From Myxococcota bacterium (lineage in GTDB: Bacteria > Myxococcota_A > Polyangia > HGW-17), in contig JAHJMN010000182.1 in NCBI GenBank assembly GCA_018821305.1, positions 1 to 46,926 of the forward strand: a stretch of 46,926 bases of DNA, in the 5' to 3' direction. Shown here piece by piece: positions 1-46,926 of this stretch. The translations under genes were made by a program, and so were the position numbers. Position 1 is the stretch's first letter, and each line of letters starts with the position of its first letter. The notes beneath the pieces are model-generated. The model saw nothing but the letters and a program-made list of their open reading frames with translations. It was not told the DNA's origin and did no database searches.

Positions 1-1
1 C

Positions 2-130
2 TCCAAGATAGTGTCATTTCATGACGAGCGGGTTCTGGGCCTTGCCGGCCCATCACCCTTGACTAAAAAGCCAGCGTTTATTCGTGATGATCATGAGTAT
101 GCAATTCTTTATAAAGTAATGGTTTACTGA
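2..130 (+). CDS. C-terminal end of a truncated unknown protein
   Basis: A frame is open from the left edge of the window to a TGA at 128-130, giving 42 residues that end in AILYKVMVY. The start lies outside the window. The stretch is short, but it is mixed in composition, has no low complexity, and is followed directly by repeat-rich non-coding DNA, which fits a real gene end. I do not recognise the family. It could be a chance open frame. Confidence 0.45.
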   Translation, partial: SKIVSFHDERVLGLAGPSPLTKKPAFIRDDHEYAILYKVMVY

Positions 131-240
131 ATATAAATGACCCCTGATTCCCTGTTCATGAATCTGTTTCTGATTCTGTTTCTGATTCCCTGAAATATTT
201 AAATCCTTATAACTGCATTTAGTTTTGTTAACAATATCAA

Positions 241-265
241 CTAATACGCCTTAACCGAGCAGCAT
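241..265 (+). repeat. 25-bp repeat, inverted copy at 15086-15110
   Basis: Positions 241-265 match the reverse complement of 15086-15110 at 23 of 25 bases, around the core CTAATACGCCTTA. A shorter match (CTACGCCTTAACC) lies at about 33573, inside the second copy of the 275-bp element. All three loci lie beside CCTG-rich DNA, so this appears to be a recurring module of that repeat family. The base run at 138-196, just upstream, is also built of CCTG- and TCTG-containing steps (for example CCCTGATTCCCTGTT). Confidence 0.7.
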
Positions 266-275
266 TGCGGCTACA

Positions 276-550
276 CCGCTTCATGAGTAAAAGGATCGAA
301 ATCTAAAAGTGAATATTTGCTTCCAGCCTTTGTAATTTTACATTGATATTCGATGTTTATGACTTATGACCCTGTCTGCTTGCATTCCGCTGCGCGAAAT
401 TGCGTGCCTGTTTGCCTGACTGTCTGAGTCCCTGTTAGAAAATTTCAGGGATTCAGCTAAACAGTAGCAGGAACAGGAACAGGACAATCAGGGGCTCATT
501 CCTGAAGCATTTCTTTAAAATGATTCACAATCGTATTACTCAGGAAGCGG
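276..550. repeat. 275-bp palindromic intergenic element, copy 1
   Basis: It is bounded by CCGCTTCATGAGTA (276-289) and TACTCAGGAAGCGG (537-550), which are inverted repeats matching at 13 of 14 bases. A block at 294-350 is shared with copy 2 at 33503-33560. The centre is an imperfect hairpin whose left arm is made of CCTG steps and whose right arm is made of CAGG steps (about 408-485). A 22-bp block at 382-403 recurs exactly, but in reverse orientation, at 33677-33698. The element fills the gap between the gene ending at 130 and the convergent response regulator ending at 579. No open frame of note is inside. It resembles a MITE or a large bidirectional terminator-like element. Confidence 0.8.
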
Positions 551-578
551 GCTAAAGAGTTTTAGAATAGTATATTTT

Positions 579-1247
579 TTATTCGAGGGGGATGATGCCT
601 TTGCGGTAACCTTCGGTCACTGCTTCGGTGCGGTTAGTGACATCAAGTTTGGCGTAGATGTGTTCAAGGTGGGTACGTACAGTGGCCATGCTTACACCGG
701 AAATCTGAGCAACTTCCCGATTCGACAAACCTTTGGCAATATACTTAAGAATTTCTTCTTCTCTCGGTGTGAGAGGTGATACTTCATGCGCCACAGGTTC
801 ATCTTTATTGGCCACATCGTTGCCTTCGTGGAAAAAGCGCAGAAGAGAACGGGCAAGGTGAGGCTGAATAATGCTTCCACCAGCGGCAACTTCGTGGATA
901 GCTTCCACCATTTTTGCCATGCTCATACCCTTTAAAAGGTATCCCGCTGCTCCGGCCTTGATAGCTTCAATCACACGGGATTCCTCATCAAAAATGGTAA
1001 ATATAATAATTTCAATTGATTGGTCTTTCTCTTTAACCCGCTTTGTAACTTCAATACCGGAAAAATCCGGAAGTCCCAGATCCAGAAGAATAACGCGTGG
1101 CTTCAGTTTTAATGCCATATCCACGCCTTCTTCACCGTTTGAAGCTAGACCGATTACTTCAATAGTTTCGTTTTTTCTCAGGAGTCTTTCCTGCTGGCGA
1201 CGGATTTCAGGTTCATCTTCAACCAGAAGCACAGTTATTTTATCCAA
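579..1247 (-). CDS. NarL/FixJ-family response regulator
   Basis: A 222-residue DNA-binding response regulator. An N-terminal receiver domain (about 1-120) has the acidic pair D11/E12 and phosphoacceptor D56 in VILLDLGLPD. A C-terminal LuxR-type helix-turn-helix follows (LTPREEEILKYIAKGLSNRE, then VRTHLEHIYAKLDVTNRTEA). The frame is open further upstream, but that part overlaps the preceding gene. I chose the TTG at 1247 because a strong GGAGGAG sits just before it and because LDKITVLLVEDE aligns with normal receiver N-termini. The start lies one base beyond the stop of the metallophosphoesterase, so the pair is almost certainly co-transcribed and translationally coupled. No partner histidine kinase is adjacent. 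The regulated genes cannot be read from the sequence. Confidence 0.9.
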   Translation of the reverse strand: MDKITVLLVEDEPEIRRQQERLLRKNETIEVIGLASNGEEGVDMALKLKPRVILLDLGLPDFSGIEVTKRVKEKDQSIEIIIFTIFDEESRVIEAIKAGAAGYLLKGMSMAKMVEAIHEVAAGGSIIQPHLARSLLRFFHEGNDVANKDEPVAHEVSPLTPREEEILKYIAKGLSNREVAQISGVSMATVRTHLEHIYAKLDVTNRTEAVTEGYRKGIIPLE

Positions 1248-1248
1248 T

Positions 1249-3054
1249 TTATCTCCTCCGGTTATTTTTCTTTTTGCCGTCCTCGATGAAATGGTAGGTT
1301 TCCACATCACGCTTGGGCAGTGCCGCAAGGACATCAAGCATTGCTGGAGGCCAGGCAACACGGATGGCAACGTTACGGTCCGTATCAGCACCAGATCCTT
1401 CACCGTCGTCTGTGCGGCCTTCCTGAAGGTCAAGCAAAGCATAAAAACGGCCAGCTTCAACTGTGGAAGGTGAAGGCATATCAATGTTTACGATTGTGCT
1501 GTATAAAACGCCAGTACCATCTCCGAGATCGGCGATTTCCCAGAAGCGCATCTGCTGTGGCCAGTCAAGAAGGCCTCCGGTCTGAACTTCATGATAGCCA
1601 AACCATGGATCCATTCCGCTGGGAGGATTATGGGGAATTACCTGATGTGTATGATGATGCCCGGTTATGTGAAGAACCACATTGGGACAGGAATTGAGAA
1701 GATTGACCAGGTTATCGGAATTATTTGAGATATCCCGGCTGCAGTGATGGCTAATTATAACAATTAGTTTATTCTGAGCCGTAAGGTTGTCCAGAACATC
1801 CGAAAGCCAATCCAGTTGACTGTTTTCCATATAACCCATAGCAGAAGCTGTGATACCACCGGGATGACTTGTATCAAGACAAACAAGGGCAACGGGGATT
1901 CCCGGAACGGGGTTTTCATCCACATAGTAACTTGTCTGATTATCGAGGTTCATCTGAGAAAAACCGTGACCTGCAGGACCGTTTTTCGTAGAACCCATTA
2001 TCATGGCCATGAAATCCCGACGAGAAAGGTATGCTCGACGGGAATCCGCAACAACGGGTCGACTGTCGTAGAAGTCATCCGTGTGAGGAATATGACAACG
2101 ATCCGGAAGATCGCTGTAACAGTAAGTTTGACCGTCGGAAGCTTCAAGGCATACAGGATCGTCAAAACAAGTGGGGACAACGGCATCAGATAGCCACAAG
2201 GTGGCATTGTCTCCCGTAGGTGAAGCAATTGTAAAATCAAGAGTGTCAAAGTTTCCTAAAACCAGAAGATCGTGATTACCAACGGCAGCATACCATTTTA
2301 CTTCCGGGAGGAAACCCGCAGGCTGGTAAGGATCGTGAGGATCCGGAAGGCCGGCAGCACGGGGATCTTCATCGCTGCCGGTGTCGGGATCAAGGACATT
2401 CCCTTCAAGGGAATCTATAAACCATGAAAGTTCTATGCCCAGATGGTTATCCGTAAGGTCACCAGAAAAAACAACAAAGTCATGAGGCCTTACCGCAGTG
2501 AAAGCATTTATTGTTTCGACTGCCGCAGACAGGATATGGGTACTCCAGGGTTCCTGTGGACGCCAGGCGCTACCTTCGGCGAGGGGTGAATGAATAGATC
2601 GGGCTGGAGATTCCTCGTCGGTAATGTGGATGTCCGTCATATGAGCAAAATACATGAGGGACGAAGCGTTTGCTACACTGCCATTTGAAAGAGCGGCAGC
2701 CCCAAAATCGTCGCGATCGATGTGAGGTTCACCGGGTCCTTTTTTAGTGAGTCCGAACTGAGGCCGAAGATCCTCAAACTGCTCGGTTTCAAGCAGAACA
2801 CCACGAACAGTTTCCGAGGCTGTAGTTGCGGGTCGTTCAGGTGGTGGGCCAATGGAATCGTCGTCGGTGACATCATCAGGAACATCAATGATATCCGTGA
2901 CATCATCCACATCGTGACCAGCATCATTGTTTGAGTTATTTGTATTATTTGAATTGTTAGACGACGTTGTATCGTCGCAGGCAACAATGACTGCAGCGGC
3001 AGCCGAAGACAGAACGAATTCTCTACGATTAAGCGAAAATACAGGTTTTTTCAT
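1249..3054 (-). CDS. Tat-exported metallophosphoesterase lipoprotein
   Basis: A 601-residue calcineurin-like phosphoesterase. The N-terminus has a twin-arginine signal (SLNRREFVLSS) and a lipobox-like VIVAC with Cys26, followed by an Asn/Asp-rich linker, so the enzyme is probably folded in the cytoplasm, exported by Tat and anchored in the envelope. Metal-ligand motifs are in order: MTDIHITD (D141, H143), VFSGDLTDN (D199), AVGNHDL (N260, H261), ISHHCSRD and ITGHHHTHQ. The overall pattern recalls the long Tat-type metallophosphoesterase families (the TIGR03767/TIGR03768 type), but I cannot assign the subfamily. The substrate is unknown. The ATG at 3054 has an AGGAG sequence before it. It is the first gene of a two-gene unit with the response regulator. 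Confidence 0.87.
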   Translation of the reverse strand: MKKPVFSLNRREFVLSSAAAAVIVACDDTTSSNNSNNTNNSNNDAGHDVDDVTDIIDVPDDVTDDDSIGPPPERPATTASETVRGVLLETEQFEDLRPQFGLTKKGPGEPHIDRDDFGAAALSNGSVANASSLMYFAHMTDIHITDEESPARSIHSPLAEGSAWRPQEPWSTHILSAAVETINAFTAVRPHDFVVFSGDLTDNHLGIELSWFIDSLEGNVLDPDTGSDEDPRAAGLPDPHDPYQPAGFLPEVKWYAAVGNHDLLVLGNFDTLDFTIASPTGDNATLWLSDAVVPTCFDDPVCLEASDGQTYCYSDLPDRCHIPHTDDFYDSRPVVADSRRAYLSRRDFMAMIMGSTKNGPAGHGFSQMNLDNQTSYYVDENPVPGIPVALVCLDTSHPGGITASAMGYMENSQLDWLSDVLDNLTAQNKLIVIISHHCSRDISNNSDNLVNLLNSCPNVVLHITGHHHTHQVIPHNPPSGMDPWFGYHEVQTGGLLDWPQQMRFWEIADLGDGTGVLYSTIVNIDMPSPSTVEAGRFYALLDLQEGRTDDGEGSGADTDRNVAIRVAWPPAMLDVLAALPKRDVETYHFIEDGKKKNNRRR

Positions 3055-3509
3055 ATAATAATACTCCTGAGAAGACTCTATTCAGTCTCCAAACCATTGA
3101 TGCAGTGTGTCAAAAACATAAAGCATCCCGCTGTTTTACTTTATTTGATGTGTGGATAAAAATCAACTGGTGTAACAGTTTTTTATTTTTAAACAGTTCG
3201 TGTTCTTAATTGAGGAAAACATGAAATGGATCTATTTCAAAACAAGTTTTTTGTTTTGTTTTGCGGGAAATCTGATAATAATAATCTGAAATTCCGGGGC
3301 CGGATTCGATTTTGTTGCTGTCTTTTAATACAGGTTGTCATGTTTTAACCGAATTTTGAATCAGGACAGTGGCCATAAGATATTGAATTTATAGTACTGG
3401 TCTGTCGGAATTTCCATAAATTCCTTCGCAAAGCGAATTTCAGGACATGAACGGTTTCAAATATCAGTTAAGTCCCCGGTTAAACGCTTTCGGACGGCAG
3501 TAACTAAAT
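3055..3509. other. Non-coding gap between divergent genes
   Basis: These 455 bases separate the metallophosphoesterase (minus) from the kinase (plus), so promoters in both directions are expected here. The half next to the kinase is occupied by a copy of the GTCCTG/CAGGAC repeat (3346-3452). The rest is A+T-rich with no convincing open frame. I could not pick out a trustworthy promoter by eye. Confidence 0.6.
3346..3452 (-). repeat. GTCCTG/CAGGAC intergenic element, long form
   Basis: Its order of blocks matches the copy at 22369-22511: ACCGAATTTTGAATCAGGAC, then AGTGGCC, a TTGAATTT tract, a TTCC...AATTCC hairpin, AAGCGAATTTCAGGACATGAAC. It is the reverse-complement orientation of the copy at 35314-35457. 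The right end CAGGACATGAAC pairs with the family's usual other end, GTTCGTGTCCTG. Confidence 0.7.
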
Positions 3510-5069
3510 ATGAAGTACGATCCATTTCTTGGTAGAACAGTCAACGATAAATTCCGCATTATTGATTTCATCGGACAGGGTGGCATGGGCACCGTTTACC
3601 TGGCGGAACATGAAACTCTTCCCCGAAGATTTGCCATTAAAATCCTGAAAACCGAGTACCTTGAAAATGAACAATTTGTCGAGCGTTTCCGCAGGGAAGC
3701 AATCGCTGCTTCACGCGTCGTTCACCCGAATGTTGTTTACATTACTGACTTCGGTCAACTACCGGAAGGTAACTATTATATAGTAATGGAATACCTTGAA
3801 GGTGAGGGACTCGATAATTTACTGGATTCTCAGGGTAAAATTCCTATCTCACGCGCCCTGCCCATTCTTATGCAGGTTGCAGACGGTCTCGACCATGCTC
3901 ATCGTATGGGTATTGTTCATCGTGATATCAAAGCAGAAAACGTCCTTCTTACGACAGAACGAGGCAAAAAAGATGTTGTAAAACTTCTGGATTTCGGAAT
4001 TGCCCGACTGCTGCTTCCCAATTTCACATCCACGAGAATCACTTCCCATGGTCAGGTTTTTGGTACACCGGAATACATGTCACCGGAGCAAGCCAGTGGG
4101 AAAAATCTTGATGGCCGCAGTGACATATACAGTCTTGGTGTACTGGCGTTTGAACTTGTAACAGGTTCTCCACCTTTCTGGGATGAAGATCCCACGGAAA
4201 TCCTTCAAGCTCATCTCAGTGATCCCCCACCTGCCCCTTCATCACGAGTGCAGGATCAGAATATTCCAAGTCTTTTTGACGCAGTCGTGCTTCGCTGTCT
4301 GGCCAAGGATCCCGCAGAGAGATTTTCAACGGCATCGGAAGTTAGAAATGAACTTCTCCGTGTGCGAAATCTCCTCACTCAGATGGCTGCAGGTGGTAAA
4401 ACTGAAGACAAAATTACTTCTATTTCCTCAGTGGACTATGAATCAGAAGTTAAATCACTGCTCGATAGTGGAAAATCTGCTTTTGCTTTACGTAACGAAC
4501 TACACGAAGTACTGAAGGAACTGGCTTTCAGGCTTATGCAGGACAATATCCTTGATTCCGAGTTTTCCCATGCAGTAGACGAAATCATTACCCATCAGTC
4601 CGCAATTGCAAGTCTCCAATCGACAATTGCTCTCAAGGAACAGGACTTTGAGCGGATCCGTAATGAAATGGGACAACGGGAGAAGAATCTGCGATATGCC
4701 ATTTTAGATCTCAATCAGGAATATCGTTCTGTTGAGTCAAAAAAAGATAAGAATGCCGCTGATAATAAACTCATGGACGATCTTAAATATCAGGTCGAAT
4801 CCTTAAACGGAGCACTAAAAAAGGTCATTGATGACCGACGAACCGCTTTCGTTGATTTGAATCGGGAAATCGATGGTTACAAAAAATCCGTTGAAGACCG
4901 GGAAGCAGAAATCAGCGCCCATTACAGCACCCTCAACTTTGAAATTGAAAAACTCAGAATAGAAGATTCAAGAGCATCCTCCATAAAATTTGCTGCATTA
5001 TTTGAAAAGATGGTTCATCTGCGGACAGCGGTAGAAAAACTGCGTCTTCAGGCCTCAAGTATTGAATAG
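3510..5069 (+). CDS. Hanks-type Ser/Thr protein kinase with coiled-coil tail
   Basis: A 519-residue kinase that looks catalytically complete. The glycine loop is GQGGMG (22-27), the ATP-anchoring lysine is K44 (FAIK), the catalytic loop is HRDIKAEN (137-144), the magnesium loop is DFG (161-163) and the activation segment ends in GTPEYMSPE (185-193). The kinase domain spans about 15-290. From about 355 to 510 the protein is strongly heptad-like and charged, so probably coiled coil. No transmembrane segment is seen, so it should act in the cytoplasm. Its stop lies eight bases before the elongation factor G start, which makes co-transcription likely. Substrate unknown. The start ATG has no strong Shine-Dalgarno sequence. 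Confidence 0.92.
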
Positions 5070-5077
5070 GTAAGAAA

Positions 5078-7156
5078 ATGTCCAAGAAATCCAAACCGGC
5101 CAAATCATCCCGGCGTGATAATATTAGAAATATTGGAATCTGCGCCCATATCGACGCAGGTAAAACTACAGTTTCCGAACGATTCCTGTTTTATTCTGGA
5201 AAAATACACCGAATCGGGGAAGTCCATGACGGCGCAGCTCAGATGGACTGGATGAAACAGGAACAGGATCGCGGTATCACCATAACCGCCGCTGCCACAA
5301 GTATTCAATGGGGAAATTATGAGTATCACCTCATCGACACTCCCGGCCATGTGGATTTTACTATTGAAGTTGAGAGATCCCTGCGAGTCATTGATGGAGC
5401 AATCGTAGTTTTCTGCGCCAAGGGTGGAGTGGAACCGCAGTCGGAGACAGTATGGCATCAAGCGGAGAAATTCAAGGTCCCCCGCATTGTTTTTGTTAAT
5501 AAAATGGACCGCATGGGAGCGGATTTTCAGGCTGTTGTTACTGAAATCAAAGAGAGACTCGGAGGTAATCCTGTCCCTTTACAGATCCCAATAGGAGCGG
5601 AAGATACTTTCAAAGGCATCGTTGACCTTATTGAAATGAAAGCGCTTTACTATTCAGGTCATGAAGAAGACACGCCGACGGAAGGTCCTGTGCCTGCGGA
5701 TCTTATGGATGAGGCAGAAACCCTTCGTGCCGCCCTTGTAGAGTCTGCAGCAGAACAAATTGATGAACTTACTGAAAAATACCTTGAAGAAGGCGATCTT
5801 ACCGTTGACGAAATTCGTCAGGGTCTGCGTGAAGGAACTCTGAAAGGGAGGATTTTCCCGGTACTGACAGGAAGCGCCCTGAAAAATACAGCGGTACGGC
5901 TTCTTATGGACGCAGTTTATCAATATCTTCCATCGCCATCGGATTTACCTCCTATTACTGTCCATAATATCCGGACAAAAGAGGACATGGACCTGACCTG
6001 CGACAGCACCGGCCCTCTGGCTATGCTGGCCTTTAAAGTTCAGATGGATGGTACGCGAAAACAGGTTTATTTCAGAGTATACAGCGGTTCTGTCAATGAA
6101 GGTGACGATATTATAAACGTCAGAGAAAATAAAAAAGAAAAGATTTCCAGACTGTTTCAGGTTCACGCCAACAAAAAGGAAAAACTTGAAAAAGCAATTG
6201 CTGGAGATATTTTCCTGGCGCTGGGCATGAAGAGCGTCATTACCGGTGATACTCTTTGCATGGGCCAGGATCAATTCATGCTGGAGCCAATTGATACTTA
6301 TGAGCCCGTTATATCCATGGCCGTTGAACCGAGGAACATGGAAGAAAAGGAAAAACTTGACCAGGCGGTGGGCCGCATAATGGAAGAGGATCCTACGTTC
6401 CGTGTTCATGATGACCCTGAAACTGGCGAAACACTGATTTCCGGTATGGGGGAACTCCATCTTGAAGTAATCATGGACAGGCTGGTTACTGAATACAATG
6501 TAAATGCCCGTGCGGGAAAACCGCAGGTTGTTTTCCGTGAGACTTTCAATGGGAAAACCGCGTCTGAGGCGATTTTTGAACGAGTTGTGGAAGATGAAGG
6601 CAAGGAAAAGACTATTTTTGGTTCCATTGCCATTGAAGTTACACCATTACCTAGAGAAGCTGGCCTTGAAGTTGAAGTTGATCCTTCCGTTCGTCTGAAA
6701 CTTGCCGATAAGCCTAAGATTCTGGAGGCGGCTGTAAGTGGAGCGCGAGAAGCCGCTCGCTCAAGTGGTGCAAAGGGATATCAAGTGCAGGATGTAAAAG
6801 TCCTGATTACAAATATAGGTCTTAAAGACGGTGTTACTACCGAAGTTGGCTATATTGTTGCAGCTCAGGAAGCATTCCGAAAAGCAGCACAGAAAGATGG
6901 CTGCAAGATTCTTGAACCGATAATGAAACTTGAAATCGTAAGTCCCGAAGCAAACCTTGGTGATGTAATGGGTGATATTGGTCAAAGACGCGGTCGAATT
7001 GAGAATATGGAAATTCGTGGGGATCGCAGGGTTGTTCATGGAGTAGTTCCCCTCCGCAATATGTTTGGATATGCGACGGAACTACGTTCTAAAACAAAGG
7101 CTGCAGCTCAGTTTACAATGAGTTTCCTTCGCTATGGCACCGTCGATGATATTTAA
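5078..7156 (+). CDS. fusA: Translation elongation factor G
   Basis: A 692-residue translational GTPase that drives ribosome translocation. The GTPase motifs are AHIDAGKT (23-30), RGITIT (65-70), DTPGH (87-91) and NKMD (141-144). Length and domain order are normal for EF-G. Later landmarks include [14 protein letters not shown] and the C-terminal [20 protein letters not shown]. It is not next to rpsL, rpsG or tuf as in a typical str operon, but follows a Ser/Thr kinase by eight bases. It may therefore be a second, specialised EF-G copy; the sequence alone does not settle whether it is the housekeeping copy. The protein begins with a basic extension, [14 protein letters not shown]. Confidence 0.95.
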
Positions 7157-7240
7157 ACCGCGTCCTGTAATTCAATTCTCTTTTTCATGGTTAGATTTTT
7201 TTACGTATATTGGCACTTTTTAGTTTTATCTTTCATTCGA

Positions 7241-7259
7241 CTCTGACGGGTCAGAGGAG
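7241..7259 (+). promoter_or_regulatory. Hairpin overlapping the speB ribosome-binding site
   Basis: CTCTGA (7241-7246) and TCAGAG (7251-7256) form a perfect six-base stem with loop CGGG. The downstream strand overlaps the Shine-Dalgarno GAGGAG (7254-7259), which is five bases before the ATG at 7265. When folded, the hairpin would hide part of the ribosome-binding site. A role in translational control is inference. Confidence 0.5.
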
Positions 7260-7264
7260 ATATT

Positions 7265-8143
7265 ATGACATATCCCAGAACTGTTCCTTATGGTTTTCTC
7301 GGCACAGGCTTTTCACAAGGTGCACGTGTTGCGGTACTACCCATTCCTTATGATTCAACCACAAGTTATCGTGGTGGTTCCAGAGAAGGCCCATCTGCTA
7401 TTATCGAAGCAAGTCGTAATATGGAAACCTGGGATGAATATCTCGATATGGATCTCAGTGAACTTCCAGTCATTACCCTTGAGCCACTGGAACCTGTTAT
7501 GACAGGCCCAGAGGCCATGACTGAGGCAATCTATCAGGCCGCTATTCATCAGTTGCGTCAGGGACATTTTTTAGTTTCCCTTGGTGGAGAACATTCGGTT
7601 ACAGCGGGTCTTGCGAGGGCTCATAAAGAATATTTCGGTGACGTCAGTTTTCTTCACTTTGATGCTCATGCGGATCTGAGACCGGATTACGAGGGAACAC
7701 TTTACAGTCATGCATGTGCCGGTTCTCGAATGCGAGAACTTGGTCCACACAATGAAGTAGGAATACGCAGTCTAAGTCGAGAAGAAGCAGCTTTTGTAAA
7801 AGAAAATAATTGCAATATAGTCTGGGCCCGGGACATCCTGAAAGCAAAAGATGACTCATGGATGGAAAAGGCGTTGTCCGGACTTACACAAAATGTCTAT
7901 GTTACGATCGATCTTGATGTTTTCGATCCATCAATAATGCCAGCGACAGGTACTCCAGAACCGGGAGGGCTTCTTTATCACCATGTTACTGATTTGCTGG
8001 AACTTTTATGTTCCAGACATAAAGTAATTGGTTTTGATGTCAATGAACTAGCGCCGATTCATGGTATAGTGGCCCCTGACTTCATGTCTGCAAGACTGAT
8101 TCTTCGGTTTTTGGGACTGCTTGTTAAAAACGGACGGTTATAA
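7265..8143 (+). CDS. speB: Agmatinase-like ureohydrolase
   Basis: A 292-residue member of the arginase/agmatinase family, which hydrolyses a guanidino group to urea using two manganese ions. All six expected ligands can be placed: H110 (GGEHSV), D133, H135 and D137 (HFDAHADLR), and D216 and D218 (TIDLDVFDPS). The ending of the motif, MPATGTPEPGG, is typical of agmatinase rather than arginase, suggesting agmatine to putrescine, but other guanidino substrates are possible. It overlaps the next gene by one base (TAATG), so the two are translationally coupled. No arginine decarboxylase gene is in the window. Confidence 0.88.
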   Translation: MTYPRTVPYGFLGTGFSQGARVAVLPIPYDSTTSYRGGSREGPSAIIEASRNMETWDEYLDMDLSELPVITLEPLEPVMTGPEAMTEAIYQAAIHQLRQGHFLVSLGGEHSVTAGLARAHKEYFGDVSFLHFDAHADLRPDYEGTLYSHACAGSRMRELGPHNEVGIRSLSREEAAFVKENNCNIVWARDILKAKDDSWMEKALSGLTQNVYVTIDLDVFDPSIMPATGTPEPGGLLYHHVTDLLELLCSRHKVIGFDVNELAPIHGIVAPDFMSARLILRFLGLLVKNGRL

Positions 8144-8586
8144 TGGAAGTATTGGATAATCCAGATGATATTGATGACTTTATAAAGAGAAATTATACTA
8201 TTATACCGGAAATGTGCCAGGAAAATGTATGGGGAATAGAAGTCGACGGAGAGGCAAACACTTATCGCGTTTCCGTATTCTGGACTGCAGAGCGGATTCT
8301 ATTCGAAATTGGGCCCTATGCTATGGCTCCAAGAAATGAATCATGCGCTGCCCGTATGCATGCATATCTTCTGTACGCATCTAATGAAATGCTCTGGGGT
8401 AATTTTTCTATAAATGAAAAGGGAATTCCTATTTTAAGGATAACCCTTCCACCAGGCCATATTTCCGATGAAAACCTTCGACGTGCAATAGATCATCTAA
8501 TTTACAACGCCGACCTCAATTATTTTAATGTAATCAATCTTGCTAACGACGAACGTGCTCAGATTATCACCGACGACGACGATTAA
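8143..8586 (+). CDS. YbjN-like small protein
   Basis: A 147-residue acidic protein without signal peptide or membrane segment. Its alternating strand and helix pattern (RVSVFWTAERILFEIGPYA, then a helix rich in small residues, then GIPILRITLPP and a C-terminal helix LRRAIDHLIY) resembles the YbjN / type III secretion chaperone-like fold, which is a tentative assignment. The C-terminus ends in an Asp run (TDDDD). The start overlaps the agmatinase stop by one base. The function is unknown; tight coupling suggests it is made together with SpeB. Confidence 0.75.
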   Translation: MEVLDNPDDIDDFIKRNYTIIPEMCQENVWGIEVDGEANTYRVSVFWTAERILFEIGPYAMAPRNESCAARMHAYLLYASNEMLWGNFSINEKGIPILRITLPPGHISDENLRRAIDHLIYNADLNYFNVINLANDERAQIITDDDD

Positions 8587-8603
8587 TCGCGCAAAATGTA
8601 ATC

Positions 8604-8632
8604 CTTCCCAAAGCGAATTACAGGACATGAAC
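8604..8632 (-). repeat. Fragment of the GTCCTG/CAGGAC element
   Basis: Only one end is clear: AAGCGAATTACAGGACATGA followed by AC, as in the copies at 22501 and 3431. The other end is not recognisable, although CTAACTA occurs at 8696-8702. The sequence just downstream (8635-8665) shares a second motif, ACCGCTTCC...GATAGTGACT, with 22179-22206. Confidence 0.5.
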
Positions 8633-8698
8633 CATACCGCTTCCTTAATAATGCGATAGTGACTCGGGTTAAAGAAACGCTTCAGTAAAAAGTACTAA

Positions 8699-9643
8699 CT
8701 AATTACAAAACTGATGCATTCCTTGTTTACAGGCTTGGTTCATTATAAAGTTTAATCTAAAGGAATCAATTGACTTATCTGAGTGAACTGCAATGCAACC
8801 TTCACTATTTCCAAGAATACAACTGCTCTCAGAGAAGTGAATGTTTCCAGTAATCTTTCCTAAATTATTACAACCTACAGGATCGCCGCGACTACACAGG
8901 AAAAGTGGAATTTCAAGTCCCTTAACAGATGATTTTGAAAAATAACCACTTTCAGGAGAGATTCCAGAGATTGATTGAATGAAGTATCTGCACCCAGTTG
9001 AATTTCCTGTTTCACAGCTTGTCCAGGCATAGAAGGCATCTTTGAACTCACTGGTTTTATTGCATAATTCAAGATTACCGAGGAGACACGAGTCAAGATT
9101 AAGATTTTTATTAATGAGGTTGCAGAATCGATTATTTCCTGATTTGCATAGTGTCTGGGTTACTTGAGTCGGAATTTTTCCATTTCTGGAGGAGGCAAAA
9201 ATGTCATGAAGCACTCTGCAACTGATCTCATTTCCAGCCATACAAGAACTCTGTAAAAGTCTACTTCCTTTTCCGGATTTTTGTGGGTCTTCGGATAATG
9301 CCAGGGCCTGATATTTCAAAAGGCAGTGAGGTATTTTTTCTTCATGACAGAATATTTCACCTGCACATTCAAGTGAGTTTTTTACTTTGCTATCAAAGCA
9401 TTTTATCAAAGAGTTAAGATCCGGAGATGACATATTTGAGACAAGTAATTCACACTGCTTCCTTGAAAATTCTATATTATTCATTTCAGTTTGAGTAATT
9501 ATATTTTCACAAGCGAATTTACCTTTAGCTTTACATCTCGATTTTTTTAATGATGGATTAGAACGGTTTATCATTGAAAACAAATAAACAGTACCAAAAA
9601 TAATTGCGAGGATTACAAATAGTATCCAGATTTCTTTACGCAT
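8699..9643 (-). CDS. Membrane-anchored cysteine-rich Sel1/Hcp-like protein
   Basis: A 314-residue protein with one N-terminal membrane segment (about 5-24, IWILFVILAIIFGTVYLF) and a cysteine-rich remainder, probably outside the cytoplasm. The pattern CxxGxxxxC occurs seven times (for example CMAGNEISC, CKSGNNRFC, CETGNSTGC, CSRGDPVGC, CKQGMHQFC). That spacing is the disulphide signature of Sel1-like repeats of the Helicobacter Hcp type, but the usual A-Y helix residues between cysteines are weak, so the repeats are divergent. The function is probably protein-protein contact in the envelope. The start ATG at 9643 has AGGTA upstream, and a 14-base palindrome lies at 9662-9675. Confidence 0.75.
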   Translation of the reverse strand: MRKEIWILFVILAIIFGTVYLFSMINRSNPSLKKSRCKAKGKFACENIITQTEMNNIEFSRKQCELLVSNMSSPDLNSLIKCFDSKVKNSLECAGEIFCHEEKIPHCLLKYQALALSEDPQKSGKGSRLLQSSCMAGNEISCRVLHDIFASSRNGKIPTQVTQTLCKSGNNRFCNLINKNLNLDSCLLGNLELCNKTSEFKDAFYAWTSCETGNSTGCRYFIQSISGISPESGYFSKSSVKGLEIPLFLCSRGDPVGCNNLGKITGNIHFSESSCILGNSEGCIAVHSDKSIDSFRLNFIMNQACKQGMHQFCN

Positions 9644-9661
9644 TGTTAATTACCTGTACCG

Positions 9662-9675
9662 TTTTCCATGGAAAA
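9662..9675. promoter_or_regulatory. Perfect 14-base palindrome upstream of the Cys-rich gene
   Basis: TTTTCCATGGAAAA reads the same on both strands and sits 19 bases before the start of the gene on the minus strand. It could be an operator for a dimeric regulator, but it could equally be chance in A+T-rich DNA. Confidence 0.3.
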
Positions 9676-9753
9676 ACTGTTTTTATTGTCCTCAATTTTT
9701 CAAAGAAACTTTGTTTTCAAGGGAGGACAGGACGTAATATCTGAAAATTTACT

Positions 9754-10206
9754 TTATGAGACTGAAAACGGTTTCGTATAAAAGCGTTTCCAGGGATCAC
9801 GGCTTATAGGAATTAAATTTAACAAGCACTTTCGGAATGCTTCCTGTGCAAGAAATACTCCAAGCATGTCACTATCAGGAATTTCAGTTTCCAGAAATTC
9901 AATCACAGAATCTTCTGTAATCACTTTATGCAGCATGTCTACTCGTATACCTTCTGCGAGATGGCATATTGCTTCAGCGCTTGCAATGGCAATGGCAGCA
10001 GCATGTGCTGTGAACCAGCAGGATTCAATGGTATTATCCTCGTCAATATTTAAAAAAAATTCAATTTCCTCGTTATTGGCAGTACTGTGGCCTCCTCGAG
10101 AATGAATCACGTTGGGGATTCCAAAATGCTCCGGGAAAACAGCTGCTTGAGCAATTTTTAAACCATATTTTTCACTTATTATTGAGAAAATCTGTTCCGT
10201 ATCCAT
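9754..10206 (-). CDS. IscU/NifU-like scaffold fold lacking the cluster cysteines
   Basis: A 150-residue protein that aligns by eye with IscU: a strand pair (EIEFFLNIDEDNTIESCWFT), then AHAAAIAIASAEAICHLAEG where IscU has xGCGSAIASSSxxTExxxG, and a C-terminal helix (LAQEAFRKCLLN) where IscU has LAEDAIKAAI. In IscU, Fe-S clusters bind at cysteines in ACGD, GCG and HCS. Here those positions read STAN, AAA and SDM. The three cysteines present (SCW, ICH, KCL) lie elsewhere. The fold assignment is a pattern match, and cluster assembly by the usual ligands looks impossible. The start ATG lacks a strong ribosome-binding site. Confidence 0.6.
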   Translation of the reverse strand: MDTEQIFSIISEKYGLKIAQAAVFPEHFGIPNVIHSRGGHSTANNEEIEFFLNIDEDNTIESCWFTAHAAAIAIASAEAICHLAEGIRVDMLHKVITEDSVIEFLETEIPDSDMLGVFLAQEAFRKCLLNLIPISRDPWKRFYTKPFSVS

Positions 10207-10297
10207 GGGTTCAAATTTTAATAAAAATGGTGTACTGTCAAGAGAATAAATTTTTCTGGATTAGTAGTTAAAGCATAATTTGTGGATAGTAATTTTT

Positions 10298-10364
10298 TAG
10301 TTCGTGTCCTGAAATTCAATTTTTATCAAAATTGAGCATGTTTAGGAAAACAGAACATTAACTA
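10298..10364. repeat. GTCCTG/CAGGAC element, 67-bp form
   Basis: It starts TAGTTCGTGTCCTGAAATTC and contains a hairpin, CAATTTT-TATC-AAAATTG, that recurs almost unchanged at about 15216-15235. The right end is degenerate (ACAGAACATTAACTA). Its last three bases form the stop codon of the M24 peptidase on the minus strand. Confidence 0.65.
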
Positions 10365-11537
10365 TTTAATTATAAATGGTGAGTTATCTAGAGGAATAAG
10401 ATTTTTTCCACCCGAAGCAGTAACTAGATAAGTATTTTCAATTCCTACTCCGTGCTCCCCGGTAAAGAATTTTGGTTCAACAGCAATAACGTTTCCACTA
10501 ACCAGCGGTGCATCAAAACCTTTTGCAATAACTGGGAATTCATCGATTTCCAGGCCGAGACCATGTCCAATAAACTTTACCCGGTTTTCACCGAAACCCA
10601 TAAACCCCTCAGACATATTTCTTGTTTCGGCTATTTCAATACATCTATTATATATGGAAGAAGGAATTACTCCTGGTTTAAGCTCAGAAGCTACAAAATC
10701 ACTTATTTCGGTACAGAAAAAATAGTTTTCAAGCAGACTTTCTGAGGGAGAACCAAGAAAATAAGTCCTTGTTCCATCCGCAATATACCCCTCATAGCCA
10801 GCCATAAGATCTACCAGAACACTATCTCCAGATGAAAATCCCAATTTTCCCGCAAAATATGGGACCGCTGGATAAAGTCCCTTATTTCCCACAGGACCAT
10901 CGAAGAGTGTGGGGTGGCAAACGGATTTCCCAACCCCCAGTGCTCCGTAATAAAGCTCCATGTTAAATTTCCGGACTCGAAGATAACCCTGATGACCACT
11001 GAGGCGCATATGGCTCTCAATGAATGCCGAAAGCTCCAGTTCAGTTTTTCCAAAAAAATTGAAATCTGCAATTTCTTGAAAAGTTTTTGCCAGAATTTTT
11101 CCAGCAGAAGAGATCATTTCAATTTCAAACTCGTCTTTTATGGTTCTAAGATCTCTTATCGCCGGAGATATATCTGATATTACTGAATTTTCAATGCTTC
11201 TATTTATAAACACAGCCAATGAATACGGTACTGTATCCAATTCAAGACCGATCTTTAATTGAGATCCGTTAAAACGATCTTTTAGTTTTGCAAAGAGATC
11301 CTTTATGGATCTGATTTTTGTAATTACGAAGAGATCACTTTCCTCTTTTACCCTCTCAAATGGTTTTGAAACAAATAACTCATACTCTCCATTACTTGAT
11401 ACAACAAGGAATCCCTGGGATATAGTACCAGTAAAATAGTACATATCGGCATTTTGAATAACTATTGCAATGTCTAAACCCATTGCACAAAGCTTTTCAG
11501 ATAATTGTTTAATCCTATTTTCATGAGAAACAGGCAT
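10362..11537 (-). CDS. M24 family metallopeptidase (Xaa-Pro dipeptidase-like)
   Basis: A 391-residue pita-bread fold peptidase with an N-terminal creatinase-like domain (about 1-130) and a C-terminal catalytic domain. All five dimetal ligands are visible: D243 and D254 (VDLMAGYEGYIADGTRT), H325 (GHGLGLEIDEFP), E354 (VEPKFF) and E367 (GIENTY). These enzymes remove residues next to proline from small peptides in the cytoplasm. The extra segment between domains (about 186-230, rich in Gly and Tyr) fits the Xaa-Pro family. The start is the ATG at 11537, with GAGG about nine bases upstream. The gene runs opposite to the nrdD operon. Confidence 0.9.
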   Translation of the reverse strand: MPVSHENRIKQLSEKLCAMGLDIAIVIQNADMYYFTGTISQGFLVVSSNGEYELFVSKPFERVKEESDLFVITKIRSIKDLFAKLKDRFNGSQLKIGLELDTVPYSLAVFINRSIENSVISDISPAIRDLRTIKDEFEIEMISSAGKILAKTFQEIADFNFFGKTELELSAFIESHMRLSGHQGYLRVRKFNMELYYGALGVGKSVCHPTLFDGPVGNKGLYPAVPYFAGKLGFSSGDSVLVDLMAGYEGYIADGTRTYFLGSPSESLLENYFFCTEISDFVASELKPGVIPSSIYNRCIEIAETRNMSEGFMGFGENRVKFIGHGLGLEIDEFPVIAKGFDAPLVSGNVIAVEPKFFTGEHGVGIENTYLVTASGGKNLIPLDNSPFIIK

Positions 11538-11661
11538 AAAGTTACCTCATCATTTTCCGGATCGAAATATGATCCCGTTAGATTTATTACAGTTTGCACA
11601 CAAACCGGAAAGTAACTATAATTGAATGGTTTTTTACCGGAATTATGTAAACTGAAAAATG

Positions 11662-11684
11662 GATCCGTTTACCGGATCTTTTTT
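11662..11684 (+). terminator. Terminator-like hairpin with T-run
   Basis: GATCCG (11662-11667) and CGGATC (11673-11678) form a perfect stem with loop TTTAC, followed by six T residues. No plus-strand gene lies upstream, so it may end a small RNA or an antisense transcript from the M24 promoter region. Confidence 0.5.
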
Positions 11685-11945
11685 CTTGTATGAAATTTCC
11701 TCAGATAAATTTTTCGCTGTCAAGATAAAAAATGCGGTTGACACGGGGAAACCTATACTGGCCCATATGCTACAATACAATGATTCCTTATAGAATTTCT
11801 TTTCAGGAATAAATAATTGAATTACAAATTCGCCTGCCACGCGCTTCGTAGTTTGGGTAAAAAATCAGGCCTTAATTAAGTCGATGAAAATATATTAAAA
11901 CTTCCTTACGGAAAATTAATCTGATTAAAACAAAATTCCCAAAGT

Positions 11946-11970
11946 CATCTCTTTTAATGGGATGTTTTTT
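11946..11970 (+). terminator. Terminator-like hairpin in the nrdD leader region
   Basis: CATCTC (11946-11951) pairs with GGGATG (11959-11964) with one G-T wobble and a seven-base loop, followed by TTTTTT. It is about 155 bases before the nrdD start, so it could end a short upstream transcript or act as an attenuator if the nrdD promoter lies further upstream. Confidence 0.45.
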
Positions 11971-12125
11971 ATTCGACTGAAAAATCCTATTGGAAAAAAA
12001 GTACAATTTTCAGGATTTTAACTCATGAAGTATTCCGAGGGGGTGTTCACTTTGCCCTAAAGTGATTTTGGGTAATTTGAGTTTTTTTTCGTTTCGGTAG
12101 AAAAAGATTCTCGGAGGAACAATCC

Positions 12126-14180
12126 ATGACCTGGATGGTAAAAAAAAGCGACGGCTCCGTAAGGGAGTACGAAAGGGAAAAGATTCAGCTCGTTTTGGCG
12201 AACATCGGAATCACTGATATTCATATCACTGAACTTTGTGAATCAGAACTATATTCTGACTTTTTCTCTGATGGAAGTATACCCTCAACCTCCACTATAA
12301 AGAGGCGATTGGTTACTTTACTCGAAAAATATGGATATGTAGCAGCTGCTGAAAATCTCAAGGAAAACATAATTGCTCCTGATGATCAGATCAGTCCGTT
12401 TGTTGAAAATCTTGTTGAAGAATATCTGTTTCGCAGTGACTGGAGAGTAAATGAAAATTCGAATATGAACTATTCTCTTCAGGGACTTAATTTTCATGTT
12501 TCTTCAAGTATTGTTGCTCGTTATTGGTTGAACAAAATGTATCCGTCCTACATTGGCGATGCCCATACGGATGGTGATATTCATATCCATGATTTAGGAG
12601 TTTTGGGGCCATATTGTGTCGGTTGGGATCTTCAAGACCTTATACTCAGGGGTTTTGGTGGTGTTCCAGGAAAAATTGAATCCTCACCAGCCAAGCACTT
12701 TAGAACTATTCTAGGACAGATTGTAAATTTCTTTTACACTCTTCAAGGCGAAGCCGCTGGAGCTCAGGCTTTTAGTAATTTTGATACACTGCTTGCTCCA
12801 TTCGTGCGCTTTGATGGGCTTGGTTATTTTGAAGTAAAACAAGCGCTTCAAGAGTTTGTTTTTAATCTTAATGTACCAACCAGAGTAGGATTTCAAGCTC
12901 CTTTTACCAATATTACTCTGGACTTAACACCATCACCAGCTCTCGAAAATACTCCCGTTATCATTGGTGGAGAAATTCTGGAAGATCACACTTATGGTAT
13001 GTTTCAGGAGGAAATGAACCTTATAAATCGTGCACTTGCGGAACTCATGGCTGAAGGTGATGCCAAAGGGCGCATTTTTACTTTCCCCATACCCACTTAC
13101 AATATTCATCGAAATTTTGACTTTGATGATCCTGAACTTATTCCACTGTGGGAAATGACTGGAAAATACGGTATCCCCTATTTTTCCAATTTTGTAAATT
13201 CCGATTTAGATCCGGATGATGTCAGATCCATGTGCTGTCGGTTAAGGTTGGATACAAAAGAGTTAAGAAATCGCGGTGGTGGACTATTCGGGGCAAATCC
13301 ACAAACAGGAAGCATTGGCGTTGTTACCGTTAATATTCCACGCATTGCTCATCTCGCTTCAAGTCAAAAGGATTTTTATCGGAGACTGAACGATATACTC
13401 GAAATAGCAAGGGAATCACTGGAAATTAAACGTGGAGCAATTGAAGAACTCACAGATCGTGGACTCTTCCCCTATACGACGAATTATCTTCATAATGTTA
13501 AAGATCGGTTCGGTTGTTGGTGGGCAAATCACTTTTCTACTATCGGCATCATTGGAATGAACGAAGCATGTGAGAACCTTTTAGGATGCCCAATATCTGA
13601 TCCGATTGGTAAGCAGTGGGCAGTGGAGGTAATGGACTACCTTCGCAATCAACTTGCCCGTTTTCAGGAAGAAACAGGAAACTTTTACAATCTTGAAGCG
13701 ACTCCTGCTGAAGGGGCCAGTTACCGCCTGGCACGCAAGGATGCGAAGCTTTTTGACGGAATTTTTGCGCAGGGCAGTGAGGATGTGCCATATTACACTA
13801 ACTCGGTACATGTCCCGGCGATGGAACAAATGGATATTTTTGAACTGCTTGAACATCAGGATGAGCTTCAAACCATGTTTACAGGGGGAACCGTAGTTCA
13901 TCTTTTCCTTGGCGAAGCTATCCCTGATCCCTCAAGTGTAAAAGAGCTTGTTCGATCAATAGTCCAGCGTTTCCGTCTGCCCTATTTCAGCATTACACCT
14001 ACTTTTTCCATATGTCCTGTTCACGGATACATCAGTGGGAAACACTTCCGCTGCCCATATCCGCACAGTGACAGTGAATTAGCTGATTTCGGAAAAGACG
14101 TTGAAATTTCTGAATCAGAAATCAGGAATCTTGATTCCACAGCTTATAGAAATATTGAACTCAAGGAGGGAAGAAAATGA
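12126..14180 (+). CDS. nrdD: Anaerobic ribonucleotide reductase, catalytic part without glycyl loop
   Basis: A 684-residue class III ribonucleotide reductase large chain, which makes deoxyribonucleotides without oxygen. It has an ATP-cone-like N-terminus (about 4-95), the class III core (GDIHIHDL; QGEAAGAQAFSNFDT), active-site C370-C371 in SMCCRLRLD, and GGGLFGANPQTGSIGVVTVN. The C-terminal metal-site region reads CPVHGYISGKHFRCPYPH (C630, H633, C643, H647), where family members usually have CPxC as the second pair. The chain then stops. The expected glycyl radical loop is missing from this frame and is encoded by the overlapping next gene. The ATG has GGAGG nine bases upstream. Operon order is nrdD, glycyl peptide, nrdG. 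Confidence 0.93.
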   Translation: MTWMVKKSDGSVREYEREKIQLVLANIGITDIHITELCESELYSDFFSDGSIPSTSTIKRRLVTLLEKYGYVAAAENLKENIIAPDDQISPFVENLVEEYLFRSDWRVNENSNMNYSLQGLNFHVSSSIVARYWLNKMYPSYIGDAHTDGDIHIHDLGVLGPYCVGWDLQDLILRGFGGVPGKIESSPAKHFRTILGQIVNFFYTLQGEAAGAQAFSNFDTLLAPFVRFDGLGYFEVKQALQEFVFNLNVPTRVGFQAPFTNITLDLTPSPALENTPVIIGGEILEDHTYGMFQEEMNLINRALAELMAEGDAKGRIFTFPIPTYNIHRNFDFDDPELIPLWEMTGKYGIPYFSNFVNSDLDPDDVRSMCCRLRLDTKELRNRGGGLFGANPQTGSIGVVTVNIPRIAHLASSQKDFYRRLNDILEIARESLEIKRGAIEELTDRGLFPYTTNYLHNVKDRFGCWWANHFSTIGIIGMNEACENLLGCPISDPIGKQWAVEVMDYLRNQLARFQEETGNFYNLEATPAEGASYRLARKDAKLFDGIFAQGSEDVPYYTNSVHVPAMEQMDIFELLEHQDELQTMFTGGTVVHLFLGEAIPDPSSVKELVRSIVQRFRLPYFSITPTFSICPVHGYISGKHFRCPYPHSDSELADFGKDVEISESEIRNLDSTAYRNIELKEGRK
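14163..14180 (+). promoter_or_regulatory. Internal Shine-Dalgarno with ATGA overlap / possible slippery stop
   Basis: AAGGAGGG (14163-14170) is seven bases before the ATG at 14177, and the ATG shares bases with the nrdD stop (ATGA). This is a near-ideal site for coupled re-initiation of the glycyl peptide. The last nrdD codons read AGA AAA TGA; a lysine tRNA on AAA (14175-14177) could slip back one base onto AAA (14174-14176) and continue in the glycyl peptide frame. An upstream Shine-Dalgarno is also a known stimulator of -1 frameshifting, so either mechanism is possible. Confidence 0.7.
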
Positions 14181-14368
14181 ATTATACCACAGCAAAATCC
14201 AGAAAAATCCGAGTAATTGAAACCGAAGTATATTCAAGAGTAGTTGGATATTATCGTCCTGTTCAGAACTGGAATGAAGGTAAACAAATGGAATTTTCCC
14301 AGCGTAATCTAATGTCCCTGGAATCCCAAAGGCTTGATAGTGGAAAATTTATTAAATTAGTGGGCTAA
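14177..14368 (+). CDS. Separate glycyl radical domain of NrdD
   Basis: A 63-residue protein whose centre, TEVYSRVVGYYRPVQNWNEG, is the canonical glycyl radical loop found at the C-terminus of one-piece NrdD chains; the radical glycine should be Gly24. The preceding 13 residues are basic (AKSRKIRVIE), and the tail after KQMEF is about 24 residues longer than I expect for NrdD C-termini. It starts in the -1 frame relative to nrdD with its own strong Shine-Dalgarno. If it is made separately, it must dock onto NrdD, much as the spare-part protein GrcA/YfiD does for pyruvate formate-lyase. A sequencing frameshift is an alternative, but the ATGA overlap and Shine-Dalgarno argue against it. Confidence 0.85.
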   Translation: MNYTTAKSRKIRVIETEVYSRVVGYYRPVQNWNEGKQMEFSQRNLMSLESQRLDSGKFIKLVG

Positions 14369-14374
14369 TAAATT

Positions 14375-15064
14375 ATGTTTGTCCATATTCTGGGAACAAC
14401 CCTCGTTGATTATCCAGGAAAAGTGGCTTCAACAGTTTTTTCGGCTCACTGCAATCTCCGCTGCCCCTTCTGTCACAATTCAGATTTAGTCCTGGAAACT
14501 TCCATATCCCAATTGCAGGAACTTTCTGTAGATTATATAAAAGCATTTTTTACAAAAAGACTCGGTTTTTTAACAGGAGTTGTTTTTACAGGAGGTGAGC
14601 CGCTTTTAAATCCTGACCTTCCCAGCATGATGATTACATTGAAGGAAATGGGGCTTTCTATTAAACTTGACACAAATGGAACAAATCCTGAAATACTAAA
14701 GGATCTCATAGATATTCCAGATTATATTGCTATGGATGTTAAATCCTCTCCGGAAAAGTACAATCTGGCTACCGGTGGTCGTGGCTCCTTTTCCCGGATA
14801 CTAGAATCTCTTGAAATTCTTCGTGAAAACAATAAAAGATTTGAATTGAGAACTACTGCTGTTCGCCCTTTATTTGATATAAATGATGTAAAGTCTCTTT
14901 TTCAATATCTGGGGAAAGTTGAAATATGGGCTCTTCAAAGTTTTTATCCGGACCATGTTCTTAATGAGGCCTGGTCTGAAATCCCACCCTATACTCCCGA
15001 TGAAATGAAAATACTTGCTTTTGAAATGAAAAATACCGCAAAAGTTGTTCCATTGCGCTTTTAG
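14375..15064 (+). CDS. nrdG: Anaerobic ribonucleotide reductase activating radical SAM protein
   Basis: A 229-residue radical SAM enzyme. The cluster motif is CNLRCPFC (C26, C30, C33), and VFTGGEPLLNP is the SAM-contacting GGE motif. NrdG uses a 4Fe-4S cluster and S-adenosylmethionine to abstract hydrogen from the NrdD glycine. It begins six bases after the glycyl peptide stop, giving a compact three-gene operon. It is longer than the roughly 155-residue E. coli NrdG and fits the longer form often paired with Thermotoga-type NrdD. The presumed activation target here is Gly24 of the separate 63-residue protein. Confidence 0.9.
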   Translation: MFVHILGTTLVDYPGKVASTVFSAHCNLRCPFCHNSDLVLETSISQLQELSVDYIKAFFTKRLGFLTGVVFTGGEPLLNPDLPSMMITLKEMGLSIKLDTNGTNPEILKDLIDIPDYIAMDVKSSPEKYNLATGGRGSFSRILESLEILRENNKRFELRTTAVRPLFDINDVKSLFQYLGKVEIWALQSFYPDHVLNEAWSEIPPYTPDEMKILAFEMKNTAKVVPLRF

Positions 15065-15081
15065 ACTCAAAACAGTCTAAA
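15060..15081 (+). terminator. Hairpin at the end of the nrd operon
   Basis: TTTAGACT (15060-15067) and AGTCTAAA (15074-15081) form a perfect eight-base stem with loop CAAAAC; the nrdG stop codon lies within the first arm. There is no T-run after it, so it is a weak terminator candidate that may instead protect the transcript end. Confidence 0.4.
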
Positions 15082-15421
15082 TTCAATGCTGTTCGGCTAA
15101 GGCGTATTAGTTTATATTATTAAACACCCTGCCCCTGACCCTGTTTCCCTGAATACCTGCCTACCTGTAATTTATTTATAATGTTGTATTTATTAGTTTT
15201 TTACTGTCCTGAAATTCAGTTTTTATCAAAATTGAGAATTTTTAATAAATTTCATCGCGAAACAAATTTCAGGACTACGAACAAATCAGAGCAATGACTG
15301 TAAAGACAGTTGACGTCAAACAGCATATAGTTTAGCATTCTACAGGTTTTCAAACCATTGACCGATTTGTATAAAATCAAATGGAATTTTTCATTGATTT
15401 TATACGGGCGAGGAGATTTCC
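15065..15421. other. Repeat-bearing non-coding gap
   Basis: It contains the inverted partner (15086-15110) of the 25-bp repeat at 241-265, a CCTG-rich tract (about 15116-15172) like the arms of the 275-bp element, and a copy of the GTCCTG/CAGGAC element (15198-15282). The last 60 bases before 15422, ending GCGAGGAGATTTCC, supply the ribosome-binding site for the next gene. Confidence 0.65.
15198..15282. repeat. GTCCTG/CAGGAC element, 85-bp form
   Basis: The ends are TTACTGTCCTGAAATTCA on the left and TTTCAGGACTACGAAC on the right, which pair as inverted repeats. Inside are the TATC-loop hairpin shared with 10298-10364 and the TTTTTAATAAATTTCATCGCG segment of the longer copies, so this copy links the short and long forms. 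Confidence 0.7.
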
Positions 15422-15691
15422 ATGGACGAAAAAAAACTTATTGAAGAATTTAAAAATTATTTAAACAGATTCGAAAGGGAAATCGGTGCCAAGGAATTCG
15501 GTGATTATGGTACCTGGAATCAATATGTAGTTAAAAAATTTACATTTGATGAATTCAAGTCAAAGTTCGAAGAATATATTAACCTTGGGAAATTATATGC
15601 CGACATCCTTGAAAGAGGCGATACGGTGAATGATGCAATTTTCCGAACACTTCAGGAATCAGGCGCAAATCTGATAATAGATGTAAAATGA
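15422..15691 (+). CDS. Small charged protein of unknown function
   Basis: An 89-residue protein, mostly helical and highly charged, without cysteines, signal peptide or membrane segment. I do not recognise the family. It has a clear ribosome-binding site (GAGGAG, eight bases before the ATG). Its stop overlaps the methyltransferase start by four bases (ATGA), so the two are translated together and may act together, for example as a partner or substrate-recruiting subunit, which is inference. Confidence 0.75.
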   Translation: MDEKKLIEEFKNYLNRFEREIGAKEFGDYGTWNQYVVKKFTFDEFKSKFEEYINLGKLYADILERGDTVNDAIFRTLQESGANLIIDVK

Positions 15692-16389
15692 ACAATGGTG
15701 TAATGGATAGTACATATGCAGAGGGAAGACTGAAAAGACCTGAACTTGTATATAGATATCAGGTCAGGGCTCTTGCCGCCCTTAACGCTGCCCCTGAAAT
15801 AAAAAATGGTGCACTTCTGGATCTTGGCTGCGCAGATGGATTGACTTTGAAAGAACTAATCCGCATTGGCCATCCTTCAAAAGCAGTAGGCATAGAAATG
15901 GCTCCGGACCTGGCAGAAATTGCCCGAAGTAATGGGTTGGATATTATTGAGGGTAATGTTGAAGAACTTCCTGTCGAACTGGAAAATGATTCATTTGATG
16001 TGGTAACAGCTCTTGCTCTCCTTGAACACCTTGACCATCCGGATAAATGCTTGAAAGAGGTGTCACGGGTATTAAAACCCGGGGGCATTTTTGTCGCATC
16101 CTCCCCAAACCCCTTCTGGGATGAAATGGCTGAGAAAATGGGCATTCATAAAGAAAAAGCCCACCATGTAGTCGATATGAAACCAGAAGTGTTCCATCAA
16201 CTTTGCCGGGAAAACGGTTTAAATTATATTCAAACAATTCCATTCATGCTTGTTTTTACTGCTTTTTTACCTTATTTGAAATTGAAACCGGATCCAAACA
16301 TTGCACTGTTTGTGGATGAACTGCTTGCAAATAAATACACGTCGCCATTTTATGTAAACCAACTTTTTACCGCCAGAAAAGGTGCCTGA
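15688..16389 (+). CDS. Class I SAM-dependent methyltransferase
   Basis: A 233-residue methyltransferase with a Rossmann fold. Motif I is LLDLGCADG, the acidic end of strand 2 is VGIEM, and LENDSFDVVTALALLEHLDH and VLKPGGIFVASSPNP are the later core motifs. It belongs to the broad UbiE/Methyltransf_11 type, in which substrates range from quinones to lipids and small molecules; the C-terminal part (about 165-233) gives no clear substrate clue. Its start overlaps the 89-residue protein by four bases. It converges with the GTPase gene 27 bases downstream. Confidence 0.87.
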   Translation: MNNGVMDSTYAEGRLKRPELVYRYQVRALAALNAAPEIKNGALLDLGCADGLTLKELIRIGHPSKAVGIEMAPDLAEIARSNGLDIIEGNVEELPVELENDSFDVVTALALLEHLDHPDKCLKEVSRVLKPGGIFVASSPNPFWDEMAEKMGIHKEKAHHVVDMKPEVFHQLCRENGLNYIQTIPFMLVFTAFLPYLKLKPDPNIALFVDELLANKYTSPFYVNQLFTARKGA

Positions 16390-16416
16390 TTTTTGTTGTA
16401 AAAGGAGTGCAGAGGG

Positions 16417-18195
16417 TTAATTTCCGATCAGGTGGTCGCCGAGCTCTATCATCAATCTTCCGACCTTCGCCATGGAATTACTTAGTTCATTTGTTTTATT
16501 GCGTATTTTAGTAATCTCATCGGATATTGTTTTTTCAGAATTTTCAATCAGAGATATAGTTTTTGATGCGGTTTCCTCGCGATACTGTCGATTAAGTTGC
16601 TCTATAGTTTCAAGTCGTGAACTGACCTCTGAAAGTATATCTTCACGTAATTGCAGATTTTCCTGCTCCAGAGCTTCAATTCTTTTTATAAGACTTCTAA
16701 CAAGCTCCCTGTCATCGTTTGAAACCGCAACCTTATCCTGAGATTTTTTCTCAAAAGAAGGTGATGCTCCCTGTGGAGGGGAAATTTCAGAAAGAGATTT
16801 ATCAACGGAAGGAACTTCAGATTTAAACTGATTAAATAACTGAACTGATGTCGTTTCTTTTGAATTTTCATCAGGTTGATTATTCAACTCATGTTTTGGA
16901 ATTGAATCATGGTGTCTAATGTTTTCATGTCTTTGAACTGACTCCACCGAAGATGACATTTCTTCTACTACAGATTCAGAATTTTCTTTGTTGTCCAGTT
17001 CTAACGGTGCAGCAATCGGTGCATCTTTTACATTCATCTCACCGGAAACAGTTACGTTTCCAGCTACATCCGAAGTTGCGGAAGCCGCTTTAATAATTGA
17101 TTCCGCAGCCATGAGTGAGGGTAGTTTAAAAACGGCCGTTGCCTCGGTGTCGGGAAGATTACTTCCCTCGGTGTCGGGATGATTACTTCCCTCGGTGTCG
17201 GGATGATTACTTCCCTCGGTGTCGGGATGATTACTTCCCTCGGTGTAGGGACGATTACTTCCCTCGGTGTCGGGACGATTACTTCCCTCGGTGTCGGGAT
17301 GATCCGTTCCCGAAGTTGGTGGTTCATCTTCATCGGATGGAATGGCTTCAATTTCAATTTCCTGAGAGGGCTCCGCAGTGGCAGATTCAATATCAGCAAC
17401 TGTTCCCACGGGGGTCAACTCATCAGAATTTTCATACTGAACGTCCATTTCTTCTTCGTCAACTTCCGGATTTTCCTTTTTTTCATCTTCCGCTGCCGCA
17501 TCGGCCATTTCTCTGGACACTTCAGAGTTTGACATTATTTTTTCCAGTAAACTATCTCCGTCAAGAGCATCCTGCTTCATTTCATCTACATTGATAAGAC
17601 GAGAAGGACTGAGGTACTTCTGAATATTCTTCATAGTCAGTCTAGTTATAAGTCGAAGGGTTTCCATTACACCCTTACCCTGACTGGCAACAGCTTCAAT
17701 AAAAGGAAGATGTTCAGCACGTAAAAGCATGGCCATTTCTCTGGTGGTCATGGTTTCGGGAAGATCTTTTTTATTACACTGGATGACCATGGGCAATTCT
17801 TCAATATCAACACCCAGTTCAGACATATTTTCTCGCAGGTTCGAAAAACTGTAGGTATTCTGTTCCGCCGCTGCTTTTTGACTGTCAGCTACAAAAACTA
17901 CCCCATCAGCACCACGAAGTACCTGCTGACGAGTTTTATTATATCTGACCTGACCGGGGACTGTGTATAACTGAATTCTTACATCGAATCCCCGGATTTT
18001 TCCAAGATCCAGAGGCATCCAATCGAAGAATAAAGTACGATCTCCTTTTGTATCAAGGCTCATAAGCTCCCCAGCCCTGTCCCTGGAGAGCATTACGCTC
18101 AATTTTTCCAGATTTGTAGTTTTACCGGAAAGTCCGGGCCCATAAAAAACTATTTTAATCTGAAGTGTTTTTGTCAGAGTGCTAACATGCGGCAT
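16417..18195 (-). CDS. MglA-like GTPase with long repeat and coiled-coil tail
   Basis: A 592-residue protein. Residues 1-205 form an MglA-type Ras-like GTPase: P-loop GPGLSGKTT (19-27), a switch region with RTLFFDWMP, LYTVPGQVRYN, GVVFVADSQ, and NKKD (141-144). MglA proteins act as polarity or motility switches in myxobacteria. Unlike MglA, about 390 residues follow: an acidic, Ser/Thr-rich disordered region with seven tandem octapeptides (PDTEGSNH-like, about 296-351) and a C-terminal coiled coil (about 495-592). I chose the ATG at 18195, with GGAG six bases upstream, because the longer open frame runs into an intergenic repeat. The tail may tether the switch to a partner or filament; that is inference. 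Confidence 0.88.
   Translation of the reverse strand: MPHVSTLTKTLQIKIVFYGPGLSGKTTNLEKLSVMLSRDRAGELMSLDTKGDRTLFFDWMPLDLGKIRGFDVRIQLYTVPGQVRYNKTRQQVLRGADGVVFVADSQKAAAEQNTYSFSNLRENMSELGVDIEELPMVIQCNKKDLPETMTTREMAMLLRAEHLPFIEAVASQGKGVMETLRLITRLTMKNIQKYLSPSRLINVDEMKQDALDGDSLLEKIMSNSEVSREMADAAAEDEKKENPEVDEEEMDVQYENSDELTPVGTVADIESATAEPSQEIEIEAIPSDEDEPPTSGTDHPDTEGSNRPDTEGSNRPYTEGSNHPDTEGSNHPDTEGSNHPDTEGSNLPDTEATAVFKLPSLMAAESIIKAASATSDVAGNVTVSGEMNVKDAPIAAPLELDNKENSESVVEEMSSSVESVQRHENIRHHDSIPKHELNNQPDENSKETTSVQLFNQFKSEVPSVDKSLSEISPPQGASPSFEKKSQDKVAVSNDDRELVRSLIKRIEALEQENLQLREDILSEVSSRLETIEQLNRQYREETASKTISLIENSEKTISDEITKIRNKTNELSNSMAKVGRLMIELGDHLIGN
17143..17310. repeat. Seven tandem 24-bp repeats inside the GTPase gene
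   Basis: Seven direct copies of a 24-base unit beginning CTCGGTGTCGGGATGATTAC, starting at 17143, 17167, 17191, 17215, 17239, 17263 and 17287. Copies 2-4 are identical, and the others differ at one to four bases. The unit is a multiple of three, so copy-number change keeps the frame. The near identity implies recent expansion and likely length variation between strains. Confidence 0.95.
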
Positions 18196-18210
18196 ATTTA
18201 CTCCATAATC

Positions 18211-18485
18211 AGTTCGTGTCCTGTAATTCGCCTCGCGAAGGATTTTATTAAAAATCCTGACTACAACGTATTTCCAAAGAAAATCGTCAAAGTTGGCAAC
18301 TGTTTTGGCAGAAAACAGTGAGAAACAGGCCACTACTAATAAATTCAACACCTTGCGGTTACTGTCTAAAACCTATTTCCGAAGGAAATAGTCAAAGACG
18401 ACAACTGTTCTCATTTAAAACAGTGAGAGTCCTGAGCAAAAAATCGGCTGAATTTTTGATTTCTTGTATTTCAGGACAATAACTA
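18211..18485. repeat. GTCCTG/CAGGAC element, longest composite copy
   Basis: It runs from AGTTCGTGTCCTGTAATTCG to TATTTCAGGACAATAACTA. Inside are the AGGATTTT-ATTA-AAAATCCT hairpin, a block shared with 35314-35457 (GGCCACTA, then TTCAACACCTTGCGGTTACT), two related TTTCC...AAAATAGTC/ACAGTGAG segments that look like an internal duplication (about 18264-18325 and 18372-18428), and the CTGAGCAAAAAATCGG segment of the 61-bp form. A further left-end fragment begins at 18489. The repeat fills the gap upstream of the GTPase start. Confidence 0.8.
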
Positions 18486-18556
18486 ATCAGTTCGTATCCT
18501 GCAATTCGCTACGCAATGAAATCATTATAAATCCAGCAGTATCCTTAAATGAGTAC

Positions 18557-18988
18557 TCAGACCCCGAAAAAATTAATGGGGCGATTAAACTCATCGGAAT
18601 ACTGGTTTTGATGTTCTCCATAGCTCTCAACAACCTGATGTGAGGCGACATCATAAATAAAACTGGAATGTTTGCCGTATACCCGGTTGAATGTAACAAC
18701 TCGGAATGACAAGTCCGGTAAAACCATTTTCACCGCTGCATGATCCGGAACATCAGAAGAACTCAGGTCATGATTACAATGAGGGCAACGAAAATCCACA
18801 AGGGCGCCCTCTTGAAGTTTTATATAGTCAGGAAAAATTCCACCATAAACGCCAAGTTCCGCCGGGACTGAAATGGGAAAAGTTACTGAGAAATTCTCCC
18901 CCTGAAGGATTCCACGGAAAAGAACCTGTGTTTTATTGTCGCTGTTTAAGAAAGTATTACAGTGAGGGCATACAAAATCCGGTTGCAT
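18557..18988 (-). CDS. Protein with two CPHC zinc-ribbon knuckles
   Basis: A 143-residue protein with two CPHC motifs: FVCPHCNTFL near residues 6-9 and FRCPHCNHDL near 67-70. Together they could bind one zinc ion in a split ribbon around a beta-rich central segment. No signal peptide is seen, so it is probably cytoplasmic. The ATG at 18988 has AAGGAG eight bases upstream, and it follows the beta-propeller gene by 17 bases, so the two probably form an operon. The function is unknown. Confidence 0.75.
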   Translation of the reverse strand: MQPDFVCPHCNTFLNSDNKTQVLFRGILQGENFSVTFPISVPAELGVYGGIFPDYIKLQEGALVDFRCPHCNHDLSSSDVPDHAAVKMVLPDLSFRVVTFNRVYGKHSSFIYDVASHQVVESYGEHQNQYSDEFNRPINFFGV

Positions 18989-19005
18989 CAGTTATTCTCC
19001 TTCCA

Positions 19006-20184
19006 TTACCCAAGACAATAAAACATTCCCGTCGATGTTCCAACATAAATGTCACCATTTATAATGCATGGACTGGAGAGTACGCGACCGTGAAGTTTTA
19101 TTTTCTGTTCTCGCTTTCCTGTTTTTGAATTCACCACGTAAAGATTTGCATCATATGACCCAAAAATCACTTTTTCATCCACGACAGCGGGGCTACTCCA
19201 GATTGATGCCTTTACTTTATGGGACCAGATTTCCTTTCCAGTTTTTGAATCAAGACACCACAGTACTCCACGATTATCGCCAGCATAAATTTTTCCATCG
19301 GACACCGCGGGAGTTGCCCAGAAACCGCCGGTTTTTTTTCCTCCGAATTGCCAGATTTTCTTCCCCGAAAGTGCATCAAAAGCGTGTACATAGGGGTTTT
19401 TATCTTCCGATGCAGTGTATACAATTCCATCACTGATTACACAAGATGCATCAGTGTCATCTCCGGTAATATTTTTCCATAGTATTGCGCCATCTGATTC
19501 TCTCAAACAAAAAATTTCGCCTGTGTAATTAGTTGCATAAATTCTTCCATTCCAGCAAGCTGGTGTACTTTCAACACCACAACTTCCCGGTTCACCTTCG
19601 AGTCCATCAAGAAATGTTTTCCAGACTATGTGCCCATCAACCGGATCAAAACAGAAAACATAACCACTTTCGCTTCCAATAAAGATCCGGTTGTTATAAA
19701 TAGCAGCAGACGAATCAAGGTCATTACCGGTGTTGTATTTCCAGAGGACCCGGCCAGTTTCGGCATTCAGGCAGTAAAGATGGTTGTCCACATTTCCTGC
19801 AAAAATCCTTCCGGCAAAAAGTGCTGGGCTGCTTTTAAACATAGCTCCTGCTTTGAATTTCCATTTTAATTTTCCACTATATCTATGAAAACAATAGAAA
19901 TATGAATCCTGAGATCCAACATAAACATAATTTTCATCAACTACAGGGGTTCCGGTCCAACCTGTTCCACTCCAGACTATATCCGATACCCTTGAGCGGT
20001 AAGATCTGGTCCTGAATTTCCATTTGATTTTCAAATTATCGGAAACGGGGCCTGTTCCATAAAACGTGTGTTGAGCGTTTCCCCTGAACATATTTTGCGC
20101 TTCTCCCGGAGAGGATCTGAACAAAAGACCCATTGCCGTGGCTGCCGAAGAGAATCGAAAAAAATCTCTGCGTGATAAGATCAT
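19006..20184 (-). CDS. Tat-exported PQQ-like beta-propeller protein
   Basis: A 392-residue protein with a twin-arginine signal (SRRDFFRFSSAATAMGLLF) and a cleavage region near AQN, so it is exported folded. The rest is a repeated propeller motif: G.xYVGSQDSYFYCF, GRIFAGNVDNHLYCL, NRIFIGSESGYVFCF, GKIYAGDNRGVLWCL, EKVIFGSYDANLYVV, GDIYVGTSTGMFYCL, each followed by D/N..TG...W. At least seven blades can be counted. These are the PQQ/BamB-type WxxxTG repeats. I see no convincing PQQ-dehydrogenase catalytic pattern, so a binding or scaffold role is more likely. Cysteines in several blades are unusual and might form disulphides. Confidence 0.87.
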   Translation of the reverse strand: MILSRRDFFRFSSAATAMGLLFRSSPGEAQNMFRGNAQHTFYGTGPVSDNLKIKWKFRTRSYRSRVSDIVWSGTGWTGTPVVDENYVYVGSQDSYFYCFHRYSGKLKWKFKAGAMFKSSPALFAGRIFAGNVDNHLYCLNAETGRVLWKYNTGNDLDSSAAIYNNRIFIGSESGYVFCFDPVDGHIVWKTFLDGLEGEPGSCGVESTPACWNGRIYATNYTGEIFCLRESDGAILWKNITGDDTDASCVISDGIVYTASEDKNPYVHAFDALSGKKIWQFGGKKTGGFWATPAVSDGKIYAGDNRGVLWCLDSKTGKEIWSHKVKASIWSSPAVVDEKVIFGSYDANLYVVNSKTGKREQKIKLHGRVLSSPCIINGDIYVGTSTGMFYCLG

Positions 20185-20499
20185 GATTTATTAGTCCCTT
20201 TTAGGCCGTTAATGTCCTCAGTAAAAAATCAAGGGTTCCACTTTGTTTGCTTGCCATGTCAGGGATGTTTAATATACAATGATTCCCTGAACAGTATTGC
20301 GAGTAGAATATAATTGATTATAATAATCAGCAATTTTTCGTCTTACTGTACAAGTTCTAAAATTCCGGTTTTCGGTTTTTAGTCAGTTATTGTCCTGAAA
20401 ATCATGATTTTTATTTTTTTTCGCAGTTTTTTAACTCAGGACATTAACGAAATAAGTTCATATTCAGTATAACTGATAATGAACGGTGAGGTTGGAAAC
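20185..20499. other. Non-coding gap between divergent genes
   Basis: It separates the propeller gene (minus) from the pseudokinase (plus) and should carry promoters in both directions. The only structure I can support is the 63-bp repeat at 20386-20448. A 13-base string, ATACAATGATTCC, at about 20275 recurs at about 11776 upstream of nrdD. Confidence 0.5.
20386..20448. repeat. GTCCTG/CAGGAC element, 63-bp form
   Basis: GTTATTGTCCTGA (20386-20398) and TCAGGACATTAAC (20436-20448) are inverted repeats matching at 12 of 13 bases, enclosing an A+T-rich centre. The length and ends match the forms at 35395-35455 and 46625-46685, but the interior has diverged. Confidence 0.75.
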
Positions 20500-22170
20500 A
20501 TGGCCAGATATGCAAAAGGTTTAATTTTAGATAAAAGGTATGAAATCATTGATTATACCGGAAGAGATCAATGGAGTGAAATATATCGGGCTCTTGAAAA
20601 GGACACCCAAATACTGGTGGAAATACATATACTTGAGAATCTTGCAGCCAGTTCAAAAAACGCTGCGGATGAACTTGTAACTCTTCACCAGGAACTTGCT
20701 GGGTTTGTTAACCGGAATATTGTTGAAACCCTTGGTAGCGGGTATGTTGACCCGGAAAAGAAAATTCCCTACTACGCATACAGGTACATTGAAGGTGAAA
20801 CCCTTAACGATGTGGTTTTGAAGAGTTATCCACTGGGTGCTCCCGTTGATATGGTTCGTAGAATTATAAGTCACCTTCTTAGAATGTTATCGGAGACTCA
20901 TGGTAGTTTTTACCACGGATACCTCAATCCTAAAAACATAATAATATCAAGCGTAGGCCGCGTGGTTGTCAAAGATTTTGGGATAATTCCGGCATTACGA
21001 CGACATATTGATATTCTGCCGCTAATAAATCTTCAGGATCGAGCATTTCTTGCGCCTGAATATTTTACATCTGGTGCAAAATATGACTTAAAAACTGATA
21101 TTTACTCCGTTGGAGCATTGGCAAATTTTCTTCTCAGCGGCAAACCGCCCCGTAATGATCACAAAGCAGATCTTAAGCCGGATACTCCTGAGGATGTTAT
21201 TGTTGTACTTAACAAAGCTCTCGAACCGATCTCCTCAAATCGTTTTGATTCGGTTTCAGATATGCGGGAAGAAGTTCTGAGTACTTTTGTTAGAAGGAAA
21301 AAAAGCAAAGCCAGTGTAATTATGGTTGATCTTCTAAATTCTTTTCACGAAGAAGATGAAGAAGAGAAAAAATACATGGTTCAGAAAGGCCGATTAGATT
21401 ACGGTCCGTATTCCGGAAGGGATATCAGAGAGAAGGCTATTGAAGAGCTTATTTTACCTTCACATATTGTGGTAAATATCGAAACAGGTTTTCGTAAGCC
21501 CCTTGAGAAACATCCGGATTTTGAAGAGTTTATGTTTGAACTTCAACGGAGGATGGAATTAAAAAGACGTGAACAAGCAGAAGCAATGACTGAAGTCGTT
21601 GAAAAAAGGCAATCACGAACACTAAAACTTGCGTTTATACTTGGTTTGTCATTGTTTGCGGCTGTAGCAGTTTCATTTCTTTTATATAAAACAGTCATTG
21701 AATCATCAGGGGGGCGTCGTGGTGGAACCATAAAAGACGACAGCGAAATTTCCATAGCTGACGGCTCTATGAAGGCTGGGAAAAAAGCCTCAATGAAAAA
21801 AAGATATTCCAGATCCAGAAGGCGCAAGTCTTCCAGCTCTTCAATGGGTTCATATGGTGGCGGAACTGATTCTGGCGATGAAATTAAAGTCTATGCTCTC
21901 GATTCTGTTCAACTCACTCAGACTCAGATTCTTACCATTGTAAATCAGGCGGTTCTAAATCAAATTGCTGCAGCATGTATTCCTTCTCAGGGGAGGATTT
22001 ATATAAGTTATCAGATATCAGGCAGAAATGGGAAAGTATCCTATACATCGGCAAAACTTGATGGCGTAAAAAACCGCAAAATTGCATCATGTGCTCATCG
22101 CATACTCCGAGGCCTCAATTTCCCAAAGATGAACACAGATATCAGCGGATTTGGGAGCATCTCTTTCTGA
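20500..22170 (+). CDS. Predicted membrane pseudokinase with AgmX-like C-terminal domain
   Basis: A 556-residue protein. Residues 11-265 have a Hanks kinase fold, but key residues are lost: the glycine loop reads YTGRDQWSE, the VAIK lysine is His43 (LVEIHIL), and the catalytic HRDLKPEN is HGYLNPKN (139-146), so the catalytic Asp is Tyr141. DFG (159-161) and APE (185-187) remain. Residues about 290-345 resemble a GYF_2-like domain (MVQKGRLDYGPYSG). A membrane helix spans about 377-396, followed by a Ser/Arg/Lys-rich linker and a C-terminal domain (about 475-556) like the AgmX/PglI C-terminal domain. It is probably a phosphotransfer-dead sensor or scaffold. I prefer the ATG at 20500 (GAGG upstream) over 20479. 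Confidence 0.83.
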   Translation: MARYAKGLILDKRYEIIDYTGRDQWSEIYRALEKDTQILVEIHILENLAASSKNAADELVTLHQELAGFVNRNIVETLGSGYVDPEKKIPYYAYRYIEGETLNDVVLKSYPLGAPVDMVRRIISHLLRMLSETHGSFYHGYLNPKNIIISSVGRVVVKDFGIIPALRRHIDILPLINLQDRAFLAPEYFTSGAKYDLKTDIYSVGALANFLLSGKPPRNDHKADLKPDTPEDVIVVLNKALEPISSNRFDSVSDMREEVLSTFVRRKKSKASVIMVDLLNSFHEEDEEEKKYMVQKGRLDYGPYSGRDIREKAIEELILPSHIVVNIETGFRKPLEKHPDFEEFMFELQRRMELKRREQAEAMTEVVEKRQSRTLKLAFILGLSLFAAVAVSFLLYKTVIESSGGRRGGTIKDDSEISIADGSMKAGKKASMKKRYSRSRRRKSSSSSMGSYGGGTDSGDEIKVYALDSVQLTQTQILTIVNQAVLNQIAAACIPSQGRIYISYQISGRNGKVSYTSAKLDGVKNRKIASCAHRILRGLNFPKMNTDISGFGSISF

Positions 22171-22241
22171 TTATTAGACCGCTTCCAGAGTATTATGATA
22201 GTGACTTAATTTATAGAAACATTTCAGGAAAAGTCCCTCTA

Positions 22242-22306
22242 TAGTTCGTGTCCTGTTAGGATTTTTAATAAAATCCTTCGCGAAGCGAATTACAGGACTT
22301 TAACTA
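22242..22306. repeat. GTCCTG/CAGGAC element, 65-bp hairpin form
   Basis: TAGTTCGTGTCCTGT and ACAGGACTTTAACTA bound an internal perfect hairpin, AGGATTTT-TAAT-AAAATCCT, and the TTCGCGAAGCGAATT segment. This is the simplest form carrying the hairpin. Confidence 0.75.
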
Positions 22307-22368
22307 TATAATTGTAATCGAAATTGAAATCAATTATAGTAAGTACGTGATTTTTACGATTTAGTTAA

Positions 22369-22511
22369 TGTCCTGTAATACGATTTTTTCAAGTTTACAC
22401 CAAATTTTTAACCGATTTTGATTCAGGACAGTGGCCGCAAGGTTTTGATTTCACTGACAGTGGTCTGTTGGAGATTTTAATAAATTTCTTCGCGAAGCGA
22501 ATTACAGGACA
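22369..22511 (-). repeat. GTCCTG/CAGGAC element, 143-bp form
   Basis: It is bounded by the perfect 11-base inverted repeats TGTCCTGTAAT (22369-22379) and ATTACAGGACA (22501-22511). The interior matches, block by block, the reverse complement of 35314-35457 (ACCGATTTT, CAGGACAGTGGCCGCAAGGT, TTTTAATAAATTTCTTCGCG, AAGCGAATT). It lies 24 bases before the histidine kinase start, so the repeat may overlap its promoter. Together with 22242-22306 it fills most of the 365-base gap. Confidence 0.8.
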
Positions 22512-22535
22512 TGATCAATTCAGTCCGCAGGAGTC

Positions 22536-25466
22536 ATGATGCAGGATACCCACATAGTGGATTGTTCCATAAATGTAAGTAATATCGCGTATATATACAG
22601 CAATGAATCTACTGTTAGAAGTTTTCTCGATGAATTCTTCACATGTACTGTAAATTCAGGTGGAAAAGTTTTCTGTTTAACAACAGATGGCTCGGGTTTA
22701 CCCCTTCATAGTGAAATTATAAAGATACCATTTGATTCATTTTTTCGCGATATTGATGGTAAATTCAGTTTTGACTCGGTATCAGGAAAGTTTTCCGAAT
22801 TCCGTGGTTCAAATGAAAATACATCTTTTATTATGGACTTAAGCTGGATTCAACCGGGGACTTTCGACTCCTATGATATATCCAGGTTTGTTGCAGCAGT
22901 AGACCGGGCAAGTAACGTCATTGAGTTCAGGACTGTAAGTTGTATTGATATTGGAGTAATGAAGCCTGATGTTCTATTAGAGATAATTAAGTTTTATCCC
23001 AGACTTCACTATGGTGATGAATTATTTGAAAATATTTACCATATTCCTCATGATGTAATTTTCAGTCCAAATGTCAGCAAAGCCCTTCTGGAACAGTACG
23101 TTAAAAGACTTAGAGATAATCGAAAGAAGGATGAGTCAGTTACTCTGACATACAAACAACTCAAGTTACTTTCTGAAAACATGCATGATGTTGTTTTTTG
23201 CATGAATCAGAGAGGTATTTTTACTTATATAAGCCCTTCAATAGAGAAAAACTCCAATTTTAAGGTTTCTGATGTTATCGGGCAGCCTTTTACAAAATTT
23301 GTTCATCCGGAGGACTTAACTCACGCAATTTCGGGATTTTCAGACCTCATGCGCGACAAAACCGAAGATGTGCTTGAATTAAGAGGGCTCGATAGAGATG
23401 GCGTTGAAATCAAACTGAATATTTTCTCCCGCGCAGTAAAAATCGACAATGAAATTCAGATTTCAGGTGTGATCAGAACCGCTGGTTTTCTCAGACCTCC
23501 AGGACACGAACTTTCAGGTACTGATTCTGCTTATGATAAAATTTTTGAGAATATGTCCATGGGAGCCGTTGTCCATGATACTACTGGTAAAATTATAGCG
23601 GTTAACCGGGCAGCCAGGGAAATACTTGGTGTAAGTCGAGACGAAATTTTAGCCAGAGATTCAAATTCCCCCGAATGGGAAATTATCGATGCCGATGGAC
23701 TACCAATGGGACCTGAGAAACATCCGTCTTCCATTACCCTTGCCACGGGAAAGAGTGCCACGGCAATCATGGGTGTATGGAATCCAATTGTAAAAGAACG
23801 AAAATGGATAATATCAAGTTCAATACTACTATCCGGAGAGTCAATAAAAGAAGGCTCAAGTGGAGATTTTGTTTTTGTGTCTTTTTCGGATATTACCCAT
23901 GAGCGTCAAGTCACTCAGGATCTGAAAAATCAGCATCAGAAACTCAGAGTCATTACAGATAATCTCCCAGTTTTAATCTGTCATGTTGATTCCGGTGGTG
24001 TCCTTCGTTTTGTAAACCGTGCCTTTAGTAAGTTTTTTAACAAAACTATTGATGAACTTACTGGTATGGATTTCAGGGACTTAATTTTTCCTGAAATAGA
24101 GGCAATCGTAAACGGCCACATCCAGAAAGCATTCTCGGGCACTTCAGGGTCGTATGTATTGAAGTTCAGTCTGGAGAATAAAAGTTATTGTTTTAATGTT
24201 GAGTATGTTCCGGAAATTGATTCTGAAGGCGTTGTTATTGGATTTTATGGATTATTCCATGATGTTTCTGATTTTGAAGAACAAAGAAATTCAAATAAAA
24301 AACTTGAAGATAAAATAAGAGAAACCCAACGCATGGAAAGCCTCGGCGTTCTGGCTGGAGGAATTGCTCACGATTTCAATAACTTGCTCGTAGGAATACT
24401 TGGAAATGCTGGCCTTGCACTTTTAGAGCTTTCCCCCACAAATCCCGCCAGATCAAATGTCGAACAAATTGAAAAAGCTGCTTTTAAATCAGCGGAACTG
24501 TGCAAACAGATGCTTGCCTATAGTGGTAAAGGCCGATATGTTTTATCGTCCATAAACTTAAGTTCCCTTATTGATGAAATGGCTCATCTACTGGAAGCTT
24601 CTTTACCTAAAAATGTAATTCTTAAATTTGATTGCTCAAAAGAACTTCCTTCGATTGATGGGGACATAAATCAAATTCAGCAAATTATAATGAATCTGGT
24701 CATTAATGCTGGAGAAGCAATCGACAACCGTAGTGGCATAGTAACGATTTCGACCGGAACAATATTCTGTGATTCAAAATATCTCGATAAGACTTTCATT
24801 CCCGATTCTATTCCTGAAGGGACATATGTTTATCTTGAGGTTTCCGATACCGGGTGCGGTATTCCTCCGGAGATCAGGGATAAAATTTTTGATCCATTTT
24901 TCTCCACAAAGTTTACGGGAAGAGGACTTGGTCTGGCTGCGGTTATTGGAATTATCCGTGGGCACAGGGGCTCTTTAAAAATATACAGTGAGGTAGGTCA
25001 TGGGACAACCATAAAGGTAATGCTTCCCATAGTCTCAGAGCAAAGTAATATTTGCAGTATTATCAGGCCTCGACTTGACCAATTCGCTGGTTCTGGAACT
25101 ATTCTTATAGTCGATGATGAAGAATGGGTCCGGAAAGTAGCTTCCCGAACGCTGACCCGGGCCGGATATTCCGTAGTTACCGCAACAAATGGACTTGAAG
25201 CAGTTGAAATTTATGAAAAACAGGCCAATGAAATAGATGCTGTTCTACTTGACATGACGATGCCCCATATGGACGGTCGAGAGGCATTTCAGGAACTTCG
25301 AAGAATCAACGAAAACGTTGCAGTCCTTTTATCAAGTGGATATAACGAAAAAGATGCCGTGAATCGTTTTGCAGGAAAGGGCCTTGCTGGATTTATTCAG
25401 AAACCATACCACCCTCAAGAGCTTTTGCAGATGTTATCTACACTGTTAAAAAAAGATAAAAACTGA
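22536..25466 (+). CDS. MEDS-PAS hybrid histidine kinase
   Basis: A 976-residue soluble sensor kinase. Residues about 1-205 resemble a MEDS/DcmR sensory domain ([20 protein letters not shown] followed by [12 protein letters not shown]). Three PAS-like domains follow (about 215-320, 335-455, 475-585). The dimerisation box [13 protein letters not shown] has the phosphorylated His612, followed by N, G1 and G2 boxes ([28 protein letters not shown]). A C-terminal receiver has D906 in [11 protein letters not shown]. No membrane segment is seen, so the stimulus is probably cytoplasmic. ATG codons at 22536 and 22539 are both possible; AGGAG at 22529-22533 fits 22539 slightly better. There is no separate partner regulator nearby. 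Confidence 0.9.
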
Positions 25467-25483
25467 ATTTCTGGTCTTCAAGA

Positions 25484-25538
25484 ATCATAATTTGCTGATT
25501 TGCCTGTCAAAAACTCAACAAATTATGATATCTATTTT
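25484..25538 (+). terminator. Probable intrinsic terminator of the histidine kinase gene
   Basis: ATCATAATTTG (25484-25494) and CAAATTATGAT (25519-25529) form a perfect 11-base stem with a 24-base loop, followed by ATCTATTTTT. It lies 18 bases after the stop. The stem is A+T-rich, so efficiency may be modest. Confidence 0.6.
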
Positions 25539-25666
25539 TAAAAATTGCCAATTCCTCTTTAAACTACAAAAATATTTCACTTCTGATACCGATAATTGTA
25601 ATTTTATGAGATAAAGGGGGAGATTAAATTATTTCCGGTTAAATCGGTTTTTACTGCGGTTTATAA

Positions 25667-28600
25667 ATGACTGATAAGAAGAACAAAAAAAATAAGAAAT
25701 CCGCTTCTGTAACCCTTGAAGGTATGGGACCAGGATACTCTACAGTTCCTGTAAAAAATGACGAAATCGACGTCAGCCTTAACAAAACACTGCCTGCAGA
25801 TAGTGATGAATTCAATCTTCACAAAATAACTTCAAACCTTGCAAACAATATGGATACCGGAAAAACTCTTCCAGCAACCACCTCGGGGGACAGAGCCTTT
25901 GCAAAAACTATGGTTGCTGATGATGTTACCACCTCCAGCAGAAACTCACCAGAGAGGCTGCAATCAGTTTCAGACACAATTATAAGTTCCAGACTTCTGA
26001 AGAATCTGACAATGGAACATCAGGGTCGATATGAGGTTTTGCGTGAGATAGGACGAGGCGGTATTGGTAAAGTTATGCTGGCTCTTGATCATCATGTGGG
26101 CCGAAATGTTGCGGTAAAAGAACTTCTTCCCAATCCAGTATCCGGTAGCAGTGTTTCAAGTTCCAGAACAATGCCTTCTCAGGCAGAAATCCGATTTTTA
26201 AATGAAGCCCGCATTACGGGAACCCTTGAGCATCCTGGAATAGTACCTGTTTATGAACTTGGTCAAAGGGAAGATGGTACAGTTTACTATGTTATGAAAT
26301 TGGTTCAGGGCACCACAATGTCAAGCAGGCTCGAAGGTGCGGACCTGAATGAAAGACTTAAACTTCTCTCCAGCTTCCTTGACTTGTGTAACGCAATTGC
26401 TTTTGCCCACAGCAAGGGAGTAATTCATAGAGATCTCAAACCTGAAAATGTCATGCTTGGTAAATTCGGTGAAACCATTGTTCTCGACTGGGGCCTTGCC
26501 AAAACCAGAGAAGGAGAAGATTTTGCCCGGGGAGAGCTAGCTGGAGAAATCGCTGATATCAGGAAAAGTATGGGTCTCGAAACTGTTTCGGGCCAACCTG
26601 TAGGAACGCCTCCCTACATGCCTCCAGAACAAGCCATGGGTGATGTGGAGGCAATTGATGAGAGAACCGATGTATACACTCTGGGTGCTATTTTATATGA
26701 AATATTGACGGGTCAACCTCCTCATACAGGTTCAAATCCGATGGCGGTTTTACTGAGTGTTATCTCTGAAGAAATTCCTGCCCCGGACACTATTGAGGCT
26801 GCTGTTCCAGGAGAATTGGCAGCCATTGCCATGAGGGCCCTTGAAAAAGATAAAAGAAAAAGATACGGCAGCGCTCTGGAATTAGCAGAAGAAGTCAGGA
26901 ATTTTCAGGAAGGAAGAATAGTTCGAAGTTATAACTATTCCGGAACTGAACTGCTAAAAAGATGGTTCGATAAACACAGGAAATCCATTTATATCGGGCT
27001 ATCGGTTCTCTGTGTAGCTATTGGAATGTGGTGGTACCGTGGTTTCATGGAAAACCGAAGATATCTTGCCAGAGAAAAAGAGAGGATCTCAGATCTAAAC
27101 AAGCAGCTGGACGATCTTTTCTTGACTGTAAATAAACCGGAAGGCCGAAGAGAAAAATGGCTTGATGTTTATTCTTATAAACTGATTTCGCTGAAAGAGC
27201 CAGTAGTAGAAAAAAAACTAATAAAACTTCTTGATTCCGAGTCAAAAGATGTTCGCAAACTCGCTGCCAGAGCCCTTGGCGGTATGAAAAGTCGGATGAG
27301 TGTAAATAAACTTATTTCAAAAATTGCTCCCGGTGGGGAAAAAGAGGAAGATGTTATTATCGAAATAATTAACGCCCTGGGAATTATTGGGGATAAGTCT
27401 GCTCATATACCGGTGAGGGATGCAAGATGGAGATTTCATCAGTACAGTGTAGTCTGGAACCAGACAGAACTTGCCTTCAAGATGATACCCATTCCTGAGG
27501 ATGTGATTAAAAATAAAGAAAATGCTGACGAGCTTTTTAAAAATGGCCGCAGTTGGGAAAACAAAGGAAATCGAGAAAAGGCAATTTTTTATTATGAAAA
27601 AGCGTTGATGGCTGATCCTAAATTTGTAAAGGCACTTAACAGTCTCGGAACAATCTGTAAAAACAGGATGCAATATGAAAAAGCACTCCAGTATTTTTCT
27701 AAAGCAATTGAAATAAAACCGGATTATTTCGCTCCATACAATAATCGTTCTCTGGTCTACAGCGGAATGGAAAAATATGATGATGCTTTACGGGACTTGG
27801 ACAGGGCAATTCAATTAAAGCCTGATAATACTACACTCATAAATAATAGAGCCTGGGTATATCGCATGCTTGGAGAGACCAGTAAAGCAGCAGTTGAATA
27901 TGAGAGATTAATTAAGAAGGCTCCAGATAACCGAAAGTATCTGTTTAATTACGGCAGGTTGTTACTTGAAAATGGTCGTCTCGATGATTCTGAAAAGGTA
28001 TTCCGCAAAGTCTTAGCCAGTGATTCTCAATATGTTCAAGCCTGGCTTGAGCTTGCCAAAATATCATACATCCGAAAACTCTATGCTGATGCCCTTGTTC
28101 ATGTGGAAAAAGCATGGGAGCTTGATCCTAAAAATGCAGATGTAACTGCCTGGAAAGTCCGGATTTTCAAAGTAAATGAAAACTCGGAACAGTTTAATAA
28201 ATTCATTAAGTTGCTGGAAAAAGAAAATACCGATACTTTCCAGTATTTATTCAAACTTATAATAGACGATTTTTCGGTGGGCAAGTATCCATTTGTTCTG
28301 AGTTCTTTGAATAATATTTTTGAAAAAACTAAAGATCAGCACATGAAATATATTCTAAGTCTTCATATGCTCAGTGTAGGCTTGAGAGCAGGCAAAACGT
28401 GGAATTGGCAGTCTAATATTATTTCTGTACAGCCATCAGATGCGGGTAAATGGATTCCTGCAATTATCAAATTTCTCAAGGGTGAAATTGATGAACGCAA
28501 ATTTGTTTCAAGAGCCCGTTGTGCCCGGGAAAAAAACGACATGAACTACTATATCGGTTTGAAAGCGGAGTTGACGGGAGATTTTTCCAGAGCTGCAACT

Positions 28601-28696
28601 TATTACAAAAAAGTTGTCAATAGCGTTTTCATTGAGGAATTCGAATATCTGTTTGCTGAAAGAGGTCTTGAGATTCTTCAGGGAACTAAAAAATGA
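25667..28696 (+). CDS. Membrane Ser/Thr kinase with HEAT and TPR repeats
   Basis: A 1009-residue protein. After a Lys-rich and Ser/Thr-rich N-terminus (1-120), a kinase domain spans about 121-415: GRGGIG (129-134), K151 (VAVKE), HRDLKPEN (254-261), DWG in place of DFG (274-276), and GTPPYMPPE (313-321). DWG keeps the metal-binding Asp and is common in kinases of this type, so it should be active. A membrane helix lies at about 440-457. Outside the kinase there are HEAT-like repeats (about 510-590) and TPR repeats (about 620-850; for example AIFYYEKALMADPKFVKALN), which would face the other side of the membrane. The ATG follows an in-frame TAA directly. Its stop overlaps the glycosyltransferase start (ATGA). 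Confidence 0.92.
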   Translation: MTDKKNKKNKKSASVTLEGMGPGYSTVPVKNDEIDVSLNKTLPADSDEFNLHKITSNLANNMDTGKTLPATTSGDRAFAKTMVADDVTTSSRNSPERLQSVSDTIISSRLLKNLTMEHQGRYEVLREIGRGGIGKVMLALDHHVGRNVAVKELLPNPVSGSSVSSSRTMPSQAEIRFLNEARITGTLEHPGIVPVYELGQREDGTVYYVMKLVQGTTMSSRLEGADLNERLKLLSSFLDLCNAIAFAHSKGVIHRDLKPENVMLGKFGETIVLDWGLAKTREGEDFARGELAGEIADIRKSMGLETVSGQPVGTPPYMPPEQAMGDVEAIDERTDVYTLGAILYEILTGQPPHTGSNPMAVLLSVISEEIPAPDTIEAAVPGELAAIAMRALEKDKRKRYGSALELAEEVRNFQEGRIVRSYNYSGTELLKRWFDKHRKSIYIGLSVLCVAIGMWWYRGFMENRRYLAREKERISDLNKQLDDLFLTVNKPEGRREKWLDVYSYKLISLKEPVVEKKLIKLLDSESKDVRKLAARALGGMKSRMSVNKLISKIAPGGEKEEDVIIEIINALGIIGDKSAHIPVRDARWRFHQYSVVWNQTELAFKMIPIPEDVIKNKENADELFKNGRSWENKGNREKAIFYYEKALMADPKFVKALNSLGTICKNRMQYEKALQYFSKAIEIKPDYFAPYNNRSLVYSGMEKYDDALRDLDRAIQLKPDNTTLINNRAWVYRMLGETSKAAVEYERLIKKAPDNRKYLFNYGRLLLENGRLDDSEKVFRKVLASDSQYVQAWLELAKISYIRKLYADALVHVEKAWELDPKNADVTAWKVRIFKVNENSEQFNKFIKLLEKENTDTFQYLFKLIIDDFSVGKYPFVLSSLNNIFEKTKDQHMKYILSLHMLSVGLRAGKTWNWQSNIISVQPSDAGKWIPAIIKFLKGEIDERKFVSRARCAREKNDMNYYIGLKAELTGDFSRAATYYKKVVNSVFIEEFEYLFAERGLEILQGTKK

Positions 28697-30402
28697 ATAG
28701 CCCTGTATCTGGATACAGAATAAGCAGTAAAACAACTTTGATTGTTGGGGGTATCATTTTTTTTGTTTTTACTCTTTTTAATCTGAGGGGGCTCAAAGAG
28801 CCTTTCCTGACAGGACATGCGGGATTTAACGGCGCCCTTCGAAGCACTATTGCAACCAATTATAATCGCTATGGATTCATTAAAACTGGGCTACTGCCCT
28901 TTAAGAATACCGGGCCTTTTGATTTTAATAACAGAGACAAAGAGGGAATTGTTCACTGGCACCATCCTCCACTTATAAATATTTTAACCGCAATTTCATT
29001 CAGGCTTTTTGGAAACAGTGAAGCTTCCGCAAGATTTTTCCCTATACTGGCAGCTATGGCTACTTTCTGGCTACTATTTTTTTGGCTCCATCATAAATAT
29101 GGCCCCTGGGCAAGCTTAGCAGGCGTTTTTTTTCTTACAATTATCCCAATGCAGACTACTTTTGGAAATATGATAAATTATGAGGGAGTTATCATTGCAT
29201 TAACTCTTATTGCTCTTGTTGCATGGGAAATTCGTGATAAGTATCCGAAATTAATTGGTTTTATTTTTGTTCTGTCTTTCCTCGCCGCAGGCTTTACTGA
29301 TTGGCCTGGTTTTATTTTAGCAGGGGTGACAGGTATTTTTATGCTTTTTGAAAGTCGTCGAAACTGGAAAATTGTTCTGGTCACAGGAATTTGCATGACG
29401 GCGCTATTGGTTTTTCTGTTCTTCTGGCTCAGTGCCTGGGCCGAACATGACGGTCTTGCAGGACTTGCACGATACCGTGCAGGCATGGGAAGTATCAAGG
29501 TTACCTATGGGCAACTGCTTGAACGAACGATGTACAGACTTCGAGATTATTATGGATTTTTTATAATATCAGGAGGTCTCATCTGGATTATTGGAAAACT
29601 TCTGATCTTTCGTTCAGTTGATAAGATAGTGGCAGTTTTTGGCATTTCTACTGTCATTTACTTCAGTGCTTTCAAAGCCGGCGCACACATCCATGTGTTC
29701 TTCCTGCATTATGCTACATGTGCAATCATTGTTGCTGCCGCCGCAGGTTTTGCATCGCTCATGAACACACTGGATAAATTACTTAGTAATATATCCGGAG
29801 GTGAACTGACGAACCTGTATATTGAAAAAATCCGGAGAACTTTGTTCATTCTTACTCCTGCCCTTATCGCTTTTCTTATTTTCTCATGGAATATGCCGCT
29901 GATTGAGAAGACATTGCGAGAATCAAGAGGTATTTCATATAAAAAACCTTCTTTTGTTCCAAATGCTGGACGTCAGGACATTGTGATCATAGGGAAATTT
30001 TTGAAGTATATCTCAAATCCTCGAGACGTTATCGTCTTTCATCGTTCATCCCACAGTTCCCCCCAGTTGCGGTATTATACCGGACGGAATTATCGCTATG
30101 TGCATCATCGCGATCCCAAGTCCGTTAATGGAAGTTTCTTTGTAATTCCCCAAAGGCTTTTAAGTGATCACCATCAGTCACTATTCGCTTCGAAGTATCC
30201 TGTCCACCGCATTCTCAGGTATCTCGTCTATGATCTACGGAAAGGTAGACGAAAATCCGTATCCGCATGGGATTTTAGAATATCTGCGCTTTCATATTTC
30301 GAACAATGGTTTTCCGGCAGTGTACCACCTGCGTCCTTCTTTAGAAACGTTAACTCATCTGCTGAATATGAAAAGTTATTGAAAAATAATAGCAAAAATT
30401 AG
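28693..30402 (+). CDS. Family 39-type membrane glycosyltransferase
   Basis: A 569-residue integral membrane protein with about ten hydrophobic helices (from LIVGGIIFFVFTLFNL near 16 to TPALIAFLIFSW near 395) and a C-terminal soluble part. Before the third helix is a loop with HWHHPPL, the histidine-proline motif seen in ArnT/PMT-type (GT39) enzymes, which transfer sugars from lipid carriers to proteins or lipids on the outer face of the membrane. It overlaps the kinase-TPR gene by four bases, so the two are translationally coupled. The acceptor is unknown; the cysteine-rich lipoprotein downstream is one possible substrate, which is inference only. Confidence 0.82.
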   Translation: MNSPVSGYRISSKTTLIVGGIIFFVFTLFNLRGLKEPFLTGHAGFNGALRSTIATNYNRYGFIKTGLLPFKNTGPFDFNNRDKEGIVHWHHPPLINILTAISFRLFGNSEASARFFPILAAMATFWLLFFWLHHKYGPWASLAGVFFLTIIPMQTTFGNMINYEGVIIALTLIALVAWEIRDKYPKLIGFIFVLSFLAAGFTDWPGFILAGVTGIFMLFESRRNWKIVLVTGICMTALLVFLFFWLSAWAEHDGLAGLARYRAGMGSIKVTYGQLLERTMYRLRDYYGFFIISGGLIWIIGKLLIFRSVDKIVAVFGISTVIYFSAFKAGAHIHVFFLHYATCAIIVAAAAGFASLMNTLDKLLSNISGGELTNLYIEKIRRTLFILTPALIAFLIFSWNMPLIEKTLRESRGISYKKPSFVPNAGRQDIVIIGKFLKYISNPRDVIVFHRSSHSSPQLRYYTGRNYRYVHHRDPKSVNGSFFVIPQRLLSDHHQSLFASKYPVHRILRYLVYDLRKGRRKSVSAWDFRISALSYFEQWFSGSVPPASFFRNVNSSAEYEKLLKNNSKN

Positions 30403-30452
30403 GAATTATGGTAAAAATAGTATATCTTTTGCACACCGGATGTGAGGTTGCT

Positions 30453-32246
30453 ATGAAAAAACTACTATTTCTGTTCTCAATTATTTCTCTAGCCTGCAGT
30501 TTTAATACTGACGGTCCCGATAACAATAACACCAACAATAACAATCAATGCGGGGATGGAACAATTCAAACGGGAGAATCCTGCGACGATAACAATACCC
30601 AGAATTCGGATGGTTGTAATTCGTCCTGTCTGGTTGAAGCAGGTTGGGTATGCGTTGGCGAGCCCAGTGTCTGCACTATGAGTTGCGGAAACGGAACCAT
30701 CGATACAGGAGAAACCTGTGACGATGAGAATACTAACGATAACGATGGTTGCAGTTCTAATTGTGTTGTGGAGTCCGGCTGGGTATGCACTGGGGAACCC
30801 AGCGTCTGCACCGAAGGCTGTGGAAACGGCTTTGTAACGGATTCCGAACAGTGTGATGATTTTAATCTTGATGACGGTGATGGCTGCTCTAGTACGTGCA
30901 CCATTGAATACGGCTATAGTTGCACAGGAACTCCATCTGTTTGTACATCTACTTGTGGAGATGGCCTTATTGCCTCTGATGAAGCCTGTGACGACGATAA
31001 TACCAATGCATCAGACGGATGTACGGACCAGTGCACAATCACAAATGGCTGGTATTGTACAGGGGAACCATCCGTATGTACTACTCAGTGCGGTGACGGT
31101 TTCGTAACTATTGACGAGGAATGTGACGACGGAAACACTGGTGATAATGACGGATGTGACAATAACTGCACCGTAGAAAATAATTACGAATGCTCTGGAG
31201 AGCCAAGTATCTGCTTCATCACCTGGTATGACACAAGCTATAACTATCGAAAGAAACTAACAATTTCTGGAACAATGATTCTTGCAAATCTCGCTGATTT
31301 TCCGGTTTTGTTTACATTGAAAGGTGATTCTGAAGTTGCCGCGGTAGCGAATGAAGACGGCAGTGATTTTGTGGTTACAGGCCCCGATGGGACGACGTTA
31401 TTAAATTCCGAAGTTCAATACTGGGATTCTACGGAGGGCAACCTGTATATCTGGGTTAAAATGCCTGTTTTGACTCATCAAACTGATTCAAGTGTATACC
31501 TTTATTACGGGAACCCTGCAGCAGTTCCAAATTCTGACAGTGGTCCTGTCTGGTCCAACAATTTCGCCGGGGTCTACCACCTCAGTGAAAACGGTTCCGG
31601 AGTTGCAAATGAATTCCGTGATTCCACAAGTAATGAAAATCATGGCACTTCTGATGCCGATAGGGTTCCAACTAGAGCCGTCGGCAAGTGGGCTTTTGCA
31701 CAGAACTTCAGTGATTCCGCACCTGTTGACGCCATCAGATTGGGTCTCATTGATGACAGCCAATGGACTGGTCTTACAGTTGAAGCCTGGGTAAATGGCG
31801 TTGATACAGGAGATGACAGGATATTCGCAAAAACATGGGGTAACGGAGGAGATGAAACTGCTTGGATGGTTGGCAAGCAGGGTGCGAATAAAATGCGGAT
31901 GCGCACAAATACCGATGATATCACAGTCACTGCTGGTACCGCTTTTCCAACTAACACCTGGATTCACATGGCCTTCACCTGGAGTCCCGGAACAATTACA
32001 GTGTATCGAAATGGTGTAACTGATGCCGTTGATACAATAGATGGAACAAGTTTATACCAGAACCCCACAGATGTTTATCCTCATATCGGCAATGCACCTG
32101 CATTTGATCGCGCTTTTGATGGACTCATTCAAGAGGTAAGAGTCAGTAGAGTTGCAAGATCATCAGCATGGCTTGAAACCCAGTTCAATAATCTCGATGA
32201 TCCTTCTTCATTTATAACCGTTGGATTGCAGGAAGAACATCCCTGA
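30453..32246 (+). CDS. Surface lipoprotein with five DUF4215 repeats, DUF2341 and LamG
   Basis: A 597-residue lipoprotein. The signal KKLLFLFSIISLAC ends in a lipobox Cys, followed by an Asn-rich linker. Five cysteine-rich repeats come next (pattern CGDG.I...E.CDD.NT...DGC...C....G..C.GEPS.C), the DUF4215 type abundant in myxobacteria. Then comes a DUF2341-like domain (WYDTSYNYRKKLTISG through SSVYLYYGNP), then a concanavalin-like LamG domain (WSNNFAGVYHLSENGSG to ITVGLQEE), a pairing seen in surface proteins that bind carbohydrate. The ATG at 30453 has GTGAGG upstream and opens directly into the signal peptide, so I prefer it over 30408. Confidence 0.9.
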   Translation: MKKLLFLFSIISLACSFNTDGPDNNNTNNNNQCGDGTIQTGESCDDNNTQNSDGCNSSCLVEAGWVCVGEPSVCTMSCGNGTIDTGETCDDENTNDNDGCSSNCVVESGWVCTGEPSVCTEGCGNGFVTDSEQCDDFNLDDGDGCSSTCTIEYGYSCTGTPSVCTSTCGDGLIASDEACDDDNTNASDGCTDQCTITNGWYCTGEPSVCTTQCGDGFVTIDEECDDGNTGDNDGCDNNCTVENNYECSGEPSICFITWYDTSYNYRKKLTISGTMILANLADFPVLFTLKGDSEVAAVANEDGSDFVVTGPDGTTLLNSEVQYWDSTEGNLYIWVKMPVLTHQTDSSVYLYYGNPAAVPNSDSGPVWSNNFAGVYHLSENGSGVANEFRDSTSNENHGTSDADRVPTRAVGKWAFAQNFSDSAPVDAIRLGLIDDSQWTGLTVEAWVNGVDTGDDRIFAKTWGNGGDETAWMVGKQGANKMRMRTNTDDITVTAGTAFPTNTWIHMAFTWSPGTITVYRNGVTDAVDTIDGTSLYQNPTDVYPHIGNAPAFDRAFDGLIQEVRVSRVARSSAWLETQFNNLDDPSSFITVGLQEEHP

Positions 32247-32407
32247 TTTTCCAACCTTCCCGCCAAAACCTGAGTAATTCATCCAGGTCAGAGACTGTTT
32301 CAGCTTTTTATTCCCCCTTTTCACTGGTAGTATCTGAAAAACTTGTAGATATTATTTTACGACTTTAAATTAAGTCATTGAATATAAATGTTATTGGAGA
32401 ATTTAAA

Positions 32408-33478
32408 ATGGGAAGATATTCCGGTATCGAAGTTCTTTTTGCTGGTGATAAGAAAGACTACTTTATAAATTTTTCTGATGAACTTAAAAAGCATGGATTC
32501 AAAGTCTGGCAAATCAATGACTGCAATCAGGCAGATGAACTTTTAAAAGAAAAATATTTTTCTGTAGTTGTAATTGATGCTGATTTTTCAAAGGAAAACA
32601 AGGGAGTTGATTTTGTTCATTCCGCAAAAGAAGCTTCTCCGAGCTCGTTCGTTATCGTTTGTACCGATCAGAAAATCAGTCCCAAACGTGTAGTCGCTGC
32701 TTATAATAACGGTTGTGATGAGTTCGTTCTTACGGAAAAAGTCGAAGCAAACTATCTGAGTGCTCGAATCCTTCATTTTGCCTCCCGATTAAGGTACAGA
32801 GATGAGAGAGACACTCTTTTACAGAATGTTGCCAGCATCCATAACAAATTCTTCAAAAATCTCATGTCTTTACACATCAAAGTAATGGATCTGGAAGAAC
32901 ATCTTTCACCCTCTTCTGTGGAATCCGATTACGTAGATTTCGGGATTCTTGTGGTGGGGGATCAGAATCTTGGCGCAGCAATGAAAAGAGTCTTCCCGGA
33001 AAAAACCGGCTGGAGGATCGTTCAGACAGATCTTGGCAGTGAAGTTTTGAGCAGTATCGACTCTTTCAAAGTCAGTTTTGCCCTTGTTAACGTCACTCTG
33101 GCAGATTTGCCGGGTTCAACCATTGCCAATGCCTTGAAGACAAATTTTCTTGATTGTCACTGCTATACCTTTGATGGCTTTTCCGGAGATAAATCGCCTT
33201 TTACGGTTTTTGAAATCAGTTCCCTGGGAACTAGAGCGAAAGACGGACGTTTTACCGCGGACGATGCAAAGCCAGTGGATCTGAGAAAAACCCGCTATGA
33301 GTTCTCCGATGTTTCTGGCCTTTACAATTATATATTTCAGTATCGAAACGAAGTAGCTGTTGCAAACCGCAAAAAACACTATGCCCAGACATTTAAAGCC
33401 CAGCACTTTGATTTTATAGGTGAATATACTAAAATTAGAGACAGAATCGAAAAACTGTTTTCCTTCGGCAAATTTTAA
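32408..33478 (+). CDS. Tandem receiver protein, second receiver degenerate
   Basis: A 356-residue protein. Residues 1-115 look like a receiver domain, with VVVIDADFS carrying the likely phosphoacceptor Asp at about 53-55. Residues about 180-285 repeat the fold (FGILVVGDQNLGAAMKRVFP through FALVNVTLADLPG), but the phosphoacceptor position lacks a clear Asp. A helical linker (about 120-175) joins them. No DNA-binding or enzymatic output domain is seen. I chose the ATG at 32408, with GGAG eight bases before it, over the upstream ATG at 32378. A role in protein-protein signalling is likely, possibly with the orphan kinases nearby. Confidence 0.72.
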   Translation: MGRYSGIEVLFAGDKKDYFINFSDELKKHGFKVWQINDCNQADELLKEKYFSVVVIDADFSKENKGVDFVHSAKEASPSSFVIVCTDQKISPKRVVAAYNNGCDEFVLTEKVEANYLSARILHFASRLRYRDERDTLLQNVASIHNKFFKNLMSLHIKVMDLEEHLSPSSVESDYVDFGILVVGDQNLGAAMKRVFPEKTGWRIVQTDLGSEVLSSIDSFKVSFALVNVTLADLPGSTIANALKTNFLDCHCYTFDGFSGDKSPFTVFEISSLGTRAKDGRFTADDAKPVDLRKTRYEFSDVSGLYNYIFQYRNEVAVANRKKHYAQTFKAQHFDFIGEYTKIRDRIEKLFSFGKF

Positions 33479-33484
33479 AATCCA

Positions 33485-33763
33485 GCGCTTCACGATTATA
33501 ATGATCGAAATCTAAAAAGTGAATATTTGCTTCAAGTTCTTTGCAATTTTAAATTGATATTGAATGGTTACGTCCTACGCCTTAACCTGTTTTCCTGATC
33601 CCCTGTCTGCCTGATTCCCTGTTAAAAAAATACAGGAACACAGGTAAACAGTAGCAGTAACAGGACAATCAGGTTGGCAATTTCGCGCAGCGGAATGCTT
33701 TAGAGGGGCTCTTTCCTGAAGGTTTTCATTAAATTAATTTACAATCCTATACTCATGAAGCGG
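33485..33763. repeat. 275-bp palindromic intergenic element, copy 2
   Basis: The right end TACTCATGAAGCGG (33750-33763) is the exact reverse complement of the left end of copy 1. The left end (33485-33498) is degenerate. The conserved block at 33503-33560 matches 294-350 closely. The hairpin arms CCTGATTCCCTGTT and ACAGGAACACAGG follow, then ACAGGACAATCAGG. The 22-bp block at 33677-33698 is inverted and on the opposite arm relative to copy 1 (382-403). The element fills the 303-base gap between two convergent genes. Confidence 0.8.
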
Positions 33764-33781
33764 TATAATAAAAAAAGATAA

Positions 33782-35272
33782 TCAGGCGGAAGTGGAAGTG
33801 TTCATTCCTTTACGGTTCAGGGCAAATATTCCCAGAAGTCCAATACCGGCCATGATGGCACTTTGAATGATGGTCTTGGGAACTATTTTTCCTTTTAAAA
33901 CCAGCGAAATAATAAACCAGGAAGCAACAGCAATGAGAAGAGCATAAACAACCATAAGTACTCGTCGGGCTCCATTGCGAGTCTTTTCGGTATTTTGACC
34001 AAAGAAATAGTTGAATACCAGTAGACCGCTCATGGATACAAGGCCCAGAATACCGAACGAACCCCAGAAAATCCTGAGTACACTTGCATCGGGATTTCCG
34101 ATCATTGGTCTGAGGTAAGAATTATAAAGTTCGCCACCGACGTTGGAACCAATGAGTGAACCAATAACACCGTATAAAAAGGCATAACCCATGTAAGTAG
34201 CTTTGCGATCCTGTGGAGCAATGGTTCCGATATATCCCACATATTTAGGATGACAGGTCATTTCGCCGATTGAGAATATGGCGATACCAAGGATGAAGAT
34301 CCAGACAGACTGGCTGATGGCAAGACATAAAAATCCAATGGATCCAATAGCAATACCGGCCATCATGGTTGGAAGTGCATTGAAACGTTTAGTAATATAG
34401 GAAATAACAACCTGAAGAATTACAATTGTTCCGGCGTTGATAACAGTTACATGTTCCGGAGAGAATTTGTATCTGATGCCAAATGTATTGTAGAAAAAGG
34501 AATTGAATGGTGCAGGATCCACAAAATCCCTCAAATACCACAATACTGTACCGAAATTCTGGAAATAGAGGATCCAGAAGGTCGAATAGATCAGCACCAG
34601 AAGCATGAACCTGGAATCGGAAAGCACCATCAGTGCTTCACTTAGAACCTGACTGAGTTTTTTAGAGTTCTCAGGTTTTGGCGGATCTTTGTACAGGAAG
34701 ATTGTGGGAATAAGCATGGATAACGTCAGCGCTGCGGAAAACAGAAATACAAGTTTCCAACTCTGGGCCCTGAGTACATAAACCACGAGGGGGGCAATTA
34801 AAGCCCCGAGATTGATCATCCAGTAATAGACGCCGAATCCAAAACCTATTGTTTTTTCATTAGTTGTCCGAGCGATTGTACCGGAGATAATTGGTTTAAA
34901 TAACCCGCTTCCCATAGCCATAAGGCCAAGTGTTGCAAAAATCAGCCAGTAATTGGTTACTTGAGAAGTTGCAAGATAGCCGACACCAATAAGGGAAAAA
35001 GCCAGCATCAGCATCCGGCGGTAGCCATAGCGATCTGCAAGGGCTCCACCGAGGATAGGCAGAATATATGTCATTGCATAAACAAGGCCCTGCAGAAAAC
35101 CGACTTTATCCTCTCGAAACCCCAGATGAGATGAAAGATAAACGGCAAGTACGCTGTTCATGCCGTAATATGCACCTCTCTCAAAGAGCTCCATGACATT
35201 GGCGAGCCAGAAAGTCCGAGGATACTGCGAAAAAATATTTCCTGATTTTTCTGTTGTTTCCTTATCAGTCAT
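33782..35272 (-). CDS. POT/PTR family peptide transporter
   Basis: A 496-residue MFS transporter of the proton-coupled oligopeptide family, importing di- and tripeptides. The N-terminal helix carries ExxER (E28, E31, R32 in ELFERGAYYGM), the proton-coupling signature. Twelve or more membrane helices are evident, with GGALADRYGYRRML as the MFS loop 2-3 motif and the PTR-like FSIGEMTCHPKYVGYIG. Length is normal. The ATG at 35272 has only a weak ribosome-binding site. Its role fits a peptide-using anaerobe together with the M24 peptidase. Confidence 0.9.
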   Translation of the reverse strand: MTDKETTEKSGNIFSQYPRTFWLANVMELFERGAYYGMNSVLAVYLSSHLGFREDKVGFLQGLVYAMTYILPILGGALADRYGYRRMLMLAFSLIGVGYLATSQVTNYWLIFATLGLMAMGSGLFKPIISGTIARTTNEKTIGFGFGVYYWMINLGALIAPLVVYVLRAQSWKLVFLFSAALTLSMLIPTIFLYKDPPKPENSKKLSQVLSEALMVLSDSRFMLLVLIYSTFWILYFQNFGTVLWYLRDFVDPAPFNSFFYNTFGIRYKFSPEHVTVINAGTIVILQVVISYITKRFNALPTMMAGIAIGSIGFLCLAISQSVWIFILGIAIFSIGEMTCHPKYVGYIGTIAPQDRKATYMGYAFLYGVIGSLIGSNVGGELYNSYLRPMIGNPDASVLRIFWGSFGILGLVSMSGLLVFNYFFGQNTEKTRNGARRVLMVVYALLIAVASWFIISLVLKGKIVPKTIIQSAIMAGIGLLGIFALNRKGMNTSTSA

Positions 35273-35313
35273 GAATAATCCAGAGCCCTGTTATTGGGCA
35301 TTTTTGAGTAAAA

Positions 35314-35457
35314 ATTCGTGTCCGGAAATTCGCTTCGCGAAGAATTTTATTAAAAATTCTATCCGGCCACTAGCAATATTTTCAACACCTTGCGGTTACT
35401 GTCCTGAGCAAAAAATCGGCGAAAAATTTTAATTCTGGTATTTCAGGACAGTAACTA
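35314..35457 (+). repeat. GTCCTG/CAGGAC element, complete two-part copy
   Basis: The left part runs from ATTCGTGTCCGGAAATTCGC through the AGAATTTT-ATTA-AAAATTCT hairpin to TATCCGGCCACTAG; its ends GTGTCCGG and CCGGCCAC are near inverted repeats. The right part is a 61-bp unit with perfect 13-base ends, GTTACTGTCCTGA (35395-35407) and TCAGGACAGTAAC (35443-35455). The two parts are joined by TTCAACACCTTGCG. Confidence 0.85.
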
Positions 35458-35627
35458 AGTAGTTTCAAAGCCGGAAAAACCCGGAAACCTGATCAAATAA
35501 TTGAACCGGCACTTTAAATTTTAACCGGTATCAGAAATCCTTATGGGTAAAGTACTATATTTTTATTTGCTGCACAACCCATAGAAAGAAAAACATTGGC
35601 ATAAATTCAATTTATCGAAATTATTAT

Positions 35628-35649
35628 GGAGAAAAATAAATTTTTCTCC
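35628..35649. promoter_or_regulatory. Perfect 10-base inverted repeat upstream of the dehydrogenase
   Basis: GGAGAAAAAT (35628-35637) and ATTTTTCTCC (35640-35649) are exact inverted repeats separated by AA, about 59 bases before the start at 35709. The tiny spacer favours a protein-binding operator over an RNA hairpin. The regulator is unknown. Confidence 0.45.
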
Positions 35650-35708
35650 GTTTACAATTCTTTATTTTCAGTGAAAATCCTTGATGGAAAGAAACGGAGG
35701 TTTTTTGA

Positions 35709-36818
35709 ATGGAAGAAAAAAACTGGTATGTACAATTTGATATTCTTGAAGATTTTATGACTGAGATTTTTAAAAGCATTGGCGTTCCTGAAGTTGATGC
35801 AACGGTTTGTGCGGATGTACTTATCACCAGTGATAAGCGAGGTATTGAAAGTCACGGCATTGGCCGCATGAAAACAATATACTATGACAGGATTCGGAAG
35901 GGCATACAGCAGGCCCAGACACAGTTCGAAATAGTAAAAGAGACTCCTACTACAGCTGTTATTGACGGCCATGACGGCATGGGTCACGTGATTTCAAAAC
36001 GGGCAATGCAGATGGCAATTGATAAAGCAAAAGTCCATGGTCTGGGAATGACAACTGTCCGAAATTCCACTCATTACGGAATCTGCGGTTACTATCTTCT
36101 CATGGCCGCACAAGCAGGTATGATCGGAATTACGGGGACAAATGCAAGACCCAGCATCGCACCAACATTTGGCGTTGAAAATATGCTTGGAACAAACCCT
36201 CTCACCTTCGGTTGCCCCACCGATGAAGAGTTTCCCTTTATAATTGATGCCGCAACAAGTGTAAGTCAGAGGGGAAAAATTGAAGTTTATTCAAGATCTG
36301 AGAAAGACATTCCCGAAGGCTGGGTAATTGATAAATCAGGTAAATATCGTACAGACACGGAGCAAATTTTAAAAGATCTGGTGAAGGGAACGGCGGCCCT
36401 TGTTCCCCTGGGCGGAATGGGAGAGGAAACCGGAGGCCACAAAGGTTACGGATATGCAACATTTGTTGAAATAATTTCCTCTGCTTTGTGCGAAGGTCAT
36501 TATCTCAAACAGCTCCTCGGTTTTGAAAACGGAAAACCCGTACCTTACGGTCTTGGCCACTTTTTTATGGCAATCAACATTGAAAATTTTGTACATCTGG
36601 GAGTATTCAAAGGCATTGCAGGAACTATTCTCAGACAACTGCGGGCATCGGAAAAAGCCCCCGGCAATGACCGTATTTATACTGCCGGTGAAAAAGAACA
36701 TCTCATCTATCTGGAGCGATTGAAGACCGGGGTTCCCATAAATGAAAATCTCGCCAAGGAAATCAATACGATGCGTTCCGAATGCGGTCTTGAAAGATTC
36801 TCCTTCCCCTGGGATTAA
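35709..36818 (+). CDS. LDH2/MDH2-family malate/lactate dehydrogenase
   Basis: A 369-residue NAD(P)-dependent oxidoreductase of the LDH2/MDH2 family, which is unrelated to classical LDH and includes malate, L-lactate, ureidoglycolate and sulpholactate dehydrogenases. Landmarks are RGIESHGIGRM (catalytic His region), NSTHYGICGYY, GTNPLTFGCP, and GGHKGYG near the C-terminus. Length fits the family. The substrate cannot be named from sequence. The ATG has a good ribosome-binding site (ACGGAGG). Expression may be controlled by the palindrome at 35628-35649. Confidence 0.88.
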   Translation: MEEKNWYVQFDILEDFMTEIFKSIGVPEVDATVCADVLITSDKRGIESHGIGRMKTIYYDRIRKGIQQAQTQFEIVKETPTTAVIDGHDGMGHVISKRAMQMAIDKAKVHGLGMTTVRNSTHYGICGYYLLMAAQAGMIGITGTNARPSIAPTFGVENMLGTNPLTFGCPTDEEFPFIIDAATSVSQRGKIEVYSRSEKDIPEGWVIDKSGKYRTDTEQILKDLVKGTAALVPLGGMGEETGGHKGYGYATFVEIISSALCEGHYLKQLLGFENGKPVPYGLGHFFMAINIENFVHLGVFKGIAGTILRQLRASEKAPGNDRIYTAGEKEHLIYLERLKTGVPINENLAKEINTMRSECGLERFSFPWD

Positions 36819-36853
36819 ACCGGTTTCGTTCATTTTATAACAACAGCAGTCTA

Positions 36854-39800
36854 TTACCTCTGGGCGGCCATGTTCTGGGCTTCGGACACATTGAGTTTCA
36901 GGACTTTTGAAATTCCCGGTTCGTCCATGGTTACTCCGAAGAGGACGTCGCAACCTTCCATGGTTCGACGATTGTGCGTGATTACGATAAACTGCGTATT
37001 CAGGCTCATTTCCCGCAGAATCAAATTATATTTTTCGACGTTTGCTTCATCAAGGGGGGCATCGACCTCGTCTAAAATACAAAATGGCGTGGGACGATAA
37101 AGGAACATTGAAAAAACTAAAGCAATAGCTGTCATTGCTTTTTCACCACCGCTTAAAAGCTCCATGTTCTGGACTTTCTTACCCGGAGGTTGAGCAATGA
37201 TTTCAATGCCCGCTTCAAGAGGATCACCGGGGCCCAGAACCAGTTTAGCACTGCCACCACCGAATAACTTGGGAAACAGAATGGAAAAACGTTCAGAAAT
37301 GCTGTCAAAAGCCTCAAAGAAGCGGTTACGCGTTGCCTCGGTAATATGTGCAATCGCTTCTTCAAGACTTTTTATCGCCCGGGTGAGATCATCACGCTGA
37401 CTTGTCATGTACTCAAATCTCGGGTAAAGCTCGTTGTATTCACGAATGGCGGATGGATTGTAATATGGCTGCAGTTTATTGATCTCCGACGATGTTCTTG
37501 AAAGTTCACGTTTCATTTCATCGTTGAAAACTGCAATTGCGTGGAAATCCATTAAGTCATACTTGAGATCGGCCCCGGTATTCTCGCGATATTGATTCTC
37601 CAAATTTTCCATGGAATTTCGCGTTTTTACGCTTGCCATCCTCAATCGTTCAAGGACGTCGCGGTCTTTATTGATGTTCGTTTCAATAAGGCGGATTTCC
37701 GAGCGCAGGGACTCTGCCTCCTTATCCATTTCTTCAAGTTTCGTCCGCAGGTCCCCCTGCTCTCCCCTTGATGCCCCGAGTTTAGTCGCAGTCTCAAGAC
37801 TCTGGGCGTTTAAATTCGCAATTTCAGCACTGATTTCTTCAAGTTTTCCCTGACTTACCTCCATGAATAAATCAAGGTTTACAATATCTCCGTCCAACTT
37901 CTCAATTTCCTCACGGACTCGAATCAGATTTGCCTTTTCAACGCCGAGCTTACCCTTCCAGGTCTCCAGCCCCACGCGGATTTCCGTAAGTTCTTCCCGC
38001 AATGCATTGAGATTCTCAAGCTTTTCCATATGATTCTGATCTAAAGTCATGGAATAGCTTTCAAATTTTTCTATTTCAGCTTCCACATTTCGCAGACGGC
38101 TAGTGCGCTCATCAATCCCTGTTTTCTCAATTGAATTCATTATGGATTGACGTTCAATTTCAGACTCTTCAATCTGGGACTCGGAAAATGTTATCAGTTG
38201 AGTAAGACGCTCAGTATTTTTAAGATTTTCATCCCTCAATCGCGTGAGATCCATAAGTTCGCTCAGTGATGCTTTTTCCCGCCGCCGGAATTCTTCAAGT
38301 TCAGTATTATTCTTTTCAATTTCCAGATTCAAACTCCGCAGTTCGGAATCCGCCGTTTCAAACTCCTCAAGAGTTTTCTCAAGATCCATGCGAAAAGCCA
38401 GGATATTACTGGTTTGTTTCCGGGGAAATTTTACGCGACCGGCATAATCAATAATAAATTCCTCTTTGCAAAGAATTGAAATTCCCTGAGGAAGGTTATC
38501 CCAAACACTTAATGCAAGCTCACGATCATCTGTGAAGTACCAACTTTTAAGTATTTCCATCACGGACAAAGGGCCATCGATGAGAAAATCTGCACACGAA
38601 ACCAATCCGTCAGCATTAAAATCAGTTGATTCGGTTGAGTCATCCGGGGCTAAGAGAAGACCAGCAATCCCCGCATTTCGCAGGGATTCAAGAATATTTC
38701 CATTTATAGCATTATCGGAAACAGTGAGATATTCCAGTTCGCTTTCAAGAATGAACTGCAGGTGATTTGCCGCTCCTTCACGCACCGTAAGACTTTCAAG
38801 GACAGGTTCGAGTAAAATCCCTGCTTGTGAGCGGATTTCATCACACAGGGTATCAATTTCTTCCTGAGATCCGGTTTTTGCTACAGCTTTCTCTAAAAAT
38901 GCCTTTCGCCCGGAAAGTTCACTGACTTTCTCAACGATTTTTTGTTTGCGGCGGCCAAGCACTGATTTCTTTTCTTCAAGATCCAGTGCCATATCGCTTA
39001 TTCCTTCAATATAGGACTGAACTGCTTTTTTCTTTTCCGCGATCTGTGCAAGATTCGTTTCAAAGTCTTTCAGTTTACCGCGACCAAGGTTCACAGCCAT
39101 TTTCTTTTCTTCAATAAGAGTTTCAAGTTTTCCCAGTCGCTCATTTGAAGATATTGCAGAGCCTTTCAGGGTTGAAATCTCCGCATCCAGACTGGCTCTG
39201 GATGTTTTTAAGGCCAGGTATTTCTCCCGCTGGATTCGCAGTTTAGCTTCCAGATCCACCACGTCAGCTTTCATTGTTGTGAAGGCGGTCTCGCGCCGTT
39301 TGAAATCATCCTCTTTTATGGAAACAACAGCCTCAAGATGTGTAATTTTATCCCGAATCTCCTGACTGAAGTTATTTCGTGCAACGATCTTTTCAGTAAT
39401 GAGTCGACGTTCGGATTCGCTTGTTCGTCGGCGATCGCGAAGAGTCTGAGCCGTATTTTCCGCCACTTTTTTTGAAGCTTCAAGTTGACTGAGCTCTTTT
39501 TCGAGGGCAATGAGGCGTTCCACGGATTCCGTGATTTCCGATTGCAGATTCTGCCGCTTAAGTATCAAAGCTGCCAGATTGGTGTTTTTAACCTCTGCTG
39601 TGGCTTTTTTCTCCCCGATGACTTCTTCCATGGCAGCTACTTCCGCTAGATTCTTGCGATGAACCAGCAAAAGACCAAGATATTCATGGGAAATTCTGCA
39701 TGCTTCCAGCTTTGTACGCTGTTCGCAAAGATTTTCATAACGCAGAGCCGTTTCCTTCTGCTCAAAGAGTTGCTTTGTGCGTTTTTCCATCTGAATTACC

Positions 39801-40393
39801 ACATCGGTAATTCTCAGAAGGTTCGCCTGACTTTCTTCAAGCCTTTTCTCCGCTTCCCGTCGCCGTGCCCGATAACGTGTGATTCGGGCAGCTTCCTCGA
39901 AAAGAACACGTCTTTCTTCCGGTCGTGAAATAATGATGCTGCCTATTTTTCCCTGTTCGATAATGCTGTAACTTTTTGATCCAAGACCCGTCCCGAGAAA
40001 AACATCGGCGATATCACGCAAACGGCAGGGTATATTCTGAAGCCGATACTCACTTCCGCCATCCCGATGCAGAATGCGGCTGACGGTAATTTCAGGAAAA
40101 TCCAGATACCCGGTGAGGGGAGCTTCGTTATCTTCCCGGGCAAAAACAAGTTTTACTTCAGCCATTCCCGTGGGAGGTTTTTTTGTAGTTCCAGCAAAAA
40201 TAACGTCTTCCATACCACGGCCCCGGAGAGATTTTGCACTTTGCTCCCCCAATGCCCATTTAATTGCATCAACGATGTTGGATTTACCGCAGCCGTTGGG
40301 ACCAACAACCGCATTAATCCTGCCTTCAAAATCCAGTTGTGATTTACCGGAGAAGGATTTGAAACCGTGTAATTCTAGACGCTTTAAATACAT
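36854..40393 (-). CDS. smc: Chromosome partition protein SMC
   Basis: A 1179-residue SMC ATPase, which organises and separates chromosomes as a ring with ScpA and ScpB. The N-terminal head has Walker A GPNGCGKSN (31-39). Long coiled coils flank a hinge at about 500-650. The C-terminal head has the ABC signature LLSGGEKAMTA and Walker B CILDEVDAPLD. Length is typical. The start MYLKRLELHGFKSF matches other SMC N-termini. It converges with the dehydrogenase gene and diverges from murD. ScpA and ScpB are not in the window. Confidence 0.96.
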   Translation of the reverse strand: MYLKRLELHGFKSFSGKSQLDFEGRINAVVGPNGCGKSNIVDAIKWALGEQSAKSLRGRGMEDVIFAGTTKKPPTGMAEVKLVFAREDNEAPLTGYLDFPEITVSRILHRDGGSEYRLQNIPCRLRDIADVFLGTGLGSKSYSIIEQGKIGSIIISRPEERRVLFEEAARITRYRARRREAEKRLEESQANLLRITDVVIQMEKRTKQLFEQKETALRYENLCEQRTKLEACRISHEYLGLLLVHRKNLAEVAAMEEVIGEKKATAEVKNTNLAALILKRQNLQSEITESVERLIALEKELSQLEASKKVAENTAQTLRDRRRTSESERRLITEKIVARNNFSQEIRDKITHLEAVVSIKEDDFKRRETAFTTMKADVVDLEAKLRIQREKYLALKTSRASLDAEISTLKGSAISSNERLGKLETLIEEKKMAVNLGRGKLKDFETNLAQIAEKKKAVQSYIEGISDMALDLEEKKSVLGRRKQKIVEKVSELSGRKAFLEKAVAKTGSQEEIDTLCDEIRSQAGILLEPVLESLTVREGAANHLQFILESELEYLTVSDNAINGNILESLRNAGIAGLLLAPDDSTESTDFNADGLVSCADFLIDGPLSVMEILKSWYFTDDRELALSVWDNLPQGISILCKEEFIIDYAGRVKFPRKQTSNILAFRMDLEKTLEEFETADSELRSLNLEIEKNNTELEEFRRREKASLSELMDLTRLRDENLKNTERLTQLITFSESQIEESEIERQSIMNSIEKTGIDERTSRLRNVEAEIEKFESYSMTLDQNHMEKLENLNALREELTEIRVGLETWKGKLGVEKANLIRVREEIEKLDGDIVNLDLFMEVSQGKLEEISAEIANLNAQSLETATKLGASRGEQGDLRTKLEEMDKEAESLRSEIRLIETNINKDRDVLERLRMASVKTRNSMENLENQYRENTGADLKYDLMDFHAIAVFNDEMKRELSRTSSEINKLQPYYNPSAIREYNELYPRFEYMTSQRDDLTRAIKSLEEAIAHITEATRNRFFEAFDSISERFSILFPKLFGGGSAKLVLGPGDPLEAGIEIIAQPPGKKVQNMELLSGGEKAMTAIALVFSMFLYRPTPFCILDEVDAPLDEANVEKYNLILREMSLNTQFIVITHNRRTMEGCDVLFGVTMDEPGISKVLKLNVSEAQNMAAQR

Positions 40394-40500
40394 AACAACT
40401 TAAAAATACCCTATCCAACGACGCCGGTGGAAATTAACACTTTACGCGAAATTGTAAATAAGATAGAGAATTGAGCCATATGACGGAAACGGAGGCGTAA

Positions 40501-41853
40501 ATGCCTGTGTACAATATAAAAGATAAAAAAATTCTGGTTTTAGGTGGTGCGCTCAGTGGTCTTTCTGCAGCTTTAAAAGCATACGAAGCCGGTGCTCATG
40601 TAACTGTAAATGATCTCAAAGAAATAACCCTGCCTGACAATCTTAAAGACAAAGTTAACATCGTTTGCGGATCTCATCCACAGGAACTACTTGATAGTCA
40701 GGATATTATAATTCTAAGCCCCGGCGTTCCGCCCCTTGATGTTGTTAAAAATGCTCAGAAAAAGGGCGTCGAAGTCATCGGAGAAGTTGAATTCACGTTG
40801 AGATTTACCGATGCAAAAATTGCAGCGATTACTGGAACAAACGGCAAATCCACAACAGTTTCCCTCCTTGGAGATATTTTAAACTGCATGGCGCCAAACG
40901 TTTTCACGGGAGGAAATCTCGGTACGCCCTTTTCTCAAACCATCGGAACGGATCTGGCCAAAGCTGATGCCCTCGTTTCTTTAGAACTTTCGAGTTTCCA
41001 GCTGGAGACCATTACTTCCCTGAAAGCAGATGTGGTCGCCCTTTTAAACCTTCAAGAAGATCATCTGGATCGATACGCTACTTTTGATGAATATGTCGAA
41101 GCAAAACTCCGGATTTTCAAAGGCCTTTCCGATCATGGCGTTGCGGTAGTTAACGCCGACGATGATCTTGTAATGAAATATGCTCGTGAAAGCGGCGTTA
41201 AGTTAACTACGTTCAGCGTTGAAGGACGCCCTGCGGATTTTTATCGTCAGGGGGAGAAACTCGTGTTTGGACCATATGATTTCCACCTGCCTGTAAACAT
41301 CATAAACCTTCCCGGTCGACACAATCAGGCAAACGTACTTGCCGCCGTTGGTTGCGCTCTTCACATGGGTGCAAAGAGTTCTGAAATTATGAAAGCAGTG
41401 TCGGAATTTCGCGGACTTGAGCATCGCATGCAGTTCAGTGGAGAATTAAGTGGAGTCAAATTCTATAATGATTCCAAAGCTACCAACATCGGCTCCGTTG
41501 CTGGCTCCCTTGGAGGTTTCGAAGGTCGTTATGCCCTCATTTTAGGCGGACGACATAAAGGAACCCCCTACACTTCCCTCAAGGACGTACTTTTGCCAAA
41601 CTGCAGACTCATTGTTGCCATCGGGGAAAGTGCCGACCTCATTGAAAACGATCTTGGTGCCTGTATTCCTTTAAAACGGAGCAAAACAATGGCCCAGGCT
41701 ATTAAAATCGCTTTTGAAGCTGTTAAATCCGGAGAAAATGTCATCCTGTCCCCGGCCTGTTCTTCTTATGACATGTTTAAAAACTATGTGGAGCGTGGAA
41801 ATACCTTCATGGATTGCGTAAAAGACCTTATAAATCAGAATCGTATACAATAG
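40501..41853 (+). CDS. murD: UDP-N-acetylmuramoylalanine--D-glutamate ligase
   Basis: A 450-residue cytoplasmic Mur ligase that adds D-glutamate to UDP-MurNAc-L-alanine in peptidoglycan synthesis. It has an N-terminal Rossmann domain (ILVLGGALSGLSAA), the ATP loop AAITGTNGKSTT, and the central ligase motifs SLELSSFQLE and NLQEDHLDRY, then FYNDSKATNIGSV and LSPACSSYDMF near the end. The ribosome-binding site GGAGG is well placed. It is isolated from other division and cell-wall (dcw) genes, which is less common. Confidence 0.95.
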   Translation: MPVYNIKDKKILVLGGALSGLSAALKAYEAGAHVTVNDLKEITLPDNLKDKVNIVCGSHPQELLDSQDIIILSPGVPPLDVVKNAQKKGVEVIGEVEFTLRFTDAKIAAITGTNGKSTTVSLLGDILNCMAPNVFTGGNLGTPFSQTIGTDLAKADALVSLELSSFQLETITSLKADVVALLNLQEDHLDRYATFDEYVEAKLRIFKGLSDHGVAVVNADDDLVMKYARESGVKLTTFSVEGRPADFYRQGEKLVFGPYDFHLPVNIINLPGRHNQANVLAAVGCALHMGAKSSEIMKAVSEFRGLEHRMQFSGELSGVKFYNDSKATNIGSVAGSLGGFEGRYALILGGRHKGTPYTSLKDVLLPNCRLIVAIGESADLIENDLGACIPLKRSKTMAQAIKIAFEAVKSGENVILSPACSSYDMFKNYVERGNTFMDCVKDLINQNRIQ

Positions 41854-42027
41854 ATTTGGCTGGTTGTTTTTTTATTCAATGTTTTTTTTGAAAGTTTTTG
41901 CTACAAATACTTAAAAACTATATTAGATTATATACAGGTGCCGGATAAAGAGGTGTTTCAGGGTAAAACTTCTTTTCCTGACGCTGTTTAAAAATATACA
42001 TATTATTGTTATTTGAAAGGAGTCACT

Positions 42028-43458
42028 ATGTTTTCACGAAAATTAATCTATTCAACTATCCTATTGCTGCTTTTTGCCGCATTCGGCTGCGATTCTCTGA
42101 AGGATCCTGAAATGTCCATTTCCGTAAACCCATCAACTATTGCTGCTGGGGGTATTGATTATGCTGAAGTTTCAGTTTTCCTCAAACTTGAAGGGAGCCC
42201 TGCAAAAGGTAAAAACATTTCCTTTGAAACCAATAACGGTAGTTTTTCCTCAGCAGGTGAGCTTACTTCCACGGAAATTGCAACGGATGACACAGGATAT
42301 GCCGTTGCCCGTCTCTACAGCTCACTTCAGCAAGGTGAAGCAACAGTAACCGCCACCTACGATGATCCCGATTCCGGTGAATCATTCATTAAAACTGTGA
42401 CCGTTACTTTTGGTCCTCCTTCTTCAAACAGTCTTCCCATGGCAGGAAATTTCAACCTCGACTGTGACTATCTCAATGTTGGTGCTCTGACGAGTGCCGC
42501 AAAACCCGACATTCAAGTTAATTGCGAAGTCACTGCACGTTCAGTTAAAGGCGATTCTATTCCCCCTGAATCTCTAACTTTTGCCTATTTTGCTGAAGCT
42601 GGCGAACTTACCGGCGGATACGATGACAATGAAGGTATGTTCCTGGTAAAATATTCTGTTCGCGGTGGTGATGCCCTTCCTCAGGATGTGGAACCCCTTT
42701 CCGGTGAGCCTTCAAGACCCTGTGCTGGCAAAACATGCAACCCCCGTGACGGCCTTGTAACCCTCATGATCGTCACCAGCGGCGCCGAACGTTATGAAGA
42801 TAACAACGGAAACGGTGTATGGGATTCCAACGAACCTTTTGATGATCTCCCCGAGCCCTTCCTCGACAAAAATGACAACGGTCAGTGGGATGCCGGCGAA
42901 CCGTATTTCGACACAGACGGTAACGGTGAATACAGTCAGGCTAACGGTATTTATGATGAAGAAACAAAAATCAGTGCTATTTTCAAAATAATCTGGTCCG
43001 GTAAACCCGAAGAAAATGAAACTGCGGCTTACATTTCCCATTCTCCCTCCACCACAAATCTTCCCGATGGTGGTTCCATGTCCGTAACAGTACGCTTGGT
43101 AGATATAAATCTCAACCCTGTAGCTTCCTTCCCGGAAGCCAGCGACACCGTATTTTTTATTGATTCTCTTGGTGGACTCAATGCCACAAGCCCGGCATCA
43201 AACCCTGGATTCTACACTCTGGATAATACATCTGCTATCGCTCTGGATTCCGAAGGACGCTTCCTTTCATATGACGAAACAGCAGCGGACTGCACCGTAA
43301 ACTTTGCAGATGCCTCTCCGGGCAGTGATCCTGAAGAAGATGCCCTTCCTTTCCTTATTGGCATAGGTGCCAGTCTCAGCCCCGGTCCCGATGATTCACA
43401 GTCATTTACTCAGTACACTTTTGACTTTCTCGATACCATCAGTGGTACTGTAAAATAG
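42028..43458 (+). CDS. Lipoprotein with Ig-like domain and Ca-binding-type loops
   Basis: A 476-residue lipoprotein. The signal ends in LLLFAAFGC. Residues about 30-125 resemble an invasin-type (Big_1) Ig-like domain: SISVNPSTIAAGGIDYAEVS, then NISFETNNGSF and DDTGYAVARLYS. A middle segment has three Asp/Asn loops (DNNGNGVWDSNEP, DKNDNGQWDAGEP, DTDGNGEYSQ) like EF-hand/dockerin-type calcium sites. The C-terminal third is beta-rich. I chose the ATG at 42028 because AAAGGAG lies five bases before it; the longer frame starts at TTG. It is probably an outer-surface protein of unknown ligand. Confidence 0.85.
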   Translation: MFSRKLIYSTILLLLFAAFGCDSLKDPEMSISVNPSTIAAGGIDYAEVSVFLKLEGSPAKGKNISFETNNGSFSSAGELTSTEIATDDTGYAVARLYSSLQQGEATVTATYDDPDSGESFIKTVTVTFGPPSSNSLPMAGNFNLDCDYLNVGALTSAAKPDIQVNCEVTARSVKGDSIPPESLTFAYFAEAGELTGGYDDNEGMFLVKYSVRGGDALPQDVEPLSGEPSRPCAGKTCNPRDGLVTLMIVTSGAERYEDNNGNGVWDSNEPFDDLPEPFLDKNDNGQWDAGEPYFDTDGNGEYSQANGIYDEETKISAIFKIIWSGKPEENETAAYISHSPSTTNLPDGGSMSVTVRLVDINLNPVASFPEASDTVFFIDSLGGLNATSPASNPGFYTLDNTSAIALDSEGRFLSYDETAADCTVNFADASPGSDPEEDALPFLIGIGASLSPGPDDSQSFTQYTFDFLDTISGTVK

Positions 43459-43686
43459 TTCGTGTCTACTTCACCCTCTTCCTCAATAAAAATATCAAGA
43501 CGGCTCATCCTGCTTTCCAGTGCCCTTGCTCTGGCAGGAATTTCATCAAAACGAAAGTATAGAATTTATCAACAGATTCCGCTAAAATACCTTTGCGAAA
43601 AAGATATGGCACCTTGTCCCAAACTCGCAGGATGAGATTTTAATACCACTTTCGATTTTCGAAGACCCCAACAGTAGAGTTGTACC

Positions 43687-45240
43687 ATGTTTAAAAATAT
43701 TTTTTTCATTTTTATAGTTACTCTTGTACTTGCCGGTTGCGAAAAAAAACGCACGGGTTCGGAGAAAAAAGAAATGACAATTAAAACTCCGGAAGTACCG
43801 AAAATAACAGCTCCTGGAACATTTGCACAGCATGGATGGTACCCCAAAGATGTATCTACTCTTAAAAAACTACTGAATGATTATCAGAAGGGTTTTAAAG
43901 CGGACAAATGCAGTAGTTTCGCCGCCGTAGTGCCTCATGCTGGCTACAGGTTTTCAGGAAAAGCTGCCGCAAAGGCCATACTTACCCTCAGGCAGAATCC
44001 TCGCCCACTGCGCGTTATCATTCTTGGTGTCAATCATCGCGGTGGAGTTAAAGGAATCGCTGTCCCTGACACATTCAACCATTTCGCCACCCCCCTCGGG
44101 GATTTACCTGTGGATACCGCTGCTGTAAATTTCCTGCGAAAAAATGCCATGCCCTGGGTGGTTCCTGATGACAATGTTTTTAAAACCGAACACAGTATTG
44201 AAATGATTCTCCCCATGATCCGGCATTATTCAGGTGAGGTTCCAATTGTTCCAATTATTGTGGGTCGGTTTGATGCCGATATGCGGGCGGTCCTGGTAAA
44301 AGCTTTAAGATCCGTCGTAAACGAAAGAACCATAATCATTGCATCGAGCGACTTCACTCATCGCGGCGAAGGTTACAATTATGAACCATTCCCTCCCGGG
44401 GCGGACCTTCCCTCAGAGGTTAAGAAACTCGATTTTGGTGCCTGGGATAGTATTAAAGACCTCGATTCCGACGCTTTGATGTCCTACAAACAGAAAACCG
44501 GTATCACCATGTGCGGAATTTATCCCGTTTCCCTTCTGCTTGCAGTGCTCAAAACTTCCGGTGAGAAACTGAATGGACAAGTAACAGATTATTACACATC
44601 TGGGGACGTGCAGAAAAACTACAAGAGTTCCGTAAGTTATCTTTCAGCAAACTTCTGCCGCATGGGAGAAGGTATGCATTTCGGACTTGACCGCCTGCAA
44701 CAGGAGAAACTTCTGACCATCGCAAAGCGAGTTGTGGAAAAGGTTACAAAGAAGGGATTTTCGGAAAATGACTTTTCCGCTGATGAATTTATAAAGGATA
44801 TGGCCATTGATCCCATGCTCAGTGAAAAAGGAGCTCCCTTTGTGACTCTGAAGAAAAACCATAATCTCCGGGGCTGTATTGGTCATCTGAGCGCCGTAGC
44901 TCCGCTGTGGGAAGCCGTTGCACTCAATGCCATGGCCGCAGCCCTCTTCGATCGACGCTTCAAACCCGTAACCGAAGAAGAAGTCAAAAACCTTGAATTC
45001 GACATCAGTGTTCTTACGCCTCCCCGCGCCGTTCAATCCTGGCAGGAAATTACCATCGGTAAACACGGAATGATTTTAAAATACGGCAAGCGCCGGGCCA
45101 CATTCCTCCCTCAAGTAGCCCCGGAAAACAAATGGGACCTTGAAACCACTCTCAAACATCTTTCGCGCAAAGCCGGCCTCTCCGGTGAGGACTGGAAAAA
45201 AGCATCATACGAAGTCTACGAAGCCCAGGTTTTCAAGTAG
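43687..45240 (+). CDS. Lipoprotein fusion of MEMO and AMMECR1 domains
   Basis: A 517-residue protein. The first 18 residues form a lipoprotein signal (FIFIVTLVLAGC, Cys18). Residues about 43-325 are a MEMO-like domain with likely metal ligands H84 (VVPHAGYRFSG), H117 (GVNHRGG) and C276 (MCGIYP), plus TEHSIEM and SSDFTHRG. Residues about 335-517 are an AMMECR1 domain with its hallmark LRGCIG (394-399). These are proteins B and A of the AmmeMemoRadiSam set, usually cytoplasmic and encoded with a radical SAM enzyme. Here they are fused, apparently exported, and no radical SAM partner is adjacent. The biochemical function of the family is not settled. Confidence 0.88.
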   Translation: MFKNIFFIFIVTLVLAGCEKKRTGSEKKEMTIKTPEVPKITAPGTFAQHGWYPKDVSTLKKLLNDYQKGFKADKCSSFAAVVPHAGYRFSGKAAAKAILTLRQNPRPLRVIILGVNHRGGVKGIAVPDTFNHFATPLGDLPVDTAAVNFLRKNAMPWVVPDDNVFKTEHSIEMILPMIRHYSGEVPIVPIIVGRFDADMRAVLVKALRSVVNERTIIIASSDFTHRGEGYNYEPFPPGADLPSEVKKLDFGAWDSIKDLDSDALMSYKQKTGITMCGIYPVSLLLAVLKTSGEKLNGQVTDYYTSGDVQKNYKSSVSYLSANFCRMGEGMHFGLDRLQQEKLLTIAKRVVEKVTKKGFSENDFSADEFIKDMAIDPMLSEKGAPFVTLKKNHNLRGCIGHLSAVAPLWEAVALNAMAAALFDRRFKPVTEEEVKNLEFDISVLTPPRAVQSWQEITIGKHGMILKYGKRRATFLPQVAPENKWDLETTLKHLSRKAGLSGEDWKKASYEVYEAQVFK

Positions 45241-45799
45241 TTTGGTCATTTACATCCATGTGATTACCCCGCCGCATTTCGCCTTGCGACATTGCTGTAC
45301 CCGGCGCCGATCCGCGGATTCAACATCTCGTTCGGATTTGCAGTGGGGTCATTTACGTCTATGTGATTACCCTCAGGATCTGCGAATTCAGGGTTGTGTT
45401 TGGATTCACGCGTGTGGTCATTCAACATCGCGTTCGGATTCACGGGTGTGGTCATTTACGTCTATGTGATTACCCCGCCACCGTCCCGGCTCTTACGAAC
45501 CGGGCTGAAAAGCTTGCGCCTGTGTTGAACAGGCTCATGATTCGAAGATTCAGAGTTGCATAGGGATTCAGTAGTGTCGTATTCGGCGGTGTTGGTTCCC
45601 TTTTCGCATTTAGCCTTGCGACATTGCCGTCCTCACCTTCCGGTGATAAATTCAATTAAGTCAATCTTCCACCTTGACAAAACTGTTTCAGGTCGCTAAA
45701 AAGTTAAAAGAAGTATAAACTTGTTATAAAATTTCTGGAGATAAACAGATCAACTGAGTTTCTATTCCGCGTAAACATTGTTAACTGCCGAGAGGGATC
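45241..45799. other. Repeat-rich non-coding region, richer in G+C than its surroundings
   Basis: Nearly 560 bases without a convincing gene. The left part (45244-45480) is built of 103-base period repeats. CGCATTT(C/A)GCCTTGCGACATTGC occurs at about 45273 and again at about 45606. A hairpin, CCTGT-GTTGA-ACAGG, lies near 45520. The short open frames here exist on both strands and mainly follow the repeats. The last 140 bases are A+T-rich and contain the promoter and ribosome-binding site of the next gene. Confidence 0.65.
45244..45480 (+). repeat. Degenerate tandem repeats with 103-bp period
   Basis: The string GGTCATTTAC(A/G)TC(C/T)ATGTGATTACCC begins at 45244, 45347 and 45450, exactly 103 bases apart each time. 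In the first two units a second conserved string, ATTCAACATC(T/G)CGTTCGGATT, lies near the unit end, while the middle is variable. The third unit is incomplete. Confidence 0.8.
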
Positions 45800-46183
45800 A
45801 TGAGATTAGTTGAAAGACTAAAAGAACATTCTGAAGAGCTTGGGAAGGGAGTCCATAAAAAGCTGGTCAGAGATTTAGAGGCAAGATTAGACATTACCCT
45901 GCCAGAAGACTTCAAGGAGTACCTATACGAACTGAACTATGCAGCAATATTTGGTGATCCAATTTATGGAATTAATCCTGATGATGAAATGTTTGATATT
46001 TACAGCCAAAACAAATCCAAGGAGCATTTTCGTTATGGTTTTCTTGAGATTTTCGCTAATGATATCGACGGCACCATCTACATTCGACCGGATACCGGTG
46101 CTGTGTACAATTCCGACTTTGGAGAGCCAATAGCGAAATCATTTACTGAGTTTGTTGAGATTTTATTGAGGCAAGGCAGTTAA
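45800..46183 (+). CDS. SMI1/KNR4 (SUKH)-family protein, probable immunity protein
   Basis: A 127-residue protein with the SUKH pattern: LEARLDITLPEDFKEYLYEL near the start, a central GDPIYGINPDDEMFDI, then FANDIDGTIYIRPDTGAVYN and a final IAKSFTEFVEILL helix. Bacterial SUKH proteins are mostly immunity proteins that neutralise nuclease and other polymorphic toxins. No toxin gene is visible beside it, so it may be an orphan or protect against toxins of neighbours. The ATG has GAGAGGG upstream. Confidence 0.82.
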   Translation: MRLVERLKEHSEELGKGVHKKLVRDLEARLDITLPEDFKEYLYELNYAAIFGDPIYGINPDDEMFDIYSQNKSKEHFRYGFLEIFANDIDGTIYIRPDTGAVYNSDFGEPIAKSFTEFVEILLRQGS

Positions 46184-46204
46184 CATAAAACTGGAGAGCG
46201 ACGT

Positions 46205-46236
46205 GAACCGCTAGCGCGCTTTACGCGCCTCAGTTC
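46205..46236. other. G+C-rich hairpin between two small genes
   Basis: GAAC (46205-46208) pairs with GTTC (46233-46236), and inside GCGCG (46214-46218) pairs with CGCGC (46224-46228) around loop CTTTA. It has no T-run. It could be a processing site or the folded recombination site of a gene cassette, but I could not identify a complete integron attC pattern. Confidence 0.4.
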
Positions 46237-46356
46237 AAACTTTGGCAGAATATGAGACCGAACGACTTCTATCCATGCACCTTCCTGAAGGATACGACAT
46301 CAGAACAGTGACTGCAAAAACATCACGCTCTAACGACCATTGCAAAGAAGATAATT

Positions 46357-46611
46357 ATGAAAGATTTAGATTCCAGTAGAATAAGAACCCGTCAAGATTT
46401 CTCAGAATTTGTATCTGCACTAAGACAGGAATTAAATAATTCCGAAAGAAATTGGGAGAATGATACTATTGATTCCTTCCTTGAAGCAATTTCTGCATAT
46501 ACACTAGACGTAGAGGGTTATTACAAGAACAAGAATATTGATTTAGATGCAAACAATCCCTCTTGGCGTGTTTTTGCAGATATTTTGCGTGGAGCTTCGA
46601 TATATGAATAA
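46357..46611 (+). CDS. Small acidic protein resembling DUF7660
   Basis: An 84-residue protein. The order (RTRQDFSEFVSALRQEL, then NWENDTIDSFLEAISAYTLD, EGYYKN, and a final NPSWRVFADILRGASIYE) matches what I recall of the DUF7660 family, small proteins often found in immunity-gene clusters. No signal or membrane segment. Its position after a SUKH gene supports an immunity-type role, which is inference. The ribosome-binding site is weak. Confidence 0.72.
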   Translation: MKDLDSSRIRTRQDFSEFVSALRQELNNSERNWENDTIDSFLEAISAYTLDVEGYYKNKNIDLDANNPSWRVFADILRGASIYE

Positions 46612-46624
46612 GATATCGTAAATA

Positions 46625-46685
46625 GTTACTGTCCTGAGCAAAAAATCGGTGAAAAATTTGATTTCCCGTATTTCAGGACACTAAC
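46625..46685 (+). repeat. GTCCTG/CAGGAC element, 61-bp form
   Basis: GTTACTGTCCTGA (46625-46637) and TCAGGACACTAAC (46673-46685) are inverted repeats at 12 of 13 bases. Length and most interior bases match 35395-35455 (shared string GAGCAAAAAATCGG), so this is the 61-bp unit standing alone. Confidence 0.85.
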
Positions 46686-46700
46686 AAATTAAAGGACGAA

Positions 46701-46925
46701 CTACTTGAGAGAAACAGATCTCCACTCTTCAGGGATCAAATCGCTTTTTTCAGTCAGAACCATGTCTTCTTCAATCTCTATTACATAAAGACAGTAGCCA
46801 TTGTTAAAAATAAAAACAAAACCACAACTTTCATCCTGATAGCCAAGCCAGAAGAACTCTCTTATTTCAATTAAAAAACCAAGTTTTGTCAGATCAATTT
46901 CTTTAAAAGCATTTATTGGATAATA
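46701..46925 (-). CDS. C-terminal part of a small unknown protein
   Basis: A minus-strand frame runs in from the right edge and stops at TAG (46701-46703), giving 74 residues. It includes FFWLGYQDESCGFVFIF, NNGYCLYVIEIEED and ends LIPEEWRSVSLK. The start is outside the window. The alternating strands resemble small immunity-type proteins, and the neighbourhood fits, but I cannot name a family. Confidence 0.6.
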   Translation of the reverse strand, partial: YYPINAFKEIDLTKLGFLIEIREFFWLGYQDESCGFVFIFNNGYCLYVIEIEEDMVLTEKSDLIPEEWRSVSLK

Positions 46926-46926
46926 C

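Follow-up and report, generated by a model that had tools for sequence, protein, structure and literature searches.

The intergenic region around position 35314 raises the question of what kind of repeat it contains, and by which route the copies of this repeat became dispersed. The window, i.e. the whole stretch of 46,926 bp that was analysed, is contig C209 of a 5.22-Mb draft genome with 216 contigs.

Copies in the window and in the genome

A sequence-only reading of the window had proposed a dispersed intergenic repeat family. The family proved to be real: profile searches recovered every copy listed in that reading, and 11 copies or part copies were found in the window (Table 1). The end motif GTTACTGTCCTGA, with at most three mismatches, was present 35 times versus 9.3 expected occurrences, and none of 100 shuffles reached 35. 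Some details had to be corrected. The focal element has a length of 142 bp and ends at 35455, so that the last two nucleotides of the extent originally given (35314-35457) belong to the target flank and lie outside the element; in profile matches, its start is alternatively given as 35315. Furthermore, the units at 35395-35455 and 46625-46685, which had been described as nearly identical, differ at 6 of 61 positions (about 90% identity). In the focal copy, the initial base is no longer intact (G to A at 35314) and the flanks show no clean duplication (GTAAAA/TAAGTA), which indicates an older copy.

Table 1. Copies and part copies of the repeat family in the window, and features of the focal element
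Feature	Position	Strand	Evidence
Complete focal type-1 element, 142 bp	35314..35455	+	profile E=5.6e-45; aligned with 66 other copies
Focal left half: three-way junction	35318..35370	+	RNA and DNA folds, compensatory pairs across copies
Focal left half: outer stem GTG.CCGGA / TCCGG.CAC; hairpins at the positions given	35330-35340 and 35341-35360	+	
Focal right half: 61-bp unit, 13-bp perfect inverted ends, long hairpin	35395..35455	+	
Focal right target flank TAAGTA; left counterpart lost	35456..35461	+	
Diverged complete type-1 element	3314..3452	-	profile E=3.5e-22
Fragment, first 37 bp of type 1	8596..8632	-	profile E=6e-4
63-bp element, type-2 left half; flanks TTTTTA/TATTTA	10300..10362	+	profile
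Mosaic of type-2 left part and inverted type-1 left part	15200..15282	+	profile
272-bp type-1 element with one extra hairpin module per half; exact duplication TAATCA	18212..18483	+	profile
Fragment of a second left half, adjoining the 18212 copy	18490..18534	+	profile E=0.004
Diverged right-half unit standing alone	20386..20448	-	profile E=0.01
Left-half unit alone, 61 bp; flanks TCTATA/TATATA	22244..22304	-	profile
Diverged complete type-1 element	22364..22514	-	profile E=6e-28
Right-half unit alone, 61 bp	46625..46685	+	profile

The copy at 18212 extends into the start of a GTG ORF (16417-18351) taken from a mechanical gene call, and the start call is probably over-long. This ORF, which has Ras/Arf-like GTPase matches, also contains about seven tandem 24-bp repeats (TCGGTGTCGGGATGATTACTTCCC) at 17115-17335. 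Interleaved direct repeats, with 34-bp units at a spacing of 103 bp, are located at 45240-45630, 3' of a Memo/AMMECR1 gene and ahead of a SUKH-domain gene.

Profiles built from complete copies were used to search 1.11 Mb, consisting of 1.06 Mb of genome stretches and the window, and yielded 140 loci at E<=1e-10 and 174 loci at E<=1e-5. Genome-wide searches with both modules, which had been suggested as a check, resulted in dozens of strong matches each for the 61-bp unit and the hairpin unit, and in about 350 first-look candidates. In long contigs that were taken nearly whole, 100-131 loci per Mb were found; the resulting genome-wide number of about 520-680 is an extrapolation from contigs that were picked partly because they hold copies. 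Many contigs end inside elements (e.g. C153, C145, C16, C116, C114, C46, and C32). The repeats are thus a cause of assembly fragmentation, and counts of copies at contig edges should be read as minimum values.

Among 67 full type-1 copies, the identity to the nearest neighbour had a median of 96.5% and a maximum of 99.3%, and the mean pairwise identity was 87%. These values point to repeated bursts of amplification, some of them recent. The absence from relatives that was anticipated for a mobile family was also observed: no match was obtained in any of 289 further genomes from the class, among them the only same-genus relative. In that relative, the genes flanking 35314 are syntenic, and the element is missing from the gap between them. 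The family was likewise not found in 38 relatives searched at a looser cut-off, and viral contigs searched for it gave no match. Among the genomes tested, the family is restricted to this species. For one protein encoded in the window, the nearest named relatives were Deltaproteobacteria and Bradymonadales MAGs, with 80-70% identity.

Modular build and predicted fold

Two main size classes of full elements exist, type 1 with 141-142 bp and type 2 with 153 bp, and variants range from 61 to about 272 bp. They are short and, as is the case for MITEs, do not carry a transposase of their own. The terminal inverted repeats, GTTCGTGTCCTG on the left and GTTACTGTCCTGA on the right when read from outside, were found at both ends of dozens of copies. 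Type 1 has the order GTTCGTGTCCTGTAATTCGCTTCGCGAAGGATTTTATTAAAAATCCTAACAGGCCACTA, spacer AATAAATTCAACACCTTGCG, and GTTACTGTCCTGAGC...GGTATTTCAGGACAGTAAC; type 2 shares the ends and the order, but contains other hairpins (CAATTTT..AAAATTG and GCATGTTT..AAACATGC). End-like motifs occur four times per full element, and the right half, 61 bp long, is already a unit of its own delimited by perfect 13-bp inverted ends. This accounts for the nested forms that had been noticed. Lone single halves are also present, some of them with duplications. That a 61-bp unit is combined with hairpin units, as proposed, was borne out by type-2-left/type-1-right recombinants and by two extra modules that recur at fixed places. 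One is a double hairpin of roughly 63 bp within the right or the left half, and the other is GC-rich and occupies the central spacer in both types.

Both strands of the tested full elements folded far better than shuffled sequences (z -3.6 to -6.0), and the left half of the focal copy reached z values of -4.3 and -5.5 for RNA and DNA, respectively. The predicted structure combines a three-way junction bearing two hairpins, made by the left half, with a single long stem made by the right half. The type 2 consensus has the same topology despite largely unrelated hairpin sequences. In the 67 type-1 copies, pairing is retained via two-sided changes in 72 cells, versus 23.6 in shuffles. The fold may assist transposition or host tolerance. 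A stronger version, namely that the left half is a three-way junction under selection, as cruciform DNA or as RNA, and is needed for mobilisation or host tolerance, appears rather unlikely to us. If it were true, a structural code would exist on top of the inverted ends, an unexpected need for a MITE of a DDE transposase.

Most of the two-sided changes trace back to about four base pairs and a small number of subfamily haplotypes, and therefore palindrome correction has to be taken seriously as an alternative to selection: the covariation could arise by template-switch or cruciform repair of the palindromes, without any selection. We regard this as quite possible, though somewhat less likely than not. 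The small number of base pairs with both partners altered in many copies, tracking few haplotypes, is consistent with it, as is the existence of mixed intermediates, but local correction alone leaves unexplained why the different hairpins of type 2 form the same junction. The issue concerns only the fold, and repair of palindromes is compatible with the elements being MITEs. One folded architecture built from different sequences offers a concrete test of whether MITE hairpins matter for transposition.

Target sites and the probable partner insertion sequence

Flanking repeats were analysed for every inverted end pair 45-420 bp apart, and repeat lengths of 2 to 12 were compared. Exact 6-bp repeats were found 55 times, versus 5.3 times upon random re-pairing of the flanks (maximum 12 in 50 trials). 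In the same set of end pairs, none of the remaining lengths was comparably enriched; for example, 110 exact 2-bp matches were observed and 88 were expected. The matrix of the duplications is palindromic, TAwwTA, and neighbouring elements in tandem arrays share one TAnnTA. Because divergence of the region in the same-genus genome precludes defining an empty site to the base, paralogous sites were used. For copies on C61, C84, C35, and C146, such empty sites lack the element and one 6-bp copy, with 76-86% identity across the junction, and are situated in other copies of the surrounding repeat.

A second dispersed repeat is rich in CAGG/CCTG (CCTGTTTGCCTGACT...CAGTAGCAGGAACAGG). Its two window copies (407-478 and 33594-33665) are 81% identical, it is common genome-wide (e.g. 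L104:19215-19309), and it is an insertion target of some MITEs.

A PF01609 search revealed one transposase of 450 aa with an intact reading frame, encoded on contig C216 (87-1436). The best NCBIfam model by far was ISNCY (NF033593; residues 31-446), with a score of 294.4 bits that is below the curated cut-off of 325 and thus indicates a divergent ISNCY member or a neighbour group. The DDE triad D150/D355/E406 is invariant among 4 homologues. Named genomes scanned with the transposase gave no match, and no solved structure related to it by sequence was found. A homologue with 27% identity in another genus (L287) has inverted ends starting with GTT and a 6-bp direct repeat, TACCCA.

The gene on C216 is followed on its 3' side by TATTTCAGGACAGTAAC-TATTTA, that is, the right end of the elements plus the target. 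The left end of this insertion sequence (IS) is cut off by the contig edge, and its first 76-84 bases were found again at the edges of six further contigs; there, the left end GTTCGTGTCCTGAAATTAAG is preceded by TAACTA or TATTTA. The right end TATTTCAGGACAGTAAC is present on C216, C123, and C193 and is followed by TATTTA or TAACTA. The IS is also found at the edges of at least six contigs besides C216. Its length of 1,679 bp results from joining contigs by overlap, no single contig containing the whole IS with both flanks, and its flank duplications, pooled over contigs, agree only as sets (TATTTA, TAACTA). The inverted ends are identical at 14 of 16 positions (GTTcgTGTCCTGAAAT / GTTacTGTCCTGAAAT), and the two differing bases (a CG/AC asymmetry) mark left and right exactly as in the MITEs. 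This shared asymmetry is the strongest single argument for a partnership. In addition, a MITE directly abuts four of the six left flanks and one right flank of the IS, sharing the TAnnTA. We consider the IS the probable parent of the family; beyond the 12-17 terminal bases, nothing obvious in common was found between the elements and the IS, so that the elements may not descend from it.

The sequence-only reading had assumed a transposase encoded elsewhere and had advised a search for one with matching ends. The ISNCY-type IS, which shares both ends and the TAnnTA target, answers to this, and together with the 6-bp duplications and the empty sites it upholds the assumption of a mobile MITE-like family. 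Because the two distinct ends of the IS match those of the elements and both are flanked by TAnnTA sites, we conclude that the elements are very probably a high-copy MITE family mobilised by the transposase of this IS, which would act on them in trans. In the proposed mechanism, the DDE transposase of 450 aa would bind the ends of 12-17 bp (GTTCGTGTCCTG left, GTTACTGTCCTGA right) and excise or copy the element, and insertion at TAwwTA would generate the 6-bp duplication. New insertions into a TAnnTA beside existing copies would lead to tandem arrays, and recombination between copies would shuffle the hairpin modules.

A relation to REP elements had also been suggested, in which case REP/BIME-type repeats would be moved by a Y1 (RAYT) transposase. 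Three Y1 genes do exist in the genome, and on C84 one element lies at a distance of about 660 bp from such a gene. However, the Y1 locus on C8 is free of any copy of the elements' ends, and the remaining Y1 loci hold ordinary dispersed copies without a matching pair. True inverted ends and a 6-bp duplication are at odds with Y1 chemistry, and an IS with matching ends is present. This origin is thus highly improbable. RAYT was rejected as a partner, as the palindromes in which the Y1 genes sit differ from the elements and IS200/RAYT chemistry makes no 6-bp duplication.

At L061 (G000:C8), 12434-15060, a Y1/RAYT-like gene lies beside a CRISPR-like array with the repeat ATTTCCGCTTCTGAAAAGAAGCGGCTCCATTGAAGC, copies of which are also found between the Y1 gene and the neighbouring ORF. 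REP-like palindromes (GCGTTCGCAAGAACGC ... AGCCCGGAGCTTCAGCTCCGGG) at L062 (G000:C84), where they surround the RAYT-like gene, and at L166 (G000:C33) represent a separate repeat system.

Gene context and relation to known systems

The intergenic placement that had been noted for the window applies more widely: 170 of 174 loci are intergenic, although 87% of the sequence is ORF. The preference for signalling genes did not hold up, as no excess was found beside kinase, PAS, histidine-kinase or receiver genes (9/105 gaps versus 22/282, odds ratio 1.1, p=0.83); the impression arose from the gene content of the window itself. Copies were not in excess in convergent (p=0.48) or divergent gaps (p=0.55), a bias for co-directional gaps was sought without success, and the orientation relative to genes showed no clear preference (p=0.09). 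An Rfam search of the window gave no match.

The sequence-only reading had considered that copies may act on transcripts or carry promoters. These data bear on whether the copies are domesticated cis-regulatory or RNA elements (terminators, RNA-processing sites, or promoters) under host selection, with mobility only in the past. The common fold of both subfamilies, compensatory changes far above shuffles (72 cells versus 23.6), and the proximity to ORFs (median distance 38 bp) would agree with such a role. It is made improbable by the lack of bias for gap type, orientation or signalling genes, by the syntenic same-genus gap without the element, and by nearest-neighbour identities of up to 99.3% and exact duplications, which point to recent movement. 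Intergenic location without a bias for orientation or gene class fits insertion followed by purifying selection better than recruitment as regulators.

Elements of this kind are already known, but the family, its partner and the conserved architecture appear to be undescribed in the literature searched, which contained no paper linking MITEs with an ISNCY-type parent. They represent an unusually abundant, mix-and-match MITE swarm of an uncultured lineage, paired with a probable parent IS that is apparently intact. Bacterial MITEs such as Correia, RUP, ERIC, and Chunjie are likewise short, gene-free and mostly intergenic, with inverted ends and target duplications; they also reach hundreds of copies (ERIC up to 711 in Photorhabdus) and are mobilised by IS transposases (PMC10969869), as we infer here. 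In contrast to these, the present family has a 6-bp TAwwTA duplication, where MITEs of the Correia/RUP type (IS630) have a 2-bp TA duplication, as well as an ISNCY-type partner and a bipartite organisation in which a further pair of ends lies inside the element. REP/RAYT systems (BIME) are also high-copy intergenic palindromes (PMC2817692), but the present family departs from them in its ends, its 6-bp duplication and its partner gene. ISNCY (NF033593), with the ISDol1 and IS1202 subfamilies, is the best match of the partner transposase, which has kept the DDE triad but scores, with 294 bits, under the curated cut-off of 325. The BOX elements of Streptococcus pneumoniae, which span 67-637 bp, likewise consist of variously combined modular boxes with stem-loops and have a parasitic distribution (PMC3049150); the present family differs from them in its sequences and module order, and by the presence of a resident IS with matching ends.
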